DNA of 64,000 nt, from positions 1 to 64,000 of the forward strand of contig NZ_AQPN01000145.1 in NCBI RefSeq assembly GCF_000403135.1, read 5' to 3'. Below are positions 1 to 64,000 of this stretch, piece after piece. The notes below the pieces were generated by a model. That model saw only the letters and a program-made list of their open reading frames with translations. It had not been told where the DNA came from and ran no database searches. Positions within the stretch are counted from its first letter, which is position 1; the number at the start of each line of letters is the position of its first letter. Position numbers and translations under genes: made by a program. The DNA comes from Arcticibacter svalbardensis MN12-7. Its GTDB lineage: Bacteria > Bacteroidota > Bacteroidia > Sphingobacteriales > Sphingobacteriaceae.

Positions 1-375
1 GCTACCTTTGCCATAACCAATTACCACCACATCCTCTAAATTGGCAATAGATTCTTCTAATTTTACATTGTAAACAGAAGCTTGGTTGATTGTCACTTCT
101 GCAGTGGTATAGCCAATAGAACTAAAAATTAGAATATCTCCCTCTTTAGCTTGTATTGAGTAAGCTCCTTGTACATCTGTAAGTGTTGTACCAGAACCCT
201 CCTTAATTTTAACAGTAGCTCCAATTACGGTATTTCCCTTAGTATCTATTACTTTTCCAGTAACAGTTTTTGCAGCCTTACTCTGCGCAAACAAGAGTAT
301 CGGAAGCAATAGTACAATAGCTAATAGTGAACTTGCTTTTTTTGAGGATAAGAATTTTAAATAGTATACTTTCAT
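1..375 (-). CDS. SusC/RagA-type TonB-dependent receptor, N-terminal part (runs off the window)
   Basis: Only the first 125 codons are inside the window; the gene continues past base 1. From the ATG at 373-375 the reading frame gives a signal peptide (hydrophobic stretch around residues 15-30, ending LLFAQ) and then a carboxypeptidase-regulatory-like beta-sandwich (VTGKVIDTKGNTVIGATV, then FSSIGYTT). It ends in a run (LEDVVVIGYGKG) that is the hallmark entry to the TonB box and plug of SusC proteins. There is no STN domain in front, so a FecI/FecR-type signalling role is not indicated. By family it would be an outer-membrane importer of oligosaccharides or other nutrients. It lies 23 bp downstream of the inositol oxygenase gene in the same direction, so the two are probably co-transcribed. 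A SusD partner would be expected beyond the left edge. Confidence 0.9.
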   Translation of the reverse strand, partial: MKVYYLKFLSSKKASSLLAIVLLLPILLFAQSKAAKTVTGKVIDTKGNTVIGATVKIKEGSGTTLTDVQGAYSIQAKEGDILIFSSIGYTTAEVTINQASVYNVKLEESIANLEDVVVIGYGKGS

Positions 376-398
376 GCATTTAATAATTAAACTTGTTT

Positions 399-1286
399 TT
401 AAAATTTAAGTGTTTCTGGCAAATATTTTTTAATGAGTGCTTCATAGTAGGGTTTTAATTCTTCTACCATAGGAGGTGTTGGACTTTTAGAATATAAATC
501 ATAAGGATTAAAAAGATGAACCCATGGCAACATTTTTCTATCATGATCGTCTAAAAAATAATTATATTCTCCTTCACGGTGCCAAGCATAAAAAGAATGA
601 TACCTCAGCATATATAAACCTTCTTCAGGAAGATGATTTTTTAGCATTTGATAAATATATTCATCATGCCCCCAAGACATGTTTATGTTTCTTAAACCAC
701 AACCTTTATCGTAAACTCCATATTTCGAGTTAAATTTCGGATTGTTATAGTCAGAATTATCTTTAAAAAAATCAGAATAAACTATCTTTTTAGAATAAGC
801 ACAACCTACTGGGAAAGTATCCCCCACAACGGCCCATTGTGGCTCGCCAAATAAACATAGAACTTTCCCCATATCATGCATCAAACCTGTCAGTATCATC
901 CAGTCTGGGTGGTTATCTTTTCTTATTGCTTCAGAAGTTTGTAGCAGATGTTGTAACTGATCCATATCTGTATCAGGGTCTGAGTCATCCACCAACTGGT
1001 TTAGAAAATCAAAGGCTTGCCATATAGGCATCTCTTTTTTATCAAACTTTAAATAATCCTCTCTTTTTTGAGTTACAAAATCATACGTTTGGTGTTTATG
1101 GTTAAGGCGGTAAAATTCCTTGACATTTTCTTTAACCTGTGCGTCGTTGTAATTTCTAAACGTTTCTTTTGGTTTATTCGTTATATCCGAACTGGGATAC
1201 CTTTTCAGAATATTTTCTTCCCATTCATCAAGGTTTTTTAATGGATTTTTCTCCTCCTTTTTAAGATTTGAATCCCTTTCTTTCAT
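399..1286 (-). CDS. myo-inositol oxygenase (MIOX)
   Basis: This 295-residue protein fits the MIOX family, a non-heme di-iron oxygenase that uses O2 to cleave myo-inositol to D-glucuronate. The full set of iron-ligand motifs is visible: His113 (QHLLQTSE), His137-Asp138 (LMHDMGK), His207 (SWGHDEY), His230 (RYHSFYAWH) and Asp263 (NPYDLYSK). The length is close to the animal enzyme (about 285 residues), so it looks intact. There is no signal peptide; it should be cytoplasmic. The next gene downstream is a SusC-like importer, which suggests uptake and oxidation of an inositol-containing or uronate-yielding substrate, but this is inference. MIOX is best known from eukaryotes and is patchy in bacteria. 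Upstream is a 260-bp gap with a LacI-operator-like palindrome (1405-1413) and then IS debris. Confidence 0.92.
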   Translation of the reverse strand: MKERDSNLKKEEKNPLKNLDEWEENILKRYPSSDITNKPKETFRNYNDAQVKENVKEFYRLNHKHQTYDFVTQKREDYLKFDKKEMPIWQAFDFLNQLVDDSDPDTDMDQLQHLLQTSEAIRKDNHPDWMILTGLMHDMGKVLCLFGEPQWAVVGDTFPVGCAYSKKIVYSDFFKDNSDYNNPKFNSKYGVYDKGCGLRNINMSWGHDEYIYQMLKNHLPEEGLYMLRYHSFYAWHREGEYNYFLDDHDRKMLPWVHLFNPYDLYSKSPTPPMVEELKPYYEALIKKYLPETLKF

Positions 1287-1404
1287 AATAATTTCTTTTT
1301 TATGATTATTAATTAGGTTTAAAATGGTTTCGGTTTAATAAATGACCCTATAAATGTCTGTTTAATTTTTAGCAATTATAGAAAAGGGTAAAGGTTTATT
1401 TACG

Positions 1405-1413
1405 AAACCGTTT
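1405..1413. promoter_or_regulatory. LacI-type operator-like palindrome upstream of MIOX
   Basis: AAACCGTTT is a perfect 4-bp inverted repeat around a single central base, with the central CG typical of LacI/GalR operators. It lies about 120 bp upstream of the MIOX start, in the leader or promoter region of the MIOX-susC transcript. A LacI-type regulator is encoded at 3835-4845. A related core, AAATCGTTT, occurs at 56467-56475 upstream of the sulfatase cluster. Binding is inferred only. Confidence 0.3.
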
Positions 1414-1415
1414 AA

Positions 1416-1441
1416 GGGGGGCTAATACCCCCATTTTTTTT
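1416..1441 (+). terminator. Terminator-like hairpin (GGGGG/CCCCC plus T tract)
   Basis: A G5 run, a loop of GCTAATA, a C5 run and then A plus T8 form a short GC stem followed by a T tract on the + strand. No + strand gene precedes it directly, so it may shield the MIOX promoter region from read-through out of the left side, or simply be a chance stem. Confidence 0.35.
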
Positions 1442-1545
1442 AAAATATTTCTCATTTAGTACATAAATTATTTTAAAATGAATTATATACTAAATCTTGA
1501 GCATAATCACAAAAAGGCATTTAGCATCTTCATTTTTGCCATTTT

Positions 1546-2583
1546 TTATAGTATGGACACACTTCGCCTACCGGATTGAATAATGTAAATTGCTCGGGCC
1601 ATATTGTAGACCATATTCATCAATGTAATCTTTGCTGTTGCGCGCTCTATACCAATGGTCATCACCTTTAACTCATGACCTTGTCTGTGCATCCAGGCAA
1701 ATACATGTTTCAACTGGCCCTTACTTTTGACTTCTCCCTGTGCAGCTTTTGCTTCTGGCTCAATGGTGTATTGCGGTAAGCCCGCTCATGGATCTCGCTT
1801 TTAATTCCCCGGTCCTTTAGAATGGCTTCTTGTTTATCGCTCCGGTATGCAAGTCCGCATATAAGGGTTTTTCCCTATCTTCTTCATTTAACAGATCCTG
1901 CAGAATCTCGCTATCGTGCACACTGGCAGAACTGGTCTGAAAACTGGTGATCAGTTTAGAGCCAATATCAACCTTCACATGATTCTTATAGCCGAAACAG
2001 ACCTGATTGTTCTTCTTGGTCTAGTCCGCATCGGTATCCTTATGACGCATCTTGTTTAAGCTCCAGTATTCCGGAAGATCGCCCTCTTTCAGTTGCTCGT
2101 TTTCTTCCCTGCTGTTACGTTGCCTGGGAGCAGTGAGAAAGCTGGCATCTACCATACTTCCTTTTTTAGTATACATGCCTTCTTTTTCCAGCCTGTTGTT
2201 AAAGGCTGCAAACCGGGAATCAAGTACATTGTTAATAATCAATGCTTCTATAAAATTATGAATAGTGTTCTGGTCAGGATCTGGTCATTCATTCCTAAAC
2301 CTAAAAAATGCATGAAAGTCAGACGGTCTACGATCTGAAACTCAGTCTGGGCATCAATAAACCGTACAAGCTCTGTAGTACCAAGATCTTAAACAGCATC
2401 AGTTTATCATAAGGTGGGCGGCCCCTCAATTGTAATCTATTACAGAAAAACCACTCTTGATTAATTCACGAAATCCCTCCCAATCAATATGCTCATCAAG
2501 TGTTTTTAAAGGGTCTTTATAATTACCTAATTTATCCTGATGATCCCATAAAAATCAAAGAGAGTTCTTTCCCGTTTTTTCAT
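1546..2583 (-). pseudogene. IS5-family transposase, decayed
   Basis: Reading the minus strand from ATG 2581-2583 gives a start typical of an IS5-superfamily transposase (MKKRERTLFDFYG), then the RGRPPYDKLMLFKIL segment, the TEFQIVDRLTFMHFLGLG helix, and the DDE first-Asp block (SMVDASFLTAPRQRNSREEN). It ends VEHVFAWMHRQGHE-like and GRRSVSIL plus stop at 1546-1548. The frame is broken several times. There are shifts in the first third, a TAG where the family has a Trp (DAD-stop-TKKNNQ, near 2021), and a single-base loss near 1848 that changes YADLAYRS into YADLHTGA. Only a 73-residue piece (2021-2242) stays open. The element cannot make an active transposase. Confidence 0.85.
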
Positions 2584-2640
2584 ACCTAAAAATACATAAT
2601 AATTTCATGAATACACCGACTGGATAAAAATCAAGTCCAT

Positions 2641-3497
2641 ATGCTTAAAAGCAGTCTGATCCCGTGCCAGCAGATCCGCACCCTGTGGGCCTATTGCAGG
2701 GAATATGTTAACGGCAGTAAAGCATCACAGCATGGTATCCATGATTGAGAGTAAAACGGTGTTAAACATTATAGAACTGATCATCAAAGGAGAAACAGAG
2801 ATTAATAAGTTACTTGAAAAAGTACTTGGGACAAAAAACCGCAAAGATGATTTGGTCGCCCAAAGCCTGGAGGGGTTCATATTACCAGAACACCGTTTTT
2901 TGCTAAGTCAGCAATTAGAACAATACCGTCTTTATTACAAACAAGCAGAAGAGTTGCAAAACCAAATGTTAGCCATATGCAACTAACACTACGCTAAAGA
3001 AATGAAAACTGCTCAAAAGCATGACGGGTAAAGATGACCAGTCAGCCATGCAACTAATCGCAGAAACAGGAGCTGATATGGCTGCCTTTGAAACTAGTAA
3101 CAAATTGAGCAATTGGGCTGGAATGTGCCCCCGAAACGACGAAAGCGCAGGTAAATAAAAAACAAGACCATCACCAAAGGCACCAAATATTTACGAAGGA
3201 TTATCGTACAAATCGTCTGGGCAAGCAGCCGGACAAAAACCAGTAGCTACTACAACAAATACAATCAACTAGCTATCGTAAAGGAAAGAAAAGGCACTGA
3301 TTGCCATGGCAAGCAAACAGCTCACTGTAGTGTGGAACATACTCAAATACAGGCAGCCCTACGACATTAACAAACAACCTGTAATTACGCATGAATAACT
3401 GCTGACAAGAAAGAAGTATTATGAAAAAGAATTGGGCAAATTTAGCGTACTGGAAATGACAGTAAACAGCAAGATAAGCTCCGTAAAGGTCGGTTAA
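2641..3497 (+). pseudogene. IS110-family transposase, 5'-truncated and decayed
   Basis: The + strand carries remains of an IS110/IS116-type transposase (RuvC-like DEDD plus Transposase_20). The DEDD N-terminal half is absent. What remains starts LKSSLIPCQQIRTLWAYCRE, continues in another frame through a 93-residue open piece (2705-2986; VLNIIELIIKGETEINKL), then the conserved Transposase_20 core (AETGADMAAFETSNKLSNWAG, MCPRNDESAGK). It finishes with ALIAMASKQLTVVWNILKYR in yet another frame. Several stops and shifts break the reading. It abuts the IS5-like remnant, so this stretch is a nest of dead elements between the MIOX operon and the LacI gene. Confidence 0.85.
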
Positions 3498-3834
3498 ATT
3501 TATGTTGGCTAACAACCCTCCTTCTAAAATGACCAAGTTATCTCAAAGCACACAGACTTAAGCTAAGCTTGCAGAGGAAATTCGTACAAAACGAGATGTG
3601 ACTAGGATAACCCGATAGAAAATGTCTTGTACATAAAGGTTTATAGAAGAAATTTAATCATTTATAATCGTTTTTTTGTACTTATGAATTATGATAGGTT
3701 ATTAGAACCCCCTTTAGAAATTGTAGCTTTGAAATTTTCAAATGATATTTTTCCCAAAGGTTTTATATTTGATTTCGACTTTTGAAAATTAAAACCAATC
3801 ACTTCAAATAAATACTCAACAGAGGATCTTAAGA
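3498..3834. other. Intergenic region upstream of the LacI-type gene
   Basis: No gene is seen here. The first 100 bases are probably the spent end of the IS110-like element. A Bacteroidota -7 box, TATATTTG, is at 3764-3771, 63 bp before the LacI-type start, and is the likely promoter of that gene; I see no well-spaced -33 TTTG. Confidence 0.4.
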
Positions 3835-4845
3835 ATGATAAAAGTAAATATGAAAGTGCTTGCAAAAGAGCTAAATGTATCGATTGCTACTGTTTCTAAA
3901 GCACTAAATGATAGTTATGAAATTAGTGAACAGATGAAAAGTAGAGTTCGCGAAGCTGCTTTACGACTTAATTATACTTTGAACCCGTATGCAAGTAGTT
4001 TAAGAAACAAAAAAAGCAAAACAATTGCAGTTATACTTCCCGAAATTACCGATAGTTTCTTCTCCTTAGCCATTAATGGTATTCAGTCTATCGCTGAAAA
4101 AAAAGGGTATCATGTTCTTATTTATCTTTCTCACGAAAAATTCGCCAATGAAATAGCAATCGTTTCTGAGTGTACTAGTGGACGAGTGGATGGGGTTTTA
4201 ATATCTATTGCCAGTGAAACTACCAATCCAGATCATTTACTAAAACTTCAGGAAGAAAACATACCTATCGTTTTTTTTGATAGAGAGTTTGAAGGGCTCG
4301 ACATAGCAAGTGTTACCACAAACGACTTTGAATCTGGTTATCTTGCGGCCTCACATCTTATAGCTATTGGATGTGAAAAGCCTATTTTTTTATCTATTTC
4401 CTCAAGTTTAGGGATTTGTACAAAAAGAGCCGAAGGATTTAAAGTTGCTTTGCAAGAGATGAACTTTGAATTCAAATATGATCCTATTTTTATATGTAAT
4501 GGAAACGAACTTGAACAATATAATCAGGTTCAAAATCTGTTAACAGGTATACACAGACCAGATGGCATAGTTGCCTCAGTAGAAAAACTGATAAAAATAA
4601 TTTACACGATTAGTTATGAAATACGCTTATCTATACCAACTGAATTAAAAGTTCTGATTTTTTCTACTTTAGATTATGCCCCTATATTAAATCCTCCTCT
4701 ATCTACCATTTCGCAACCTGCATTTGAAATAGGCAAAACTGCTGCTGATTTACTTTTTAAAAGAATAGAAAAAAAGGACTATAATATTTCGGATAACAAA
4801 ATTGTAATTCCTTCGGTTTTAGTAAAGAGGGGTTCATCTAGTTAG
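3835..4845 (+). CDS. LacI/GalR-family transcriptional regulator
   Basis: A 336-residue regulator with the family's usual layout. A helix-turn-helix and hinge lie at residues 8-60 (VLAKELNVSIATVSKALND, then NPYASSLRNKKSKTIAVILP), and a periplasmic-binding-protein-like effector domain covers 60-330. It should bind a sugar-like effector and repress or activate a nearby catabolic operon. Two starts are possible, Met1 and Met6 (MKVLAKEL); the second begins nearer to the usual LacI N-terminus. It has IS remnants on both sides, and its stop codon TAG (4843-4845) overlaps the first base of the inverted-repeat-like end of the next IS. Its natural target is therefore not certain; the MIOX-susC pair, with an operator-like site upstream, is the best local candidate. 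Confidence 0.9.
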   Translation: MIKVNMKVLAKELNVSIATVSKALNDSYEISEQMKSRVREAALRLNYTLNPYASSLRNKKSKTIAVILPEITDSFFSLAINGIQSIAEKKGYHVLIYLSHEKFANEIAIVSECTSGRVDGVLISIASETTNPDHLLKLQEENIPIVFFDREFEGLDIASVTTNDFESGYLAASHLIAIGCEKPIFLSISSSLGICTKRAEGFKVALQEMNFEFKYDPIFICNGNELEQYNQVQNLLTGIHRPDGIVASVEKLIKIIYTISYEIRLSIPTELKVLIFSTLDYAPILNPPLSTISQPAFEIGKTAADLLFKRIEKKDYNISDNKIVIPSVLVKRGSSS

Positions 4846-5533
4846 GGTCTGCTGAAAAACTCAAAAGACTAAATCAACGGTATAATTTTGACTTTCAAAA
4901 ATAATGGCTGGTGTATACTTGATACACCAGCCATTATTTTTACTAATCGTTTTGCATGAATCTCGATCATTGCTGAAAAATGCCTGTTCATGTTTTTGAT
5001 TTTTAGCCAAAAGTATAACTCCCAGGCCAACTTGACCAGGTTAAGCACCATAAAGATGCAGGCAATCCAGGATTCGCTGGTCTCTTTCAAGCGGGCCTTG
5101 ATATTGTCCAAACCGTAAGCGGTTTTTGCCTGTCCGAATTTCCCTTTAATTGGATTCCTTTCCCTAGTAACCGTATCCGGGGTAAGGGACTGTAATTCAA
5201 GGTCCAACACCAGCTGATCAGCATAAGAAGGAACAAAACGTTCCTGGGTACTTCCAAAGAAACGCTTCTTCCACTGGGTGATCTGGTAATTGGCTTCAAA
5301 CAGTAGAAACTTGAGCTTTTCTATTTCCCTTTCGCTGTTTTCCCATTTCAGGGCCAGGTCATTATTCCGCTCATCCAGGAGTTGGTTATTCTTCTCTCTT
5401 TATGGAGTTCTTTTTTCAGGTGCTGATTTTCCTGTTCCTGAAGGGAAGCCTTTTTAGCTTGCTCACGCAGGATATCCAATTTTTATAATAACTCTGATTT
5501 CTCATTTTGAGCAGCTTTTTCCCCTTGTTTCAT
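4845..5533 (-). pseudogene. Chimeric transposase remnant (IS66-like N-part, IS1182/IS5-like C-part)
   Basis: The minus strand from ATG 5531-5533 (MKQGEKAAQNEKSELL, then a stop) reads through shifts into EREIEKLKFLLFEANYQ and RFFGSTQERFVPSYADQL. This coiled-coil and FGS.E.F pattern resembles the N-terminal part of IS66 TnpC transposases. Around 5160 the frame passes into RNPIKGKFGQAKTAYGL and KETSESWIACIFMVLNLVKL, the C-terminal end of IS1182/IS5-type transposases, stopping at 4869. The + strand sequence at 4845, GGGTCTGCTGAAAAAC, looks like that element's terminal repeat; a close relative, GGTTCTGTTGAAAAAG, begins the IS1182-like piece at 53382. So this is a fusion of two dead elements. The chimeric reading is by eye and should be taken as likely, not proven. 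Confidence 0.7.
4897..4941. terminator. Perfect 20-bp inverted repeat (bidirectional terminator or IS end structure)
   Basis: Arms 4897-4916 and 4922-4941 are perfect reverse complements around a 5-base loop (ACTTG); each strand ends in a T5 run. It lies just after the LacI-type gene and inside the last codons of the transposase remnant. It could end transcription from both sides. A perfect arm of this length inside decayed DNA suggests selection or recent origin. Confidence 0.7.
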
Positions 5534-6021
5534 TACTTAAAAATACGTATTTCAAGAGATATTTGCAAGAATATTTCAACAAAAAACAGCAATTAAAGTA
5601 CATTAAACTGGGTTTTGATAGCGTTTTCTCCGCTGGATACTTTGCAGGGAATACCGCCAAGAATGAACTAGGCCATGTGGAAAGCTTAAAGGATCGAGCA
5701 AAGTATAATCTTAATATGGTAGTCAAATTAACAAAAATACTCGACTGTAGATATGAGGACTTGTTGCCATAAAGATTCCCAATCGTAGAATTGAAGTTCA
5801 TATCTTAATTCCCTACCTAGATATCGAAGCCAAGTGAGTGAATAAAAAGAAACATTTAGAGTCTTAAAAGAATATTAATTGTTGAATAGAATCCAATGAC
5901 TTTCGGCAACAATCCTAATTGATGAAGTTTGCATGGAATAAGTTTTAGATATTAGAGCCCATTTGATCATACAACTTGTAATTCACTCCCCTAATCATTC
6001 CCCTAAAGAATTTAAAACAAT
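5534..6021. other. Intergenic stretch with a possible gene fragment
   Basis: No intact gene is supported. An open stretch at 5563-5772 would encode 69 residues ending NLNMVVKLTKILDCRYEDLLP, which resembles the last helix of XRE-type helix-turn-helix proteins. It could be the tail of a lost regulator, but the rest shows no family pattern. From 5773 to the tRNA terminator I see nothing. Confidence 0.3.
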
Positions 6022-6048
6022 AAAACCCGTTGAAAATCAACGGGTTTT
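6022..6048 (-). terminator. Rho-independent terminator of tRNA-Ser
   Basis: A 12-bp stem (AAAACCCGTTGA / TCAACGGGTTTT, loop AAA) sits 12 bases beyond the 3' end of the minus-strand tRNA. On the minus strand the stem ends in T4 followed by ATTGTTTT. Confidence 0.85.
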
Positions 6049-6060
6049 AACTATTACCAG

Positions 6061-6148
6061 CGGAGAGGGAGGGATTCGAACCCTCGATACCCTTTTGAGG
6101 TATACACGCTTTCCAAGCGTGCTCTTTCGGCCACTCAGACACCTATCC
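6061..6148 (-). tRNA. tRNA-Ser(GGA)
   Basis: The minus strand gives an 88-nt class II tRNA starting GGATAGGTGTCTGAGTGG. The anticodon stem-loop is CGCTTGGAAAGCG (anticodon GGA, reading UCC/UCU). It has a long variable arm (TACC...GGTA) and a GGTTCGAATCC T-arm. The discriminator is G73 and CCA is not encoded. The acceptor stem is GGATAGG against CCTCTCC, which leaves a U4:C69 mismatch; the other six pairs are standard. The T in place of G at position 4 is the only oddity. A terminator follows. Confidence 0.93.
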
Positions 6149-6209
6149 TTTATGGGAATGCAAAACTAAGAATTTATGTCGCAAGATACTACCCTTTGGA
6201 AAATAAATA

Positions 6210-7256
6210 TTAAAAAACTGTTTTTGTCGCTACAGGAGAAGATTTGCTTAACTCTCCGCGCAAATTAGTTTCCAGTAAATGGGAAATACGATCGACGGTA
6301 TAGCCTCTTCCTAACAGGAACATCAGCTTGGTTACAGCAGCCTCATAGCTCATATCAAAGCCACTCGCTACTCCCATATCTTTTAATGGGCGACTGGTTT
6401 CATATCTTCCCAATTCTACTGTACCTACCTTACACTGCGATATATCTAAGATGACCTTACCCTTATTAAGCGCAGTCTGCAGACAGTTCAGGAACCACTC
6501 TTCAGTAGAGGTGTTACCTGCACCAAAACTCTCTAAAATAATAGCATTAGCCTCCGAATTTACAATTGCTTTAACCGTTTCAGCACTTATTCCCGGATAT
6601 AATTTTAGTACAGCAATAGAATTATTCAGCTTTTTATGCACTTTAAAAATACAATCATCACATTTTCTGATGCTTGAATCATTGAATCTTAAGTGCACAC
6701 CTGCTTCAGCAAGCACCGGATAATTAGGAGACCGGAAAGCTTCGAACTTAGCAGAATTATACTTAAATGCCCTATTTCCTCTAAAAAGCTGAAAATCAAA
6801 GTATATGCATACTTCAGGCACCCTGGCTTTACCATTCTGCTTGGCAGATGCAATTTCAAGTGCAGTTATTAAATTTTCCTTTGCATCAGTTCTAATCTCT
6901 CCTATCGGTAGTTGTGCCCCTGTAAAAATCACAGGCTTGTTTAAGCCTTCCAACATAAAGCTTAACGCAGATGCTGTAAATGCCATAGTATCCGTGCCAT
7001 GTAGCACTACAAAGCCATCATAAATAGCATAGTTCTTTTCAATAATTTCCGCCAGTTCAATCCATACATCCGGTGTCATATTAGAGGAATCTATTATTTC
7101 AGGGAATGAATAAACTGTTATTTCATAATTCAGGCGCTTAAGTTCTGGAACATTTTCGGTAATCAGGTTAAAGTCAAGAGGCATCAATGTACCCGTGACC
7201 CTATCATGTACCATGCCTATGGTTCCTCCGGTATAAATGATGAGTACCTTTGTCAT
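6210..7256 (-). CDS. ansA: Type I L-asparaginase
   Basis: A 348-residue cytoplasmic enzyme hydrolysing L-asparagine to aspartate and ammonia. Both active-site blocks are present: Y8-TGGTIG with nucleophile Thr12, and LHGTDTMA with the second Thr-Asp pair at residues 88-89. The absence of a signal peptide and the length match the bacterial type I (AnsA) group rather than the secreted type II group. The downstream FTGAQLPIGEIRTDAKENL block is also typical. It is followed 61 bp later by the tRNA-Ser on the same strand and preceded by tatD 50 bp upstream, so tatD-ansA may form a unit. Confidence 0.95.
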   Translation of the reverse strand: MTKVLIIYTGGTIGMVHDRVTGTLMPLDFNLITENVPELKRLNYEITVYSFPEIIDSSNMTPDVWIELAEIIEKNYAIYDGFVVLHGTDTMAFTASALSFMLEGLNKPVIFTGAQLPIGEIRTDAKENLITALEIASAKQNGKARVPEVCIYFDFQLFRGNRAFKYNSAKFEAFRSPNYPVLAEAGVHLRFNDSSIRKCDDCIFKVHKKLNNSIAVLKLYPGISAETVKAIVNSEANAIILESFGAGNTSTEEWFLNCLQTALNKGKVILDISQCKVGTVELGRYETSRPLKDMGVASGFDMSYEAAVTKLMFLLGRGYTVDRISHLLETNLRGELSKSSPVATKTVF

Positions 7257-7306
7257 TTTAACTCAGCTCTGTTATTTTTGATAAAGATAGAAAAGGAATG
7301 CAACTC

Positions 7307-8071
7307 TCAGACACCAAATATTAGTTTAGAATTTTTAGTGGTAAGATCTGCGACCTCATCTATCCGTAAATTTTTTATTACTGCAACCCTTGCAGCAATA
7401 TAGGGTAAATAGCTACTTTCATTAGGTTTCCCCCTATAAGGTACTGGAGTTAAGTACGGGGAATCAGTCTCCAACACTATATTTTCTATATCAATATCAA
7501 CAAGTATTTTATCTAACCCAGCATTTTTATAGGTAACCACCCCGCCAATGCCTAAATAAAAGCCTAACGCTATTATACGTTGTGCTTGTTCCAGAGTTCC
7601 GGAAAAACAATGAAATATGCCTCTTAATTTAAGATTTTTTTCTGCAACCAGTATTTCATACACCTCATTGAAAGCTTCTCTACAATGTATCACAATAGGA
7701 AGATCCAACTCTTTTGCCCATCTAATCTGCTTAATAAATGCATCCTGTTGAGAAGCCAGCGTTGTTTTATCCCAATGGAGGTCAATTCCTATTTCACCTA
7801 TGGCAACTATGGAAGGTAAATTTACATTTTGAATTGCTTGAAGTTCTTTTATATAATCGTCCTTAACATCGCAAGGATGAAGCCCCAACATGGGAAAGCA
7901 GTTTTCAGGGTATGCATTTGTCAGTGCTATAACTAATGGAACCGTCTCCAAATCAACATTAGGAAGAAAAAGCCGGGTAACATCATTAGAGAAACATCGC
8001 TCCATTAGCAATTTACGATTCTCAGTGTCCGTCTCATAATAGAGGTGTGTATGTGTATCCGTAAAGGTCAT
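7307..8071 (-). CDS. TatD-family metal-dependent hydrolase/DNase
   Basis: A 254-residue TIM-barrel amidohydrolase-fold protein. The family's metal-site motifs are present: DTHTHL at residues 5-10, GEIGIDLHW, VIHCREAF, FHCFSG and LETDSPYLTP. Known relatives (E. coli TatD, YcfH, YjjV) are 3'-5' DNases with roles in repair of oxidised DNA or in DNA degradation; the exact member cannot be told from sequence. It lies between the dnaK terminator and ansA on the minus strand and starts with its own short leader. Confidence 0.9.
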   Translation of the reverse strand: MTFTDTHTHLYYETDTENRKLLMERCFSNDVTRLFLPNVDLETVPLVIALTNAYPENCFPMLGLHPCDVKDDYIKELQAIQNVNLPSIVAIGEIGIDLHWDKTTLASQQDAFIKQIRWAKELDLPIVIHCREAFNEVYEILVAEKNLKLRGIFHCFSGTLEQAQRIIALGFYLGIGGVVTYKNAGLDKILVDIDIENIVLETDSPYLTPVPYRGKPNESSYLPYIAARVAVIKNLRIDEVADLTTKNSKLIFGV

Positions 8072-8100
8072 TACTGCAAATATCGTTTATTACAACAACA

Positions 8101-8133
8101 AAAAGCCGCTTCAGAAAACTGAAACGGCTTTTT
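8101..8133 (-). terminator. dnaK terminator
   Basis: Arms 8101-8114 and 8119-8133 (AAAAGCCGCTTCAG / CTGAAACGGCTTTTT, one bulged base) form a strong stem. It stands 19 bp after the dnaK stop on the minus strand and ends in a T-rich tail, separating dnaK from tatD. Confidence 0.85.
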
Positions 8134-8151
8134 AAATTAAAAATTACTTAA

Positions 8152-10062
8152 TTATTTTACTTCTTCGAAGTCAACATCAGTAACTGTGTCACCATTGCCG
8201 GCTGCATTTCCATTAGCAGCATCAGGTCCTGCATTAGGAGTACCCTGAGCACCTGCATCTTGCGTTCCCTTGTACATATCTTCAGAAGCTACATTCCAAG
8301 CCTCTTGCAATTCTGCCTGAGCTACATCAATATCAGCAAAGCTTTTAGCTGCATAAGCATCTTTCAACTTAGTGAAAGCACTTTCAATTGGAGCCTTTTT
8401 CTCAGCAGGGATTTTATCACCATATTCTTTTAACTGTTTTTCAGTTGAGAATATAAGTGCATCAGCAGCATTAAGCTTGTCGATTTCTTCCCTAGCTTTC
8501 TTATCGGAATCAGCATTTTCTTCTGCTTCCAGCTTCATCTTCTTAATTTCATCTTCTGTTAAACCGGAAGAAGCTTCAATACGAATTTTCTGTTCCTTAC
8601 CTGTTGCTTTATCCTTAGCAGATACATGTAAGATACCATTTGCATCAATATCAAAAGTTACTTCAATTTGAGGTATACCACGAGGTGCTGGTGGAAGTCC
8701 ATCTAAGTGGAAACGTCCAATAGTACGATTCTGGTTTGCCATAGGACGTTCACCCTGCAGAATATGAATTTCTACTGATGGTTGATTGTCTGAAGCAGTA
8801 GAGAAAGTTTCAGATTTTTTACTTGGAATAGTGGTGTTAGACTCGATTAATTTAGTCATTACACTACCCATAGTTTCGATACCTAAAGAAAGTGGAGTAA
8901 CATCAAGAAGCAATACATCTTTCACCTCTCCTGTTAATACACCACCCTGAATAGCTGCACCAATAGCTACAACTTCATCCGGGTTAACACCTTTAGAAGG
9001 TTCTTTACCAAAGAATGCTTTCACTGCATCCTGAATAGCAGGAATACGAGTAGAACCACCTACTAGAATCACTTCGTCAATGTCTGCAATAGTCAATCCA
9101 GCGTTTTTCAAAGCTGAACGACAAGGCTCAATAGTACGTTTGATCAAACTGTCAGCCAATTGCTCAAACTTAGCACGGCTTAAAGTCCGTACAAGGTGCT
9201 TAGGTCCATTTTGATCTGCAGTGATATAAGGAAGGTTGATCTCAGTTTGAGTAGAGCTAGATAATTCAATCTTCGCTTTTTCAGCAGCTTCCTTTAGACG
9301 TTGAAGAGCCATAGGATCTTTTGCAAGGTCCATTCCATTCTCTGCCTTAAATTCTGTAGTTAACCAGTCAATGATTACATGGTCAAAGTCATCACCACCT
9401 AGGTGAGTATCACCATCAGTTGACTTAACTTCAAACACGCCATCACCTAATTCAAGGATCGAAACGTCATGTGTACCACCACCACAGTCGAACACAGCAA
9501 TTTTCATATCTCTATGTGCTTTGTCCAAACCATAAGCTAATGCAGCTGCAGTGGGTTCATTTATAATTCTTTTAACCGTTAAACCTGCAATTTCTCCAGC
9601 TTCTTTAGTAGCCTGACGTTGAGCATCATTGAAATAAGCAGGAACTGTAATAACCGCTTCTGTTACTTCGTGGCCCAAGAAATCTTCTGCTGTTTTCTTC
9701 ATTTTCTGAAGAATCATTGCTGAAATTTCCTGAGGAGTGTATTTACGACCGTCGATATCAACACGTGGTGTGTTGTTATCACCTTTCAGTACAGTGTAAG
9801 GCACACGTGATGCTTCTTTCGTAACTTCATTAAAGCTGTTTCCCATGAAACGCTTGATGGAGTAGATCGTTTTTGTTGGATTTGTAATTGCCTGACGTTT
9901 TGCAGGATCTCCTACTTTACGTTCTCCGTTTTCAACAAACGCAACAATAGATGGAGTTGTGCGTTTTCCCTCGCTGTTGGCTATAACTACGGGCTCATTA
10001 CCTTCCATTACGGCAACGCAAGAGTTTGTTGTTCCTAAGTCGATACCAATAATCTTTGACAT
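8152..10062 (-). CDS. dnaK: Chaperone DnaK (Hsp70)
   Basis: A full-length 636-residue Hsp70. The ATPase domain starts [16 protein letters not shown], followed by the phosphate-2 block and [10 protein letters not shown]. The interdomain linker is [16 protein letters not shown] near residue 390, then come the substrate-binding domain, helical lid and the acidic tail DVDFEEVK. The phosphate block reads [11 protein letters not shown] instead of the common FDLGGGTFDVS; from memory this variant is normal in Bacteroidota. It works with DnaJ and GrpE in protein folding, neither of which is in this window. The gene stands alone with its own terminator and a 145-bp upstream region shared with no divergent gene. 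Confidence 0.98.
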
Positions 10063-10207
10063 ATTATATTCTTCTTTATTATTTCTTAAATCAATAACTA
10101 CTTCTTACTTATCAATGCTTATGCCAAGCTTATAATTAAACTGTTTGACATAGAGAAAAGTAATTAGCAGACATAAATGAATTTGCTTACAATGACAAGA
10201 TGACAGC

Positions 10208-11251
10208 TTATTTTGTCTTTGAAGTCACAACCTTCTTTTTAACAGTAGGTTTTGTCTTCGGTGCTACTTTCTTAACTGCCACTGGTTTTTTCACTATAAC
10301 TGCAGGTATTTTAGGGACTACAGCTTTTTTAGCCGGTTTAACTTTCACTAGCTCTACTTGGAAATCAAGTGTACTAAATGGAGGAATATCCTGTCCTGCA
10401 CCCTTAGGTCCGTAAGCAAGTTCAGAAGGAATTAAAAAGCGTCCTTTTGAACCCTCATTCATCATCAATAGCGCCTCATCCCATCCTGGAATTACTTCTC
10501 CCTGCCCAACTACAAAACTAATAGGTTCATAATTACGACCTGGTTGTTCCAATCCGGCCTTTTTCGCTTCTGCCTCAATACTGGAATCAAAGATTTTACC
10601 ATTTAATGTCCTCCCAATATAATTTACTTCTACTGTATCGCCTGCAGTAGGTTTCAGTTTCATAGAGGGAGTCAGGATTAAATATCTTAAACCTGAAGGT
10701 GTTTGTTTGACTACTAACTTATTTGCTGTTACAAAAGCATCTGCAATATGCAGTTCATTTGTTTTTAATGAATCAGCCATTTTAGTCTGGATATCCATCA
10801 TTTTTTGACGTTCAGCCATTGCTTCTTCCATGGACTGAACATTTTCAATTTTCAATACAAACTGAAGTGTACTTCCTGGAGGAAAGAAAGAAGGACGTTC
10901 CATCTGGCCGTCTTTAAATAAAGAATCACTAGGTATTTTTACCAATGCACTATCTTTTAATCCAAGCATGGGAAAGAAATACATCAAATCGGAAATACTT
11001 TTGGATGGCTCTATTGCTATTGTAACCGGTTTCCCTGCTGCAAATGAGCTAAATAAAACAGAGTCCTTATCCGTTTTCTGAGTAAAATTAAAGGTAATAA
11101 CATCATTTAATTTTACTCTGGCTGCTGTTCCCTTTGTATAGATTTGATATTGAACACCATTGGGCAATTGCTTTAAATCGGGCTTAACTTGTCCAAAAAT
11201 GGGAACACTCAACACCATCAGCAATGCGATGATTAAATTTACAGTTTTCAT
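10208..11251 (-). CDS. FKBP-type peptidyl-prolyl isomerase, secreted, lysine-rich tail
   Basis: I take Met at 11249-11251 as the start (347 residues), because it begins directly with a signal peptide (MKTVNLIIALLMVLSVPIFG). The upstream in-frame ATG at 11272 sits inside an inverted repeat and adds an unlikely MFTFRSH lead. A degenerate N-terminal FKBP-like domain (about residues 20-140) is followed by a helical linker and a canonical FKBP domain (about 190-300) with GDTVEVNYIGRTLNGKIFDSS, VIPGWDEALLMM and LAYGPKGAG. The last 45 residues are Lys/Val/Pro-rich low complexity. It should act in the periplasm on prolyl bonds of exported proteins. It follows a second FKBP gene on the same strand. 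Confidence 0.9.
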   Translation of the reverse strand: MKTVNLIIALLMVLSVPIFGQVKPDLKQLPNGVQYQIYTKGTAARVKLNDVITFNFTQKTDKDSVLFSSFAAGKPVTIAIEPSKSISDLMYFFPMLGLKDSALVKIPSDSLFKDGQMERPSFFPPGSTLQFVLKIENVQSMEEAMAERQKMMDIQTKMADSLKTNELHIADAFVTANKLVVKQTPSGLRYLILTPSMKLKPTAGDTVEVNYIGRTLNGKIFDSSIEAEAKKAGLEQPGRNYEPISFVVGQGEVIPGWDEALLMMNEGSKGRFLIPSELAYGPKGAGQDIPPFSTLDFQVELVKVKPAKKAVVPKIPAVIVKKPVAVKKVAPKTKPTVKKKVVTSKTK

Positions 11252-11268
11252 ATGTGATCTAAAAGTAA

Positions 11269-11299
11269 ACATCCGGCTGAATATGCATCAGCCGGATGT
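11269..11299. terminator. Hairpin between the two FKBP genes
   Basis: Arms 11269-11280 and 11288-11299 (ACATCCGGCTGA / TCAGCCGGATGT) are perfect with a 7-base loop. It lies 30 bp after the stop of the upstream FKBP lipoprotein gene and 18 bp before the start of the next. Neither strand has a long T tract, so it may be a weak terminator or an mRNA-stabilising stem that sets the two genes' ratio. Confidence 0.6.
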
Positions 11300-11328
11300 T
11301 CGTTATATTTTAATATAAGAAATAAGTT

Positions 11329-12300
11329 TTACTTTTTACCCTGAGCACCAACTGGAGCTGGAGCTGTTACCGGAGCTGGAGAACCTGGCTTAGGTTTGAT
11401 AATTTCCAACACTTCCATTTCAAATACTAATGGCATGAAAGGAGGAATAATCTGACTTCCTTGTTCGCCATAAGCTAAACTAGAAGGGATAATAAATTTA
11501 ACCTTACTTCCTTTTGATAATAACATCAAGCCTTCATCGAAACCTGGAATTGTAGCATGTACGCCTGCAGGAACCTTCATAGGTTGATAAGGACGCATTG
11601 CATTAAATAAACCTGGTTCTTTTTTAGCTACAGCCTGAATACTGGTATCAAATACCTTTCCTGTTAGGAAACTACCTGTATAATCTAACTTAACGGTATC
11701 ACCAATTGCTGGTTTTATACCATTACCTTCTTTTTCAACGATATAATTTAAACCTGTAGCAGTTACTGTAGGTTTCAAATCATTAGCGGCAATAAATCTG
11801 CTGATCTTACCGGCTTCCTGACTTTTAGCCTTAGCAACTTCTGCCTTTAAAAATTGGTCTACTTTACCCTGGAATAAACTATCTGTTAATGTACCTTTTG
11901 GAATTACTTTGTCAATCTTAAATGTAAAGACCATGTACTTTCCTTTTGTGTTTGCTGGCTTTGGCATGTTCATTTTTGCCTGCAAAGAATCCAGATTTAT
12001 TTTGAAAGTTGCACTATCGCCTTCACTTAACATCGCTAATGCAGCATAGATATCTCCTTTGAAAGAAGATTTTTGTTCTGCGACAAACATAGGCCTGTCA
12101 TAGTCATACGAATTAGATAAAGTAGAATCTTCTTCAGTTTTTTGAATGGCATGTAAAGCGATAAAGTCACCTTCCTTGATAGTAGCACCATCTTTATCCT
12201 CATGGATAATGTACTGCATATCGCCTTCACCTTTTTTAAACTGTTTGCAGCTAGTAAACGCTAACGCTGCAATTCCCAACATAATTAAGCTCTTGTTCAT
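11329..12300 (-). CDS. FKBP-type peptidyl-prolyl isomerase lipoprotein
   Basis: A 323-residue lipoprotein with signal peptide and lipobox AFTSC (Cys18). As in its neighbour, an N-terminal degenerate FKBP-like region is followed by a standard FKBP domain near residues 190-300 (GDTVKLDYTGSFLTGKVFDTS, IPGFDEGLMLLSKGSK, SLAYGEQG). It has a Pro/Ala-rich tail. The shared architecture says the two genes are paralogs from a duplication, one soluble and one lipid-anchored. It starts 14 bp after the nrnA stop, so nrnA-FKBP-FKBP form an operon on the minus strand. Confidence 0.92.
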   Translation of the reverse strand: MNKSLIMLGIAALAFTSCKQFKKGEGDMQYIIHEDKDGATIKEGDFIALHAIQKTEEDSTLSNSYDYDRPMFVAEQKSSFKGDIYAALAMLSEGDSATFKINLDSLQAKMNMPKPANTKGKYMVFTFKIDKVIPKGTLTDSLFQGKVDQFLKAEVAKAKSQEAGKISRFIAANDLKPTVTATGLNYIVEKEGNGIKPAIGDTVKLDYTGSFLTGKVFDTSIQAVAKKEPGLFNAMRPYQPMKVPAGVHATIPGFDEGLMLLSKGSKVKFIIPSSLAYGEQGSQIIPPFMPLVFEMEVLEIIKPKPGSPAPVTAPAPVGAQGKK

Positions 12301-12314
12301 TTTGTTTTTTGTAG

Positions 12315-13328
12315 TTACTGTATTAATAAACTTTTATATTCAATTAGAATTTCTTTAAATTTCAAGACGGTGTCATCCAGTGACAGATCAGATTGTCCTC
12401 CTGCCGCATTTCTATGACCTCCTCCTTTGAAATATTTTTTACAGATTTCGTTGGCAGGAAAATCACCTGTTGATCTAAGGGATAGCTTTACAGTATCCGG
12501 ACGCTCGATAATAAGAGCAGCCAGCCTGATGCCATTTATGGTTAATGCATAATTAACCAATCCTTCCGAATCGCCTGTTGTAATTGTAAACCGCTTCAGC
12601 TCTTCTGCAGACACTGAAAAGTATGCAGCCTTATACTCAGGAAGCACAACAAGCTTATTAAGTAAACAGTAACCTAGAAAACGTAAACGGCTTTCAGAGA
12701 AGTTATCGTATACCAACTGATGAATTTTCCAGTTTTCTGCACCCCGTGTAATCAGGTCTGCAACAATAATATGTACCCTTGGTGTGGTAGTCGGAAACCG
12801 GAAAGATCCCGAATCTGTCATAATACCAGTATACAAACAGGTAGCCACGTCCTTATTGATCAAGTCAGGCTCTTCCATCACCTGGATAATAAACTCGTAA
12901 ACAAGCTGTGCAGTAGAACAAGCATTAATCGACCAATACCGGTAGTCATCAAAATCCTGCGGTTCCAGGTGATGATCAATCATCACTTTTTTAGCCGGTG
13001 ATTCCTGTATCTGAACGCCCATTTCATGGATTCTGTTCAATGCATTGAAATCCAGACAAAACACAAGTTCTGCCTCTGCTATAAACGTATTGGATTGTTC
13101 TGTTTGCTGGGGATAAATAAGGACTTCTGTATTATTGGGCATCCATTGAAGGAAAACGGGGTAGTCAGATGGGGTAATAACCTTTACATGATGTCCCTTT
13201 TGGATCAAATAATTATAAAGACCCAAAGATGAACCCATTGCATCGCCATCAGGCTTGTGATGAGTGGTAATAACAATACGCCTGGGTAGCGCTAACAATT
13301 CTTTAAGGGTGTTTAACTCTAACATCAT
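12315..13328 (-). CDS. nrnA: DHH/DHHA1 phosphoesterase, NrnA-like (nanoRNase / pAp phosphatase)
   Basis: A 337-residue cytoplasmic phosphoesterase. The DHH domain carries TTHHKPDGDAMGSSLG, CLDFNALNR and MIDHHLEPQDFDDY as metal-binding motifs; the DHHA1 domain ends with the substrate-binding GGGHRNAAGG. NrnA-type enzymes degrade 2-5-nt RNAs and dephosphorylate 3'-phosphoadenosine-5'-phosphate, which would also tie in with the sulfur assimilation gene at 49.9 kb. Two adjacent ATGs (13328 and 13325) are equally usable. A -7 box, TAGCTTTG, is seen on the minus strand at 13344-13351. Confidence 0.92.
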   Translation of the reverse strand: MMLELNTLKELLALPRRIVITTHHKPDGDAMGSSLGLYNYLIQKGHHVKVITPSDYPVFLQWMPNNTEVLIYPQQTEQSNTFIAEAELVFCLDFNALNRIHEMGVQIQESPAKKVMIDHHLEPQDFDDYRYWSINACSTAQLVYEFIIQVMEEPDLINKDVATCLYTGIMTDSGSFRFPTTTPRVHIIVADLITRGAENWKIHQLVYDNFSESRLRFLGYCLLNKLVVLPEYKAAYFSVSAEELKRFTITTGDSEGLVNYALTINGIRLAALIIERPDTVKLSLRSTGDFPANEICKKYFKGGGHRNAAGGQSDLSLDDTVLKFKEILIEYKSLLIQ

Positions 13329-13475
13329 TTATAAAAAGAATTGCAAAGCTATTAAAAACCTTGATCTAACAAAATGCAATTATTTCATATCTTCGCGCAT
13401 ACCTCACTCTCTTTTTCGTCAAATGCTTCTTTTGCTACAAATTAAATTATATTTTTACAGCAACTTAAAAACACA

Positions 13476-13895
13476 ATGGCAACAAACAGAACATTTACCA
13501 TGATTAAGCCAGATGGCGTTGCAAACGACCATATTGGTGCTATTCTGAATGATATCACTAAAGGGGGCTTTAAAATTATCGCATTAAAATACACTAAATT
13601 AACTGCAGAGAATGCAGGCGAATTCTATGCCGTGCATAAAGGACGTCCTTTTTATAATGATCTCGTAACTTTTATGACTTCAGGCCCTATCGTAGCGGCT
13701 ATTCTTGAAAAAGACAATGCAGTGGAAGATTTCCGTAAACTGATTGGTGCTACTGATCCTACTAAAGCTGATGCCGGCACAATTCGTAATAAATATGCCA
13801 AGTCTATTGAAGCGAACACCGTACACGGTTCCGATTCTGATGAAAATGCAGCTATTGAAGGAAACTTCTTCTTCTCTCAGTTTGAGCGTTTCTAA
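13476..13895 (+). CDS. ndk: Nucleoside diphosphate kinase
   Basis: 139 residues, the usual length of a bacterial NDK. It has the start [10 protein letters not shown] and the active-site block [12 protein letters not shown] with phosphohistidine His117. It transfers the gamma phosphate between NTPs and NDPs through that histidine. The gene is divergent from nrnA and convergent with the DciA-like gene, with a terminator in between; it is most likely monocistronic. Confidence 0.97.
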
Positions 13896-13908
13896 AAAAA
13901 ACTAGTAT

Positions 13909-13938
13909 AAACAAGGTCTGGCAAAGGGCCTTGTTTTA
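13909..13938. terminator. Bidirectional terminator between ndk and the DciA-like gene
   Basis: AACAAGG (13910-13916) pairs with CCTTGTT (13929-13935), followed by TT on the + strand, and a T-rich run on the minus strand after the stem. It sits between convergent genes. Confidence 0.65.
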
Positions 13939-14226
13939 TAAAAACACAATTTCCTCCAGCACATCCGCACCTGCCCGCTCATTCATCTTATCCAATATCT
14001 GAGAACGGATCATCAACAATTCATTCTTCAATACAGAAGACTCAACACGGATAAATAATTTTTTGTCACGTATATATAACTGACGGGTACGATTAGCTAC
14101 AGCTGGACCCATCATTTCCGGCCATGCCGCTACAAGTGAGGTTTCATCAAACTTCCTTTTTAGCTTATATACCCGCAACATCTGTTCTATTGCCTCTTTA
14201 ATTGGCTTATCATTCGGTTTCCTCAT
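13936..14226 (-). CDS. DUF721/DciA-like protein
   Basis: A 96-residue protein of the DUF721 type: RKPNDKPIKEAIEQMLRVYKL, then the conserved VAAWPEMMGPAVANRT and KLFIRVESSVLKNELLMIRS. DciA proteins are the ancestral loaders of the replicative helicase DnaB. It overlaps the 3' end of recF by 17 bp, which points to translational coupling and fits a replication/repair role. The short size means only the KH-like domain is present, as in other Bacteroidota members. Confidence 0.8.
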   Translation of the reverse strand: MRKPNDKPIKEAIEQMLRVYKLKRKFDETSLVAAWPEMMGPAVANRTRQLYIRDKKLFIRVESSVLKNELLMIRSQILDKMNERAGADVLEEIVFL

Positions 14227-15322
14227 TTTGTACCACTCCTTTCCTTACCTCAAATATAGTTAACCCAACTCCAATACCTTCAAAGATCCCCTCAATACGA
14301 TCCCTGTTGGTATCAGTCAGAAAGATCTGTCCAAAATCATCATGCGACACCATCTGCATCAACTTCTTAATCCGCTTGTCATCCAGCTTATCAAAAATAT
14401 CATCCAGCAAAAGCAAAGGCTTATATCCTTTCTTCAACTGCAAAAAACTATACTGAGCTAACTTCAAAGCGATAAGAAATGACTTCTGCTGCCCTTGTGA
14501 GCCAAATTTCTTCATTGGCATCCCATTTACGCTGAAGCTAAGATCATCTTTATGGATGCCCATTGTGGTACGCTGAAGAAAACGGTCACGCTCCACTGAT
14601 TTTTTCAACAATCCCGCAAACTCATCATGAAACAAGGGAGAATCATATATTAACTCAACCTGTTCAGCGTCTTCCGTCAGGTATTTATAATGCTTTTCGA
14701 ATACGGGAATAAACACAGACATAAAAGCCTTGCGTTTTTCAAATATCTTTTCTCCTGATGCGATCATCTGATCATCAATAACCTCCATTAACTCCGGATC
14801 ATACTGACCTCTCTCCGCAATCCTTTTTAATAAAGCATTTCTGTTGAGCAGATTTTTATTATAAATAATCAATTCATCCAGATAATGTCCATCGGTTTGA
14901 GAAATCACATTATCGATAAAACGACGACGCTCTTCACTTCCTTCTATAATAATGCTGACATCATTAGGGGAAATCATGACAGATGGAAAGAGACCGATAT
15001 GATCGGCCAATCGCTGATATTCCTTCTTATTCCGACGAAATTGCTTTTTTTGATTGCGCTTTAGCGAACAGGATATCACCTCATTTGAGCCATCCATGTC
15101 AAAAACACCCTGGATCATGAAGAAATCACAAGCATTTTTGATTTGCTGTGAGTCTATAGGATTAAAATAACTTTTGCAAAGTGAAAGATAATGAATCGCA
15201 TCCAGAAGATTGGTTTTACCTGCTCCATTATCACCCGTAAAGGCGTTAACAGAAGGCGATAAGGCCAATTCGGCCTCTTCATAATTCTTAAAATTTAATA
15301 GGGATAATTTTTCCAGCCACAT
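14210..15322 (-). CDS. recF: DNA replication and repair protein RecF
   Basis: A 370-residue SMC/ABC-type ATPase. Walker A GDNGAGKTNLLD is near residues 30-41, the signature-like SQGQQKSFLIALKLAQ near 275, and Walker B PLLLLDDIFDKLDD near 305. It binds gapped DNA and helps load RecA in the RecFOR pathway. A -7 box, TAACTTTG on the minus strand (15334-15341), gives a short leader. It shares an overlap with the DciA-like gene. Confidence 0.97.
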   Translation of the reverse strand: MWLEKLSLLNFKNYEEAELALSPSVNAFTGDNGAGKTNLLDAIHYLSLCKSYFNPIDSQQIKNACDFFMIQGVFDMDGSNEVISCSLKRNQKKQFRRNKKEYQRLADHIGLFPSVMISPNDVSIIIEGSEERRRFIDNVISQTDGHYLDELIIYNKNLLNRNALLKRIAERGQYDPELMEVIDDQMIASGEKIFEKRKAFMSVFIPVFEKHYKYLTEDAEQVELIYDSPLFHDEFAGLLKKSVERDRFLQRTTMGIHKDDLSFSVNGMPMKKFGSQGQQKSFLIALKLAQYSFLQLKKGYKPLLLLDDIFDKLDDKRIKKLMQMVSHDDFGQIFLTDTNRDRIEGIFEGIGVGLTIFEVRKGVVQNEETE

Positions 15323-15382
15323 ACTATCAGTGACAAAGTTAATCTTTCAAAAACAATTTAAGTTTTTTCTTTCTACAATCAC

Positions 15383-15412
15383 TTGTAAGTAACCCTTAAA
15401 AACGTATTTTTG
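15383..15412 (+). promoter_or_regulatory. Bacteroidota-type promoter of the TPR gene
   Basis: TTG at 15383-15385, exactly 19 bases, then TATTTTTG at 15405-15412. This is the best-spaced -33/-7 pair of the form TTG-N19-TAnnTTTG in the window, 20 bp ahead of the start codon. Confidence 0.7.
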
Positions 15413-15432
15413 CAAACTTCAATTTTACGCAA

Positions 15433-16110
15433 ATGGCGACAAATCAAATGGATACTAAAACTCAATCAAATATGCTGACAAACCCAGGGAACTTTGTGCA
15501 GGAGAACAAGAAAAGTCTGGCTGTTATCGGCGGAGCAATAGTAGCACTTATTTTACTTTACATCGGGTATCAACAATTCTACTTAGCACCCCGTGCAGAA
15601 ACGGCTGCAAATGAAATGTTTAAAGCAGAAGAATACTTAGCAGTTGATTCTTTAGCAGACAGAGCTATTAAAGGTGATGGTTCTTATCCGGGCTTTGAAA
15701 CGATAGCTGACGAATACTCCAGCACTAAATCTGCTAATCTTGCCAACGCTTATCTGGGTGGTTTATACCTTCAAAAGGGTGAATTCGAAAAAGCTATTGA
15801 TGCATTAGGTAACTATAGCAGCACGGGTAGTATCGTCATCGATCCATTGGTTTTAGGCATGTTAGGTGATGCTTACTCTGAATTAAAGCAGTATGATAAA
15901 TCAATTACCTACTACAAAAAAGCAGCAAGCAAATCTGACAACAACTTTACTTCTCCTCTTTTCTTAAAAAAGCTAGGTCTTGTTTACGAAGAGCAGAAAG
16001 AATTTAAATCTGCTGCTGATACCTATAAAAAGATTAAAGAAAATTACTCCACTAGCTTTGAAGCCTCTGTTATAGATACTTACATTGCACGTGCGGAAGC
16101 TCGTTTATAA
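15433..16110 (+). CDS. TPR-repeat membrane protein
   Basis: 225 residues with one transmembrane helix near residues 28-48 (SLAVIGGAIVALILLYIGYQ) and TPR-type helices from about 90 to 220 (AYLGGLYLQKGEFEKAIDAL, GDAYSELKQYDKSITYY, GLVYEEQKEFKSAADTYKK). The single helix followed by TPRs resembles YfgM-type ancillary SecYEG proteins, so a role in handling exported proteins is possible but unproven. It is followed by a weak hairpin and ribH. Confidence 0.8.
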   Translation: MATNQMDTKTQSNMLTNPGNFVQENKKSLAVIGGAIVALILLYIGYQQFYLAPRAETAANEMFKAEEYLAVDSLADRAIKGDGSYPGFETIADEYSSTKSANLANAYLGGLYLQKGEFEKAIDALGNYSSTGSIVIDPLVLGMLGDAYSELKQYDKSITYYKKAASKSDNNFTSPLFLKKLGLVYEEQKEFKSAADTYKKIKENYSTSFEASVIDTYIARAEARL

Positions 16111-16132
16111 ACACTGAGCAATATAAATTACT

Positions 16133-16160
16133 AAATGGTTATCTAAAAGGTAGCCATTTT
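16133..16160 (+). terminator. Hairpin between the TPR gene and ribH
   Basis: AAATGG (16133-16138) pairs with CCATTT, with partial pairing of the inner bases, and ends in TTTT. It stands 22 bp after the TPR gene stop and 12 bp before the ribH start. Confidence 0.5.
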
Positions 16161-16172
16161 CATTTGTTTCCT

Positions 16173-16664
16173 ATGGCAACTCATCTCAAGAATCTTTCCG
16201 ACTTTTCACATACCACAATTCCATCCGCTGAATCGTTCAGGTTTGCTATTGTTACCGCACAATGGAATGCGGATATTACCGGTGCCTTGTATCAGGGTGC
16301 ATATGATATGCTGATTCAACAAGGTACAATCCCAGAAAACATCCTTTCCTTTACTGTACCCGGCAGTTTCGAACTGATTGTAGCTGCAGAAATGGTATTA
16401 AACACACAGCAAGTAGACGCCGTAATTTGTTTGGGCTGCATTATTCAGGGCGACACTCCTCACTTTGAGTATATTTGCAATGCCGTAGCAAATGGCATCA
16501 GCAATGTAGGCATTAAACATGCTATACCGGTGATCTTCGGCGTGTTAACTACGTTGAATTTAGAACAGGCACAAGAAAGAGCGGGTGGTAAACATGGCAA
16601 TAAAGGAACCGAAGCAGCAGCTTCTGCTATACTTATGGCCGATTTGCAACGTTTACTTAAATAA
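16173..16664 (+). CDS. ribH: 6,7-dimethyl-8-ribityllumazine synthase
   Basis: Start chosen at ATG 16173 (163 residues); the longer open frame begins only at a TTG inside the hairpin tail. The protein condenses 5-amino-6-ribitylaminouracil with 3,4-dihydroxy-2-butanone 4-phosphate, the step before riboflavin. Visible motifs are VTAQWNADITGALYQGA, TVPGSFEL, CLGCIIQGDTPHFEY with catalytic His, and GVLTTLNLEQAQERAGGKHGNKG. It would assemble as a pentamer or a 60-mer shell. No other rib genes are nearby. Confidence 0.96.
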   Translation: MATHLKNLSDFSHTTIPSAESFRFAIVTAQWNADITGALYQGAYDMLIQQGTIPENILSFTVPGSFELIVAAEMVLNTQQVDAVICLGCIIQGDTPHFEYICNAVANGISNVGIKHAIPVIFGVLTTLNLEQAQERAGGKHGNKGTEAAASAILMADLQRLLK

Positions 16665-16712
16665 TTATCAATTAGAATACTGTTGATCAGATAGTTTTCT
16701 TATTTTAACATC

Positions 16713-16826
16713 ATGAAAAGAGTTACAATACTATTCTTATTATTAATTACTGCATGCACAGTTTTTCAATCGTGTTCAAACAAAATATGCCCAGCATATA
16801 ACTCTTACCCAAAATCACGCAGATAA
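16713..16826 (+). CDS. Small lipoprotein, 37 residues
   Basis: ATG at 16713 opens a 37-codon frame, MKRVTILFLLLITACTVFQ, then SCSNKICPAYNSYPKSRR and TAA. It has a basic start, a hydrophobic core and a lipobox-like FQSCS, so it reads as a tiny exported lipoprotein. It lies in the ribH-YtxJ gap with spacing that suits an operon. I know no function; I recall Bacteroidota having many such KxCPAY-type small proteins, but cannot verify it here. Confidence 0.55.
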   Translation: MKRVTILFLLLITACTVFQSCSNKICPAYNSYPKSRR

Positions 16827-16856
16827 AATTCAACCTTGTATTTTAACTTTATACCT

Positions 16857-17186
16857 ATGAACTGGATACAACTAGAAACCACACAACAACTACAGGACTT
16901 ACAACACATTAGCGGCTATAGTATTTTATTTAAGCACAGTACCAGATGCCCAATTAGCATGATGGCTAAGAAAAGATTTGAGCTCGACAAGGATGCCCTT
17001 CCCCAGGAAACTCCTTTATATTTTCTGGACTTAATTAAACACCGTGACCTTTCTGCAGCAATAGCTAAGACTTTTGATGTGTATCACGAGTCCCCACAAT
17101 TGCTTCTTATTAAGGACGGAAAGTGTGTTTATCACGCCTCGCATGGGGAAATTTCTGGTGAAATAGCAGCTGCACATATCGATTAA
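16857..17186 (+). CDS. YtxJ-like bacillithiol-system redox protein
   Basis: Start chosen at ATG 16857 (109 residues); the frame is open upstream only from a TTG. It is a thioredoxin-fold protein of the YtxJ/DUF2847 type, with FKHSTRCPISMMAKKRFE, a single active-site Cys31 in a CPIS motif, and the cis-Pro-like SPQLLLIKDGKCVYHASHG. YtxJ proteins are thought to be monothiol bacilliredoxins that remove bacillithiol from proteins. bshA at 27-28 kb in the same window supports bacillithiol as the organism's thiol. Confidence 0.85.
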   Translation: MNWIQLETTQQLQDLQHISGYSILFKHSTRCPISMMAKKRFELDKDALPQETPLYFLDLIKHRDLSAAIAKTFDVYHESPQLLLIKDGKCVYHASHGEISGEIAAAHID

Positions 17187-17285
17187 CCCCCTACATCCCA
17201 TAGCGGCTTCACATAAATCACAATCAAATCTCTCTCAATTGTCAAATTGCACTGAGGGATGACCATTATCTAAGGTCTAAATATT

Positions 17286-17293
17286 TACATTTG
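17286..17293 (+). promoter_or_regulatory. lipA -7 box (leaderless type)
   Basis: TACATTTG matches TAnnTTTG and ends only 4 bases before the lipA ATG at 17298, so the transcript should start at or next to the start codon. Confidence 0.6.
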
Positions 17294-17297
17294 CAAC

Positions 17298-18182
17298 ATG
17301 ATCGAATTGCCGGTAATACCTGCCAACCAATCTCAAAGGAGACCAAACTGGCTACGGGTTAAACTACCCGTTGGAAAAGAATACGCAAATGTAAGAGGAT
17401 TAGTTGATACTCATAAACTTCACACCATCTGCGAAAGTGGCAATTGTCCTAATATGGGTGAGTGCTGGGGTGCCGGTACTGCTACCTTTATGATTCTTGG
17501 TAATATCTGTACCCGGTCGTGCTCATTTTGCGCCGTTTCAACAGGAAGACCTCTTGCTGTTGATTTGGATGAGCCCAATAGGGTTGCCAACTCTATCAAA
17601 TTGATGAGCGTCAAACATGCCGTTATTACTTCTGTTGACCGCGATGATCTGAAAGATGGAGGCTCAATCATTTGGGCTGAAACCATACGTGCGATAAGAA
17701 GAGAAAGTCCTGCCACTACCATGGAAACTTTGATTCCAGACTTCAGAGGAATTTGGGATAACTTATATCGAGTATGCGAAGAACGCCCTGAAATGATTTC
17801 CCATAACATAGAAACAGTTAAAAGGTTAACCAAACAGGTTCGTGTTCAAGCCAAATACGACAGAAGTATGGAAGCCCTGCACAGGATTTCTGAGTTTGGA
17901 TTACGTACAAAATCGGGTATCATGTTAGGTTTAGGCGAAACAGAAGCTGATGTAATTGAAACCATGCAGGATCTTGCAGATACAGGCGTTCATGTGCTTA
18001 CAATAGGTCAGTATCTTCAGCCTTCCAAAAATCATCACCCTGTAATGGATTGGATCCACCCCGATCAGTTTGCTAAATATAAAGAAATAGGACAGCAAAT
18101 GGGATTCAAGTATGTAGAAAGCGGCCCACTTGTCCGTTCCTCTTATCACGCCGAGAAACACCTATTTGATCAGGTACTATAA
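17298..18182 (+). CDS. lipA: Lipoyl synthase (radical SAM)
   Basis: 294 residues. It inserts two sulfurs into octanoyl chains on lipoyl proteins. Both Fe-S clusters are visible: the auxiliary one at Cys45, Cys50 and Cys56 ([12 protein letters not shown]) and the radical-SAM one at Cys71, Cys75 and Cys78 (CTRSCSFC). The C-terminal RSSY (280-283), which provides the serine ligand, is also present. The last codons (FDQVL) and the stop lie inside the 44-bp tandem repeat derived from the convergent nnrD gene, so its final residues may have been replaced by that duplication. No lipB is in the window. Confidence 0.97.
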
Positions 18183-18262
18183 TTTGCTACGATAAAGGCT
18201 GGTAGTCTTTTGATCAGGTACTATAATTCGTTGCAATAGTGGCAGGCAGCCTTTTGATCAAA
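18165..18262. repeat. 44-bp imperfect tandem repeat at the lipA/nnrD junction
   Basis: TTTGATCAGGTACTATAATT occurs at 18165 and again at 18209; a third partial copy (TTTGATCAAA) begins at 18253. The period is 44 bp. On the minus strand both copies encode nearly the same peptide, LIKRLPATIATNYST-stop (the real nnrD end) and [15 protein letters not shown]-stop (downstream, another frame). Most differences fall in third codon positions. The outer copy also supplies the last codons and stop of lipA. Confidence 0.85.
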
Positions 18263-19707
18263 CTTGAAGCAGGAACAACATAATCGTTTCCTTCTTCTCC
18301 AGCTGCCCCATGAATATAAGCGCCTAATATTACGGCGTCTTCCGGACTGTAACCCTGGGCGATAAAGGAGGTGATTATCCCTGTTAAAACATCGCCCATA
18401 CCTCCACTGGCCATTGCCGGACTGCCTGTAGGATTAAACAAGCACTTTCCATCTCTCGTAAAAATCATCGTGTACTGATTTTTAAGCAGTATGGTGCAAC
18501 CCATAGTCTTCGCCCTGTCTATGCCTGTTACGACCCTATCCCACCAACTCACATGCTCCCCAAACAACCGGTCAAATTCTTTTACATGAGGCGTTAAAAC
18601 AGATCCCTCAGGAATAATCTGCATCAATTCGTGATGCTGCCCAATTAAATTAAGCGCATCTGCATCAATCACTACCGGTTTATTATACTCTTTTAATGTT
18701 TTTGTAAGTAAGGCCAGACTTTCTGGAGAGGAACCTATTCCAGGGCCAATACCAACAGCCTGATAGGTTTTCCATGTCAAATCCTCATTCACATTTTCGT
18801 TTAAAATAGCCATAACCTCAGGCACCCTGGTATTCAAGGCGGTTAAACCCTCTTCGGGGACACAGGCTGTAGTTAAACCGGCTCCGGTACACATACAGGC
18901 TTCTGCACTCAAAAGTGCGGCACCCATCGTTTTAGGCGCCCCAGCAATGATTAGCGCATGTCCATAAGTTCCCTTATGTGTAAATTTAGCTCTTCTTTTT
19001 AAACGGGATGTGATATCTTTTTGTGTAATCAGGTAATAAGGCGTTTGCAGTGACTGAATATAATGCTCATTTAAACCAATATCCACCACCTTAATCTCTC
19101 TGATAAAACCAGCAGATTCTGGCAAAAAAAAGTTCACTTTTGCCCGCTGAAAAGAAATAACCAGATCGGCAACCAGAACTGTATCTGACAGCTTCATAGC
19201 ACCCTCTGATTTAAAACCGGTAGGAATATCTACAGCAACAACTACTTTATCGAGCTTATTGATCTTCTCCACCAACATCCTTAACTCACCCTCTAGAGGT
19301 TTATTCAGGCCTGATCCTATCAGCGCATCTATAATGAGTTCCGCCTCTTCCACATCTAATTCAGCTGCATGCTTCAATTCAGCAACAGGAATATGACTTG
19401 ATTCTATATCAACGAGATTAGCGTCGAAATCATCGCTGCTTTTATCAGAAAAGCGAGCTATTTTAACATCCAGGTGATTATAACCCTCCTGGTAAAGCAA
19501 CCGGGCAATAGCCAGTCCATCCCCACCATTATTTCCTGTACCACAGTAAACCGCTATTTTAAGATAACGCTCCGGATATGTTCTGGAAAAAGCCTTTACA
19601 AAAGATTGTGAGGCTTGCTCCATTAATTGCAATGAGGATAAGTTAAATGTGGTACAGGTATGGGCATCTGTATCCCGCATTTGGGCTGCACTTAAAATAT
19701 TTTCCAT
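18214..19707 (-). CDS. nnrD/nnrE (nnr): Bifunctional NAD(P)H-hydrate epimerase / ADP-dependent dehydratase
   Basis: 497 residues with two domains. An N-terminal YjeF_N epimerase (1-210; GTGNNGGDGLAIARLL, DALIGSGLNKPLEG, VDIPTGFKSEGA) is followed by a C-terminal ribokinase-like dehydratase (225-497; AGAPKTMGAALLSAEA, GIGPGIGSS, LTPHVKEFDRL, NPTGSPAMASGGMGDVL). It repairs the damaged hydrated forms NADHX and NADPHX. The two-domain fusion is the usual bacterial form. It lies 10 bp downstream of uvrA on the same strand, so the two are likely one operon, and its 3' end is duplicated (see the 44-bp repeat). Confidence 0.96.
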   Translation of the reverse strand: MENILSAAQMRDTDAHTCTTFNLSSLQLMEQASQSFVKAFSRTYPERYLKIAVYCGTGNNGGDGLAIARLLYQEGYNHLDVKIARFSDKSSDDFDANLVDIESSHIPVAELKHAAELDVEEAELIIDALIGSGLNKPLEGELRMLVEKINKLDKVVVAVDIPTGFKSEGAMKLSDTVLVADLVISFQRAKVNFFLPESAGFIREIKVVDIGLNEHYIQSLQTPYYLITQKDITSRLKRRAKFTHKGTYGHALIIAGAPKTMGAALLSAEACMCTGAGLTTACVPEEGLTALNTRVPEVMAILNENVNEDLTWKTYQAVGIGPGIGSSPESLALLTKTLKEYNKPVVIDADALNLIGQHHELMQIIPEGSVLTPHVKEFDRLFGEHVSWWDRVVTGIDRAKTMGCTILLKNQYTMIFTRDGKCLFNPTGSPAMASGGMGDVLTGIITSFIAQGYSPEDAVILGAYIHGAAGEEGNDYVVPASSLIKRLPATIATNYST

Positions 19708-19717
19708 AGCTCAATAT

Positions 19718-20536
19718 TTATCTTCCCATTTCTATCTTTAAAAATTGTCCGGTGAAGCTCTTTTTAACCTTTACCAGATCATCAGGCGTTCCTTCAAAAA
19801 GGACTACCCCCCCTGCATCTCCTCCTTCCGGACCAAGATCGATTACCCAGTCTGATACCTTTACCACATCCAGGTTATGCTCAATCACCAAAATCGTATT
19901 TCCATGATCGACCAGTTTATTCAATACGCCCAGAAGCACATTAATATCTTCAAAATGAAGTCCCGTTGTTGGCTCATCCAGAATATAGAATGTTTGTCCG
20001 GTGTCCTTTTTAGATAGTTCAGTCGCCAGCTTCACCCGCTGCGCTTCTCCTCCTGATAAGGTGGTAGAGGACTGTCCCAGTTTTATATACCCCAAACCTA
20101 CATCAAACAGCGTTTTAATCTTTCGATGAATAGAAGGAATAAGTTCAAAGAAATCTACAGCTTCTTCAATACTCATATCCAGCACATCACTGATTGATTT
20201 GCCTTTATAACGCACTTCAAGGGTTTCCCTATTGTATCGCCGGCCATTACATTCTTCGCAAGGCACATGTACGTCAGGTAAGAAATTCATCTCAATGACC
20301 TTCATGCCTGCACCCTGACAAGTTTCACAACGTCCACCCTTCACATTGAAAGAAAAACGTCCGGGTTTGTAACCACGAATTTTTGCTTCCGGTAAACCCA
20401 CATACAGATTACGGATATCAGAAAACACCCCTGTATAGGTAGAAGGATTAGAACGTGGCGTACGCCCTATAGGACTTTGATCAATCTCAATAACCTTATC
20501 AATATGTTCAAGCCCTTCGAGTGACTTATAAGGCAT
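19718..20536 (-). CDS. uvrA: UvrA, C-terminal part (separate frame after a frameshift)
   Basis: 272 residues covering the end of Uvr[21 protein letters not shown], the third zinc motif (CETCQGAG ... CEECNGRR), the second ABC signature [12 protein letters not shown] and Walker [18 protein letters not shown]. It joins the upstream frame after a one-base excess: GGCAAAGAAAATACC-A-ATGCCT instead of ACC-ATG. The ATG at 20536 begins 11 bases before the end of the upstream stop, so reinitiation could make this as a separate chain, but the family is always a single protein of about 940 residues. Whether the split is real or a sequencing error cannot be told here. Confidence 0.9.
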
Positions 20537-22562
20537 TGGTATTTTCTTTGCCCTGAAAAAAATGATGATTCAGAATAGGATATAACGTTTCACCAATTAA
20601 GCTCGATTTTCCACTACCTGAAACACCGGTAACACAAATCAGCATACCTAAGGGAAATCTGACGGTTACATTTTTCAGATTGTTTCCGGTCGCATTTTTC
20701 AATACCAATTCCTGACCATTCCCTTTACGTCTCTGCGCAGGAATAGCGATAGATTTTTCACCATTAAGATAGGCGTTAGTCAGCGTTTTTGCATTTCGCA
20801 CCTCTGCTGGTGTACCTTGTGCCACTACTTCGCCACCTCTGACACCCGCTGCCGGTCCCATATCTATTACATGGTCTGCTTCCAGAATCATATCCTTATC
20901 ATGCTCGACAACCAAGACAGAGTTGCCTATATCACGGAGATTTTTTAATGCAGATATTAGGCGTGCATTGTCCCGCTGATGCAGTCCTATACTTGGCTCA
21001 TCCAAAATATACAACACGTTAACGAGTTGCGACCCAATTTGCGTAGCCAAACGAATCCGCTGTGCCTCCCCACCCGACAACGTTTTAGCCGTCCGGTTTA
21101 AGGTTAAATAATTCAATCCTACATCCAGCAGAAAACCAATCCGGGAACGAATCTCCTTTAAGATCTCTTTCCCTATAATATTCTGACGCTCATTAAGCTT
21201 CGATTCTATATCCTCAAACCATTTACCCAGTTGGATAATACTCATTGAGGAAAGCTCATAGATGTTTTTATCGCTGATGCGAAAGTTTAAAGACTCTTTC
21301 TTCAGGCGGGCACCATGACATAGCGGACAAGTACGAAGTACCCGGAAGTTTTCCAGATCCTTCGACGTATCATCTACACCTTTATCTGCCTGCTCTTCCA
21401 GCATTTTGATAATCCCATCAAAAGTAACCTGATAATTTTGAACGTTCCACTTATTATAGGCCACCGGAACGGTGATCATTTCATCCGATCCATTTAATAC
21501 CATTTCCAAAACTTCCCTTGGAAGCTTTTCTATTGGATCAGACAAAGAAAACTCTTTCTTCTTTGCCAGTGCTTTCAACATCTGGAACATCCAGGTTTCC
21601 CTGTATTCACCTAAAGGAGCAAGTCCCCCTTTCATGATGCTCAACTTCGGATCAGGAATAATTGACGATTCATCAATTTCGAAAATGGTACCTAAACCAT
21701 CACAGCGTTCACATGCACCATAAGGTGAATTGAAAGAGAAAGTATTAGGCTGCGGTTCATCATAAGAGATCCCAGATTCAGGATCCATAAGGAATTTACT
21801 GAAAAAGAATTCATTATGTTCTTCATCCGCAATCTTGATAATTCCTTTAGATGTTTTTAAGGCAGACTGTATGGAGGTATTTAATCGCTTACTATCATTT
21901 TGGGATACATATAACCGATCAATAACCATTTCAATATCGTGGATCTTATAACGGTCAAGCTGCATCTTAGGCGTAAGATCAACAATCTTGCCGTCGACTC
22001 TCACTTTCAAATACCCTTGTTTGCGAATCTGCTCAAAGAGCTCCCTATAATGACCCTTTCGGCCTTTTACAACCGGGGCCAGCACAGCAATAGCCTTACC
22101 GTCAAACTGCTGTAATACACTTTGAAGCATCTGTCCTTCGGACATGCGCTCCATTTTTTTACCCGAAACATGAGAATACGCTTCCCCTGCCCTGGCAAAA
22201 AGCAGGCGCATAAAGTCATAAATTTCAGTAATTGTTCCCACAGTAGAACGTGGGTTTTTAGAAGTAGTCTTTTGTTCGATAGCAATAACCGGACTTAATC
22301 CGGAAATTTTATCCACATCAGGCCGCTCCATGCCACCCAGAAACTGCCGGGAATAGGCACTAAAGGTTTCCATATATCGTCTTTGACCTTCTGCATATAT
22401 GGTGTCAAAGGCCAAAGAGGACTTACCACTGCCACTTAATCCGGTTATTACAACCAACTGATTACGTGGAAAAGAAACGTCTATATTTTTTAGATTATGA
22501 ACCCGGGCTCCGTAAACCTCTACTTCGCTTTGCTCGCCAAGATCAGGTGTGCTTTTATCCAT
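20526..22562 (-). CDS. uvrA: UvrA, N-terminal part (ends at a frameshift)
   Basis: 678 residues with nearly two thirds of UvrA, the damage-recognition ATPase of nucleotide excision repair. Walker A of the first ATPase is at 41-49 (GLSGSGKSS), then the UvrB-binding and insertion region, the zinc motifs ([17 protein letters not shown]), the first signature [12 protein letters not shown] and Walker [16 protein letters not shown]. The second Walker A is at 646-654 (GVSGSGKSS). It stops 24 residues later ([13 protein letters not shown]), just where the other frame continues in [12 protein letters not shown]. As it stands the chain lacks the second signature and Walker B, so it would not be functional by itself. 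Confidence 0.92.
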
Positions 22563-22705
22563 TAATTAATACCTCTTGAAATTAAGGTGTAAAGATCGTT
22601 TAATAGAAATTAAATAAAGCCTTGGATTTAGAATTTTACAGTTTACTTGAAGACCTTAAGCCGATCTCTCCCCAGATTTCGCATGTTGGTCTTCAATAAA
22701 TAAAT

Positions 22706-23542
22706 CTATAACTCCTGCTTTTGCAGCAGATTTAATGCTGAAATTGCATTTTGCTCTATTACCGGATTAATATATACTGGCTCAGGCCTTGTTTCCTTGG
22801 CAAGCAGCTCTTTATTCCGGCTTGCAAATCCATACTTAATCGGATTTTCAATCACTTCTTTCATGGATACTAATTTGTATACATAAGAAGCGGTTTCGTT
22901 ATTCAGCTTGAGCTTAAAATAGCTCTTGTGCCCTTGCGTATTAATTCGTTTACGTAACTTATTTTCCCCTAAGTTATAAGCAGCTGCAACCAAAGTCCAA
23001 TTATGAAATTCATTATGCAATTCTTTTAAGTACCTGCAAGCGGCAGCAGTGGACATTTTCATATTATGTCTTTCATCCACATCACCGTTGACAATCAGTC
23101 CATAACTTCGTGCTGTTCCTGGCATAAACTGCCAGTATCCGGCAGCACCCTTAACAGAGGTACCACGCTTTAAACCACTTTCAACTAGCGGCAAATACTT
23201 GAAATCATCCGGAATGCCATACCTTTTTAAGATGGGTTCCATAATAGGAAACCAACGGGCTGCCTGATGATGTAACCGATCTGTTTGAATATGCTCATAA
23301 CTATTGGCTTTCAAATACTTATTCATTCTCCTGAATACCTTTAAACGTTCAACTGGTATCACTTCATTCGCAAACTCATACGAGTATGCTGGAGATGAAT
23401 CTTTTTCCTCTTGGGGAGAAGGGACATCCACTTTTTGTGGAAACGAATTAACGTATGTTACTGAAGTTCTGCTGACCCCGATTTTTGCTAAAATCATAAT
23501 CATAACAACTGCAAAACACGCCATCAAATGTTTCTTAATCAT
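22706..23542 (-). CDS. Lytic transglycosylase (SLT/MltD catalytic type), exported
   Basis: 278 residues with a signal peptide (MIKKHLMACFAVVMIMILAK) and a single lysozyme-like SLT domain. The catalytic glutamate is in LPLVESGLKRG, followed by GAAGYWQFMPGTARSYGL, RHNMKMSTAAACRYLKELH and AAYNLGENKLRKRI. It cleaves the MurNAc-GlcNAc bond of peptidoglycan with anhydro-MurNAc formation. MltD's LysM repeats are missing, so it is a catalytic-domain-only form. It stands alone on the minus strand upstream of uvrA, divergent from the pseudouridine synthase gene. Confidence 0.9.
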   Translation of the reverse strand: MIKKHLMACFAVVMIMILAKIGVSRTSVTYVNSFPQKVDVPSPQEEKDSSPAYSYEFANEVIPVERLKVFRRMNKYLKANSYEHIQTDRLHHQAARWFPIMEPILKRYGIPDDFKYLPLVESGLKRGTSVKGAAGYWQFMPGTARSYGLIVNGDVDERHNMKMSTAAACRYLKELHNEFHNWTLVAAAYNLGENKLRKRINTQGHKSYFKLKLNNETASYVYKLVSMKEVIENPIKYGFASRNKELLAKETRPEPVYINPVIEQNAISALNLLQKQEL

Positions 23543-23714
23543 GCGTTCCTTACTATGTTTAAATAAAAAAGATTACAAAGATACATAATATATATCTAAT
23601 AACCAAGCACTTACACACTACTGCCTAGAAATCAGGCGTTTATTGCCTTCATTCTGAGCAATTTTGTATAAATAATTAATCTGCACTATTACGGCTTTAA
23701 CTATTTATTTTAAC

Positions 23715-23722
23715 TAACTTTG
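23715..23722 (+). promoter_or_regulatory. -7 box of the rluB-type gene
   Basis: TAACTTTG matches TAnnTTTG, 31 bp before the start codon at 23754. No clear -33 element was seen. Confidence 0.45.
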
Positions 23723-23753
23723 CCCCCCATTAAAAATAGGTTAGCAGTATAGT

Positions 23754-25583
23754 ATGCCAGAGAATAATAATCGGAAAAGTCGCGACGACAAGTCCTTCAA
23801 TACCAATCGTTTTGATAAAACATCAAAAACAGAACGTCCGGACAAGACGAACACAGAAAGAAGAAGAAAGTTTGACGGTGATCGTAAAAGACCGACAAGT
23901 GACCGTCCGGGAAGATCAGATCGCCCATCGTCTGATGAAAGAGGTGATCGCAAGAGAACAGATGACCGCCCTCCTTACGCAAATAGATCAACAGATTCCA
24001 GAGAAAGAAGCCGTGACTTTAATGCCGGAGGAGAACGTTCTTCAGACAAAAGATCATTCAGTTCTGATAGAAGAAGTACTTCTACAGGAAGCCGCACACA
24101 AAGCGACCGTCCATTTGAAAAGAAACCTTACAGCTCTGACAGAAAACCTTACGGTGAGGACAGAACATCAGGTAGTCGTCCTCAAAGCGACCGCCCATAC
24201 GAAAGAAAACCTTTCAGTTCAGATAGAAAACCTTACGGTGAAGACAAAACTTCAGGTAGCCGCCCTCAAGGCGATCGCCCTTACGAAAAGAAACCGTTCA
24301 GTTCTGACAGGAAACCTTACGGTGAAGACAGAACTTCAGGTAGCCGTCCACGAGGCGACCGTCCTTACGAAAAGAAATCGTTCAGTTCAGATAGAAAGCC
24401 TTTCAGTTTTGACAGGAAACCTTCCGGAGATGATAGAACTTCAGGCAGCCGTCCACAAAGCGACCGTCCATACGAAAGAAAACCTTTCAGCTCTGACAGA
24501 AAACCATTTGGTGAAGATAGACCTTCAAGTAGCCGCCCACAAGGCGACCGCCCTTACGAAAAGAAACCTTTCAGTTCGGATAGAAAACCTTTTGGTGATG
24601 ACAGGAAGGCTTTTGGTGATGATAAGAGAGAAAGAAAACCATACAGTGCGGACAGAAAACCTTACGGTGAAGATAGAAAACCACGTACTCCGGGTAGCGT
24701 AACACAAAGCGACCGTTCATACGACAGAAGACCTGCTGATGACGGAAGAAATACAGAACGCAAAACAGATAGTGGAGAAAATAGAAAATGGACTTCTGAA
24801 GAAAAGATCGAAGGCTCAAACCTTCGTGCAAGGAAAAAACCATATTCTCCCTCTCAACCTGCTGATTCAACAATAAGATTAAACAGATATATTGCTAATG
24901 CTGGTATATGTTCACGCAGAAAAGCGGATGAATTAATCGAAGCAGGTGTAATTACCGTGAATGGTGAAGCCATCAATGAGCTTGGTTTCAAAATAAATCC
25001 CATGACGGATGTAATCCGTTACAACGGCGAAACATTGAAACGTGAGAAAATGACTTATGTGCTTTTAAATAAGCCTAAAGATTATTTAACCACTACTGAT
25101 GATCCTCAGGAACGTAAAACGATCATGCAACTGGTAGACAAAGCTTCTAAAGAGCGGATCTATCCTATTGGCAGATTGGACAGAAATACAACAGGTTTAA
25201 TCCTGCTGACTAATGATGGCGATCTTACTGATAAGCTGTCTCATCCCCGTCATAACATCACCAAAATTTACCATGTAGAACTGGATAAGAATCTTAGCCA
25301 GGGCGATATGAACAAGATTGCGTATGGTATTGAACTTGAAGATGGTATGATGAAGCCTGATGAAATCAGCTACGTTGCCGGTGGAATTAAAAAAGAAATC
25401 GGAATTCAAATTCATAGTGGGAAAAACAGAATTGTACGTCGTTTATTCGAACACCTTGGATACGAAGTGGTGAAGCTTGACAGAGTGGTGTATGCCAACC
25501 TGACTAAAAAAGACTTACCTCGTGGAAGATGGAGATACCTTGACGAAAAAGAAATCATCCAACTGAAACATCTTATAAAATAA
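23754..25583 (+). CDS. RluB/RsuA-type pseudouridine synthase with a 370-residue repetitive N-terminal extension
   Basis: 609 residues. The C-terminal 238 residues are a full RsuA/RluB enzyme: an S4 RNA-binding domain from about 372 (RLNRYIANAGICSRRKADEL), then the catalytic domain with GRLDRNTTGLILLTNDGDL (catalytic Asp about 475) and KNRIVRRLFEHLGYEV. By family it makes a pseudouridine in rRNA, probably 23S. The N-terminal 370 residues are extremely Arg/Lys/Asp/Ser/Pro-rich, with six or more 28-residue repeats of the type DRPYEKKPFSSDRKPYGED. It is surely disordered and should bind RNA or ribosomes by charge. Such extensions are known in Bacteroidota RluB homologs, but their role is not. Confidence 0.93.
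   Translation: MPENNNRKSRDDKSFNTNRFDKTSKTERPDKTNTERRRKFDGDRKRPTSDRPGRSDRPSSDERGDRKRTDDRPPYANRSTDSRERSRDFNAGGERSSDKRSFSSDRRSTSTGSRTQSDRPFEKKPYSSDRKPYGEDRTSGSRPQSDRPYERKPFSSDRKPYGEDKTSGSRPQGDRPYEKKPFSSDRKPYGEDRTSGSRPRGDRPYEKKSFSSDRKPFSFDRKPSGDDRTSGSRPQSDRPYERKPFSSDRKPFGEDRPSSSRPQGDRPYEKKPFSSDRKPFGDDRKAFGDDKRERKPYSADRKPYGEDRKPRTPGSVTQSDRSYDRRPADDGRNTERKTDSGENRKWTSEEKIEGSNLRARKKPYSPSQPADSTIRLNRYIANAGICSRRKADELIEAGVITVNGEAINELGFKINPMTDVIRYNGETLKREKMTYVLLNKPKDYLTTTDDPQERKTIMQLVDKASKERIYPIGRLDRNTTGLILLTNDGDLTDKLSHPRHNITKIYHVELDKNLSQGDMNKIAYGIELEDGMMKPDEISYVAGGIKKEIGIQIHSGKNRIVRRLFEHLGYEVVKLDRVVYANLTKKDLPRGRWRYLDEKEIIQLKHLIK
24103..24717 (+). repeat. 84-bp in-frame tandem repeats in the pseudouridine synthase gene
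   Basis: At least six copies of a 28-codon unit (S/GDRPYE-R/K-KPFSSDRKPYGED, then TSGSRPQ). Copy 4 has an extra 7-codon block (PFSFDRK) and copy 6 is extended. The codons for the repeated motif vary at third positions, so the copies are held by protein-level selection as well as by duplication. The repeat causes a long second open frame on the same strand. Confidence 0.9.
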
Positions 25584-25611
25584 ATAGAATCCATTATTGG
25601 ATTCTGTGTCT

Positions 25612-25660
25612 AGCCCTCAAGATATAAGCTTTCAAAAGCGGGTTATCTTGAGGGCTTTTT
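25612..25660 (+). terminator. Terminator after the pseudouridine synthase gene
   Basis: Arms 25612-25624 and 25644-25656 (AGCCCTCAAGATA / TATCTTGAGGGCT) form a 13-bp stem followed by TTTTTG. A smaller stem, GAATCC/GGATTC, lies just before it (25587-25603). Confidence 0.85.
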
Positions 25661-25823
25661 GTCTTATAATTATTACGGGAGCGACTCTTTCAATGTACTG
25701 CAATTCGCCAGAACTTTTTTAGCAGAAGCTGTTAATCTCATCAGCTTAAATAGTTATAAAACAAATTTGATTATTCTCTTAATGTGTTAACTTTATACAT
25801 TAACCATCATATTCTACCTTATT

Positions 25824-26942
25824 ATGAGAAACACCTTTTTATTAATCATCATGTCACTAATCGCCCTACATCAAGCATCTGCTCAAAACCTGAACCTGAT
25901 AGTAGGAACCTATACCAACAAGGGAAACAGTGAAGGCATTTATGTCTACAACTTTGACTCCACAACAGGAAAGTTAAGTCCCAAGAATAAAGCTACAGGT
26001 GTTTCGAATCCTTCTTATCTCACACCAAGTAACAATGGTAAGTTTGTGTATTCAACAAATGAAGACAATGATGGTTCAATCAGTTCTTTTGCCTTTGACA
26101 AGTTAAGCGGCAAATTAAAGTTCCTCAATAAGAAAACTGCTCAGGGAGGTGGTACTTGCTATATTGCTGTAGATGCTACAAATAAGTATGTTTTTGCAGG
26201 CAACTATGGTCAGGGTAACCTCGTCGTATATTCAGTTTTACCCGATGGTTCGTTGGGCAATTTGCTTCAGTCCATACAAGATACCGGAAGTGGAGTAAAT
26301 AAATCCAGACAGGAAGGACCACATGTTCATTCGACTATTTTATCCCCAGATCAGAAATTCCTATTGGTTAGCGATTTGGGCACCGACAAGATCTCCGTTT
26401 ACTCTTTTGACAATAACAGCTCTTCGGAACCATTAAAAGCAGCAGAACCTCCCTACGTAACTGTAGAGCCTGGTGACGGACCAAGACATCTGGATTTTCA
26501 TCCCAATAGCAAATATGTATATGCGCTCATGGAAATGACAGGAAATGTATTGGCGTTCTCTAATGATCAAGGCAAGATGGAAAAAATCCAAACCATCTCT
26601 ATGGTTGCCAAAGGATTTACAGGGCAGACTGGTGCTGCAGATATTCATGTATCCCCTGATGGAAAATTTCTATACAGCTCAAACAGAGGTGATGCAAATG
26701 ACATCGCAATATTCTCCATAAATCCATCAACAGGAATGCTCACATTGAAAGGACATCAATCAACTTTAGGTAAAGGGCCAAGAAACTTTGTAATTGATCC
26801 AAAAGGCAACTTTTTGCTGGTTGCCAATAACAATAGCAACGAAATCATCGTGTTTAAAAGGAACAAAGTAACAGGACTGCTAAAAGCGACTGGAGAAAAG
26901 GTAGCGCTCGACGCTCCTGTTTGTCTGAAATTCAGTAAGTAA
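25824..26942 (+). CDS. Secreted lactonase-family beta-propeller (6-phosphogluconolactonase-like)
   Basis: 372 residues with a cleavable signal peptide (MRNTFLLIIMSLIALHQASAQ) and a seven-bladed propeller of the YkgB/Pgl type. Seen are NLIVGTYTNKGNSEGIYVY, NPSYLTPSNNGKFVYSTNE, the strongly conserved EGPHVHSTILSPD, GDGPRHLDFHP and GKGPRNFVIDPKGNFLLVANN. Cytoplasmic members hydrolyse 6-phosphogluconolactone; an exported one must have another, unknown lactone as substrate. It is a single gene flanked by terminators and convergent with bshA. Confidence 0.88.
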   Translation: MRNTFLLIIMSLIALHQASAQNLNLIVGTYTNKGNSEGIYVYNFDSTTGKLSPKNKATGVSNPSYLTPSNNGKFVYSTNEDNDGSISSFAFDKLSGKLKFLNKKTAQGGGTCYIAVDATNKYVFAGNYGQGNLVVYSVLPDGSLGNLLQSIQDTGSGVNKSRQEGPHVHSTILSPDQKFLLVSDLGTDKISVYSFDNNSSSEPLKAAEPPYVTVEPGDGPRHLDFHPNSKYVYALMEMTGNVLAFSNDQGKMEKIQTISMVAKGFTGQTGAADIHVSPDGKFLYSSNRGDANDIAIFSINPSTGMLTLKGHQSTLGKGPRNFVIDPKGNFLLVANNNSNEIIVFKRNKVTGLLKATGEKVALDAPVCLKFSK

Positions 26943-27060
26943 TTCCTGAAATTCGTTTTTGAAGATCTGCCTATTTGCATACGCTGTAAATTGCTCCTAA
27001 ATTAATTAATCCATAACTATAAAAGTAGATTTGCATAGCTATATTAGGATGAGATACCTG

Positions 27061-28200
27061 TTATAAAACAGACAAGCTTTTCTCTAAGATCTGCTTATAA
27101 TAGTTTTCATATAAAGGCAAAATGATACTCAGATCGAACTCTTTTGCTCTCTTAAGCGCATTAGCTTTAAATTCAGCAAGACGCTCACGGTCTTCCAATA
27201 TATAGATAGCGTTCTTTGCCATATCTGCTACGTCGCCTACATTACTCATAAAGCCGGTTACACCCTGAATGTTCAATTCAGGCAGCCCCCCTGCATTTGA
27301 GGATATAACAGGTACCTGACAAGCCATAGCTTCCAATGCCGCTAATCCGAAACTTTCGGTATCTGAAGGCATTAGAAAAAGGTCGGCAACCGATAGTATT
27401 TCTTCCACAGCATCCTGTTTACCCAAAAAACGAACATTATCGCAGATGCCAAACTCCCGGCAAAGTTGTTCACAGTTTACTCGTTCGGGACCATCCCCTA
27501 CCATTAATAATTTAGAGGGGATAGTTTCATGTACTTTTTTAAAGATGCGGATCACATCTGTAGCCCTTTTCACTTTACGGAAGTTAGAAGTATGCACCAT
27601 GATCATTTCGTTGTTAGGAGCTATTGCCTTTTTGAAGTGATCTTTCCCTTTATGAGAAAATCGGTTAAGATCTATAAAATTCGGAATGACCTCTATTTCA
27701 TTCGTGATATCGAAATGATCATACGTTGCTTTCCTTAAGTGCTCCGAAACAGCGGTAACACCATCTGATTTATTAATCGAAAAGGTTACAACGGGATTAA
27801 AGGTCACATCTTTTCCTACCAGCGTGATATCTGTACCATGCAGGGTGGTTACAACAGGAATATGAATTCCGAAAGTAGCCAGGATCTGTTTAGCCATATA
27901 AGCGGCAGATGCATGTGGTATGGCATAATGAACATGAAGGATATCCAGTTTTTCATGGCGTACCACATCTACCAGCTTGCTCGCAAGAACCAGTTCGTAG
28001 GGTGGATAATCGAAAAGAGGGTATTGCGAGACTGCAACTTCGTGGTAATATAAATTTTCAGAAAAGAAATCAAGCCTGGCCGGCTGGCTATAAGTAATAA
28101 AATGAACCTGGTGGCCATGATCTGCCAATGCCTTACCTAGCTCTGTTGCTACGACGCCACTTCCACCAAACGTAGGGTAGCATACAATTCCGATTTTCAT
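27061..28200 (-). CDS. bshA: N-acetyl-alpha-D-glucosaminyl L-malate synthase
   Basis: 379 residues, a GT4-family retaining glycosyltransferase. The start MKIGIVCYPTFGGSGVVATELG and the following HFITYSQPARLDF and ILHVHYAIPHASAAYMAK are specific to BshA. The C-terminal nucleotide-sugar site PSDTESFGLAALEAMACQVPV is in place. It joins UDP-GlcNAc to L-malate, the first step to bacillithiol. bshB and bshC are not in the window, but a YtxJ-type protein is. It is monocistronic on the minus strand. Confidence 0.95.
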   Translation of the reverse strand: MKIGIVCYPTFGGSGVVATELGKALADHGHQVHFITYSQPARLDFFSENLYYHEVAVSQYPLFDYPPYELVLASKLVDVVRHEKLDILHVHYAIPHASAAYMAKQILATFGIHIPVVTTLHGTDITLVGKDVTFNPVVTFSINKSDGVTAVSEHLRKATYDHFDITNEIEVIPNFIDLNRFSHKGKDHFKKAIAPNNEMIMVHTSNFRKVKRATDVIRIFKKVHETIPSKLLMVGDGPERVNCEQLCREFGICDNVRFLGKQDAVEEILSVADLFLMPSDTESFGLAALEAMACQVPVISSNAGGLPELNIQGVTGFMSNVGDVADMAKNAIYILEDRERLAEFKANALKRAKEFDLSIILPLYENYYKQILEKSLSVL

Positions 28201-28291
28201 GCCGCAAAATTATTAGAAAAAGATGAAGATTTTGTTTACTTCCGGTAAATTAAACGTTGCAATAGTATAATATAGTTCAGCGTGGTTAATC

Positions 28292-30124
28292 TTATAATTC
28301 AGCCTTGCTAATGGCCTTATAAATTACGTCCATAATCTTGGGCCTGACGCGCAAACTGCTTAACTTATTTGCACTTTGATCATACACCCGGTTGGATAAA
28401 AATATAAATATCAGCTTGCTTTTGGGGTCTACCCATACGCAGGTACCAGTAAAGCCAGTGTGTCCATAGGTCTGTGGTGATGCCAGTTCAGATGGATACC
28501 GATTTGCAGGATCGGGATCCCAACGATCAAAACCTAATCCCCTCCTGCTGATGTCAGAGTATTTGGATGTAAACATTTGAATGGTGGATGGTTTAAAATA
28601 CGCTTTTCCTCCATAGGTCCCTCCGTTCAGGATCATTTGAAACAGGATCGCCAGATCATTTGTGGTAGAGAATAAACCGGCATGACCAGCAACTCCACCA
28701 GCTAGTGCAGCCCCCTGATCGTGTACATATCCGCCTATAAGTGTATGGCGGAAGTAGTTATCATTTTCAGTGGGGACAATATTGATCTTATCAAATCTTG
28801 TTCGTGGGTTAAAGCCGGTGTACTTCATGCCTAGCGGGAGATAAAACTGCTCGCTCACATATTGATCCATCCTTTCTTCCGTTTGCCGCTCAATAATTTC
28901 TTTCATGAAATACATGCTCAGGTCACTATAAACGTACTTGCCTTTGGGGCGTAGAGTCGAACTGAGCATTTTTGGAAGCATCACATCCTGATAAAAACCA
29001 GGACGGATATAATAATTGTCAGCCACTTTCAAGGGAAAGAAGATGGAGGAGTCTGCACTGTGTTCTCCCGGCTTAATGTAATTCTGAAATGGAATAAAGG
29101 GAATTAGTCCTGCCTGATGAAGCATCAGATCTTTAACCTGAATCCCTGCCTTATTGGTTCCTCTGGAAATTGGGAGGTAAGTAGCTACAGAAGAATCAAG
29201 GTTGATCTTGTTTTGTTCGTATAACCTCATCGTAGCCATGGTAGTAGCGGCAATTTTAGTTACTGAGGCCAGATCGAAAATATCATCTATCCGTGTAGGG
29301 GTAGTTTTGTCGTAGGTATGGGCTCCGTAAGCTTTATCAAAAATCACTTTACCGTCTTTAACCACCATGATGACTGCTCCTGGAGTAACATGCTGCGCGA
29401 TGACCGGAAACATGATTTCGTCAATAGGCTTTTCCAGGTCAGCGCTTTTAATTCCTAACTCTTCTGGAACAGTATAAGATAAACGCATCACAGCGGTTTG
29501 ATAACCATCGCCTAACTTATAGTGAGCAGATGAAGTAGAGGTAAGTTTTGCTGTAGAAGAGGCTCCTCCAAAGATGAGCTGGGCAGTAAAACTTGCAGCT
29601 GCCACAGAGTTATGAGAGGACCAGATGACTGGGGCATGAATGCTGTCGAGCCTTCCCAGGTTAATGGCATTCCCAAAGAATACGACAATTAACTGTTTGC
29701 TTTTTTGCAGGTCCTGAAGGAATAAACGCGTTTTATTATCGTTTACCGCTTCATCATTGACCAATACCAGCACAGTTTTATACGCGTTGAGCCTTGAAAT
29801 TAGTGGATGGGTGACCGCATTTAAGGTATATGATTTCGAAACAAAGGGGTCTACCGTTGTATATTTATTAGCAATACTATCAAAAACCTGCCCATAGGCA
29901 GATCCCATGTTTACACTGGCAATCCGATTATTCTCCAGATTCAGTAAAGGAATGATTAATGGGGAATTGTTTAACAAGACAGTAGTGCCTGATGCAGCCT
30001 TCATTTCCTGCAGCGAATCTATCTGGGCACGATGACATGAGAAACCAAAAGATGTAAGTGTGATAAACAGGATGAGAATAGGGAAAGTAATAAAAAGATA
30101 AGAGTGGAATGATTTAAATCTCAT
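28292..30124 (-). CDS. GH3 C-terminal-like domain fused to a class C beta-lactamase-type serine hydrolase
   Basis: Start chosen at ATG 30122-30124 (610 residues), which begins at a signal anchor (MRFKSFHSYLFITFPILILF, then a Cys that could be lipidated). The upstream ATG at 30232 would read through a terminator hairpin. Residues 60-200 resemble the GH3 C-terminal domain (LLNNSPLIIPLLNLENNRIA, VLVLVNDEAVND). Residues 235-610 are a beta-lactamase/AmpC-fold domain with SVTK (287-290), YSD (399-401) and HTG (555-557). In Bacteroidota the usual protein has a GH3 catalytic domain in front; here that N-terminal domain is missing, leaving only its C-terminal part. A peptidoglycan-recycling or esterase role is inferred. 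Confidence 0.82.
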   Translation of the reverse strand: MRFKSFHSYLFITFPILILFITLTSFGFSCHRAQIDSLQEMKAASGTTVLLNNSPLIIPLLNLENNRIASVNMGSAYGQVFDSIANKYTTVDPFVSKSYTLNAVTHPLISRLNAYKTVLVLVNDEAVNDNKTRLFLQDLQKSKQLIVVFFGNAINLGRLDSIHAPVIWSSHNSVAAASFTAQLIFGGASSTAKLTSTSSAHYKLGDGYQTAVMRLSYTVPEELGIKSADLEKPIDEIMFPVIAQHVTPGAVIMVVKDGKVIFDKAYGAHTYDKTTPTRIDDIFDLASVTKIAATTMATMRLYEQNKINLDSSVATYLPISRGTNKAGIQVKDLMLHQAGLIPFIPFQNYIKPGEHSADSSIFFPLKVADNYYIRPGFYQDVMLPKMLSSTLRPKGKYVYSDLSMYFMKEIIERQTEERMDQYVSEQFYLPLGMKYTGFNPRTRFDKINIVPTENDNYFRHTLIGGYVHDQGAALAGGVAGHAGLFSTTNDLAILFQMILNGGTYGGKAYFKPSTIQMFTSKYSDISRRGLGFDRWDPDPANRYPSELASPQTYGHTGFTGTCVWVDPKSKLIFIFLSNRVYDQSANKLSSLRVRPKIMDVIYKAISKAEL

Positions 30125-30177
30125 AAGTAAGTTCTCCTTTACGGATAAGCAAACTTCCGAATAAAAAATGTCTTTAT

Positions 30178-30205
30178 AAAAAAAGCCTGGAGGAAACCCC
30201 CAGGC
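30178..30205 (-). terminator. Terminator hairpin in the 5' leader of the beta-lactamase-type gene
   Basis: GCCTGG (30185-30190) pairs with CCAGGC (30200-30205), and on the minus strand the stem is followed by T7. It is a classical intrinsic terminator 54 bp before the start codon of the gene it precedes. No gene lies between it and the divergent mutL, so it would either stop a short leader RNA (attenuation) or end a small RNA. Confidence 0.7.
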
Positions 30206-30442
30206 ATTGGTTAGTTTGAGCTTTTTTTCCATCTTAGGGATAGATAAAAATTCAATCGGAGCTTTTACGAGGCAAGCTTAAATGATTTCAATCTGCTAAA
30301 ACGGTTAACTTAATGTTAAATGTTGATTAAGAGTTTGTAGGTCTTAAAGTCCGAATAATAATCCGGTTCCGCAAATATTACTCACATTTTGTGTAAAAAG
30401 TGAGAAGCAAATAACATAGGAATGATGCTGATTTTTTTTGAT

Positions 30443-30450
30443 TAATTTTG
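30443..30450 (+). promoter_or_regulatory. mutL -7 box
   Basis: TAATTTTG matches TAnnTTTG, 11 bp before the ATG at 30462. This rules out the longer reading that starts at a TTG at 30438. Confidence 0.5.
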
Positions 30451-30461
30451 CAAATAGAATT

Positions 30462-32315
30462 ATGTCTGATATAATACAGCTTTTACCAGATTCAGTTGCT
30501 AATCAAATTGCAGCAGGCGAGGTAGTACAACGACCCTCATCGGCAGTTAAAGAACTCATAGAGAATTCTATTGATGCTGGTGCGGAAAAAATCCAGTTAA
30601 TTGTAAAAGATGCCGGAAAATCCCTCATACAGGTTATTGATGATGGATGCGGCATGACTGTTACCGATGCGCGGATGTGCTTCGAGCGGCATGCTACATC
30701 AAAAATCAGGAAAGCAGATGACCTGTTTGCGATCCGTACGATGGGTTTCAGGGGAGAGGCAATGGCATCTATTGCCGCTATCGCTCAGGTGGAGCTTAAA
30801 ACACGGCGACATGAGGATGAACTTGGCACCCTGATTCATATAGAGGGTTCTGAGATAATTAAGCAAGAACCTGTTTCCTGCACAGCAGGAACTAGTACCT
30901 GTATTAAAAACCTGTTTTATAATACACCTGCAAGACGCAATTTCTTAAAAGGTAATCCGGTAGAATTGCGCCATATTATCGATGAGTTTCAACGTATCGC
31001 ATTGGCTCACCCGGAGGTTTATTTCACCTTTCATCATGATGGAAATGAGCTGTTTCATCTTCCCAAGGCTAGTTTAAAGCAGCGCATTGTTCATTTATTG
31101 GGTAATGCCTACAATCAAAGACTCGTTCCTCTGGAAGAAGATACCAGCATCATTGTAGTGAAAGGTTTTATAGGAAAGCCAGAGTTTGCGCGTAAGACCC
31201 GCGGAGAGCAGTTTTTCTTTGTCAATAAACGGTTTATTAAAGATCCCTATCTGAATCATGCGGTATTAGCGGCTTATGAAGAGTTGCTTCCGGACGATAG
31301 TTATCCGTTATATGTGCTTTTTATTGATATTGACCCATCAAAAATTGATATTAACGTACATCCTACTAAAACCGAGATCAAGTATCAGGATGAAAAAGCC
31401 CTCTATGCGATTATACGCTCGGCAGTAAAACGTTCTCTTGGTCAGTATAACATTACCCCTACTCTCGATTTTGATCAGGAAACAGGCTTTAGTAGTATGA
31501 TTACGCAACAAGCACCGGAAGAAATTGTACAACCACAAATTAGTTTTAATCCGGATTTCAATCCATTTGAATCGGATAAAAAACCGGAGCGTAATACCTC
31601 TGCTTACTTTCGTCCTTTTGGTGAAGACCAGCGTGATGTGAATAAAAATTGGGGCTCATTGTATGATATCGTTGATCAGGCAAGGGATAAGCAGCAGCAG
31701 ACGATCCTGGATATCGAAGAAAGCGAGAATGCGCAGATTAAAAAGGAAGGACGCCATTTCTTTCAACTGCATAATCGGTTGATTATATCGCCTATTAAAT
31801 CCGGGTTCATGCTGATTGATCAGCAAGCTGCTCATGAAAGGATCTTATATGAGCGTTTTATTATCCAGCTTGAAAACCATCAGGGTGCTAGTCAGCAAAG
31901 CTTGTTTCCACAAACCGTTACGTTGTCTGCTGCAGATTTCGAATTGGTAAAGGAGTTATTACCAGATATTCAAGCTCTTGGCTTTCAGATCAGAGAATTT
32001 GGGAAAAACACCGTAGTGGTAGAGGGAATTCCGGCGGACATTAGTACTAACGTAAGTGAGGTAGAAATGCTGGAACATCTTATTGAAGGATTTAAAAACA
32101 ATTTGACACTTTTGCGCTTGGATAAACGAGACAATTTGGCCCGTACACTTGCCCGGAATGCCGCCTTAAAGGCAGGAACCCATCTATCGCAGGAAGAAAT
32201 GAATAACCTGATCGATCAGCTGTTTGCATGTGAGAGGCCAAACTCTTCCCTGACAGGCAAGCCTGTTATTATAAAATATTCGATTGAAGAACTTTTACAA
32301 AAATTTGACAAATAG
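30462..32315 (+). CDS. mutL: DNA mismatch repair protein MutL
   Basis: 617 residues from ATG 30462. The GHKL ATPase domain is complete: IAAGEVVQRPSSAVKELIEN, SIDAGA, DDGCGM, and the RGEAMASIAAI lid. The FFVNKRFI and DVHPTKTEIK-like blocks (NVHPTKTEIKYQ) follow. The C-terminal dimer domain has IDQQAAHERILYE, which corresponds to the metal-binding DQHAxxERxxYE endonuclease motif with the His replaced by Gln. The CPHGRP motif appears as CERPNSSLTGKP. Thus intrinsic nicking activity is uncertain. It is the first gene of mutL-rhomboid-rhomboid-EEP. Confidence 0.95.
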   Translation: MSDIIQLLPDSVANQIAAGEVVQRPSSAVKELIENSIDAGAEKIQLIVKDAGKSLIQVIDDGCGMTVTDARMCFERHATSKIRKADDLFAIRTMGFRGEAMASIAAIAQVELKTRRHEDELGTLIHIEGSEIIKQEPVSCTAGTSTCIKNLFYNTPARRNFLKGNPVELRHIIDEFQRIALAHPEVYFTFHHDGNELFHLPKASLKQRIVHLLGNAYNQRLVPLEEDTSIIVVKGFIGKPEFARKTRGEQFFFVNKRFIKDPYLNHAVLAAYEELLPDDSYPLYVLFIDIDPSKIDINVHPTKTEIKYQDEKALYAIIRSAVKRSLGQYNITPTLDFDQETGFSSMITQQAPEEIVQPQISFNPDFNPFESDKKPERNTSAYFRPFGEDQRDVNKNWGSLYDIVDQARDKQQQTILDIEESENAQIKKEGRHFFQLHNRLIISPIKSGFMLIDQQAAHERILYERFIIQLENHQGASQQSLFPQTVTLSAADFELVKELLPDIQALGFQIREFGKNTVVVEGIPADISTNVSEVEMLEHLIEGFKNNLTLLRLDKRDNLARTLARNAALKAGTHLSQEEMNNLIDQLFACERPNSSLTGKPVIIKYSIEELLQKFDK

Positions 32316-32337
32316 ATAACACCCCTTTATAGCACAG

Positions 32338-33060
32338 ATGAATAGTTACAATACTTCTCCTTTTTCAAATATTTCACCAGTAGTTAAAAACCTATTGATC
32401 ATCAATGGTATTGTCTATCTGGCAACCATGTTATTTATGAAAGACGGGCAATCGCAGTTGACTGATATTTTAGGTGTATTTTATTTTGATTCTCCGAAAT
32501 TTAGAATCTGGCAACCGGTTACCTATATGTTTATGCATAGCGATCAGTCTTTTTTTCATATTCTGTTTAATATGTTCGCTTTATTCAGTTTCGGCACCTC
32601 TCTGGAATATGTTTTAGGCTCGAAACGTTTCCTAAACTTCTACCTGATTACGGGGTTAGGAGCACTGGCTTTGCAAATGGCTGTACAGGCTTATGAAGTA
32701 CATGCCATTGCCGGGAGCATTACATTAAATCTGGATACTTTTACTTCTTCGAGTCCTACAGATCTGAATACGTTAAGGCAAATCTATATGGGACCAATGG
32801 TTGGAGCATCTGGTGCAATCTTCGGCGTTTTAGTTGCTTTTGGTTTGTTATTTCCCAATGTTGAATTATATTTACTATTTATTCCTGTTCCGATAAAAGC
32901 GAAATATTTTATTCCATTTTATGTCGTTATAGAATTATTCCTTGGGGTGGGACAATTTGCAGGCGATTCTGTTGCCCATTTTGCACATTTAGGGGGTGCA
33001 TTATTTGGTTTCATTTTAATAAAATATTGGAGGATTCATCGTCCGGGAGGATTTATATGA
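32338..33060 (+). CDS. Rhomboid-family intramembrane serine protease (first of two)
   Basis: 240 residues and six hydrophobic helices. The catalytic set is present: FFHILFNMF (helix 2 His/Asn), Ser158 in VGASGAIFG, and His217 in AHFAHLGGALFGF. It should cut transmembrane helices within the inner membrane; substrates are unknown. It lies 22 bp after mutL, and its TGA overlaps the ATG of the next rhomboid gene (ATGA), a sign of coupled translation. Confidence 0.93.
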   Translation: MNSYNTSPFSNISPVVKNLLIINGIVYLATMLFMKDGQSQLTDILGVFYFDSPKFRIWQPVTYMFMHSDQSFFHILFNMFALFSFGTSLEYVLGSKRFLNFYLITGLGALALQMAVQAYEVHAIAGSITLNLDTFTSSSPTDLNTLRQIYMGPMVGASGAIFGVLVAFGLLFPNVELYLLFIPVPIKAKYFIPFYVVIELFLGVGQFAGDSVAHFAHLGGALFGFILIKYWRIHRPGGFI

Positions 33061-33911
33061 GAAAATCGGTTATCAGCGAACTGTGGTATAAAGTGGCTCT
33101 CTCTGGAAGCCGCCTGAATCTGTTTATAGGAATAAACAGCATTATATTTGTGACAATAGGGTTCATTTCCGTTGCTGAATGGTTATTTACCCGGAATACT
33201 TCTGTTGCCACTTTGATTAAAGAGTATATGTCAATGCCCGCTTATCTGCCGGAGTTGATGTATAAATTCTGGACTCCGCTTACCTATATGTTTGGGCATG
33301 CAGGTTTTTTCCATTTCCTGTTTAACATGTTATGGCTGTATTGGATTGGGCAGATCTTTGAAGATTTTTTAAGCGGGCGTCAATTTACTTTTGCTTACCT
33401 CAGTGGTGGTTTTGCAGGTGCCTTGCTTTATATTTTGTTCTACAATATTTTCCCTGCATTTTCAGACATACTACCGGTTGCTACTTTAATAGGAGCTTCT
33501 GCGAGTGTAATGGCTGTTGTAGTGGCAACTGCTACATTACTTCCGGATTATAGTATTCGTTTACTGTTATTTGGTGATGTTAAATTAAAATACCTGGTAC
33601 TGGTATTCATCATTATTGATATTATTGGTATAGCAGAACTAAATGCAGGTGGTAGCATCGCCCATTTAGGTGGCGCTTTGATGGGCTTTATTTTCATTAA
33701 ACAGCTTCAAAGTGGAAATGACTGGAGTCGGATCTTCGCTAAAAAGAAGAAACTAAAGGTTGCTACGAAGACCTATAATCCTAAAGTTCCGGCTGGACTG
33801 CCTGATCAGGATGTTATTGATACCATTCTGGACAAGATTTCCAAGTCTGGTTACGATAGCCTGAGTCGCAAAGAGAAGGAAGAATTGTTCAAAGCGAGTA
33901 ATAAAGAATGA
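33057..33911 (+). CDS. Rhomboid-family intramembrane serine protease (second)
   Basis: Start at ATG 33057, overlapping the previous stop by ATGA (284 residues). It has six hydrophobic helices plus an 80-residue charged cytoplasmic tail (KKKKLKVATKTY onward, ending in a Ser/Lys/Glu-rich helix). The catalytic parts are FFHFLFNML, Ser148 in IGASASVMA (GASA instead of GASG) and His203 in SIAHLGGALMGF. The replaced Gly and the tail set it apart from its neighbour; the pair could be a diverged duplication with different substrates. Its 3' end overlaps the EEP gene by ATGA. Confidence 0.9.
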   Translation: MRKSVISELWYKVALSGSRLNLFIGINSIIFVTIGFISVAEWLFTRNTSVATLIKEYMSMPAYLPELMYKFWTPLTYMFGHAGFFHFLFNMLWLYWIGQIFEDFLSGRQFTFAYLSGGFAGALLYILFYNIFPAFSDILPVATLIGASASVMAVVVATATLLPDYSIRLLLFGDVKLKYLVLVFIIIDIIGIAELNAGGSIAHLGGALMGFIFIKQLQSGNDWSRIFAKKKKLKVATKTYNPKVPAGLPDQDVIDTILDKISKSGYDSLSRKEKEELFKASNKE

Positions 33912-35032
33912 GGAGAAAAAGAAAGGATGGAGGGATAGGACTAGCACGGAAATCAGTATTGTTTTTGAACCTGGTCTTTGTCGTATTAATCCTGCTCAGC
34001 TACCTGTCTTCCATTACCAGCCCTTCTGTGTTATGGGCTCTTGCTTTTCTAGGATTAGCCTACCCTTTCTTTTTATGTATTCATATTGCCTTTATCATTT
34101 TCTGGCTCCTGAGTAAACCGGTGTATGCTTTAATTTCCATGATGACTATTATAGTAGGCTGGAAGTTTCTTACAGGTACGATTGGTTTTCGCGAATCAAA
34201 TGCAATAGAGGTTCCAAAGACATCCCATGATATGATTCGCGTGATGACCTGGAATGTACATGAATTTAAACCTTTCGACTTAAAAAATAACAGGCCGGTA
34301 CGAGATGAGATGCTGGAAGTTATCCGCAATGAAAAACCAGATATCCTTTGTCTGCAGGAATATTATTCCAAGCGCAGGGGAGAATCAAATATCAAAAGAT
34401 TAATTGCAGAAATCCTCGATGCTGATCATTATCATGTTTATGAAGAGTTTAGTAATCCATGGGAACTTAAAGGGATGGTTATATTCTCCCGAATTCCATT
34501 TACGGATACCGGATCTGTTAAATTCCCAAACTCTAATGGTGGTAATGAAGCCATATACGCTGATTTTAAATATAAAAAAAAGAAATTCAGAGTGTATAAC
34601 ATCCATCTGCAGTCCATTAACTTTAAGCCTGAAGATTATGAATATATCAAAACAGTCAAAGATGAAATTAATACGGATGTAAAGTCATCCAGACGTATTG
34701 GAAGTCGACTCAAAAGGGCCTTTATTAAGCGCAGTGAACAGGTGATAATCCTTTCCCGTCACATGAAGGATTATCCGAATTCAGTGGTTGTTACCGGAGA
34801 TTTCAACGATACACCCGCCTCATTTGCTGTAAATAAGTTATCATCCGGACTTAAAAACGCCTTTCGTGAAAAAGGAAGTGGGTTTGGCATGACTTATAAT
34901 GGAGAATTTCCTAACTTTCAGATTGATTACATCCTGGTATCTAAAGATTTCCAGGTTAAAAGCTATCTAACCATCAATAAAAAACTCTCCGATCACTATC
35001 CTGTAAGAAGTGATCTGGAACTCACTCCTTAA
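33908..35032 (+). CDS. Membrane-anchored endonuclease/exonuclease/phosphatase (EEP) family protein
   Basis: 374 residues. Residues 10-95 hold two to three transmembrane helices, followed by a DNase I-like EEP domain from about 110: RVMTWNVHEFKPF, DILCLQEYYS, MVIFSRIPF, VVTGDFNDTPAS and LSDHYPVRSDLE. The catalytic Asn, Glu, Asp and His positions of the fold are all there. The domain should face the periplasm. Substrates of this family range from nucleic acid to phospholipids. It is coupled to the rhomboid genes by ATGA, which is a common Bacteroidota arrangement. Confidence 0.9.
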   Translation: MRRKRKDGGIGLARKSVLFLNLVFVVLILLSYLSSITSPSVLWALAFLGLAYPFFLCIHIAFIIFWLLSKPVYALISMMTIIVGWKFLTGTIGFRESNAIEVPKTSHDMIRVMTWNVHEFKPFDLKNNRPVRDEMLEVIRNEKPDILCLQEYYSKRRGESNIKRLIAEILDADHYHVYEEFSNPWELKGMVIFSRIPFTDTGSVKFPNSNGGNEAIYADFKYKKKKFRVYNIHLQSINFKPEDYEYIKTVKDEINTDVKSSRRIGSRLKRAFIKRSEQVIILSRHMKDYPNSVVVTGDFNDTPASFAVNKLSSGLKNAFREKGSGFGMTYNGEFPNFQIDYILVSKDFQVKSYLTINKKLSDHYPVRSDLELTP

Positions 35033-35046
35033 CTGATCAATTTTAT

Positions 35047-35054
35047 TAAGTTTG
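35047..35054 (+). promoter_or_regulatory. cysS -7 box (leaderless type)
   Basis: TAAGTTTG matches TAnnTTTG and ends 4 bases before the cysS ATG at 35059, the same geometry as at lipA. Confidence 0.55.
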
Positions 35055-35058
35055 CAGA

Positions 35059-36519
35059 ATGAATAACAACCTGGTTGTTTATAATACTTTAACACGGAAA
35101 AAAGAAGTTTTCGAACCTATAAATGCACCATTTGTAGGAATGTACGTTTGTGGACCTACTGTTTATGGCGACGTTCATTTAGGAAATTGCCGCACATTCA
35201 TATCCTTTGACTTAATATACAGATACTTAGTACATCTTAAATATAAAGTCAGGTATGTAAGAAACATTACGGATGCCGGACATTTAGAAGGCGACCGGGA
35301 TGAAGGCGATGATAAGTTCTCAAAAAAAGCGCGACTTGAAAAACTTGAGCCTATGGAGATAGTGCAACGCTATACCATTGGCTTTCATGACGTGTTGAGA
35401 ATATTCAATACAATTCCACCGAATATTGAACCGACAGCGACAGGACATATTGCTGAGCAGATTGAGATGGTTAATGAAATCATCGACAATGGCTTTGCAT
35501 ATGAAATAAACGGATCGGTATACTTTGATGTAGAAAAATACAGTAAAGAATACAATTATACGATTCTAACAAATCGCAATATTGAAGATTTGATAGCAAA
35601 CAGTCGTGATCTGGGAGGTCAGGATGAAAAGAAAGGCCGTTTGGACTTTGCTTTATGGATCAAAGCAAAACCAGAACATATTATGCGCTGGCCATCTCCA
35701 TGGGGATGGGGATTCCCGGGATGGCATATCGAATGTTCTGCCATGAGCAGCAAATACCTGGGCGATACCTTTGACATTCATGGAGGAGGAATGGACCTTG
35801 CTGCCACACATCATACCAATGAGATTGCACAATCGCAAGCCTGCCATCATACCGAACCAGCTAAGTATTGGTTGCATACCAATATGCTTACAGTGAATGG
35901 CACACGTATGTCCAAATCTGCAGGCAACGGTTTCCTGCCCGCTGAACTTTTTACAGGTAATCATCATCTTTTGAAAAGAGGATTTTCTCCGATGACCGTT
36001 CGCTTTTTTATGCTTCAGGCACATTACCGCAGTACACTTGATTTTTCCAATGAAGCACTTGAAGCATCCGAAAAAGGCTTCCGACGTTTAATGAATGCCT
36101 GTGCTTTAGTTGAAAAACTTCAAGCATCCAATCATTCCGATGTTGATATTGCGAAAATAAGTCAGCGTTGTTATGATGCAATGAATGATGACTTTAATAG
36201 TCCCGTTGCCATTGCAGAGCTTTTTGAAGCCGCACGTCTCATCAACAGTATCCATGATGGTAAAACATGCATTGACCAGGTTAACCTTGAGCTTTTATCT
36301 ACTCTTATTCATGACTTTGTATATGATATCTTAGGACTTAAGGAAGAAACCATACAAACCGATGAAATGGGCCCTCTGGTAGATTTCATCATCAATCTGC
36401 GCTTGCAGGCACGTGCCGATAAAGATTATGCTACATCTGATAAAATCAGGAATGGACTACTTGATCTTGGCATCCAGCTAAAGGACAATAAAGAAAGCAC
36501 TTCATGGAGCAAAATGTAA
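35059..36519 (+). CDS. cysS: Cysteinyl-tRNA synthetase
   Basis: 486 residues, class I synthetase. The HIGH equivalent is HLGN (GDVHLGNCRTF) and the first zinc ligand is in MYVCGPTVYGDVH. The zinc site continues with WHIECSAMS and MDLAATHHTNEIAQ, and the KMSKS equivalent is RMSKSAGN. The C-terminal DALR-type helical domain ends with ARADKDYATSDKIRNGL. It charges tRNA-Cys with cysteine. It has its own promoter box and begins 26 bp after the EEP gene. Confidence 0.97.
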   Translation: MNNNLVVYNTLTRKKEVFEPINAPFVGMYVCGPTVYGDVHLGNCRTFISFDLIYRYLVHLKYKVRYVRNITDAGHLEGDRDEGDDKFSKKARLEKLEPMEIVQRYTIGFHDVLRIFNTIPPNIEPTATGHIAEQIEMVNEIIDNGFAYEINGSVYFDVEKYSKEYNYTILTNRNIEDLIANSRDLGGQDEKKGRLDFALWIKAKPEHIMRWPSPWGWGFPGWHIECSAMSSKYLGDTFDIHGGGMDLAATHHTNEIAQSQACHHTEPAKYWLHTNMLTVNGTRMSKSAGNGFLPAELFTGNHHLLKRGFSPMTVRFFMLQAHYRSTLDFSNEALEASEKGFRRLMNACALVEKLQASNHSDVDIAKISQRCYDAMNDDFNSPVAIAELFEAARLINSIHDGKTCIDQVNLELLSTLIHDFVYDILGLKEETIQTDEMGPLVDFIINLRLQARADKDYATSDKIRNGLLDLGIQLKDNKESTSWSKM

Positions 36520-36558
36520 TTCCTTATCCATCCCATTAAATAAAAGAAAATCAAATAA

Positions 36559-37410
36559 ATGAAAAAAGTATTCAGCTTTCTATGTGCTATTGTTCTTTAC
36601 ACCTCATCATTTGCCCAAGCACCTGAAGGCGTAGATCAGCTTATTGCAGCAGAGAATTATTTTAATTTGAAGGTACAGGAGAAAGGATTGAAAAAAGCAT
36701 TTATTTCAGTATCTGATAACAACACTATTGCCTTCAGACCAAGTCCTCTTCTTGCATTAAAATATTATAAAGAACAACCTGATAGTATTGGGTATTTGCG
36801 ACTTAACCCTGTACTTGCTAAAATATCAAAGAGTAATGATTGGGGATTTACTGCCGGACCGTATACCTATAAGCAAAGTGAATCAGATGATCGATCTTTC
36901 TATGGTACTTATATTTCCGTTTGGAAAAAGAATAACAGAGGAGTATGGCGACTTGCCATGGATGCAGGTGTTGCACATAAAAAACCAGTAAAAACGATAC
37001 CAAAGAAATTTATCACCCCTTCTGATGCCAGTTATATCCATCAGAAGTCAGATAAACGACTTCAGCAACGTGAAGACATTGTATATAGCTCCGATAAGCT
37101 TATGTCTACCATTATGAAGGCTGATAATAAGATTGCCCAGACGGAATTCCTTACCGAGGACAGCTGGCTACTATTTCCAGGCTTTGAGCCTATGACCAAT
37201 AAAAAGGCGATCATGGAATTCTGGAAAAAGCAAGGATATAAAGCACTGACCTATCCAATTAAGGCAGATCGTTCCGTAAGTGGTGAAATTGCTTATACCT
37301 ACGGTACATCAACTATCCTGGCAAAGAAATATAATTATATCCGTGTATGGGAAGTTCAGCCCAATTACAAATGGAATGTTATAGTTGAAGTATTCACCGA
37401 AGAACTTTAA
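36559..37410 (+). CDS. Secreted protein with a C-terminal SnoaL/DUF4440-like domain
   Basis: 283 residues with a signal peptide (MKKVFSFLCAIVLYTSSFAQ). Two similar halves may be present: residues 25-150 (LIAAENYFNLKVQEKGLKKAF) and 165-283 (LMSTIMKADNKIAQ, LFPGFEPMTNKKAIMEFW, AYTYGTSTILAKKYNYIRVWEV). The second half has the cone-fold pattern of NTF2/SnoaL-type DUF4440 proteins. No catalytic role can be assigned. It lies 39 bp after cysS on the same strand and is probably co-transcribed with it. Confidence 0.75.
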   Translation: MKKVFSFLCAIVLYTSSFAQAPEGVDQLIAAENYFNLKVQEKGLKKAFISVSDNNTIAFRPSPLLALKYYKEQPDSIGYLRLNPVLAKISKSNDWGFTAGPYTYKQSESDDRSFYGTYISVWKKNNRGVWRLAMDAGVAHKKPVKTIPKKFITPSDASYIHQKSDKRLQQREDIVYSSDKLMSTIMKADNKIAQTEFLTEDSWLLFPGFEPMTNKKAIMEFWKKQGYKALTYPIKADRSVSGEIAYTYGTSTILAKKYNYIRVWEVQPNYKWNVIVEVFTEEL

Positions 37411-37418
37411 CAAAAAAA

Positions 37419-37445
37419 AATCCTGCAGATATGAACTGCAGGATT
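37419..37445. terminator. Terminator between convergent genes at 37.4 kb
   Basis: AATCCTGCAG (37419-37428) pairs with CTGCAGGATT (37436-37445). On the minus strand it is followed by T9, so it best serves the iron alcohol dehydrogenase gene; on the + strand it is 9 bp after the stop of the DUF4440-like gene. Confidence 0.8.
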
Positions 37446-37490
37446 ACACAACAACCAAAACCCAGGGATCAAAGGTGGGCAAAACTTTGA

Positions 37491-38648
37491 TTATCCCCGG
37501 AAAGCCTTCATATAAATTGATTTGATATCTTCTGCTGTTACATCTCTTGGATTGCCACCTGTGCAAACATCTACCATTGCCTGAGCAGCTAGTTTATCCA
37601 CATCAGCAGGATTAAAAGAAGTTTCTTTTAACAAAGGAATATGCAACTTCACAGCCATTTCTTTAAGAGCTGTTATAGCTTCCTGTTTAGCTTCAGTTAC
37701 AGTCATACCGTCGATATTTCTTCCCAGTGCCTGTGCGATATTCTTAAACTTTTCTTCGCAAACTACAGAATTAAATTCTTCTACATAAGGAAGAAGTAAT
37801 GCATTTGCAACACCATGCGGAAGATCATATTCTGAACCTAACTGATGGGCCATTGAATGAACTATACCTAATCCAGCATTAGAGAAGGAAAGGCCGGCTA
37901 TATAAGATGCCCATGCCATCTTAGAACGTGCTTCTAAATTCTGTCCGTCTTTAACTGCGTCTTCCAAGCTTTCACTGATCAGGCGAATTGCCTCAAGAGA
38001 AAGAGTTTCTGATAAACGGAAAGCACCTTTAGTAATATAAGATTCAATCGCATGAGTCAAAGCATCCATTCCTGTTGCAGCAGTAAGTCCAGCTGGTTTG
38101 TTTAACATCAGGATAGGATCATTCACAGCTACTGATGCCAATGAATTTGAATCGATGATTACCATCTTTATCTTTCTTACTTCGTCAGTAATCACGTAGT
38201 TAATAGTTACCTCAGAAGCAGTACCAGCAGTGGTATTAACGGCTACAATAGGCACTGATTTCTTAGACGACTTGTTAATTCCTTCATAATCGGGAACCTT
38301 TCCGCCATTGGTCTTTAATATGCCAATTGCTTTAGCTGCATCTTGAGGTGAGCCTCCGCCAATAGAAAGTAAACCATCACAATTTGCTGAATTAAACAAG
38401 TCTAATCCATCATATACATTTTTAGTAGTAGGATTAGGCTTAACCTCTGCATACACGACGTATTTGATTCCACCGGCATCCAATACATCAGTAACTTGTT
38501 TAACTACGCCAACAGCCTGTAATACCTTATCGGTTACAACTAATAGTTTAGTAAGTCCAAGTTTTTTAATTTCAACTGCAATCTCCTGGACTGCTCCAGG
38601 GCCAATAAGATTAATGGCCGGGAAATATATTCTTCTGAAAGGTTCCAT
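37491..38648 (-). CDS. Iron-containing alcohol dehydrogenase
   Basis: 385 residues of the type III (Fe-ADH) family. The NAD-binding part shows LLSIGGGSPQDAAKAIG, and the metal site is formed by ATGMDALTHAIESYI (Asp, His) and GLGIVHSMAHQLGSEYDLPHGVANALLLP (two His). It oxidises or reduces short alcohols/aldehydes; the exact substrate cannot be set. The similarity to lactaldehyde reductase and 1,3-propanediol/butanol dehydrogenases is general. It is a single gene with its own terminator. Confidence 0.92.
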   Translation of the reverse strand: MEPFRRIYFPAINLIGPGAVQEIAVEIKKLGLTKLLVVTDKVLQAVGVVKQVTDVLDAGGIKYVVYAEVKPNPTTKNVYDGLDLFNSANCDGLLSIGGGSPQDAAKAIGILKTNGGKVPDYEGINKSSKKSVPIVAVNTTAGTASEVTINYVITDEVRKIKMVIIDSNSLASVAVNDPILMLNKPAGLTAATGMDALTHAIESYITKGAFRLSETLSLEAIRLISESLEDAVKDGQNLEARSKMAWASYIAGLSFSNAGLGIVHSMAHQLGSEYDLPHGVANALLLPYVEEFNSVVCEEKFKNIAQALGRNIDGMTVTEAKQEAITALKEMAVKLHIPLLKETSFNPADVDKLAAQAMVDVCTGGNPRDVTAEDIKSIYMKAFRG

Positions 38649-38763
38649 AACTTTGTATTTAGGATGCTTAGATCGGCATCTTCACAAATTTAACTTTCAG
38701 AAGATAAAAAAAAATGATGGTGATTACTGAAATTGATGATACTCAACAGTAGGTTAAAGAAGC

Positions 38764-39726
38764 CTAAAAAATCCCTTTAATAATTTCGTCCGCAGTAATA
38801 CCTTCTGCTTCAGCTTTATAATTCCGAACGATACGGTGTCGTAAGATTTGAAGGGCAACAGCATGCACATCTTCAATGTCAGGGGAATATTTTCCTGATA
38901 TGGCAGCATGACATTTTGCCCCTATAACCAGGTATTGGGAGGCTCGGGGACCTGCACCCCAACTCAAATACTTATTCACTTCAGGAGTAGCTAAAGCTGT
39001 TCCCGGACGGGTTTTTGCAGACAGCGATACCGCATATTCGAGCACATGATCCACAATTGGTACATTCCGTACCAGTTGTTGAAAATACTGAATCTGATCA
39101 GCAGTTAATATTTTATGAAGCTCAGGTTTATTGTTTGAAGTTGTACTTTTTACTACTTCAATCTCATCTTTAAAAGAAGGATAAGATAGCGTCACATTAA
39201 ACATGAAACGATCTAACTGAGCTTCAGGAAGAGGATAAGTTCCCTCCTGTTCAATCGGATTTTGAGTAGCTAATACAAAAAAGGGATTCGGTAAAGGGTA
39301 GCTTTTACCAGCTACAGTAACCATTTTCTCCTGCATGGCTTCCAGCAATGCAGCCTGTGTTTTAGGAGGTGTACGGTTGATTTCATCTGCCAGAATAATA
39401 TTGGCAAATACCGGTCCTTTTAAGAATTTAAATGACCGGTCCTCCCCAAGAATCTCTGAGCCTACAATATCGGATGGCATTAAATCAGGCGTAAACTGAA
39501 CCCGATTGTAATGAAGATCTAAAACCTGGGCAACGGTATTGACCAGTAAGGTTTTTGCCAGTCCGGGCACTCCTATCAGTAAACAGTGCCCATTACTCAG
39601 TATAGAGATCAGAACCGCTTTAATTACCTCATCCTGCCCGATAATGACACGTGAAATCTCTTTACTTATCCTATTATAGGATAAGCTTAAAGCGTCTAAA
39701 CCCTCTACATCTGAGTTGTAATTCAT
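38764..39726 (-). CDS. MoxR-family AAA+ ATPase
   Basis: Start set at ATG 39724-39726 (320 residues), overlapping the stop of the surA-like gene as ATGA. It contains VIIGQDEVIKAV, Walker A GVPGLAKTLLVNT, Walker B NIILADEINRTPPKTQAALLEAMQEK, sensor FFVLATQNPIEQEGTYPLPEAQLDRF and the C-terminal lid. MoxR ATPases act as chaperones for metal insertion or complex assembly, often with VWA-domain and DUF58 proteins. Neither partner is encoded here; the only linked gene is the surA-like isomerase. Confidence 0.93.
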   Translation of the reverse strand: MNYNSDVEGLDALSLSYNRISKEISRVIIGQDEVIKAVLISILSNGHCLLIGVPGLAKTLLVNTVAQVLDLHYNRVQFTPDLMPSDIVGSEILGEDRSFKFLKGPVFANIILADEINRTPPKTQAALLEAMQEKMVTVAGKSYPLPNPFFVLATQNPIEQEGTYPLPEAQLDRFMFNVTLSYPSFKDEIEVVKSTTSNNKPELHKILTADQIQYFQQLVRNVPIVDHVLEYAVSLSAKTRPGTALATPEVNKYLSWGAGPRASQYLVIGAKCHAAISGKYSPDIEDVHAVALQILRHRIVRNYKAEAEGITADEIIKGIF

Positions 39727-41090
39727 TTTTGAACTTGAGCAGTTTCTGTAGGTAACCACATTTTCAAACCGGAGCAAGACTGGTATTCCGGATCAATCTT
39801 AATATAAGTTGACACCCTGCGTTTTTCAAACCAGTTACTCACTTCACGCTGAGTCTTGTCCTGAAATGCAATTTCTTTTATCTTAGGGAAATCCTGATCC
39901 ATATTTGCCTTATGTGGGCCTGTCTTAGACTTCAAGTAAACAAAACGGTAACCTTTTTTGCCATCCCTTGCGGTAAACTCATAAGGTCTTGAATAAGTGC
40001 CCACTTTCATGGTATCAATAGCGAAGAAAACGGAAGGGTCTAATTTATCCGTAGGAATGAAAGTAGTTCGTGACTGCACATCTTCTGCATTCAATAACAT
40101 TCCTCCATTATACTTAGTATCATTATTGTCTGAGTAAAGTGATGCTGCTGTAGAAAAAGGCAGCTTTTTATCTACCACATTCTGATAGATACTATCTATT
40201 GCTACTTTAGTACGCACTAAACTGGCAGCGGGTGCTTCCATCTTTATTAAGATATGACGGGCTTTTACCTGCTCTCCACGACGTTCTAATACCTGTAGAA
40301 AGTGAAAACCAAAATCAGTTTCAAATACCGGAGATAATTCATTTGGTTTCAGCTTAAACGCAAGGGCAGTAAACTCTTTAACCATAGCCGTTCTGTCGAA
40401 GAAACCAAGGTCCCCTCCTTCAGCAGCTGATCCTGGATCCTGAGAATATAATCGGGCTAGAGTAGCAAAATCTTCACCTGCCTTGACCCTTAAACGAAGC
40501 GCCTCTGCTTTGTCTCTAAACTGTTCCTTTTCCAGTTTAGTCAGTTTAGGATAAACCACAACTTCTCCAACTTCGACCTCTGTAGGGTAATCAGGAAGAC
40601 TATCCTTTGGAATAGAGTCAAAAAACCGCTTTACTTCTAAAGGTGTGATTCCAATATTTTCGGTAATCTTACTATGCATCTTATTGGCTACAAGCTGTTC
40701 CTTTACATCCGGACGAATCTCATCTTTATACTGGATCACCGAACGGTTCAGAAATTGTTCCAACTTTTCAGTTCCACCTGCACGCTGTACAAACGACCGC
40801 ATTCTTCTATCCACTTCATTACTAACCTCATCGTCAGTAACCAGTACAGAGTCAATAATAGCTTGTTGCGAAAGAAGTTTCTGTGTCAGCATTTGTTGCA
40901 GTACGCCACATTTCACATCTGCATTCTGTGGATTTCCCTGCAGGATATAGTTGGCATATTCTCTTTCAATATCAGACTGAAGGATAATATTATCACCCAC
41001 TACAGCAGCAATTTTATTGATGGAAATATTTTGAGCGAAAAGGTTAACAGATGTTAAAAGAAAAAAAAGTATCCCTACGGTTTGTTTCAT
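39723..41090 (-). CDS. SurA-like periplasmic chaperone with two parvulin domains
   Basis: 455 residues with a signal peptide (MKQTVGILFFLLTSVNLFAQ). It has a SurA N-terminal helical domain (NKIAAVVGDNIILQSDIERE), a first PpiC domain near 170-270 (DFATLARLYSQDPGSAAEGGDLGFF, GFHFLQVLERRG) and a second, more divergent one near 275-385 (VKARHILIK, STAASLYSDNNDTKYNGG). It should guide outer-membrane proteins through the periplasm. The ATGA overlap with the MoxR gene means coupled expression. Promoter elements in the 220 bp before it are not clear to me. Confidence 0.92.
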   Translation of the reverse strand: MKQTVGILFFLLTSVNLFAQNISINKIAAVVGDNIILQSDIEREYANYILQGNPQNADVKCGVLQQMLTQKLLSQQAIIDSVLVTDDEVSNEVDRRMRSFVQRAGGTEKLEQFLNRSVIQYKDEIRPDVKEQLVANKMHSKITENIGITPLEVKRFFDSIPKDSLPDYPTEVEVGEVVVYPKLTKLEKEQFRDKAEALRLRVKAGEDFATLARLYSQDPGSAAEGGDLGFFDRTAMVKEFTALAFKLKPNELSPVFETDFGFHFLQVLERRGEQVKARHILIKMEAPAASLVRTKVAIDSIYQNVVDKKLPFSTAASLYSDNNDTKYNGGMLLNAEDVQSRTTFIPTDKLDPSVFFAIDTMKVGTYSRPYEFTARDGKKGYRFVYLKSKTGPHKANMDQDFPKIKEIAFQDKTQREVSNWFEKRRVSTYIKIDPEYQSCSGLKMWLPTETAQVQK

Positions 41091-41296
41091 TATGTTTTAG
41101 TACGTTATGCATATCAGTCCGCCATGGATCTGCTACAACTGATGTAGTGTTTAAATTTAAAAATCTCGCAAAACTAATGATATAATATTTGATTTGCTTA
41201 AGAAATTAGGTGAATTCCACCTGTATAAAGGTAAGTTTAATTTTAACTCCTCTATAGCTAATGCTATTGTTTTAACTATTTTTAACAAAGGATTAT

Positions 41297-41304
41297 TACT
41301 TTTG
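41297..41304 (+). promoter_or_regulatory. -7 box ahead of 41310 (leaderless type)
   Basis: TACTTTTG matches TAnnTTTG and ends 5 bases before the ATG at 41310. Confidence 0.5.
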
Positions 41305-41309
41305 ACTTC

Positions 41310-41807
41310 ATGAGCGATTTAAAAGCAACTGATCTTTCAGCTCTTCGTTACCTGATGACCGATGATATTTATGTCGTCAGAGAAGATCCACTGCCTGAGA
41401 TCACTAACGAAAAAGAGGAACTAAATAGTACTTTTGAGTACCTGGGGGAAAACAATAAATTCCTTTTGCTTTTAATAAACGACCAAACCCATTCCAACCT
41501 GCAGTCCCAGGAACTGGAAGCACTTCAAAAGATCTTAAATGCAAAAAGGATGAGTTTGAAAGATATTGCCATCGTTAATCAACGTAAATACCCCAAAAAT
41601 GGATGGAAAGAGCTCAAAAACTATTTTGCATGCAGCAGCATAGTCCTGTTTGGCATTGAACCTACTGCCATTCAAATACGAAAACTTCCCCTCAATGCGA
41701 TCACTGAATTCGAAGGAATGCAAATCCTGGCAACGTATAGCTTCACTGACATGATGGTCGATGAGGATAAAAAAAGGGAATTCTGGAACCAAATGAAAAA
41801 ACTTTAA
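41310..41807 (+). CDS. Conserved hypothetical, possible replication clamp-loader psi-like protein
   Basis: 165 residues, no signal peptide and no membrane segment. It has a central alpha/beta pattern (KFLLLLINDQTHSNLQSQEL, LQKILNAKRMSLKDIAIVNQ, SSIVLFGIEP) and a C-terminal amphipathic helix (KKREFWNQMKKL). From memory the layout is like the small uracil-glycosylase-fold/HolD-like proteins often annotated next to rdgB in Bacteroidota; I cannot verify this. It overlaps rdgB by one base (TAATG), so it is in an operon with a nucleotide-pool gene. Confidence 0.7.
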   Translation: MSDLKATDLSALRYLMTDDIYVVREDPLPEITNEKEELNSTFEYLGENNKFLLLLINDQTHSNLQSQELEALQKILNAKRMSLKDIAIVNQRKYPKNGWKELKNYFACSSIVLFGIEPTAIQIRKLPLNAITEFEGMQILATYSFTDMMVDEDKKREFWNQMKKL

Positions 41808-42382
41808 TGACAACATTAGTATTTGCTACAAATAATCTACATAAGCTGGAAGAAGTACAGGCGCTGATTGGCGATAAATTCCTCTTGAAAACATTAAATG
41901 AGATAGGCTGCACAGAAGAGATTCCTGAAACCGGACATACCTTTATTGAAAATGCATCTCAAAAAAGCCATTATATCTTCAACAATTTCAAAGAAGACTG
42001 TTTTTCTGACGATTCAGGATTAGAGGTAGATGCCTTAAATGGCGAGCCAGGAGTTTATTCTGCACGTTATTCAGGATCGCGTGACCCGGAAACTAACCTG
42101 CTGCTAGTTTTAGAGAAAATGAAGAAGATGGAAAACCGCACAGCCCGGTTTAAATGCATCATCTCTCTTATTATTAACGGACAAGAACATATTTTTGAAG
42201 GAAGCGTAGAAGGGGCAATCACCCAGGTACGTTCAGGTACGGCAGGATTTGGATATGATGGCATTTTTCAGCCTGAGGGTTATAACATGACATTTGCCGA
42301 CATGACCTCTACTCAGAAAAACGGAATCAGCCATCGTGCTAAAGCAGTAGAAAAGCTAGTTGCATTTTTAAATAGCTTATAG
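41807..42382 (+). CDS. rdgB: Non-canonical purine NTP pyrophosphatase (RdgB/HAM1)
   Basis: 191 residues, the usual length. Motifs are VFATNNLHKLEEVQALI (substrate and phosphate binding), FSDDSGLEVDALNGEPGVYSARYSG (metal Asp residues) and GFGYDGIFQPEGYNMTFADM. It hydrolyses ITP, dITP and XTP to the monophosphates, keeping deaminated purines out of DNA. Its start codon overlaps the stop of the preceding small gene by one base. Confidence 0.96.
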   Translation: MTTLVFATNNLHKLEEVQALIGDKFLLKTLNEIGCTEEIPETGHTFIENASQKSHYIFNNFKEDCFSDDSGLEVDALNGEPGVYSARYSGSRDPETNLLLVLEKMKKMENRTARFKCIISLIINGQEHIFEGSVEGAITQVRSGTAGFGYDGIFQPEGYNMTFADMTSTQKNGISHRAKAVEKLVAFLNSL

Positions 42383-42463
42383 TAAAGCTGACTGTAATAT
42401 GAAAAAAAATAAATCTTTAATGCAGAACTTGCATCAAAAAAGCAGCTTCAAACATATCAACGG

Positions 42464-44812
42464 TTAAAGCCCCTTTGCAGCAGCTTTAACCGTTGAATCT
42501 TTTATGGCAGAGACCTTTTTTAGAACCGTTGAATCAGGAATCTTTAACACGTTTGAATCTATTAAAGCAGGAACCTTTAAAATAGCAGAATCTGTAACAG
42601 CAGGAATCTTCTGACCAGTAATTTCCTTAACAAGTGGCGCTATTAAATTAGCCCCATTAATCGCTACAGGCTTTTTAACCACATTACCACTCTTAGCTTT
42701 AGTCGCAACAGCTTTAGCACTTACCGATGTTTTTTTCTTTCTTAATGTAGGAATTATTTCTTCCTTAGATTTCGGACGATCTTTCGGCTTCCAAATAAAG
42801 CCATCCAGAATCTCCATATCCTTTGGGGCCTTCTCTATTGGGTAATACTTACCTTCAGGTTTGCGCACCAGCAATACCCGCTTCAACTTACTATCTGCAA
42901 ATTCAAGCCTCATTCTGCTACTTAACGACCGGTTAAAACCGGTATAAACACTATCTTCCAGCGTATAATAGATACTCTCCGCGTTCCCATCCACAAACAT
43001 GCTTTCCAACTTACTGTCTTTAAAAACACCCGTCAGCACTTTACCTTTTACCTGGTTAAACTTAGTTGAATCACCTTCTGCACTCACAATAAGACCATTA
43101 TTTTGAAGCAGCATATTGTCAAGCTTCTGATTTTTTAACCTTAGAAATATAGTATCTGCAGTAAGCTGTGTCCCCTGGGTCCAGATAATTGGATTAATAT
43201 AACACCTGATGATGGAATCGGCATAACTATAAAACGTAGAGTCAGAGCGCGATTGAAGATCAGATTTAAAGATCTTCACTTTATGATAAGCATGTATCAC
43301 CCTCGTTAGAACGGTATCCATTGGATTAAAAGGAACCAATTCAATTTTCTTAACAACGGCAGGTATCACCTTACCTGTACGATCACGCTTCAAGGAATCC
43401 ACTTTTAGCGACCCACCTTTCTTGGCCAATAAGGAGTCCTTCGATAGTATTGATGCATCTTTACTAAGCAACACAGAGTCCTTCTTCAGCAAAGCTGTTT
43501 TTTTAGGGATAGCCAGAGTACCTTTTTTCCCGGACAAGGAATCTGCCTTTAAACTGTCCGCCTTTGAAGCCTTTTTCGGGATAACCAGCGCTCCTAATTC
43601 ATTTATAGGAATTTCTGTTTTTGTACTATCCACAGCCGGAGGCACATCTTTCACCTGTTCAGAATCCTTATTCCGTTTGGAAGATTTCTTCTTTTTGGAC
43701 GATTTTTTATCCTTATCCTGCACAGCTACCACTGCCTCTACAGGAGCTACCCTTTTAGGGACCGCAATACCCTGATCTTCACCACTCTCCCCTAACGGAT
43801 CGTCACTAATTTCCTCATCAGATTTCAACGTTTCCGGATTAGCTGGTATCAAATCACCCATACGGATCAGCTTAGTCATCAAAGTATCTGCTGTCATATA
43901 AATAGAATCCACAGACAAAGAATCCTTGTCCACCTGCATCACCACATAAGCATTCTTAGTCACCAAGGCACTTTCATCAGACTTTCTGTAAATCCCCTGG
44001 TTCCCTTTCAGGATCACCTTTTGCACCGTATCTAAAAACGTGATATTGTTAATCGCTTTCCCCATACCGGCTTTCCCATCGTAATAAAGGCTATCGCCCT
44101 TCAATGATTTTGAACCCTCTGTGTATAAGTTTTTCTTACCAAACCAAGCCTGATCGGTAACTGTATTGTACCTGCCGTTCTCTGTATATAATTTCGAGGC
44201 TACATTCGCTCCCTTACCATTGATGGTCGTAGGTCCAAAGAATTTAGCAATTTTTGATTCCGTATTGTATTTAAGCGTATCGGTTTTAATTAACGCATCG
44301 GGAGTATTCACTACCACGTCAAACCTAAAAAAAGCATCATGATTAGTAGCAAAATAATAGCCATTCTGACTAGTTAAAACATCCTTTCCATTTTCAATCT
44401 TTCCCCCTCCAATATAGGTACCATATTTACTGGCCATCCTATACGTGAGGTGATTTGTAGTTAAAACTGCCGATTTATCAATCATCCTCACATTATTGGT
44501 CAGAATAGCAATCTTCGTTAATCCATTATAATTCAGTACATCCGAATATATTGTTGTCCCATCGGGTTGAGTAATCACCACATGTCCATAGGCATCAAAA
44601 GCATTGCCGGCCTGATTATAGTCTGAACTATCCGCCCTCAGCGTAGAGCCATCGTGTACAAATACAGGATTGATAACCCTGGCAAACTGACCATTACCCC
44701 CATCTACCGCTTTTATCTCGGTAGAACTCGTTAACTGAATCTGACTTCTCCGTTGTGCGGATAGATCGTAAACGCTTAAAAAAAGTATAAAAAGGGAAAG
44801 CAATTTTTTCAC
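42464..44812 (-). CDS. OstA/LptA-like outer-membrane LPS transport protein, long form
   Basis: 782 residues with a signal peptide (MKKLLSLFILFLSVYDLSAQ). Residues 25-330 are OstA/LptA-like jellyroll repeats (INPVFVHDGSTLRADSSDYN, YGHVVITQPDGTTIYSDVLN, VRMIDKSAVLTTNHLTY, GRYNTVTDQAWFGKKNLYTE). Residues 340-480 are Lys/Ser/Asp-rich low complexity with repeated KDS and LKADSL units. A second OstA-like part (490-660; IWTQGTQLTADTIFLRLKN) follows, then a Lys/Val/Ala tail with LKIPDST repeats. LptA bridges LPS across the periplasm. The two-part build with a flexible linker is a feature of some Bacteroidota homologs. It is divergent from tilS. Confidence 0.87.
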   Translation of the reverse strand: MKKLLSLFILFLSVYDLSAQRRSQIQLTSSTEIKAVDGGNGQFARVINPVFVHDGSTLRADSSDYNQAGNAFDAYGHVVITQPDGTTIYSDVLNYNGLTKIAILTNNVRMIDKSAVLTTNHLTYRMASKYGTYIGGGKIENGKDVLTSQNGYYFATNHDAFFRFDVVVNTPDALIKTDTLKYNTESKIAKFFGPTTINGKGANVASKLYTENGRYNTVTDQAWFGKKNLYTEGSKSLKGDSLYYDGKAGMGKAINNITFLDTVQKVILKGNQGIYRKSDESALVTKNAYVVMQVDKDSLSVDSIYMTADTLMTKLIRMGDLIPANPETLKSDEEISDDPLGESGEDQGIAVPKRVAPVEAVVAVQDKDKKSSKKKKSSKRNKDSEQVKDVPPAVDSTKTEIPINELGALVIPKKASKADSLKADSLSGKKGTLAIPKKTALLKKDSVLLSKDASILSKDSLLAKKGGSLKVDSLKRDRTGKVIPAVVKKIELVPFNPMDTVLTRVIHAYHKVKIFKSDLQSRSDSTFYSYADSIIRCYINPIIWTQGTQLTADTIFLRLKNQKLDNMLLQNNGLIVSAEGDSTKFNQVKGKVLTGVFKDSKLESMFVDGNAESIYYTLEDSVYTGFNRSLSSRMRLEFADSKLKRVLLVRKPEGKYYPIEKAPKDMEILDGFIWKPKDRPKSKEEIIPTLRKKKTSVSAKAVATKAKSGNVVKKPVAINGANLIAPLVKEITGQKIPAVTDSAILKVPALIDSNVLKIPDSTVLKKVSAIKDSTVKAAAKGL

Positions 44813-44882
44813 CCTACAAAATTAGTTTATTTACGCATGTAATTCATATGTATCCTTTAAGCATTATTTACAGATATTTAAA

Positions 44883-44890
44883 TATTTTTG
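44883..44890 (+). promoter_or_regulatory. tilS -7 box (leaderless type)
   Basis: TATTTTTG matches TAnnTTTG and ends 3 bases before the chosen tilS ATG (44894). It contains the TTG that would otherwise be read as an upstream start. Confidence 0.5.
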
Positions 44891-44893
44891 CCT

Positions 44894-46234
44894 ATGCTCC
44901 CAACAGAAAGGTTTATTGCTTTTATACAACAAAATAAACTATTCGACCCTTCGGATAAAATACTGGTAGGTGTAAGTGGTGGAAAAGACTCTGTGCTACT
45001 AGCTCACCTGTTTCACGAAGCAGGATTTAATTTCGGTATCGCACATTGTAACTTCAGCCTCAGGGATAAAGAATCCGATGAAGACGAAGTTTTTACCAAA
45101 GATCTTGCCACCAAGCTTAACATCCCTTTTTATACCATTAAGTTCCAAACCACAGCTTATGCACAGCAACACCATATCTCCATCGAGATGGCAGCACGTG
45201 ACTTACGCTATGCCTGGTTTGAAAATATCAGGAAAGCCAACGACTATCAGTATCTTGCGGTAGCGCAGCATAAAAGTGATGCTACAGAAACTGTTTTGCT
45301 TAATCTTGTTCGGGGAACAGGGATTTCAGGCTTGCATGGTATCCTGCCAAAAAGAAACCGAATTCTCCGTCCCCTTTTATTCTTGCACAGCGAAGAAATC
45401 AGCTCCATCATTGCAGCTCAATCCATCCAATACAGGGAAGACGCCTCCAATGCCTCCGTGAAATATAAACGGAATAAGATCCGCCTGGATGTGATCCCGC
45501 AATTAAAGCTGCTTAACAAAGACCTCGACAATACCTTTCAGGAAAATAGTAAACGTTTTGCCGACCTCGAGACTTTTCTGCACCTGCAGATACAAAAGCT
45601 TCGGTCTTCCCTATTCAAACAGATCTCTTTCGATACGATAGAAATTCAGATTGCCGATTTAAAACCATTAATACCACAGGATTTTCTTCTTTATGAACTT
45701 TTTAAACCCTATCACTTTAATGAAACCAGTCTGCGCGATCTGACAAATGTGTGGGACAGCCAATCCGGGAAAACATTTGAATCGAGCAGTCATACCTTAT
45801 TACTGGACAGGTCTTTACTTATTTTAAAGCAAAAGTCAAAGATCCTGCAAACGGAAGTAATCATTACGCCCGACATGACATCATTCTCCTGGATGGGACA
45901 AGAGTTTTCTATTTCGCATGTAGATTTTTTATCTTTTCCCTATAAAGGCAATAATAAAATCGCATATTTAGACGCCGAATTGTTACATTTCCCCCTTAAA
46001 TTACGTCTATGGAATATAGGCGACTATTTTATCCCCTTAGGGATGAAAGGGAAAAAGAAGATCAGCGATTATTTTACCAATCAAAAACTGAATCGCTTTG
46101 AGAAACAAGAAACAGGGATACTGCAAAACGGTAATGGCGACATTATCTGGGTTGCAGGTTACCGTTCTGACGATAGATACAAGGTAACAATCCAGACGCA
46201 GGATATTTTCATTATAGAAATTTTAAATAAATGA
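44894..46234 (+). CDS. tilS: tRNA(Ile)-lysidine synthase
   Basis: 446 residues from ATG 44894. The PP-loop ATPase motif VGVSGGKDSVLLAHLFHEAG is at about 25-45, then AHCNFSLRDKESDEDE, MAARDLRYAWFE and AVAQHKSDATETVLLNLVRGTG. The C-terminal tRNA-binding domain holds FPLKLRLWNIGDYFIPLGMKGKKKISDYF. It turns C34 of the CAU anticodon of tRNA-Ile into lysidine. It is coupled to the next gene by an ATGA overlap. Confidence 0.95.
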   Translation: MLPTERFIAFIQQNKLFDPSDKILVGVSGGKDSVLLAHLFHEAGFNFGIAHCNFSLRDKESDEDEVFTKDLATKLNIPFYTIKFQTTAYAQQHHISIEMAARDLRYAWFENIRKANDYQYLAVAQHKSDATETVLLNLVRGTGISGLHGILPKRNRILRPLLFLHSEEISSIIAAQSIQYREDASNASVKYKRNKIRLDVIPQLKLLNKDLDNTFQENSKRFADLETFLHLQIQKLRSSLFKQISFDTIEIQIADLKPLIPQDFLLYELFKPYHFNETSLRDLTNVWDSQSGKTFESSSHTLLLDRSLLILKQKSKILQTEVIITPDMTSFSWMGQEFSISHVDFLSFPYKGNNKIAYLDAELLHFPLKLRLWNIGDYFIPLGMKGKKKISDYFTNQKLNRFEKQETGILQNGNGDIIWVAGYRSDDRYKVTIQTQDIFIIEILNK

Positions 46235-46713
46235 TCAACCAGGCAACCTTTACAGAAAAACAATATTTAGGCAGAGACTTTAATAGGATCAGCATTCGGA
46301 TCACTATGGCACTTTTCTGTTTCGGGGCCTATTACTTGAGCGCTCAAAAACAAAATACCGCCGAACTGCTGCTTATGGTAGGAGCAGGTATTCTGGTTGG
46401 TTCTGTTTTGATGCTTTTTATGGTACACTACCGAACCACTATCAAAAATAAAAGTATCATTATTGATGGTCTCTGGACAACCCGCCTGGTTAAAATTGAC
46501 CTGAATAGTATTGTAAAAGTTGCCCGCACAAAATACAGCCATTACATCGTCAACAATCCGGTATACAATCTTCACTCCAAAGGAAAGATCCGCTTCTATG
46601 CAGGAGGTAAAGAAGCTTTATCACTGATAGACAGGGATGGTTTGGAATATTTGATCGGGACACAACACCCCGAAGAGTTTGAAGAAGCGGTCAAAAAAGA
46701 AATGAATAGTTAA
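46231..46713 (+). CDS. Small membrane protein with a bacterial PH-like domain
   Basis: 160 residues. There are two transmembrane helices at about 22-40 and 45-65 (ITMALFCFGAYYLSA, LLLMVGAGILVGSVLMLFMV), then a beta-rich domain (IKNKSIIIDGLWTTRLVKID, KIRFYAGGKEALSLIDRDG) that looks like a bacterial PH (YcxB/bPH-type) domain. Function is unknown. The ATGA overlap with tilS suggests translation coupling. Confidence 0.75.
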   Translation: MINQATFTEKQYLGRDFNRISIRITMALFCFGAYYLSAQKQNTAELLLMVGAGILVGSVLMLFMVHYRTTIKNKSIIIDGLWTTRLVKIDLNSIVKVARTKYSHYIVNNPVYNLHSKGKIRFYAGGKEALSLIDRDGLEYLIGTQHPEEFEEAVKKEMNS

Positions 46714-46963
46714 AAAAAATCCAAGTTTTATCAGCAGAAACTGAGCAATTTTAATTTTCTCACTATTTCTCATGATGCGTTTATAGCTGCAATATTCAGC
46801 TATCCATATTAGCTGTTTTTTAGCTATAAATTTGCAAACATCTTGACTCACAACGACAAAACAATCAATTTCACATTAGTATACATGCGAATATACAATG
46901 TGATAATCTGAGTACCTAACTGATCGATTTAACCTAATTTAAGGTTTTAAATCAAATCACTCT

Positions 46964-47758
46964 ATGGGAAAATTTGACATTAAATCGTTGTTCCTCGTTA
47001 TCATTACTGCCTTATCATCAAGCTGTTCAAAAAACGAAGACCTGGCAAACCTCGTCACAAACAAGAGTACTATTCTTGAGTATGCTGTACCATTAGGATC
47101 AGTAAATTTCAATGAAACTTCATTAATAAAACTCGGTTTAAGCCCGCTGAAAGTTCCAAAATTGACAGCAAAACCATTAATTGGAACAACCAGAATCTTT
47201 ACTCTGATATCCGTTCCATCAGCTGAATATATTAAGGCAACCAAGCTAGTAGATATATCAAAACTTATACCTGGAAGTTTTTATCACCAAATAGGCACAG
47301 AAGACTTTTACCTTTCCTTATTTACTCGTTTTGACGAAGAACTCAGCTTTCAAAAACTAAAGGGAAGTGCATCCACTTATGGCTGGAACTGCCATTGGAA
47401 CAGGCCCCCCTTTGTAGAAAAGGAACACCCCGATATTTTGTTCAATCCTGATTTCCGTGGAGAATTTCTTATTGTGTTATCAAAACCCTGTACAGAATTT
47501 GGTTTTGAGCTTGCCCCCAACATTAAAAATAAAAACACAAATTTCATAGGCTTTTATGGAAATGGAAACTGGGACTACAGTTCCGGCAAAATTTCCGCAT
47601 TAACAACCTTTAGCCCTTCTGGAGCACGTTTATTTGCAATAAAATCAACAAGGCCTTTTACTACAGTGACCCTTCACTGGGGTGAATATGCAAATGCAGA
47701 GAACTATACCCCAGGAGGATCTGCAATAGCAAACATCAGGTACACGCTAGCTGAGTAG
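46964..47758 (+). CDS. Lipoprotein, first of two tandem paralogs
   Basis: 264 residues. N-terminal FLVIITALSSSCSKNEDLAN is a signal peptide with lipobox SSSC, so it is likely an outer-membrane lipoprotein. It shares a clear pattern with the next gene: YAVPLGS, LVDISKLIPGSFYHQIGTEDF, GWNCHWNRPPFVEKEHPDILF, LSKPCTEFGFELAPNI and YTPGGSAIANIRYTLAE at the end. The FGFEL and GGSAIANIRY pair recalls the beta-sandwich found in secreted proteins of other groups, but I cannot assign a family. The gene pair is flanked by intergenic regions of over 200 bp, so it is an independent unit. Confidence 0.8.
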   Translation: MGKFDIKSLFLVIITALSSSCSKNEDLANLVTNKSTILEYAVPLGSVNFNETSLIKLGLSPLKVPKLTAKPLIGTTRIFTLISVPSAEYIKATKLVDISKLIPGSFYHQIGTEDFYLSLFTRFDEELSFQKLKGSASTYGWNCHWNRPPFVEKEHPDILFNPDFRGEFLIVLSKPCTEFGFELAPNIKNKNTNFIGFYGNGNWDYSSGKISALTTFSPSGARLFAIKSTRPFTTVTLHWGEYANAENYTPGGSAIANIRYTLAE

Positions 47759-47786
47759 TCATCAAAGATCTTAAAGCATGATACGT

Positions 47787-48593
47787 ATGAAAAAATCTTC
47801 CCACAATTTTTTATTGGTGGCCTTAATTGCCACAACCCTATCCAGCTGTTCTAAAAAAGAAACCTTTACAGATGTCGTTCCGGAGAAAGATGATCTGGCT
47901 CAAACTTCAATCTACACCATCCCATTAGGTACAGGAACCCATAATGACACTTTAACCATCCACTTAAATTTACCTCCTATAAATTACCCTCTTGTACCAG
48001 ACGATACAGGGGACGGAAGTACAGGAGAACACACGTGGATCGAATTCCTAAATCCTGATTACCTGAAGGAAACTTGCCTGCTGGATATTTCAAAACTAAA
48101 AGCAGGATATTTTTACCATCAGATCGGCACTAAAAGTTTCTCTGTGGCTTTTTTCGACAGGGATGAGGAAAGAATTTGCATGCAAAAGCTTAAGGCCAAC
48201 AAACCGACTCCCCTTGGCTGGAGTTCCGAATGGAACATCCCACCTTATGTGGAAAAGAAAAACCCTGAAGTATTGTTCAATTCCACAGATAATGGCTCCT
48301 TTACCTTTGTACTGTCAAAACCCTGTACAGAATTTGGTTTTGAACTCACCCCCAACATACAAGGTGAAAATGTAAATTATACAGTCATTTATGGAAATTA
48401 TCAATATGACGGCACCTCCGGAGAGATTCAACCATTAACCGTTTACAACCCAGGGTTGGCACGCATCTTTGCACTGAAAGCTAAAAAGTCATTTACCGTA
48501 GTTGAAGTAATATCTTACGATGATCCGGATGAAGTTGGGTATACTGCTGGAGGATCAGCGATTACGAACATCAGGTATACGTTAGCTCAATAA
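47787..48593 (+). CDS. Lipoprotein, second of two tandem paralogs
   Basis: 268 residues from ATG 47787 (an in-frame ATG at 47778 is also possible). Signal peptide and lipobox are FLLVALIATTLSSCSKKE. It matches its neighbour along nearly its full length: IYTIPLGTGTHNDTLTIHLN, LLDISKLKAGYFYHQIGTKS, GWSSEWNIPPYVEKKNPEVLF, LSKPCTEFGFELTPNI and YTAGGSAITNIRYTLAQ. It starts 29 bp after the first copy. Both copies keep the same four or five blocks and differ elsewhere, as expected for an old duplication. Function unknown. Confidence 0.8.
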   Translation: MKKSSHNFLLVALIATTLSSCSKKETFTDVVPEKDDLAQTSIYTIPLGTGTHNDTLTIHLNLPPINYPLVPDDTGDGSTGEHTWIEFLNPDYLKETCLLDISKLKAGYFYHQIGTKSFSVAFFDRDEERICMQKLKANKPTPLGWSSEWNIPPYVEKKNPEVLFNSTDNGSFTFVLSKPCTEFGFELTPNIQGENVNYTVIYGNYQYDGTSGEIQPLTVYNPGLARIFALKAKKSFTVVEVISYDDPDEVGYTAGGSAITNIRYTLAQ

Positions 48594-48813
48594 TTTACAA
48601 GCATTAATACTTTCAAAAGAAATTACTGAGCGCTCTTTAAACGCTATCTAACATAACCAACATAGAGCCATGAAGGCAACATCACCCTTATATAACGCTT
48701 GCTTGTCCCTTACTTTCGGCTTCAGACACGAACCGCCAAGCCAGCACCAACGAACAACGAAGGGTCAAGCAGCGAAGCTGACCTATCGCAGTTACGTCAC
48801 TGTCTGTGGATAG

Positions 48814-49776
48814 TTACATTTTTAATCCGATTTCCCTGAGCCTTTCATCCAGGTATTCCCCTGCAGTCATATCACTATACGCTTTTGGATGCGCAGCGTC
48901 AATACAAACATCCAGACAGCTAAGATCTACCTCTAGTTTAGGATGAAGAAAAAATGGCACTGAAAACCGCGATGCTTTCATCAATTCACGTGGCGGGTTC
49001 ACTACACGATGGGTAGTCGATTTTAGCTTGTTGTTGGTAAGCCTTTGCAACATATCCCCCACATTAACCACAATATCTTCTACCTGAGTTTTCACCGGAT
49101 ACCAGACGTCATTGCGCGTAAGCACTTCCAACCCATCCGCACTGGCGCCAATTAATAAGGTAATTAAATTAATATCTTCATGAGCACCTGCACGCACCGC
49201 ATCAGGAGCTAAAGCATCAGGATCCAGAATTGGGAAATAATGAATTCCACGCAAAATGGAGTTACCGTTATGCACTTTGGTGTCGAAATAATTTTCATCC
49301 AGACCCAGGTAAACGGCTATCGCTTTCAGCAAATGCTTTCCGGCACGCTCCAGGCATTCGTATACTTCCCGGGTTACCACATTAAAACGGGGCAATTCTT
49401 CTACCTCCACATTGTCCGGATACTGCGCTTTAACCGGATCACCATCTGTAACCGTTTGTCCCCTTTGCCAGAATTCTTTTAAATCCGGCACCGGAGCTCC
49501 TTTCGCCTTTTCTTTTCCCTTGCCGGTATAACCACGCTGACCGGCAAGTTCAGGGATTTCATATTTGCGTTTTACTTCATCAGGCAGACTGAAAAACTTT
49601 TTCACCTCCACGTAAAGCTCGTCCATAAGTTCCTTTGTCATGCCGTGATTGGCAATAGTCACAAAACCTGTTTCTGTAAAAGCCTGACCGATCTGATCAG
49701 AAAAGGCAGCTTTCTGCTCATCAGATCCATGCACATAATCATTCAGATCAAGACGGGGAATATTAATTTCAGTCAT
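48814..49776 (-). CDS. Isopenicillin-N-synthase-like 2-oxoglutarate/Fe(II) dioxygenase
   Basis: 320 residues with the two Pfam halves of the family. The N-terminal DIOX_N has IPRLDLNDYVHGSDEQKAAF and IGQAFTETGFVTIANHGM; the C-terminal 2OG-FeII_Oxy has the HxD...H triad in GAHEDINLITLLIG and THRVVNPP and the 2-oxoglutarate Arg in SRFSVPFFLHP. It should hydroxylate or desaturate a small molecule; the substrate is unknown. Single gene, divergent from the sulfite reductase. Confidence 0.9.
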   Translation of the reverse strand: MTEINIPRLDLNDYVHGSDEQKAAFSDQIGQAFTETGFVTIANHGMTKELMDELYVEVKKFFSLPDEVKRKYEIPELAGQRGYTGKGKEKAKGAPVPDLKEFWQRGQTVTDGDPVKAQYPDNVEVEELPRFNVVTREVYECLERAGKHLLKAIAVYLGLDENYFDTKVHNGNSILRGIHYFPILDPDALAPDAVRAGAHEDINLITLLIGASADGLEVLTRNDVWYPVKTQVEDIVVNVGDMLQRLTNNKLKSTTHRVVNPPRELMKASRFSVPFFLHPKLEVDLSCLDVCIDAAHPKAYSDMTAGEYLDERLREIGLKM

Positions 49777-49891
49777 ATTGGGGGAGTTTAAGTTTATTAT
49801 AGATGAATAGCGAATTCACTTGCTAAGGTAAATTTACATTAGTCAAACGATATGAGAGGGAAAAATATTTTAGATACCGGGCAGGAATTGC

Positions 49892-49899
49892 TATTTTTG
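49892..49899 (+). promoter_or_regulatory. -7 box of the sulfite/nitrite reductase operon
   Basis: TATTTTTG matches TAnnTTTG, 24 bp before the ATG at 49924. Confidence 0.45.
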
Positions 49900-49923
49900 G
49901 TTATAACATTAACTCTATAGAGA

Positions 49924-52017
49924 ATGCAAGGTTTTAGAACAGAGCTAGAGAATCCGCTGGTACAGAAAGATATAATTGACCTGGAGAAGAAGATAAGGTT
50001 ATTTAGAGACGGTCAATTAGATGGAGAGAAGTTCCGGAGCTTAAGGTTGGCAAGAGGCGTTTACGGCCAAAGACAACCAGGGGTACAGATGATCCGGATC
50101 AAACTTCCTTATGGAAAACTGAGTATTCAACAGCTTTATCGTATTTCTGATGTATCCGATGAATACGCAACAGGAAATTTACACATTACTACCCGTCAGG
50201 ATATACAACTCCACTATGTGAGTTTAGAGCGCACTCCTGAGTTATGGGCCGAACTGGAAAAAGACTCCGTAACTCTGCGTGAGGCTTGTGGAAATACCGT
50301 CCGTAATGTAACGGCATCTCCAGAAGCAGGTGTAGATCCGGATGAAGCTTTTGATGTTACTCCGTATGCACAGGCTACATTTGAGTATTTTCTTAGAAAC
50401 CCGATCTGTCAGGATATGGGAAGAAAGTTCAAGATGTCCTTTTCTTCTTCTGAATCAGACACGGCTTATGCCTATATGCATGATATCGGTTTTATTCCTA
50501 AGGTAAAGATCGAAAATGGCGTTGAAGTACGTGGGTTTAAAGTATATCTGGGAGGAGGTTTAGGATCTCAGCCACATATTTCAGAATTCGTGACTGACTT
50601 CATGCACGAAGATCTCATCATTCCTTTTGCAGAATCTGTGATCCGTGTGTTCGACCGTCATGGTGAACGCGCGAAACGAAATAAAGCCCGCTTAAAGTAT
50701 CTGATCCAGGAAATGGGCAAAAAGGCCTTTCTTGAATTGGCAGAGAAAGAGCGTTTGGCATTAAAGAACAAAACATTCAAAATAAGTCGCGATTTCGATT
50801 TCACTTTACCGGCTTCTGTCATTCAGCCGGCTATAGAGCTTCTTAATCCGGTTAAATATGAGCAATGGAGAAAGACGAATATCTTCCCTCAGAAACAAGA
50901 AGGTTATGTTTCCGTTGGAATCCGTGTTCAAAACGGGGATATTAAAACGCCTATAGCACGTAAACTGGCAGAAATAGTTCGTGATACTGCAGCTGATGAT
51001 ATCCGCCTGACGAATACACAGGGCATCTTACTTCGCTATGTGAAGGAAGAAAACCTGCCTTACTTATTTCAAAAACTGGATGAGCTTTATTTAGCTGAAC
51101 CTGGTTTTGGCAGTGTGCTTGACATTACCTCATGCCCTGGAACAGACACTTGTAATCTTGGTATTTCAAACAGTACCGGCATTACACGAGAGCTGGAAAA
51201 GGTGATGACAGCCGAATATCCTGAACTTATTTATAATAAAGATATTACCATTAAAATAAGTGGTTGCATCAATGCTTGCGGTCAACATGCCCTGGCAGCT
51301 ATAGGTTTTCATGGCTCCAGTATGAAGATTGGCAAACTCGTTGCTCCTGCTTTACAGGTGTTACTGGGTGGAGGATCTACTGGCGACGGCGCAGGTGTTG
51401 CTTCTGAAAAGATTATTAAAATTCCTAGCAAAAGAGGTCCGCAGGTGCTGCGTGCTATCCTGGACGATTATTTTGATAATAGTCAGGAAGGTGAGTTGTA
51501 CAATGACTATTACATCAGACAAGGAAAGATTTATTTCTATGACCTGCTGAATCCTTTGGCGAAACCTGAAGATATTACTCCGGATGATTTCATTGACTGG
51601 GAACATACCGAGCCCTACGTTACTGCAATTGGAGTGGGTGAATGTGCCAGTGTAATGATTGACCTGGTTGCCACTTTACTTTATGAAGCAGAGGAACGAA
51701 TTCAGTGGGCTGATGAGGCATTGGAAGCTGGTGAATATGCAGATTCCATTTATCATTCCTATACTGGTTTTGTCAACTCAGCTAAGGCACTGTTGGTATC
51801 AGAAGGAGTGAAGACAAATACGCAAGCTGGAATTATAAGAGATTTTGATACTACTTTTGTTGATACCAGCAAAATTACCCTTCCTTCCAGTTTCAATGAG
51901 TTGGTTTATCAAATGAATCAACAAGAACCGGGTAAGGACTTTGCTACCTATTACTTTCAGCAGTCTAGTTTATTTAACCAACAGCTGAAAGATTACAGAA
52001 CGCTCCAAACAGCTTAA
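49924..52017 (+). CDS. Siroheme/Fe4S4 sulfite (or nitrite) reductase with a C-terminal HEPN-like domain
   Basis: 697 residues. Two ferredoxin-like/siroheme repeats make the enzyme, with the Fe4S4-siroheme cysteines at 404 and 410 (CPGTDTC) and 448 and 452 (CINAC). Active-site Arg/Lys-rich blocks include TGNLHITTRQDIQLHYV. It reduces sulfite to sulfide, or nitrite to ammonia, with six electrons; the electron donor is ferredoxin or an unlinked flavoprotein. Residues from about 575 onward are not part of the family. They form a helical domain, LLYEAEERIQWADEALEAGE then YADSIYHSYTGFVNSAKALL, that looks like HEPN, without an RxxxxxH nuclease motif. The siroheme synthase gene follows 3 bp after the stop. 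Confidence 0.92.
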   Translation: MQGFRTELENPLVQKDIIDLEKKIRLFRDGQLDGEKFRSLRLARGVYGQRQPGVQMIRIKLPYGKLSIQQLYRISDVSDEYATGNLHITTRQDIQLHYVSLERTPELWAELEKDSVTLREACGNTVRNVTASPEAGVDPDEAFDVTPYAQATFEYFLRNPICQDMGRKFKMSFSSSESDTAYAYMHDIGFIPKVKIENGVEVRGFKVYLGGGLGSQPHISEFVTDFMHEDLIIPFAESVIRVFDRHGERAKRNKARLKYLIQEMGKKAFLELAEKERLALKNKTFKISRDFDFTLPASVIQPAIELLNPVKYEQWRKTNIFPQKQEGYVSVGIRVQNGDIKTPIARKLAEIVRDTAADDIRLTNTQGILLRYVKEENLPYLFQKLDELYLAEPGFGSVLDITSCPGTDTCNLGISNSTGITRELEKVMTAEYPELIYNKDITIKISGCINACGQHALAAIGFHGSSMKIGKLVAPALQVLLGGGSTGDGAGVASEKIIKIPSKRGPQVLRAILDDYFDNSQEGELYNDYYIRQGKIYFYDLLNPLAKPEDITPDDFIDWEHTEPYVTAIGVGECASVMIDLVATLLYEAEERIQWADEALEAGEYADSIYHSYTGFVNSAKALLVSEGVKTNTQAGIIRDFDTTFVDTSKITLPSSFNELVYQMNQQEPGKDFATYYFQQSSLFNQQLKDYRTLQTA

Positions 52018-52020
52018 AAT

Positions 52021-52713
52021 ATGGTTGAAACTCCAGCAAAGAATCCGCTGTTTCCAATATTTGTCAAATTACATACCCTCAATCTGCTTCTTGTAGGTGG
52101 AGGGTATGTGGCATTAGAAAAGTTAGCTACTTTACTGATTAACAGTCCGGATGCTAAAATAAAACTAGTGGCGGGCATAATCAGTAATGATGTGCATGCC
52201 GTTTTAAAGGAGCATAACATTCCTTTTGAAGAACGGGATTTTGAGGTGAGGGATCTGGAAGATGTTGACCTGGCAATTGTTGCTATAAATGATGGCCAGA
52301 TCAGCTCTAAGATTGCCGCTGCTTGCAAAGAGCGCAAGGTGCTCACAAACGTAGCGGATCAACCTGCGATTTGCGATTTCTATTTAGGGTCGGTTGTTCA
52401 AAAAGGGAATCTCAAAATTGCCATATCGACAAATGGTAAGTCGCCTACTATTGCAAAGCGAATTAAAGAGATGCTGAATGAGACCATTCCGGATGAAATG
52501 GAAGATCTGCTTAACAATATGCAACGCATCCGCAATGGCTTAAAAGGAGATTTTACGGAAAAAGTAAAACAGCTCGATGCCATCACAAGTGTTTTAATCG
52601 ATAATAAGAATAAAAAATCGGTCTTTCGGACATTCCTCTATATGCTGTCTTATATCATCGCTATTCTGTTTCTCATGATTGCTGGATATTATATCCTTTC
52701 CGCATTGTTGTAG
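52021..52713 (+). CDS. Precorrin-2 dehydrogenase / sirohydrochlorin ferrochelatase (Met8/CysG-N type), C-terminal membrane anchor
   Basis: 230 residues. The Rossmann part has LLLVGGGYVALEKLATLL, and KVLTNVADQPAICDFYLGSVV and AISTNGKSPTIAKRIKEML are the family's catalytic and dimer motifs. It turns precorrin-2 into siroheme, the cofactor of the preceding reductase. The last 28 residues (LYMLSYIIAILFLMIAGYYI) form a clear transmembrane helix that standard Met8/CysG proteins lack. Thus siroheme synthesis may be held at the inner membrane. It starts 3 bp after the reductase stop. Confidence 0.9.
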   Translation: MVETPAKNPLFPIFVKLHTLNLLLVGGGYVALEKLATLLINSPDAKIKLVAGIISNDVHAVLKEHNIPFEERDFEVRDLEDVDLAIVAINDGQISSKIAAACKERKVLTNVADQPAICDFYLGSVVQKGNLKIAISTNGKSPTIAKRIKEMLNETIPDEMEDLLNNMQRIRNGLKGDFTEKVKQLDAITSVLIDNKNKKSVFRTFLYMLSYIIAILFLMIAGYYILSALL

Positions 52714-52761
52714 TCTTTCTATAATATCTATAGAGTTTGCACGTTGCTAATAATTAAATAT

Positions 52762-52769
52762 TATCTTTG
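52762..52769 (+). promoter_or_regulatory. -7 box of the Rrf2-type gene
   Basis: TATCTTTG at 52762-52769 with a TTTG at 52736-52739 (22-base spacer). The transcript should start near 52773, downstream of the TTG at 52767, so that TTG is unlikely to be the start codon. Confidence 0.5.
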
Positions 52770-53296
52770 ACACAGACTTTACATACCATTTATTTTGCTA
52801 ACAAAAAAACCAAATATGCAGTAAAGGCCTTAATGGCTTTAGCAAGGAATAAAGGTAATGCTCCCATGCTCATTTCATCTATTGCCACAAATGAACAACT
52901 TCCAAAGAAGTTTTTAGAGGCAATACTTTTAGAGATGAAGCGCAATGGTTTTTTGGCCAGTAAAAAAGGTGCAGGAGGTGGTTATTACCTGATGAAAAAG
53001 GCAGAAGATATTAAACTTGCTGCCATTATTCGGATCATTGATGGTCCTATTGCCCTGTGCCTTGTGTGAGTTTGAACTTTTACGAAAAATGTGACGAATG
53101 TACCAGTGAAATATATTGCGGGATTCGCGATGTAATGATAGACGTGAGGGATGCTACACTGAAGATTCTCGGCGAAACCAGTCTGGCGGATATGATCGAA
53201 AGAGAAGACCGTTTGAAAGCACTATTGTTGGAAGAACAGTCCAAAAACAAATCAGAAGAAGACTTAAAGGGTAACTTAGGAGAAGTAATATCCTAA
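52767..53296 (+). pseudogene. Rrf2-family transcriptional regulator, frameshifted
   Basis: Two open pieces (52767-53069 and 53057-53296) together make one Rrf2 protein of about 165 residues. The winged-helix part is KKTKYAVKALMALARNKG, LPKKFLEAILLEMKRNGFL and KGAGGGYYL, followed in the other frame by the cysteine region PCVSLNFYEKCDECTSEIYC and the dimer helix. The break is at IDGPIALCLV-stop; one base lost in GCCCTG-TGCCTTGTGTG restores IALxPCVSLN. The 5' end is also odd: there is no ATG, and the -7 box places the transcript start after the first TTG. The cysteines would hold an Fe-S cluster or sense thiols. Adjacent to siroheme/sulfite genes, it probably regulated them. Confidence 0.85.
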
Positions 53297-53381
53297 AAGC
53301 AACCCCAAATTCTAATTCTTGAATGAATAGATACCACAAAGCGGCAGCTCTAGCTACCCCTTTTGAAAAACCAAACTACTA

Positions 53382-53965
53382 GGTTCTGTTGAAAAAGTAA
53401 AATCATTTTGATAGTCAGTTAGTTATTCGGATTTTAGGGATAGATAGTGCAGGGAAAGATAAAAAAAAGGTAAATAGGCCTGCATCAGCCCCTGGTTTTG
53501 TTAGCCCCTCACAATTAACGCTAGCAGGTTTTGATACTCCCTTTTCTCGAAAGCTGAGTTCAGATAACCGTTGGGTTGTACTGGCAGGGAAGATTCCCTG
53601 GGTTGAGATCTGTAATATTTACACCAAACATGTTGGTTTGAGCAGCAACGGAAGGCCTCCTATTAGCCCAAGGGTTGTTAATGGTTCGATAAACATAAAG
53701 CATATGTGCAATCTTGATGACAGGGAAACCGCAGCCAGATCAGTGAAAATATGTATATGCAATACTTCCTTGGCTATTCAAGTTTCGGCAATGAAACCCC
53801 TTTCGATGCCTCCCTGTTTGTTGAGTTTAGAAACAAGATGGTATGGAACAGATCTATGCGGTAAATGAGAAGATCCATTCATTGCATCACAATGACCGAT
53901 CTGATCGAGAAAAAGAGATAGAATGGCGCAGAAAAAACACTAATAAACCGGCAATGCAAGCATCT
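53382..53965 (+). pseudogene. IS1182-like transposase, N-terminal remnant
   Basis: GGTTCTGTTGAAAAAG at 53382 looks like the element's left terminal repeat. The + strand then reads SPQLTLAGFDTPFSRKLSSD, RWVVLAGKIPWVEI, GRPPISPRVVNGSINIKHM and NLDDRETAA, and after a shift MYMQYFLGYSSFGNETPFDA-like and SLFVEFRNKM. These are the classical first blocks of IS1182-family transposases. The middle and end are gone. Its C-terminal counterpart of the same family is at 4.87-5.2 kb in the opposite orientation. Confidence 0.85.
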
Positions 53966-54119
53966 ATTTTTGATGGGTAGGGGTTCTTTTTCCAATAAAG
54001 AGCAAAAACTGCATGCAAACCTATTAAAAAGGCTTATTTTCATTAAGTTTAATTTTTATCGGACAGCAATGATATTTAATCTTGAATTTTTACCTATTTT
54101 TATTGAAAATTTCAATTCA

Positions 54120-54575
54120 ATTACCAACCCAAAATGGCCCGCAAAAATTAAAAAAGGAAGCTTAAATGGTGAAGTAATTTGCACAACCGATTTTTTTGCA
54201 CCTGCTGCCGCTGTCGCCAATTATAAATTGGCAGACAATGAAGGTGAGGACAGTTTGTTCACCATTCTATTGATGGTAGTTTCTCTATCAGAAAAGGCGA
54301 CTGGATGCTATAAATTTGCCCAGGTTCTGGCGGCTGGAGCGATCCAATACCTGGGGAGCAAACTAGAAGCAGGCTTACTTTGCATCCAATTATACAATAT
54401 ATAAAGCGACCCTTCAGAAACCAAAAATCTGGAAGCTTCAAATCCACAAAAAGTAACGGAACTAAAAGCTTTATTAAAAAATATATTATAGATGGTCGTA
54501 GTACTCCAGAAGTAAAACAAAAAATGTCACATTGGTTTGGAGTGGAACCAGGTAAAAGAAATTTTAAACTAAATT
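54120..54575 (+). pseudogene. Arylsulfatase, internally deleted C-terminal remnant
   Basis: KWPAKIKKGSLNGEVICTTD, FFAPAAAVANYKLADNEGED is the pre-C-terminal part of a type I sulfatase. The frame then jumps to VHHSIDGSFSIRKGDW (other frame) and CPGSGGWSD. Further shifted pieces read like LxLYNI, EASNPQKVTELKALLKKYI and DGRSTPEVKQK, which close such proteins. About 20-25 codons between EDS and VHHS are missing, there is an in-frame stop after GDWML, and the catalytic N-terminal half is absent. It is thus a dead copy sitting ahead of the esterase gene and the intact sulfatases. Confidence 0.8.
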
Positions 54576-54576
54576 T

Positions 54577-55410
54577 ATGAAACAAACATTTCTCTACATC
54601 TTTTTTTTGAGCATCACATTAGGCATATCTAATGGCTTCGCTCAAGAAAAGGTACTTTACAAACAAATAGATACCACAAAATTATTTATCGATATTTATT
54701 ACCCAAAACACGCTGATGCTTCAAAACCGAAGCCTGCCATGGTCTTCTTTTTTGGTGGAGGATGGGTTGGTGGCACTACCTCCCAGTTTTTAGATCAAGC
54801 AAAATATTTTTCGGAAAGAGGATTGGTGTGTTTTCTGGTTGATTATCGAACAAAAAATAAAAATAAAACCACTCCTTTTGAATGTGTAAAAGATGCAAAA
54901 TCAGCCATGCGTTATATTCGTAAAAACGCAGTTAAATTTGGGATTGACCCCGATAAAATCATCGGATCGGGTGGTTCTGCCGGTGGGCATTTGGCTGCTG
55001 CAACTGCTTTAATTGATGATTATAACGAAAAAACAGATGATTTAACGATCAGTTGCAAACCTGATGCCTTGGTTCTTTTTAATCCCGTTATTGACAATGG
55101 ACCAGCAGGTTATGGTTATGAAAGAATTGGTGACGCTTATAAAAGCTTTTCTCCACTACATAACATTAAAAAAGGAGCGCCACCAACCATTATATTTTTA
55201 GGGACTAAGGATAAACATATCCCAACTGTGGCTATGGAATATTATAAATTGGTGATGGAAAAAATAGGTAGCCGATGCGAATTACATTTATACCCTAATG
55301 CCGAACATGGCTTTTTTAACCAATCAACCAGTAAAGAAAACTATACCAGCACTGTTAATTTCGCTGATCTATTTTTACAATCTTTAGGTTACTTAAAGCC
55401 TAAGGAGTAG
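54577..55410 (+). CDS. Secreted alpha/beta hydrolase (esterase)
   Basis: 277 residues with a signal peptide (IFFLSITLGISNGFAQ). The oxyanion-hole motif FFFGGGWVGG, the nucleophile elbow GSGGSAGGHLAA with Ser134, acid GTKDKHIP and His NAEHGFFN make a complete catalytic set of the BD-FAE/acetyl-xylan-esterase-like group. It most likely removes acyl groups from polysaccharide. It follows the dead sulfatase by one base and is separated from the downstream cluster by the IS982 remnant, so its link to the PUL may be historical. Confidence 0.9.
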   Translation: MKQTFLYIFFLSITLGISNGFAQEKVLYKQIDTTKLFIDIYYPKHADASKPKPAMVFFFGGGWVGGTTSQFLDQAKYFSERGLVCFLVDYRTKNKNKTTPFECVKDAKSAMRYIRKNAVKFGIDPDKIIGSGGSAGGHLAAATALIDDYNEKTDDLTISCKPDALVLFNPVIDNGPAGYGYERIGDAYKSFSPLHNIKKGAPPTIIFLGTKDKHIPTVAMEYYKLVMEKIGSRCELHLYPNAEHGFFNQSTSKENYTSTVNFADLFLQSLGYLKPKE

Positions 55411-55841
55411 TTCACCAATTTGAGTTGGGTTTTTCGCCTAACTCTAATTCTATTTTTGCCCCATCCATTAGTAGCTGATAAGTGAAATAGCCATCAATGG
55501 GGTACCTGATATATTATGGGTAGTTATCCGCCAGGGTTACTCATGATTAAAGAAGTTATCTTTCCACCTATAATGGTTGTGCCAATAGTTGCTACTGTTG
55601 TACTTACTACCACCAATGGTTGCAATTGTTGTGGGTGCAATGGTATAACCGCTGCCTGTATTGGTGACAACTCAGCTATCAATTTATATGAGGTATACGG
55701 AATGAACAGGACAAGAAGCAACAGTACATTGACAACGCTTAGGACCGGTTTACCATTAACAACAGAAGATACTTGCTGAATAATTGCCGCGGGATAGTCT
55801 TGCTGGCAGCTGTTCGCCTGCAAGACTATCGTAAGATGAGG
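55411..55841. other. Region without a recognised gene
   Basis: Open stretches exist on both strands (for example 55516-55779 on + and 55524-55823 on -), but neither gives a recognisable family pattern and they overlap each other. The bases 55425-55500 on the minus strand read like a piece of protein (RYPIDGYFTYQLLMDGAKIE), which I cannot name. It is best seen as debris left from the IS982 insertion or from the lost PUL gene. Confidence 0.35.
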
Positions 55842-56279
55842 TCAGGTATATCCTTTATCAGGAGCTTTATCGAAGTTTTCCCTGCCTATCTTTGAGGATT
55901 TTTCCCGAACGATTTTACAGATTGGAACAGGAATAGAATCCACAATAAATACATTTTCACCTTCATTCATTTGTCTGGCCAGGTGTCATTGAGCTGCTGC
56001 AACCAGGGAAAGATTACTTTTCTTCTCCCGGTTAAAATTGCAACGATGTATTAACTGTGGAAATTCAGATGAATAATCGCTTTTAAGTTTCCCAAACAAG
56101 TAATTTTCTGAGTCAATACCTAAAGATTCAGCGGTTAAAACCAAGGCAATAAGCTCACAATCAGATAGTTTAGACTTTCCAAGATAAAATATAAAGTCAT
56201 TATCCTTATTGATAGTGGATTTAAAAACAGATTTGGTTATTTCTAAGAATTGATTAAAATTGGTCGAAAGGTTGTGCAT
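55842..56279 (-). pseudogene. IS982-family transposase, N-terminal half, with stop
   Basis: From ATG 56277-56279 the minus strand reads MHNLSTNFNQFLEITKS, KLSDCELIALVLTAESLGID, SENYLFGKLKSDYSSEFPQL and IHRCNFNREKKSNL, typical of IS982 transposases. An in-frame TGA follows LVAAAQ (55986). The frame then continues LARQMNEGENVFIVDSIPVP and KAPDKGYT and stops at 55842, so the catalytic C-terminal half is lost. Ten bases (ATGCACAACC) at the start of the gene occur inverted 55 bp upstream (56334-56343), possibly part of the element's end. Confidence 0.85.
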
Positions 56280-56600
56280 AGAGAGGAATTACTTAGTCGT
56301 AACCCCTCTTTAAAATACAGATTTGCACTATTATGCACAACCTTTTTATTCATTATATACTCTTTTTTTAATCGCACAACACGTTAACCAAATAATTTTT
56401 TTATATAAAGTGTTAAAATGATTAAAGGCAATAGATACGACAATTGAAAGCTTCAAATATCGTATCAAATCGTTTGGATCTATAATTAGTTGTTGGTTTT
56501 TAAATATTTTATTAGTTATTTAGCTGAATATAACCTTTCCTATTCTATCCAAAAAAAAACCGAAACGATAGCTTAGAATAAAAATTAAGGAAACCAAATT
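56280..56600. promoter_or_regulatory. Upstream region of the sulfatase cluster
   Basis: No gene. CAAATCGTTTG (56466-56476) is an inverted repeat around a central CG, as LacI-type operators are, and shares its AAAYCGTTT core with the site before the MIOX gene. A second near-match, ACCGAAACGATAG, is at 56560-56572. The region is very AT-rich and is the likely control region for the co-oriented genes from 56601 on. Confidence 0.35.
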
Positions 56601-57731
56601 ATGAGATTTTCGAACTTCTTTTTACTCATTTTGTGTGCAGGGAATCTTTTAACTGCTAATGCACAAACCACTACTACTTTACAAATTAGCAATCCTAGCA
56701 GCTTAACTTATTTTGATAAGGTTATTGAAGTTCCATGGAAAACAATAAACAAAATTGACACTGCTAAGTTGATTGTGATTGAATCGGACACAAAAATGCA
56801 AATCCCTTTTCAACTAGAAAAAAAGGGCACTTCAAATGTAGTAAATCTATTGATTCAGATTTCTTTAAATTCTTATCAAAATAAAAACATTTTAATTACT
56901 ACCGGGCAAAGAGAAAAATTTGCTAGTAAAACCTATGGTAGATACGTACCAGAAAGATTAGACGATTTTGCATGGGAAAACGATAAGATAGCATATCGTA
57001 TGTACGGAAAAGCACTAGAAACTACGCCCAAAGACAACGCTTATGGAATGGATGTATGGGTTAAGCGTACTGACAGACTGATTTTGAACGAAAGGTACAA
57101 AAGAGGTGATTACCATATAGACCATGGAGATGGGATGGATTATTACCATGTAGGTTTCACCCTGGGGGCCGGTAATATGATGCCCTATTTAAACGATTCT
57201 ATTTATTACTCTAAAAACTATGTAGAATATAAAGTATTAGATAATGGGCCACTACGTACTTCATTCCAATTATTTTATAACGAATGGCAAGTTGGTGATC
57301 AGAAAGTTAAAGTTACCAAAACATTCTCATTAGATGCTGGAGATTGGTTAAACAAGATTGAGGTAAATTATTCGGGGAGCAATGTTAAAAATTTACCAGT
57401 GGTGGCAGGTATTATTGGCCGCCCGGAACCTGGTGTAAAATATTTTAACGAACAAAATGGAATTATGAGCTATTGGGAACCACAACATGGCCCAGATGGT
57501 GTTACTGCCTTATCATGCCTATTCCCTTCTGCAGTTCAAAAAATGGCAGAAATTAAAGGGCAACTTCTAACATTTGCAAAAACCGATGAACAAGGAGCAA
57601 TTACTTATTACTCTGGTGCAACTTGGAACCGGCAAAGCACTTTTACCAATAACAACGCATGGGTAAAATATCTGGAAGATTTTAAAGAATCATTGGTTGC
57701 AAAAATTGTTATTCAAAAAATTAGTCAATGA
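56601..57731 (+). CDS. DUF4861-family secreted protein
   Basis: 376 residues with a signal peptide (LLILCAGNLLTANAQ). The DUF4861 pattern is clear: GRYVPERLDDFAWENDKIAY, RMYGKALE, YGMDVWVKRTDRLILNERY, HIDHGDGMDYYHVGFTLGAG and QHGPDGVTALSC. The family is common in Bacteroidota loci for uronic-acid polysaccharides and is thought to act on glycan fragments, but no reaction is firmly assigned. It leads the cluster that goes on with sulfatase, beta-helix protein, sulfatase and lyase. Confidence 0.88.
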   Translation: MRFSNFFLLILCAGNLLTANAQTTTTLQISNPSSLTYFDKVIEVPWKTINKIDTAKLIVIESDTKMQIPFQLEKKGTSNVVNLLIQISLNSYQNKNILITTGQREKFASKTYGRYVPERLDDFAWENDKIAYRMYGKALETTPKDNAYGMDVWVKRTDRLILNERYKRGDYHIDHGDGMDYYHVGFTLGAGNMMPYLNDSIYYSKNYVEYKVLDNGPLRTSFQLFYNEWQVGDQKVKVTKTFSLDAGDWLNKIEVNYSGSNVKNLPVVAGIIGRPEPGVKYFNEQNGIMSYWEPQHGPDGVTALSCLFPSAVQKMAEIKGQLLTFAKTDEQGAITYYSGATWNRQSTFTNNNAWVKYLEDFKESLVAKIVIQKISQ

Positions 57732-57750
57732 AATATGGCCGTTTTTTGCT

Positions 57751-57824
57751 TGCGGCGGGTAAGGTAACAGGCTATCCGCTGTAGTCGCGGTGAAAAATCG
57801 GGAGCTACCGCTCCTATCGTTGAC
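57751..57824. repeat. GC-rich palindromic element (REP-like)
   Basis: Between DUF4861 and the sulfatase lies a GC-rich block in an otherwise AT-rich stretch. It holds CTATCCGCTGTAGTC and, inverted and imperfect, GAGCTACCGCTCCTATCG, with a small perfect stem GGAGC-TACC-GCTCC. This resembles small palindromic extragenic repeats of the form CCGCT(G)TAGTC/GACTACCGCT, which I recall as common in Bacteroidota intergenic regions. Only one copy is in this window, so it cannot be confirmed here. Confidence 0.4.
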
Positions 57825-57869
57825 GAAAAAAAGCAATTCATTAAAATAAATAATTTTTAAAAAAATATC

Positions 57870-59429
57870 ATGTTTAAAAAAAATAAATTATTTTATCTCT
57901 TAACGTTGATTTTTTTTTCGACTAATGGCTTTACTCAAACACAATTGATTAGGCAAGATAAAGGAAGTTTAAAACTCAAAAAAAATGACAACTCAAAGCC
58001 AAGAAACATTGTTTTTATTTTGGTGGATGACCAACGGTACGATGCACTAGGTTTTTTAAAAGCGCAAGATTTTATAAAAACACCAACGCTTGATTTAATG
58101 GCCAAAGAAGGCGCCTATTTGCCCAATGCTTTTGTAACAACTTCACTATGCTCTCCTTCTCGGGCATCTATTCTTACCGGATTATATGCGCATTTGCATA
58201 AAGTAGTTGATAACCAACATGCGGTGTCTAAAGACTTGATTTTTTTCCCTCAATATTTACAAAAAGTGGGCTACCAAACTGCTATGATAGGCAAGTGGCA
58301 CATGGGTGGCGAATTTGACGATCCGCAAAAAGGTTTTGATTATTGGGTTTCTTTTAAAGGACAAGGTTCTTATTTACCCGAAGCCAATGGTTTAAACGTA
58401 AATGGCAAACATGTAGCACAAAAAGGCTACATCACAGATGAACTTACGGATTATGCTTTAGATTTTCTGAACACCAGAAATACTAAAAAACCATTTATGC
58501 TGTACTTATCACATAAAGCTGTTCATGCCGAGTGTATTCCCAGAGAAGAAGATAAACATTTAGCAGATAATTTTAGCTTCAAACCTCCTCTAAGCATGAC
58601 TATTGGCGTACATCAAGGAGCACCTATGTGGTTGCAAAATCAGCGCAATTCATGGCATGGTGTAGAATTTCCTTTTCATAGCACTGCTGATATTGGCGAA
58701 ATTTATAAAACCTATGCAGAAACCTTGTATGGTGTAGATCAGTCTGTTGCAAGAGTGATGGATTATCTAAAGAAAAACAATCTTTTAGAATCTACATTAA
58801 TCATTTATATGGGCGATAATGGTTTCCAATATGGAGAGCATGGTTTAATTGATAAAAGAACTGCTTACGAAGCTTCGATGAGAGTGCCCATGTTAGCCTA
58901 TTGTCCAGAAATTATTAAACCAAATACCGTAGTTCCAGAGGTTGTAGCGAATATTGATATTGCATCTACTCTTTTAGAAGCTGCAGGCTTAAAAGCACCA
59001 AACTATATGAATGGAAGCAGCTTTTTGCCACTATTAAAGGGTGAAAAGAAAGATTGGAGAAAAGGATTGCTCTATGAATATTATTGGGAACGCAATTTCC
59101 CGCAAACCCCTACAGTACATGCCATACGTGGCGATAGGTATAAGTACATTAGATATACGGGGTTGTGGGATACCGATGAATTATATGATTTAAAAAACGA
59201 TCCAAATGAAATCATCAATTTAATTAGAGATAAGGACCACTTAGCAATTGCTGCTGAAATGAATCATGAACTGTTTAAAGAATTAAGCAGCACAAATGGC
59301 TTATTTGTTCCATTACTTCCAGATAGTGGAAACCAAAGTATTTTACGCTACGAGTATGGTACTCCAGCGGCAAAATTCCCATCATATTTAATGAGAGAAA
59401 AAACTGAAACTCATGTCGAACACAAATAG
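57870..59429 (+). CDS. Type I (formylglycine) sulfatase, exported
   Basis: 519 residues with a signal peptide (FYLLTLIFFSTNGFTQ). Metal site NIVFILVDDQRYDALGF, formylglycine motif LCSPSRASILTGLYAH with Cys94 as the modified residue, IGKWHMGGEFDDPQKGFDYW, MGDNGFQYGEHGLIDK and RGDRYKYIRYTGLWD are all seen. It should remove sulfate from a polysaccharide or its fragments in the periplasm. The Cys-type active site needs a maturase that is not in the window. Its 3' end overlaps the next frame by 17 bp. Confidence 0.95.
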   Translation: MFKKNKLFYLLTLIFFSTNGFTQTQLIRQDKGSLKLKKNDNSKPRNIVFILVDDQRYDALGFLKAQDFIKTPTLDLMAKEGAYLPNAFVTTSLCSPSRASILTGLYAHLHKVVDNQHAVSKDLIFFPQYLQKVGYQTAMIGKWHMGGEFDDPQKGFDYWVSFKGQGSYLPEANGLNVNGKHVAQKGYITDELTDYALDFLNTRNTKKPFMLYLSHKAVHAECIPREEDKHLADNFSFKPPLSMTIGVHQGAPMWLQNQRNSWHGVEFPFHSTADIGEIYKTYAETLYGVDQSVARVMDYLKKNNLLESTLIIYMGDNGFQYGEHGLIDKRTAYEASMRVPMLAYCPEIIKPNTVVPEVVANIDIASTLLEAAGLKAPNYMNGSSFLPLLKGEKKDWRKGLLYEYYWERNFPQTPTVHAIRGDRYKYIRYTGLWDTDELYDLKNDPNEIINLIRDKDHLAIAAEMNHELFKELSSTNGLFVPLLPDSGNQSILRYEYGTPAAKFPSYLMREKTETHVEHK

Positions 59430-61839
59430 ACTTAAAAGGATGACCAATTTAATTCGATTATCAGTCTTCGCACTTTATCTATCGCTAAGTTCGTTTAAAG
59501 CTCCTGTAAAGGAATTTTACGTATCGCCGAAAGGAAACGATACTGCGAAAGGAACAAAGGAAAATCCTTTAAAGACATTAGATAGAGCAAAAGAACTGGC
59601 AAATGCTTTTAGCGGAAAAGCAGAAGTAAACATCATTTTAAACGATGGCATTTATTATTTGCCCAATACTTTTGTATTGAATAGTAACAATTCTGGAACT
59701 GCAGAAAACCCAGTTATTTATAAAGCTTTAAACGAAGGGAAAGCGATCATAAGCGGAGGCACTTTGCTTAACTTAAGATGGAAACCCTATAAAAACGGAA
59801 TTTATACGGCCCAAATAACTGGTGAACAAGACATTTCACAGCTTTACATCAATGGCCAAAACCAAAGAATGGCTCGTTTTCCTAATGCCATTGAAGGTAA
59901 AAATGTTTTTGATACTTGGGATTTAGATCATGGAAAAACCGCAGATCCTAAAAATGACCCTTTAGATTTGAACAGAATAAAATCGTGGAAAAATCCAGAA
60001 GGTGCATATTTACATGCTATGCATCAGGCTTTATGGGGAGATATGCACTGGTTGGTAAAAGGTAAAAACACTGATGGTAGTTTAATTTTAGAGGGAGGTT
60101 GGCAAAATAACCGTCCATCTGCCATGCACCCACGCTACAGAATGATAGAAAATGTCTTCGAAGAATTAGATGCACCCGGCGAGTGGTTCTACAATAAAAA
60201 AGAGAAAACACTTTATTACTATCCCCTAGCTAAAGTTGATTTAGCAAAAGCAACCGTTGAAATTGTACGTTTAAAACATTTATTAGTGTTTAACGGAAAC
60301 CAAAAGCAGCCTGTAAAACATGTAAGCTTTCAAGGTTTCGTATTCAGACATGCTAGTCCGACCTTTATGCTAAATAAAGAACCGCTTTTACGTAGCGATT
60401 GGACAACTTACCGTGGTGGAGCCGTTTTTTTTAATGGTGCAGAAAATTGCAGTATCATTAATTGTGAATTTGACCAAGTGGGCGGTAACAGCATTTTCGT
60501 AAATAATTACAATCGAAAAATAACTATTAAAAGCTGTTATATCCACGAAAGTGGTGCTAATGGAGTTGCTTTTGTTGGTAACCCAGATATGGTACGTAGC
60601 CCATTATTTAGATACGGAAAACAAGATTTCGATAAAATTGACCTCACCCCAGGTCCTAAAGGAAATGATTACCCAGAGGATTGTTTGGTAGAAGATTGTT
60701 TAATTACCAAAACTGGCCGCTATGAAAGACAAACCGCTCCCATACAAATCTCTATGTCGCATAAAATTACAGCCAGCCATTGTTCAATTTACGATGTTCC
60801 GAGAGCGGGAATAAATATTAGCGAGGGAACTTTTGGTGGTCATATAATTGAGTATTGCGATGTGTTTAATACCGTATTAGAAACTGGCGATCATGGTAGT
60901 TTTAACTCTTGGGGAAGAGACCGATTTTGGACTCCGGACATTAACCAAACTGTTAAAGAAGTTGTTAAACATCCAAACTTGCCTAAGTTAGATATTTTAG
61001 ATTTTAACACCATCAGAAATAGCCGTTTCCGTTGCGACCATGGCTGGGATATAGATTTAGATGATGGTTCTACATGGTATAAAATTTACAATAACGTTTT
61101 ATTGAATGGCGGTTTAAAACTTCGTGAAGGATATGACCGTATGGCTTATAATAATGTCATTATCAATAATTCACTGCATCCACATGTTTGGTATGCAGAA
61201 AGTGGTGATGTGTTTAAAAACAACATTGTTTTTGGAGCTTACAAACCAGCAGTAATGAACAAAACAATTGCCGAGAATGGGAAATGGGGCACATTGATAG
61301 ATTCTAATCTTTTCACTTCCAATATCATCGATTTAGAAAAATTTAAAGCCAATTCAACGGATGCGCATTCGCTAGTAGGCAACCCTAATTTTATTGATGC
61401 TAAAAATGGAGATTTTAGAGTAAAAGAAAATTCACCAGCTCTAAAAATCGGATTCAAAAACTTCCAAATGGAGTTTGGTGTGAAATCTAAAAAACTAAAA
61501 GCCATTGCAAAAACTCCAATTATCCCCGATTTAGTTTTTAACACAAAAGTAACCGTTGAAAAAACATTTGAGTGGTTGGGCGCTCGAGTAAAAAACGTAG
61601 AAACACTTTCAGAACAATCTGCAGCAGGCCTTGCAACAATAAGCGGTGTGTTAATATTAAAACTTTCTGTGCATGCTGCTGCAGAACAAGCAGGCTTTAA
61701 AACTGGCGATGTGATTACCACATATAATGGCAAAACTGTTGACAACTATAAGCAACTCATAGAATTATTCAATAACAACAAAATTATTTCAATTGGGATA
61801 ATGAGAAATCAAGAGAAAGAAATCATTAATTTTAAATAG
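59413..61839 (+). CDS. Right-handed parallel beta-helix protein with a C-terminal PDZ domain
   Basis: 808 residues from ATG 59413; the ATG at 59440 (MTNLIRLSVFALYLSLSS) starts directly at the signal peptide and follows AAAAGG, so it may be the real start. Residues 35-100 are a DUF1565-like entry (FYVSPKGNDTAKGTKENPLK, TLDRAKELA). Residues 100-650 are beta-helix coils with FQGFVFRHAS, NCSIINCEFDQVGGNSIFVN and SCYIHESGANGVAF. Residues 735-805 are a PDZ domain (GVLILKLSVHAAAEQAGFKT, GDVITTYNGKTVDNYKQL). Beta-helix proteins in such clusters are glycoside hydrolases or lyases. The PDZ fusion is unusual. It is in the sulfatase cluster and overlaps the preceding stop. Confidence 0.87.
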   Translation: MSNTNRLKRMTNLIRLSVFALYLSLSSFKAPVKEFYVSPKGNDTAKGTKENPLKTLDRAKELANAFSGKAEVNIILNDGIYYLPNTFVLNSNNSGTAENPVIYKALNEGKAIISGGTLLNLRWKPYKNGIYTAQITGEQDISQLYINGQNQRMARFPNAIEGKNVFDTWDLDHGKTADPKNDPLDLNRIKSWKNPEGAYLHAMHQALWGDMHWLVKGKNTDGSLILEGGWQNNRPSAMHPRYRMIENVFEELDAPGEWFYNKKEKTLYYYPLAKVDLAKATVEIVRLKHLLVFNGNQKQPVKHVSFQGFVFRHASPTFMLNKEPLLRSDWTTYRGGAVFFNGAENCSIINCEFDQVGGNSIFVNNYNRKITIKSCYIHESGANGVAFVGNPDMVRSPLFRYGKQDFDKIDLTPGPKGNDYPEDCLVEDCLITKTGRYERQTAPIQISMSHKITASHCSIYDVPRAGINISEGTFGGHIIEYCDVFNTVLETGDHGSFNSWGRDRFWTPDINQTVKEVVKHPNLPKLDILDFNTIRNSRFRCDHGWDIDLDDGSTWYKIYNNVLLNGGLKLREGYDRMAYNNVIINNSLHPHVWYAESGDVFKNNIVFGAYKPAVMNKTIAENGKWGTLIDSNLFTSNIIDLEKFKANSTDAHSLVGNPNFIDAKNGDFRVKENSPALKIGFKNFQMEFGVKSKKLKAIAKTPIIPDLVFNTKVTVEKTFEWLGARVKNVETLSEQSAAGLATISGVLILKLSVHAAAEQAGFKTGDVITTYNGKTVDNYKQLIELFNNNKIISIGIMRNQEKEIINFK

Positions 61840-61857
61840 TGTAGGCGTATTAATACC

Positions 61858-63326
61858 ATGAAAAAAATATCAAAAAATCCAATTACAAAATTAAGCATAC
61901 TCACTGCATTACTGCTTGTAGTAGCTGTTTCTTTTGCACAAGAAAAAAACAACCTAACATTATATTCATTTTATGTGATGACTTAGGCTATGGCGATTTA
62001 GGTTCTTTCGGTCATCCAACTATTGAAACACCTAATATAGATAAGTTAGCCTCTGCTGGATTAAAACTAACTAATTATTACGCCGCTGCTCCTGTTTGCT
62101 CACCATCAAGAGTGGGTTATTTAACGGGCAGAAATCCAAATAAAGCGGGTGTTTATGATTTCATATCGGGCGTGAATAAAAGCGAGGATTGTAGGGATTT
62201 AGTACACATGCAAAAATCAGAACACACCATCCCCGAAATGTTAAAATCTGCAGGTTATGCTACTGCAATAATGGGAAAATGGCATTGCAATTCTAAATTT
62301 AATAGCGCTGCACAACCACAACCAAACAATTTCGGGTTCGATTATTGGTTTGCTACCGCAAATAATGCAACTCCTAGTCATGAAAACCCCGTAAACTTTG
62401 TGAGGAATGGCGTAGCAGTTGGAGAAATAAAAGGGTTCAGTTGTCAAATTGTTATGGATGAAGCTTTGGGTTGGTTAGATAAAAAAACAGATAAAAAACC
62501 GTATTACCTTCAAATTTGCTTTCACGAACCACATGAATCTATTTCTTCTCCAAAAGATTTGGTTCAAAAATATCTCCCAAAATCAATCAACGAAAATCAA
62601 GCCCAATTTTTTGCAAGCGTAGAAAATGCTGACAGAGCTGTGGGTAGATTAATGAGCTATTTAGAGAAAAATAAAGTAGAGAATACCATTATCATTTTCA
62701 CTTCAGATAATGGCCCAGAAACTTTAAACAGAACCAGTAAGTCATTTAGATCATACGGTTCAACTGACGATTTAAAAGGACATAAACTTTGGACTAACGA
62801 AGGGGGTATTAGAGTTCCTGCAATTATTTATTGGAAAGGCAAACAAAACTTTAAGGGCACTAGCGATGCTGTGGTTTCTGCGCTTGATTTCTTCCCAACA
62901 TTTGGCGAATTAACGGGTGCAAAACTACCAAATGTTGGATTAGACGGTGAGTCTATTAGCTCATTAATAAAAACGGGAAATTACAATCGTAAAAAACCAT
63001 TGATTTGGAGTTTCTACAATGCTTTAAACCAAGAAATGGTTGCCATGCGTTTTGGCGATTGGAAAATTTTAGCAAGACTAAAAAATGAGAACAAGTACTT
63101 GCCTCAATTTGAAAATATTTATAGTGGGAATTGGGAGTTAGTTAAAAATGCCAAACTAACCGATTTTGAATTATACAATATAAAAATGGATAGAATAGAA
63201 AAATTTGAAGTTTCAAAAGCAAATAAAGAAGTTTTTGAAGATATGAAAACCAGACTAGCTAAAGAATATAATGCCTTATTAAGCGAAAGTTTTGTTTGGT
63301 CGAGAACTACTGGTAAAGCTGAATAA
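61858..63326 (+). pseudogene. Second type I sulfatase, frameshifted in an A7 tract
   Basis: ATG 61858 opens a signal peptide (ITKLSILTALLLVVAVSFAQ). After GCACAAG-A7-C the frame reads EKNNLTLYSFYVMT-stop, whereas one more A gives EKKQPNIIFILCDDLGYGD, the sulfatase start. The rest stays in that frame to 63326: PVCSPSRVGYLTGR with the formylglycine Cys (TGC at 62097), MGKWHCNSKFNS, FTSDNGPETLNR and GGIRVPAIIYWKGKQN. The loss of one A in the run at 61943-61949 is thus the only defect. It could be a real mutation, a switchable slippage tract or a sequencing slip. Confidence 0.9.
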
Positions 63327-63337
63327 TTAATAAAAAA

Positions 63338-64000
63338 ATGAAAACAATATTAAAATTAATTTTAATCTTTCTGTTTATTTCAAACACCTCTTTTGCTAAA
63401 GCTGATGATGGATTAAACATTACTGCCTACTTAAAATTAGCGAATGGCGATCAGATTTATCCAACCGCTAAACAAATAAAGATGTTACGTCCATTTATGC
63501 CACAGGAAACCTTTATGCCTGCACCAGCATATAGCGATAGGGATTATTGGAACAAAATTGCAAATTCATCATCAGGAAAAGAATACTTAAAGGAAGCTTA
63601 TGCAGTAATACAAAAAACTCCTGAGATCCCTATTTCTGATGAAGTGTATAGAGAAGCCAATAAACAAGGCAATAGAGGGATGTATAAACCTAAATATTAC
63701 AATACCATGGAGAGATTGGAGTATTTTATATTGGCAGAATGTCTTGAAAATAAAGGGAATTTCATACCTCAAATAGAAACTTATTGTAAAGCTATTATGA
63801 CGATGAAATCGTGGATGCATCCTAACCATGACGATTCGGCAAACAGCAATTTAGAAGGCAAAAGCATTGCAATTGATTTAGGTGCACGGAAATTCGGGTC
63901 GGTTTTAACGTTGGCTAATATTCTTTTAGCAGATAAATTGCCTGCCAAGTTAAGAAACGATATATCATCAATTGTACATAAAAGAATTACAGCATCATAT
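63338..64000 (+). CDS. Probable polysaccharide lyase (alpha/alpha-toroid type), N-terminal part
   Basis: The frame from ATG 63338 stays open to the window end (221 codons). It has a signal peptide (LKLILIFLFISNTSFAKA). Then comes a helical domain with ALxCxxK-type features: YSDRDYWNKIANSSSGKEYL, NTMERLEYFILAECLENKGN, IMTMKSWMHPNHDDSANSNL and IAIDLGARKFGSVLTLANIL. The MHPNHDD block and repeated helices are like heparinase II/III- and alginate-lyase-like toroid proteins found with sulfatases. It is likely to cleave the uronate-containing chain desulfated by its neighbours. The catalytic parts lie beyond the edge, so the family is not certain. Confidence 0.6.
   Translation, partial: MKTILKLILIFLFISNTSFAKADDGLNITAYLKLANGDQIYPTAKQIKMLRPFMPQETFMPAPAYSDRDYWNKIANSSSGKEYLKEAYAVIQKTPEIPISDEVYREANKQGNRGMYKPKYYNTMERLEYFILAECLENKGNFIPQIETYCKAIMTMKSWMHPNHDDSANSNLEGKSIAIDLGARKFGSVLTLANILLADKLPAKLRNDISSIVHKRITASY

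Follow-up and report, generated by a model that had tools for sequence, protein, structure and literature searches.

What does a siroheme-dependent reductase gain from a HEPN domain at its C-terminus, and does the answer lie in the siroheme synthase encoded next to it? The question is posed by the window, the whole stretch of 64,000 nucleotides of Arcticibacter svalbardensis MN12-7 analyzed here (contig NZ_AQPN01000145.1, positions 1 to 64,000). A preliminary description had proposed that the HEPN-like tail and a membrane-anchored Met8-like protein together form a channel that passes siroheme straight into the reductase. Both open reading frames were found where that description had placed them (for the features see Table 1).

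Table 1 Coordinates of the features at the reductase locus, in positions of the window.
Feature	Position	Strand	Evidence
Reductase core, residues 1-546: two ferredoxin-like half domains and two siroheme/Fe4S4 domains	49924..51561	+	Pfam, invariant columns, 1zj8 alignment
Arm, residues 546-580, predicted flexible, holds GECA	51559..51663	+	AlphaFold, alignments
GECA, residues 572-575 (Cys574 codon 51643-51645)	51637..51648	+	Alignments, frame counts
HEPN domain, residues 576-697 (last 122 residues)	51649..52014	+	Pfam, AlphaFold, fold match
Met8/CysG-N type precorrin-2 dehydrogenase / sirohydrochlorin ferrochelatase, 230 aa	52021..52713	+	PF13241, PF14824, TIGR01470
Rrf2-family regulator, frame split here compared with relatives	52744..53296	+	rrf2_super over cut-off (100-aa ORF)

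The reductase core

The first gene (49924-52017, forward strand, 697 residues) encodes a siroheme-Fe4S4 reductase of the NirA/SirA type. Two NIR_SIR and two NIR_SIR_ferr stretches (PF01077, PF03460) all scored over the Pfam cut-off, and the cluster cysteines C404, C410, C448 and C452 were invariant in 32/32 rows of alignment A1. The AlphaFold model of the whole reductase, built from 32 sequences, had a pLDDT of 77.8, and its core matched NirA (1zj8) over residues 43-539 with a VIA-align Z of 30.3. The two proteins have in common the core domains, the cluster cysteines and an EACG block, within which C122 was aligned to NirA in an alignment running from residue 56 on. They differ in that the identity is 26%, the structural match stops at model residue 539, and NirA has neither arm nor HEPN domain. 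The NCBIfam NirA model NF007126 gave 239.8 bits and did not reach its curated cut-off of 523; judged from this score, the protein is a NirA relative and not an equivalog. NirA reportedly contains a covalent Cys-Tyr bond. C122 and Y47, the latter assigned by eye, presumably stand at the position of this pair. Because 174 of the 697 columns do not vary at all within the 32-row A1, the constancy of a residue in close relatives, Cys574 included, carries little weight taken alone.

A HEPN domain without the nuclease motif

The extra residues had been described as following the second cluster block at Cys452. A HEPN domain of 122 residues is indeed present, but it does not follow directly: the ordinary core runs to about residue 540, the arm comes next, and the HEPN helices start at residue 581. 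PF05168 (HEPN, gathering cut-off 22) matched residues 584-652 with 23.4 bits in the whole protein, and the profile search of residues 575-697 alone, as the preliminary description had suggested, gave 27.5 bits. AlphaFold predicted helices at 581-601, 605-626, 634-646, 657-661/663-666 and 671-696, and the tail modeled alone had a pLDDT of 94.2. The best solved HEPN match to the model was 2hsb (AF_0298; Z 16.1, rmsd 2.7, 118 residues), which also remained the best match for the tail-alone model (Z 15.9, rmsd 2.7, 118 aligned). The Foldseek E-values for 2hsb were modest (0.022 and 0.0026). This protein has the same fold at 20-21% identity, but is a stand-alone chain of 126 residues. The HEPN domain of sacsin (3o10), also of the same fold, is 7% identical and gave Z 12.7-13.2; as Z values below about 13 can be uninformative for helical bundles, weight is placed on 2hsb and on the Pfam match. 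A PDB search with the tail sequence returned, among the best 60 of 272 matches, antibody chains and chance matches.

Seven other reductases were scanned for the domain, and only the paralogue in the same genome exceeded the PF05168 cut-off (33.6 bits). Scores below the cut-off were obtained for L118 (20.9), L115 (16.4) and L109 (13.6), and the Pfam scan gave no PF05168 match in L110, L113 or L112, the last of which ends at the arm. The tail of L113/L114 was weakly HEPN-like (hhalign probability 81.8%).

Conservation within the tail was then compared among relatives. A collection scan confirmed 98 relatives, of which the best 80 loci were kept; 78 of these 80 had an ORF longer than 650 aa and gave, with the window, a 79-row alignment, the short cases being L016 (split in two ORFs) and L075 (cut by a contig end). 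An Rx4-6H pattern occurred in 4/79 tails, at two different sites and with no common place, in agreement with the earlier claim that the nuclease motif is absent. In the 32 rows of A1 the invariant tail residues were D607, Y610, Y613, A620, K621, L624, F641, F673, Y677 and F684, and no invariant histidine was found in the tail alignment. Since the domain is a genuine HEPN lacking the usual nuclease motif, a non-nuclease role is likelier, as had been supposed. The HEPN domain here has probably lost RNase activity. A toxin or RNase function was considered and rejected on the grounds that Rx4-6H is not conserved.

A conserved cysteine on the arm

The arm between core and HEPN domain carries the motif GECA, which in a wide alignment was present in 28/28 clade members and in 0/7 outgroup reductases. 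The count was repeated on all frames with a stop that match the window reductase, with no motif filter; 143 distinct frames were counted, 21 duplicates and 2 frames without a stop having been set aside. Of the frames scoring at least 250 bits, 135/136 hold GECA (132/133 with a motif filter); the one without it is a half of the split L016 gene. Of the outgroup frames, which score below 250 bits, 0/7 hold the motif. In 126 of the 135 GECA frames, 90-220 residues follow the motif; in the other 9 it stands at the C-terminus. These nine arm-only reductases (L112/L134, L135-L141, L145; eight genomes, two proteins coming from one genome) have no HEPN domain and all finish GEGECA(A/V)-stop. They all belong to one genus in another class and hence count as one evolutionary case. 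Because HEPN-less relatives keep Cys574 at the very C-terminus, this residue seems to belong functionally to the reductase rather than to the HEPN domain; we infer that it works with the reductase core. C122 and H97 are lost in the paralogue from the same genome, which retains GECA (wide alignment), and the arm-only L136 also lacks C122.

We tentatively favor, with a little less than even confidence, a sulfite reductase with a sulfur-handling or sulfur-guarding arm cysteine and a HEPN domain acting as cap or dock. The flexible arm would carry Cys574 to the entrance of the siroheme pocket, and the cysteine would there take up or guard reduced sulfur and then pass it on, as a persulfide or trisulfide, in a DsrC-like manner. 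The HEPN domain would grip the tip of the arm and serve as a non-enzymatic cap or as a docking surface for a partner or a second subunit. The neighboring Met8 would merely supply siroheme, its membrane helix being incidental.

That the arm cysteine may be a sulfur carrier step is suggested by analogy. The cysteine of DsrC sits on a C-terminal arm. The likeness to DsrC/DsrAB is one of idea only, in that a siroheme sulfite reductase would be served by an arm cysteine. DsrC is a protein in its own right, unlike the same-chain arm of the window reductase, and no match to the DsrC family was found in the window reductase (Pfam up to E 1). DsrC receives a sulfur intermediate from DsrAB, according to the available part of PMC10229431. 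For assimilation, PMC13188885 states that DsrC is so far not implicated by any evidence; it also reports that four assimilatory reductases, all from outside Bacteroidota, directly produce zero-valent sulfur.

A purely structural role for arm and HEPN domain is a substantial, if lesser, possibility: GECA would pack against or cap the siroheme pocket or form a dimer, the HEPN domain would stabilize the chain, and Cys574 would have no sulfur chemistry. The confident prediction of the HEPN domain as a compact bundle, and its constant presence in the Bacteroidia enzymes of the clade, fit such a role. It leaves unexplained, however, why the cysteine is kept in 135/136 clade frames, including at the free C-terminus of the nine arm-only proteins.

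Distribution and history of the fusion

The best 80 of the 98 loci come from Sphingobacteriaceae, Chitinophaga, Pontibacter, Flavobacterium, Emticicia and others. One of the records (L071) is labeled Klebsiella, but its sequence is Flavobacterium-like and the label is probably wrong. Within its own family, the enzyme is present in 130/151 genomes.

Across 296 Bacteroidota genomes, the reductase was matched at 1e-20 in 62 genomes (67 matches). Forty-nine of these matches (48 genomes) reached 1.1e-99 or better, and 47 of the 49 extend beyond residue 640; the other two are G039, whose frame stops at the arm, and G200, truncated where its contig ends. Among the 47 tails, 42 were recognized by HEPN profile A2, and 5 are divergent but aligned with it (G254, G219, G030, G188, G074). 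For these five, Pfam gave nothing in two (L110, L113) and a sub-threshold score in one (L109). The remaining 18/67 matches are other reductase types, finishing at or before residue 548. The preliminary description had named a tail common to all sulfite reductases as fatal to its claim. The results are otherwise: the tail is standard in this reductase clade and was not seen in other reductase types.

When A2 was run against the same 296 genomes, its 42 strong matches (41 genomes) all fell within frames 694-746 aa long; five others were weak (E 1.2e-6 to 5.1e-6) and lay in shorter frames, of 130-435 aa. No free-standing source of the tail HEPN was found with A2 in these genomes, the reach of the profile being limited in that it misses the five divergent tails. 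In a tree of the core, with long outgroup branches, 27 arm-bearing rows fell on one side of a branch with support 90/91, below the firm mark. The tree requires two changes for the HEPN domain, and one loss or two gains fit alike; it does not tell the order of arm and HEPN domain, or whether the HEPN domain was lost in the arm-only genus.

Gene neighborhood

Clusters of neighbor ORFs within 6 kb were counted at the best 80 of the 98 loci. CobA was found at 67, Met8 or TauE at 72, CysN at 53, CysD at 52, Rrf2 at 48, CysH at 47, a homoserine sulfhydrylase at 44 and a TrxR-like flavoprotein at 33 of the 80 loci. The CobA, CysH and CysD clusters were assigned by profiles via the genes of the A. svalbardensis genome and CysN by eye, and the sulfhydrylase, Rrf2 and flavoprotein clusters by one representative each. 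In A. svalbardensis itself, contig C44 carries CobA, and CysH, CysD and CysN are grouped on C132. In relatives, most of the reductase genes have genes for sulfate assimilation and siroheme as neighbors. The gene most likely encodes an assimilatory sulfite reductase of single-chain form that is shared by a large clade of Bacteroidota. The neighbors also hint at ferredoxin as the electron donor.

Genes of sulfur transfer, which speak for the favored reading of the arm cysteine, occur in more distant relatives. A TusA gene lies directly downstream of the reductase in L113 and L114, deep relatives from one family, and DsrE, ThiF and JAB genes were confirmed further along in L113. Rhodanese is encoded within about 1.5 kb of 2/9 arm-only reductases, which are of one genus. 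Against the favored reading, the loci of Flavobacterium, Chitinophaga and Pontibacter hold enzymes expected to use sulfide, and no sulfur-carrier gene was noticed among their neighbor clusters.

The favored reading, a sulfur-handling or -guarding arm cysteine, has a more far-reaching form, in which Cys574 would be a built-in carrier throughout the clade. It would enter the pocket and export zero-valent or sulfide-level sulfur while the HEPN domain swings, and its persulfide or trisulfide would be delivered to acceptors such as TusA, rhodanese or the sulfhydrylase. We consider this form rather doubtful. The favored reading itself is weakened by the low-confidence model of the arm (pLDDT below 50 at residues 559-579), on which the reach of Cys574 to the siroheme depends.

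Docking of an electron donor by HEPN domain or arm, the donor being a ferredoxin together with a thioredoxin-reductase-like flavoprotein, is unlikely. The flavoprotein gene occurs at 33/80 loci (TRX_reduct 142.9 bits, below cut-off), and ferredoxin-like ORFs were seen at 4/80 loci as well as at L115 and L117, with profile scores below cut-off (L064, L052). However, HEPN reductases of Chitinophaga and Sphingobacteriaceae have no such genes within 6 kb, and the ferredoxin-type NirA and maize sulfite reductase have solved cores without a tail.

The Met8-like neighbor

The Met8-like ORF starts 3 bases after the reductase ORF and is intact by profile (TIGR01470, 123.4 bits against a cut-off of 62.3). 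Its product ends, as had been described, in a hydrophobic helix (about residues 200-228, mean hydropathy 1.87), although the same threshold also flags Met8 residue 22 in the Rossmann domain and is not specific by itself. PF13241 and PF14824 are common to this protein, to the N-terminal part of CysG and to Met8, and some Bacteroidota add a helix or a whole TauE/SafE domain. Among 72 Met8-like ORFs at the best 80 of the 98 loci, 53 have no hydrophobic segment behind the enzyme domain, four have one (L001, L004, L033, L035) and 15 have five to seven. The long form is a TauE/SafE fusion in L065 (Pfam TauE 1.8e-32), and nine of the 15 were aligned as such. The closest relatives L001 and L004 have the single helix, and the near relative L002, with an 80% identical reductase, has none.

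Fusions of Met8 to TauE were present in 17/296 genomes: 14 gave one near-full-length match and 3 (G007, G091, G269) had the two halves in a single frame. A HEPN reductase is present in 7 of the 17 genomes and absent from 10. The window helix aligned with the helix before TauE in L005, L006, L007 and L047 (shared LMxxGxxxxS), whereas its alignment with the linker of L065 or L013 was not convincing. The best helix alignment scored 43, against 24.5 ± 4.2 in 500 shuffles whose maximum was also 43. The match of the fusion to the window Met8 ORF extends into the linker (query 28-257). The window helix may be a remnant of a Met8-TauE fusion; the alignments are only suggestive. In addition, a separate TauE gene is present on contig C47, 68% identical to the TauE half of the fusion and near an apparent sulfhydrylase-type PLP enzyme, identified by eye.

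The membrane-held channel, in which the HEPN domain docks the anchored Met8 and siroheme is passed straight into the reductase, draws on the 3-base spacing of the genes and on the single Met8 helix common to L001 and L004. The tail, however, is present irrespective of any membrane part on Met8: 53/72 Met8-like ORFs at HEPN-reductase loci lack the helix. Of the 41 genomes with a HEPN reductase only 7 have Met8-TauE, which is also found in 10 genomes that lack such a reductase. On this distribution of Met8 helices and Met8-TauE fusions we reject the channel, which we hold to be highly improbable; a fusion remnant is the simpler reading of the helix.

A probable earlier record of the fusion, and its meaning

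Anantharaman and colleagues (2013; PMC3710099) list, in their Table 1, the HEPN-T family 'Cpin_6617' with 'No' for Rx4-6H and, for Bacteroidetes and Nitrospirae, with fusions to a ferredoxin-domain dyad. Pfam calls the half domains of the reductase ferredoxin-like, so 'Cpin_6617' is probably this fusion, which was thus probably already tabulated in 2013 with the enzyme unnamed: 'sulfite', 'siroheme' and 'reductase' are absent from the main text of PMC3710099, and no sulfite reductase is named there. An RNA-binding or RNA-cutting HEPN domain that couples sulfur supply to translation is very improbable: the superfamily consists mostly of RNases or RNA binders, its motif-less members are thought to bind RNA and the invariant D607 lies in helix 2, where the available part of the same paper puts a conserved acidic residue (PMC3710099), but there is no aligned Rx4-6H and no invariant tail histidine. 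Literature searches on HEPN-sulfite/nitrite reductase fusions, Met8-TauE fusions and the Bacteroidetes reductase found no paper on this fusion, nor is it described in the available part of PMC4102429. The cysteine arm and the HEPN-less forms were not met in the literature, where the arm was covered by a search on DsrC and C-terminal arms in assimilation. As far as the literature was searched, the GECA hinge and the HEPN-less forms ending at GECA are new here.

In much of the phylum Bacteroidota, sulfite is reduced by this tailed enzyme, whose tail and hinge were met, in the literature searched, in probably a single table row. A HEPN domain has here been turned into a fixed component of a core metabolic enzyme. 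If the arm cysteine carries sulfur, assimilatory and dissimilatory sulfite reduction would be mechanistically joined, and in the more far-reaching form the Cys574 arm would be an intramolecular counterpart of DsrAB-DsrC. Such a carrier would also matter for the recently made claim that these enzymes release zero-valent sulfur and not sulfide.

A second HEPN reductase in the same genome

Besides the window reductase, the genome encodes a second HEPN reductase (L106; see table), and the substrate of this copy has possibly changed. In the sequence alignment the GECA motif was retained and both C122 and H97 (window numbering) were gone. A profile scan of the neighbouring genes placed a pyruvate:ferredoxin oxidoreductase, with a score over the cut-off, and nifA-like and nifV-like genes, both with scores just under the cut-offs, beside the reductase. 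A 2Fe-2S ferredoxin-like gene and a modE-like gene were also among the neighbours. Two reductase matches per genome were found only in this genome and in G489, a genome of the same genus (2 of the 151 Sphingobacteriaceae genomes).

Genes and domains accompanying the reductases

Fusion of the siroheme synthase Met8 to a TauE/SafE transporter was seen at 15 loci, namely L065 and 14 more, the calls being based on Pfam for L065 and on hydrophobic segment counts elsewhere, with alignment for nine in all. The fusion was also present in genomes without a HEPN reductase, and our literature searches for Met8, siroheme synthase or precorrin-2 dehydrogenase with TauE gave no description of it. At L113, ThiF, DsrE and JAB genes lie farther downstream of TusA. 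For the ORFs between reductase and cobA at L109 and L111, both loci of deep relatives, a Pfam scan gave zero matches.

Features at the window and related loci (L, locus; G, genome, G000 being that of the window; C, contig)
Locus	Position	Feature	Remarks
L106 (G000, C90)	7466-9562	second HEPN reductase	48% identity to window reductase
L113	7882-8136	TusA gene	immediately 3' of reductase
L114	7901-8152	TusA gene	immediately 3' of reductase
L123 (G050)	4105-6036	reductase of another type	C-terminus resembles MoaD/ThiS sulfur carrier, GG end; by eye
L065	8791-10347	Met8 + TauE/SafE, one ORF	Pfam-checked
L133 (G000, C47)		free TauE gene	68% identity to transporter half of L065 fusion
L109	4120-4746	ORF, ~205 aa, between reductase and cobA	similar to L111 ORF
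L111	7166-7771	ORF, ~205 aa, between reductase and cobA	similar to L109 ORF
Window	46964-47758, 47778-48593	two similar lipoprotein-like ORFs in tandem	by eye
Window	52744-53296	Rrf2-type regulator, frame split	comparison with relative

Regulator and ancestry of the window reductase

Sequence comparison revealed an intact counterpart of the split Rrf2-type gene in Arcticibacter eurypsychrophilus; the split frame would represent either a pseudogene or an assembly error. In the core tree, the window reductase clustered with L005, a Flavobacterium and L120, with Mucilaginibacter apart. Because of this grouping, it is possible that the gene (49924-52017) was acquired by transfer.

Follow-up and report, generated by a model that had tools for sequence, protein, structure and literature searches.

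A GH141-like β-helix protein with a C-terminal HtrA-type PDZ domain, encoded between two sulfatases in Arcticibacter svalbardensis and found in several bacterial phyla

The closest described relative in structure of the protein considered here is BT1002, a GH141 α-L-fucosidase from Bacteroides thetaiotaomicron (PDB 5MQP) in which D523 and D564 are essential (PMC10154630; PMC12786026) and whose chain ends after the helix, without a PDZ domain. The Wf141 GH141 endo-fucanases of Wenyingzhuangia fucanilytica, which we compared by description and not by sequence, are reported to share the GH141 fold and the same aspartate pair and to belong to a fucoidan-degrading cluster; a PDZ domain is unmentioned in the text of that report (PMC12786026). 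The parallel β-helix repeat protein of PDB entry 9rx2 is matched by sequence at 1.7e-53 over positions 15-380 and 619-684 of our family profile, but its 717-residue chain stops where the PDZ would start. A literature search of partial coverage returned no paper describing a PDZ domain attached to a PUL glycosidase, whether GH141-like or of another kind.

The window (the whole 64,000-nucleotide stretch of contig NZ_AQPN01000145.1 of A. svalbardensis MN12-7 that was analysed) contains a gene in which a long β-helix is joined to a PDZ domain, and which lies, as the preliminary description of this DNA had stated, between two sulfatase genes (Table 1). Its reading frame holds no stop codon anywhere. 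The first ATG, at 59413, overlaps the upstream sulfatase gene by 17 bases, and for that reason the in-frame ATG at 59440 (M10), which is preceded by AAAAGG, is the likelier and probably the true start; a probable signal peptide follows it, and the protein is likely to be secreted, whether periplasmic or exported. The preliminary description had itself raised the possibility of a frame error near 61.6 kb, that is, a chance join of two genes. Nothing was found in favour of such a join, which is ruled out by the full-length relatives: the architecture recurs in over 90 proteins encoded by independent genomes.

Table 1. Features of the window around the β-helix and PDZ gene
Feature	Position	Strand	Basis
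BD-FAE type esterase	54577..55410	+	Pfam
DUF4861 / BT3233-family polysaccharide utilization protein	56601..57731	+	Pfam, NCBIfam
Upstream sulfatase (PF00884)	57870..59429	+	Pfam
β-helix and PDZ gene	59413..61839	+	Open frame; listed as 808 aa, with ATG 59440 the likely true start
Probable Sec signal peptide, hydrophobic and free of Cys, from M10 to about residue 30	59440..59502	+	Sequence; model helix 4-26; inference
GH141-like parallel β-helix and insertion domain, residues 31-700	59503..61512	+	Pfam, PDB sequence search, structure alignment
D493, aligned with BT1002 D523, putative nucleophile	60889..60891	+	Alignments; D in 100/101 family members
D550, aligned with BT1002 D564, putative acid/base	61060..61062	+	Alignments; D in 101/101 family members
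Likely linker, residues ~704-718, variable	61522..61566	+	pLDDT 75 in block 711-720; low conservation
HtrA-type PDZ, residues 719-808, carboxylate-binding loop W721-L722-G723-A724	61567..61836	+	Profiles, structure model, structure alignment
Downstream sulfatase, split by -1 frame change at seven A (61943-61949)	61858..63326	+	Pfam; frame comparison
Start of 651-aa protein, weak heparinase II/III C-terminal match (E 0.003)	63338..64000, on to L005:13293	+	Profile match

The β-helix was recognised by Pfam as right-handed (PF13229, E 2.6e-10), and the solved structure closest to its model is 5MQP, which aligns with model residues 31-699 at Z 37.2 (504 residues, 2.9 Å), insertion domain of the BT1002 type included, at a sequence identity of 18%. 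The next-best fold reached Z 28.0, and PL6 lyases and AlgE epimerases, which are parallel β-helices as well, aligned at Z 25-27. Those alignments, and the presence nearby of a gene for a weakly heparinase II/III-like protein that is possibly a diverged lyase, could be taken to mean that the β-helix is a lyase, an epimerase or a non-catalytic binding protein; we consider this improbable, because BT1002 stands 9 Z units higher with its insertion domain included and because both of its catalytic aspartates are retained. The description of the protein as a polysaccharide-active β-helix was right. D493 and D550 were mapped by a MAFFT joint alignment through GH141 intermediates; an hhalign alignment of the family against GH141 ended before both residues. 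The GH141 profile aligned to the 5MQP sequence over nearly its full length, in a numbering that apparently runs five residues ahead of the published one, as judged from the 41-residue spacing.

We call the protein GH141-like and not a member of GH141, because its match to the Pfam model of the GH141 insertion (GH141_M) stays under the cut-off (21.1 vs 27 bits). The clade has its own insertion or loop after D493 (DHGSFNSWGRDR), a feature that sets it apart from BT1002, and a further motif, CDHGWDIDLDDGS. GH141 also includes a xylanase, and with the GH141_M match under its cut-off and the clade's own insertion after D493 the linkage specificity may differ from that of BT1002.

At the C-terminus, the PDZ reading of the preliminary description was borne out by profiles, by a structure model and by structure alignment. 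The HMM search that it had proposed for residues 720-808 gave an NCBIfam Do/HtrA match over residues 720-806 (E 1.3e-9) and, with the full chain as query, Pfam matches to PDZ_6 (E 3.7e-6) and PDZ_2 (E 7.9e-6), the former exactly level with its curated threshold and the latter slightly short of it; when the domain was searched by itself, both models scored above the threshold of 27 bits (31.1 for PDZ_2, 29.8 for PDZ_6). The whole-chain structure prediction, also proposed there, was made with AlphaFold2 from 64 family members (mean pLDDT 90.9, pTM 0.89) and shows, at 719-807, strands and helices in the order typical of a PDZ, so that the domain is C-terminal as described but about 90 residues long, starting near residue 719, instead of occupying the last 70. 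Folded alone (pLDDT 85.2), it aligned to DegQ and DegP PDZ domains at Z 12-13.7, the top match being a DegQ PDZ (Z 13.7) with PDZ1 and PDZ2 types tied, and the PDZ profile matched DegP-like proteases in the PDB at 1e-24. The strand order is that of the HtrA, DegP and DegQ domains; the fusion differs from those proteins in its lack of a protease domain, in placing a single PDZ on a glycosidase and in a nearly invariant R-N-Q turn.

Within the family, the carboxylate-binding loop is kept to different degrees at its positions (W 87%, G 74%, A 61%), and S736, A737, G739, G745, D766, R798 and Q800 are near-invariant, with E734 at 88%; DegP has the E-x-S-x-x-G pattern too, in its second PDZ. Conservation is poor in helix 779-785, which lines the groove, and a single invariable peptide ligand is less plausible for that reason. 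Between the β-helix and the PDZ, residues ~704-718 are variable and of lower model confidence, and are likely to form a flexible linker.

The pairing of β-helix and PDZ is genuine, and it occurs widely across several bacterial phyla. A scan of one genome per species (84,980 species) returned at least 579 relatives, and the best 80 of these, which were fetched, come from records of Bacteroidota, Planctomycetota, Verrucomicrobiota, Lentisphaera, Acidobacteria, Capsulimonas and Neomarinimicrobiota. A survey of how often β-helix and PDZ co-occur in PULs had been proposed earlier; within this family, the family profile finds the PDZ in 94 of 101 proteins, a sample that best-hit selection biases toward full-length proteins and a profile that was built from many of the proteins counted. 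With a limit of E 0.001, Pfam PDZ_2 matches 68 of the 72 relatives that were aligned, a count that is independent of that profile. Among the seven proteins without a PDZ, five end at a contig end and a sixth (L073) has a broken frame close to one; the seventh, L080, is the only complete relative of the 101 that lacks the domain.

A search of 151 genomes of the taxonomic family gave 16 other relatives of near-full length (43-48% identity), and every one of them extends into the PDZ, to query residue 778 or beyond, whereas remoter relatives (24-34% identity) end by about residue 700, which indicates that the PDZ marks the clade of the window protein. Distances between PDZ domains and between β-helices are correlated (Spearman 0.53; none of 1000 permutations as high), and the fusion is therefore old, with both parts inherited together, the PDZ evolving faster than the β-helix (median identity 0.31 vs 0.54). 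When 99 genomes of the class were searched with the PDZ profile, the extra matches were an HtrA protease (L171) and a 792-aa frame (L170).

The same genome carries two paralogues, on contigs C110 and C79, and both lie near GH29 genes. The C110 paralogue (L007:15572-17014, 480 residues) keeps residues 19-382 and the PDZ and has an in-frame deletion of 383-694, that is, of the catalytic rungs; a GH29 gene follows it directly. The C79 paralogue (L009:13017-15812), which lies in a region with several GH29 genes and two sulfatases, passes the GH141_M cut-off (31.5 bits vs 27), has Glu where the putative nucleophile would be Asp (TGEHG) and carries a CHB_HEX_C/Fn3-like domain between the β-helix and a diverged PDZ-like end. 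A first Pfam reading had taken this paralogue to be without a PDZ, and was dropped when the family profile found the diverged end (E 1.5e-5, against only 0.12 for Pfam PDZ). Elsewhere, relatives are fused to a GH95 domain (Lentisphaera marina, L101:7583-12844), to a GDSL esterase (L118:9359-12427) and to an α/β hydrolase (L055:9977-13168), and one has a C-terminal part of about 950 residues without clear family (L107:9974-15352).

The PDZ most likely docks a partner protein or the enzyme itself, and its conservation pattern, with the loop kept and the groove helix variable, would be compatible both with a partner differing from species to species and with cis packing. If it acted in cis, docked on its own β-helix with no partner, it could stabilise the chain or shape the cleft, as might be read from the conserved segment before the linker (F681, G689, V690, L695, P702), from R798 and Q800, which are near-invariant across phyla while the groove helix varies, and from the pTM of the full chain. 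We nevertheless regard packing in cis as rather unlikely, since the linker is variable and of lower confidence, BT1002 works without a PDZ, and a complete relative without one exists. The extra domain of the C79 paralogue, inserted before the PDZ-like end, suits a module acting at a variable distance from the enzyme and favours a species-varying partner over cis packing.

As to the identity of that partner, the neighbouring sulfatases had been named as an example, bound through their C-termini so that a periplasmic degradation complex would form. The domain does retain its carboxylate-binding loop, and sulfatases flank the gene both here and at loci L043 and L045. However, these are the only 3 of 81 loci with sulfatases on both sides, and the PDZ, present in 94 of 101 proteins, is kept where no sulfatase is near, a sulfatase being found within six genes at 24 of the 81 loci. 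HtrA-type PDZ domains usually bind hydrophobic C-termini. The C-termini of the 51 neighbouring sulfatases have no motif in common and show no excess of hydrophobic ends (hydrophobic last residue in 24%, against 9% for GH29 and 32% for other neighbours), the two tails in the window being ...HVEHK and ...TGKAE, and in this genome the downstream sulfatase gene carries a frameshift. Tethering to the sulfatases is thus not supported by the survey, and we think it very unlikely. At the frameshift the sequence reads CAA GAA AAA AAC, with the signal peptide in one frame and the CSPSR-bearing body in the other. The A AAA AAC at this junction is a canonical -1 slippery heptamer; a homopolymer error, a pseudogene or phase variation would explain the split sulfatase as well as -1 slippage.

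The likely substrate is suggested by the neighbours of the relatives. The neighbourhood set comprised 598 neighbours at 81 loci, 80 of them contig loci chosen as best hits and so biased to full-length relatives. In this set the largest clusters were sulfatases, with 51 genes at 24 loci, GH29, with 47 genes at 32 loci, and GH95, with 15 genes at 13 loci, and a putative SusC-like cluster occurred at 7 loci. Fewer than 12 GH29 genes are present in this 4.7-Mb genome, and by our own estimate about one to two GH29 neighbours would be expected by chance. Some loci carry an amidohydrolase, an aldo/keto reductase and a zinc alcohol dehydrogenase, which together may constitute an L-fucose oxidation route. 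In the window's own cluster there is neither GH29 nor GH95, and no SusC or SusD was recognised by eye among the ORFs around it, so that at this locus the link to fucose rests on the relatives. Taken with them, cleavage of fucosides in sulfated, fucose-containing glycans is the most likely activity of the enzyme.

We consider it reasonably probable, therefore, that the protein is a secreted glycosidase of the GH141 superfamily acting on fucosidic linkages in a sulfated, fucose-containing glycan, with its PDZ docking it to a partner. Its domains, fold, catalytic pair, conserved fusion and gene neighbours are shown by the comparisons above, and its fucoside specificity, secretion and peptide docking are inferred from them. 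Hydrolysis of these linkages would proceed with D493 and D550 as the expected nucleophile and acid/base pair, as is thought for D523 and D564 of BT1002, while sulfatases and GH29 and GH95 fucosidases would cooperate by stripping side groups and terminal fucose. The HtrA-type PDZ, on its short and presumably flexible linker, would be a standing docking module of the clade, which most likely binds a peptide or C-terminus of a partner protein and so keeps the enzyme attached to that protein. More tentatively, and as a possibility to which we give limited weight, this GH141-like clade of at least six phyla could use the PDZ to recruit a specific partner, which would make a peptide-addressed glycan-degrading complex unlike those of dockerin and cohesin or of SusCD.

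Sulfated glycans rich in fucose are hard to break down and act as a carbon store, and their degrading enzymes have been mapped poorly. The GH141-like clade is large and retains its catalytic residues; it supplies specific enzymes for assay and raises a testable question, namely what role a PDZ domain, usual in quality-control proteases, would have on a glycosidase.
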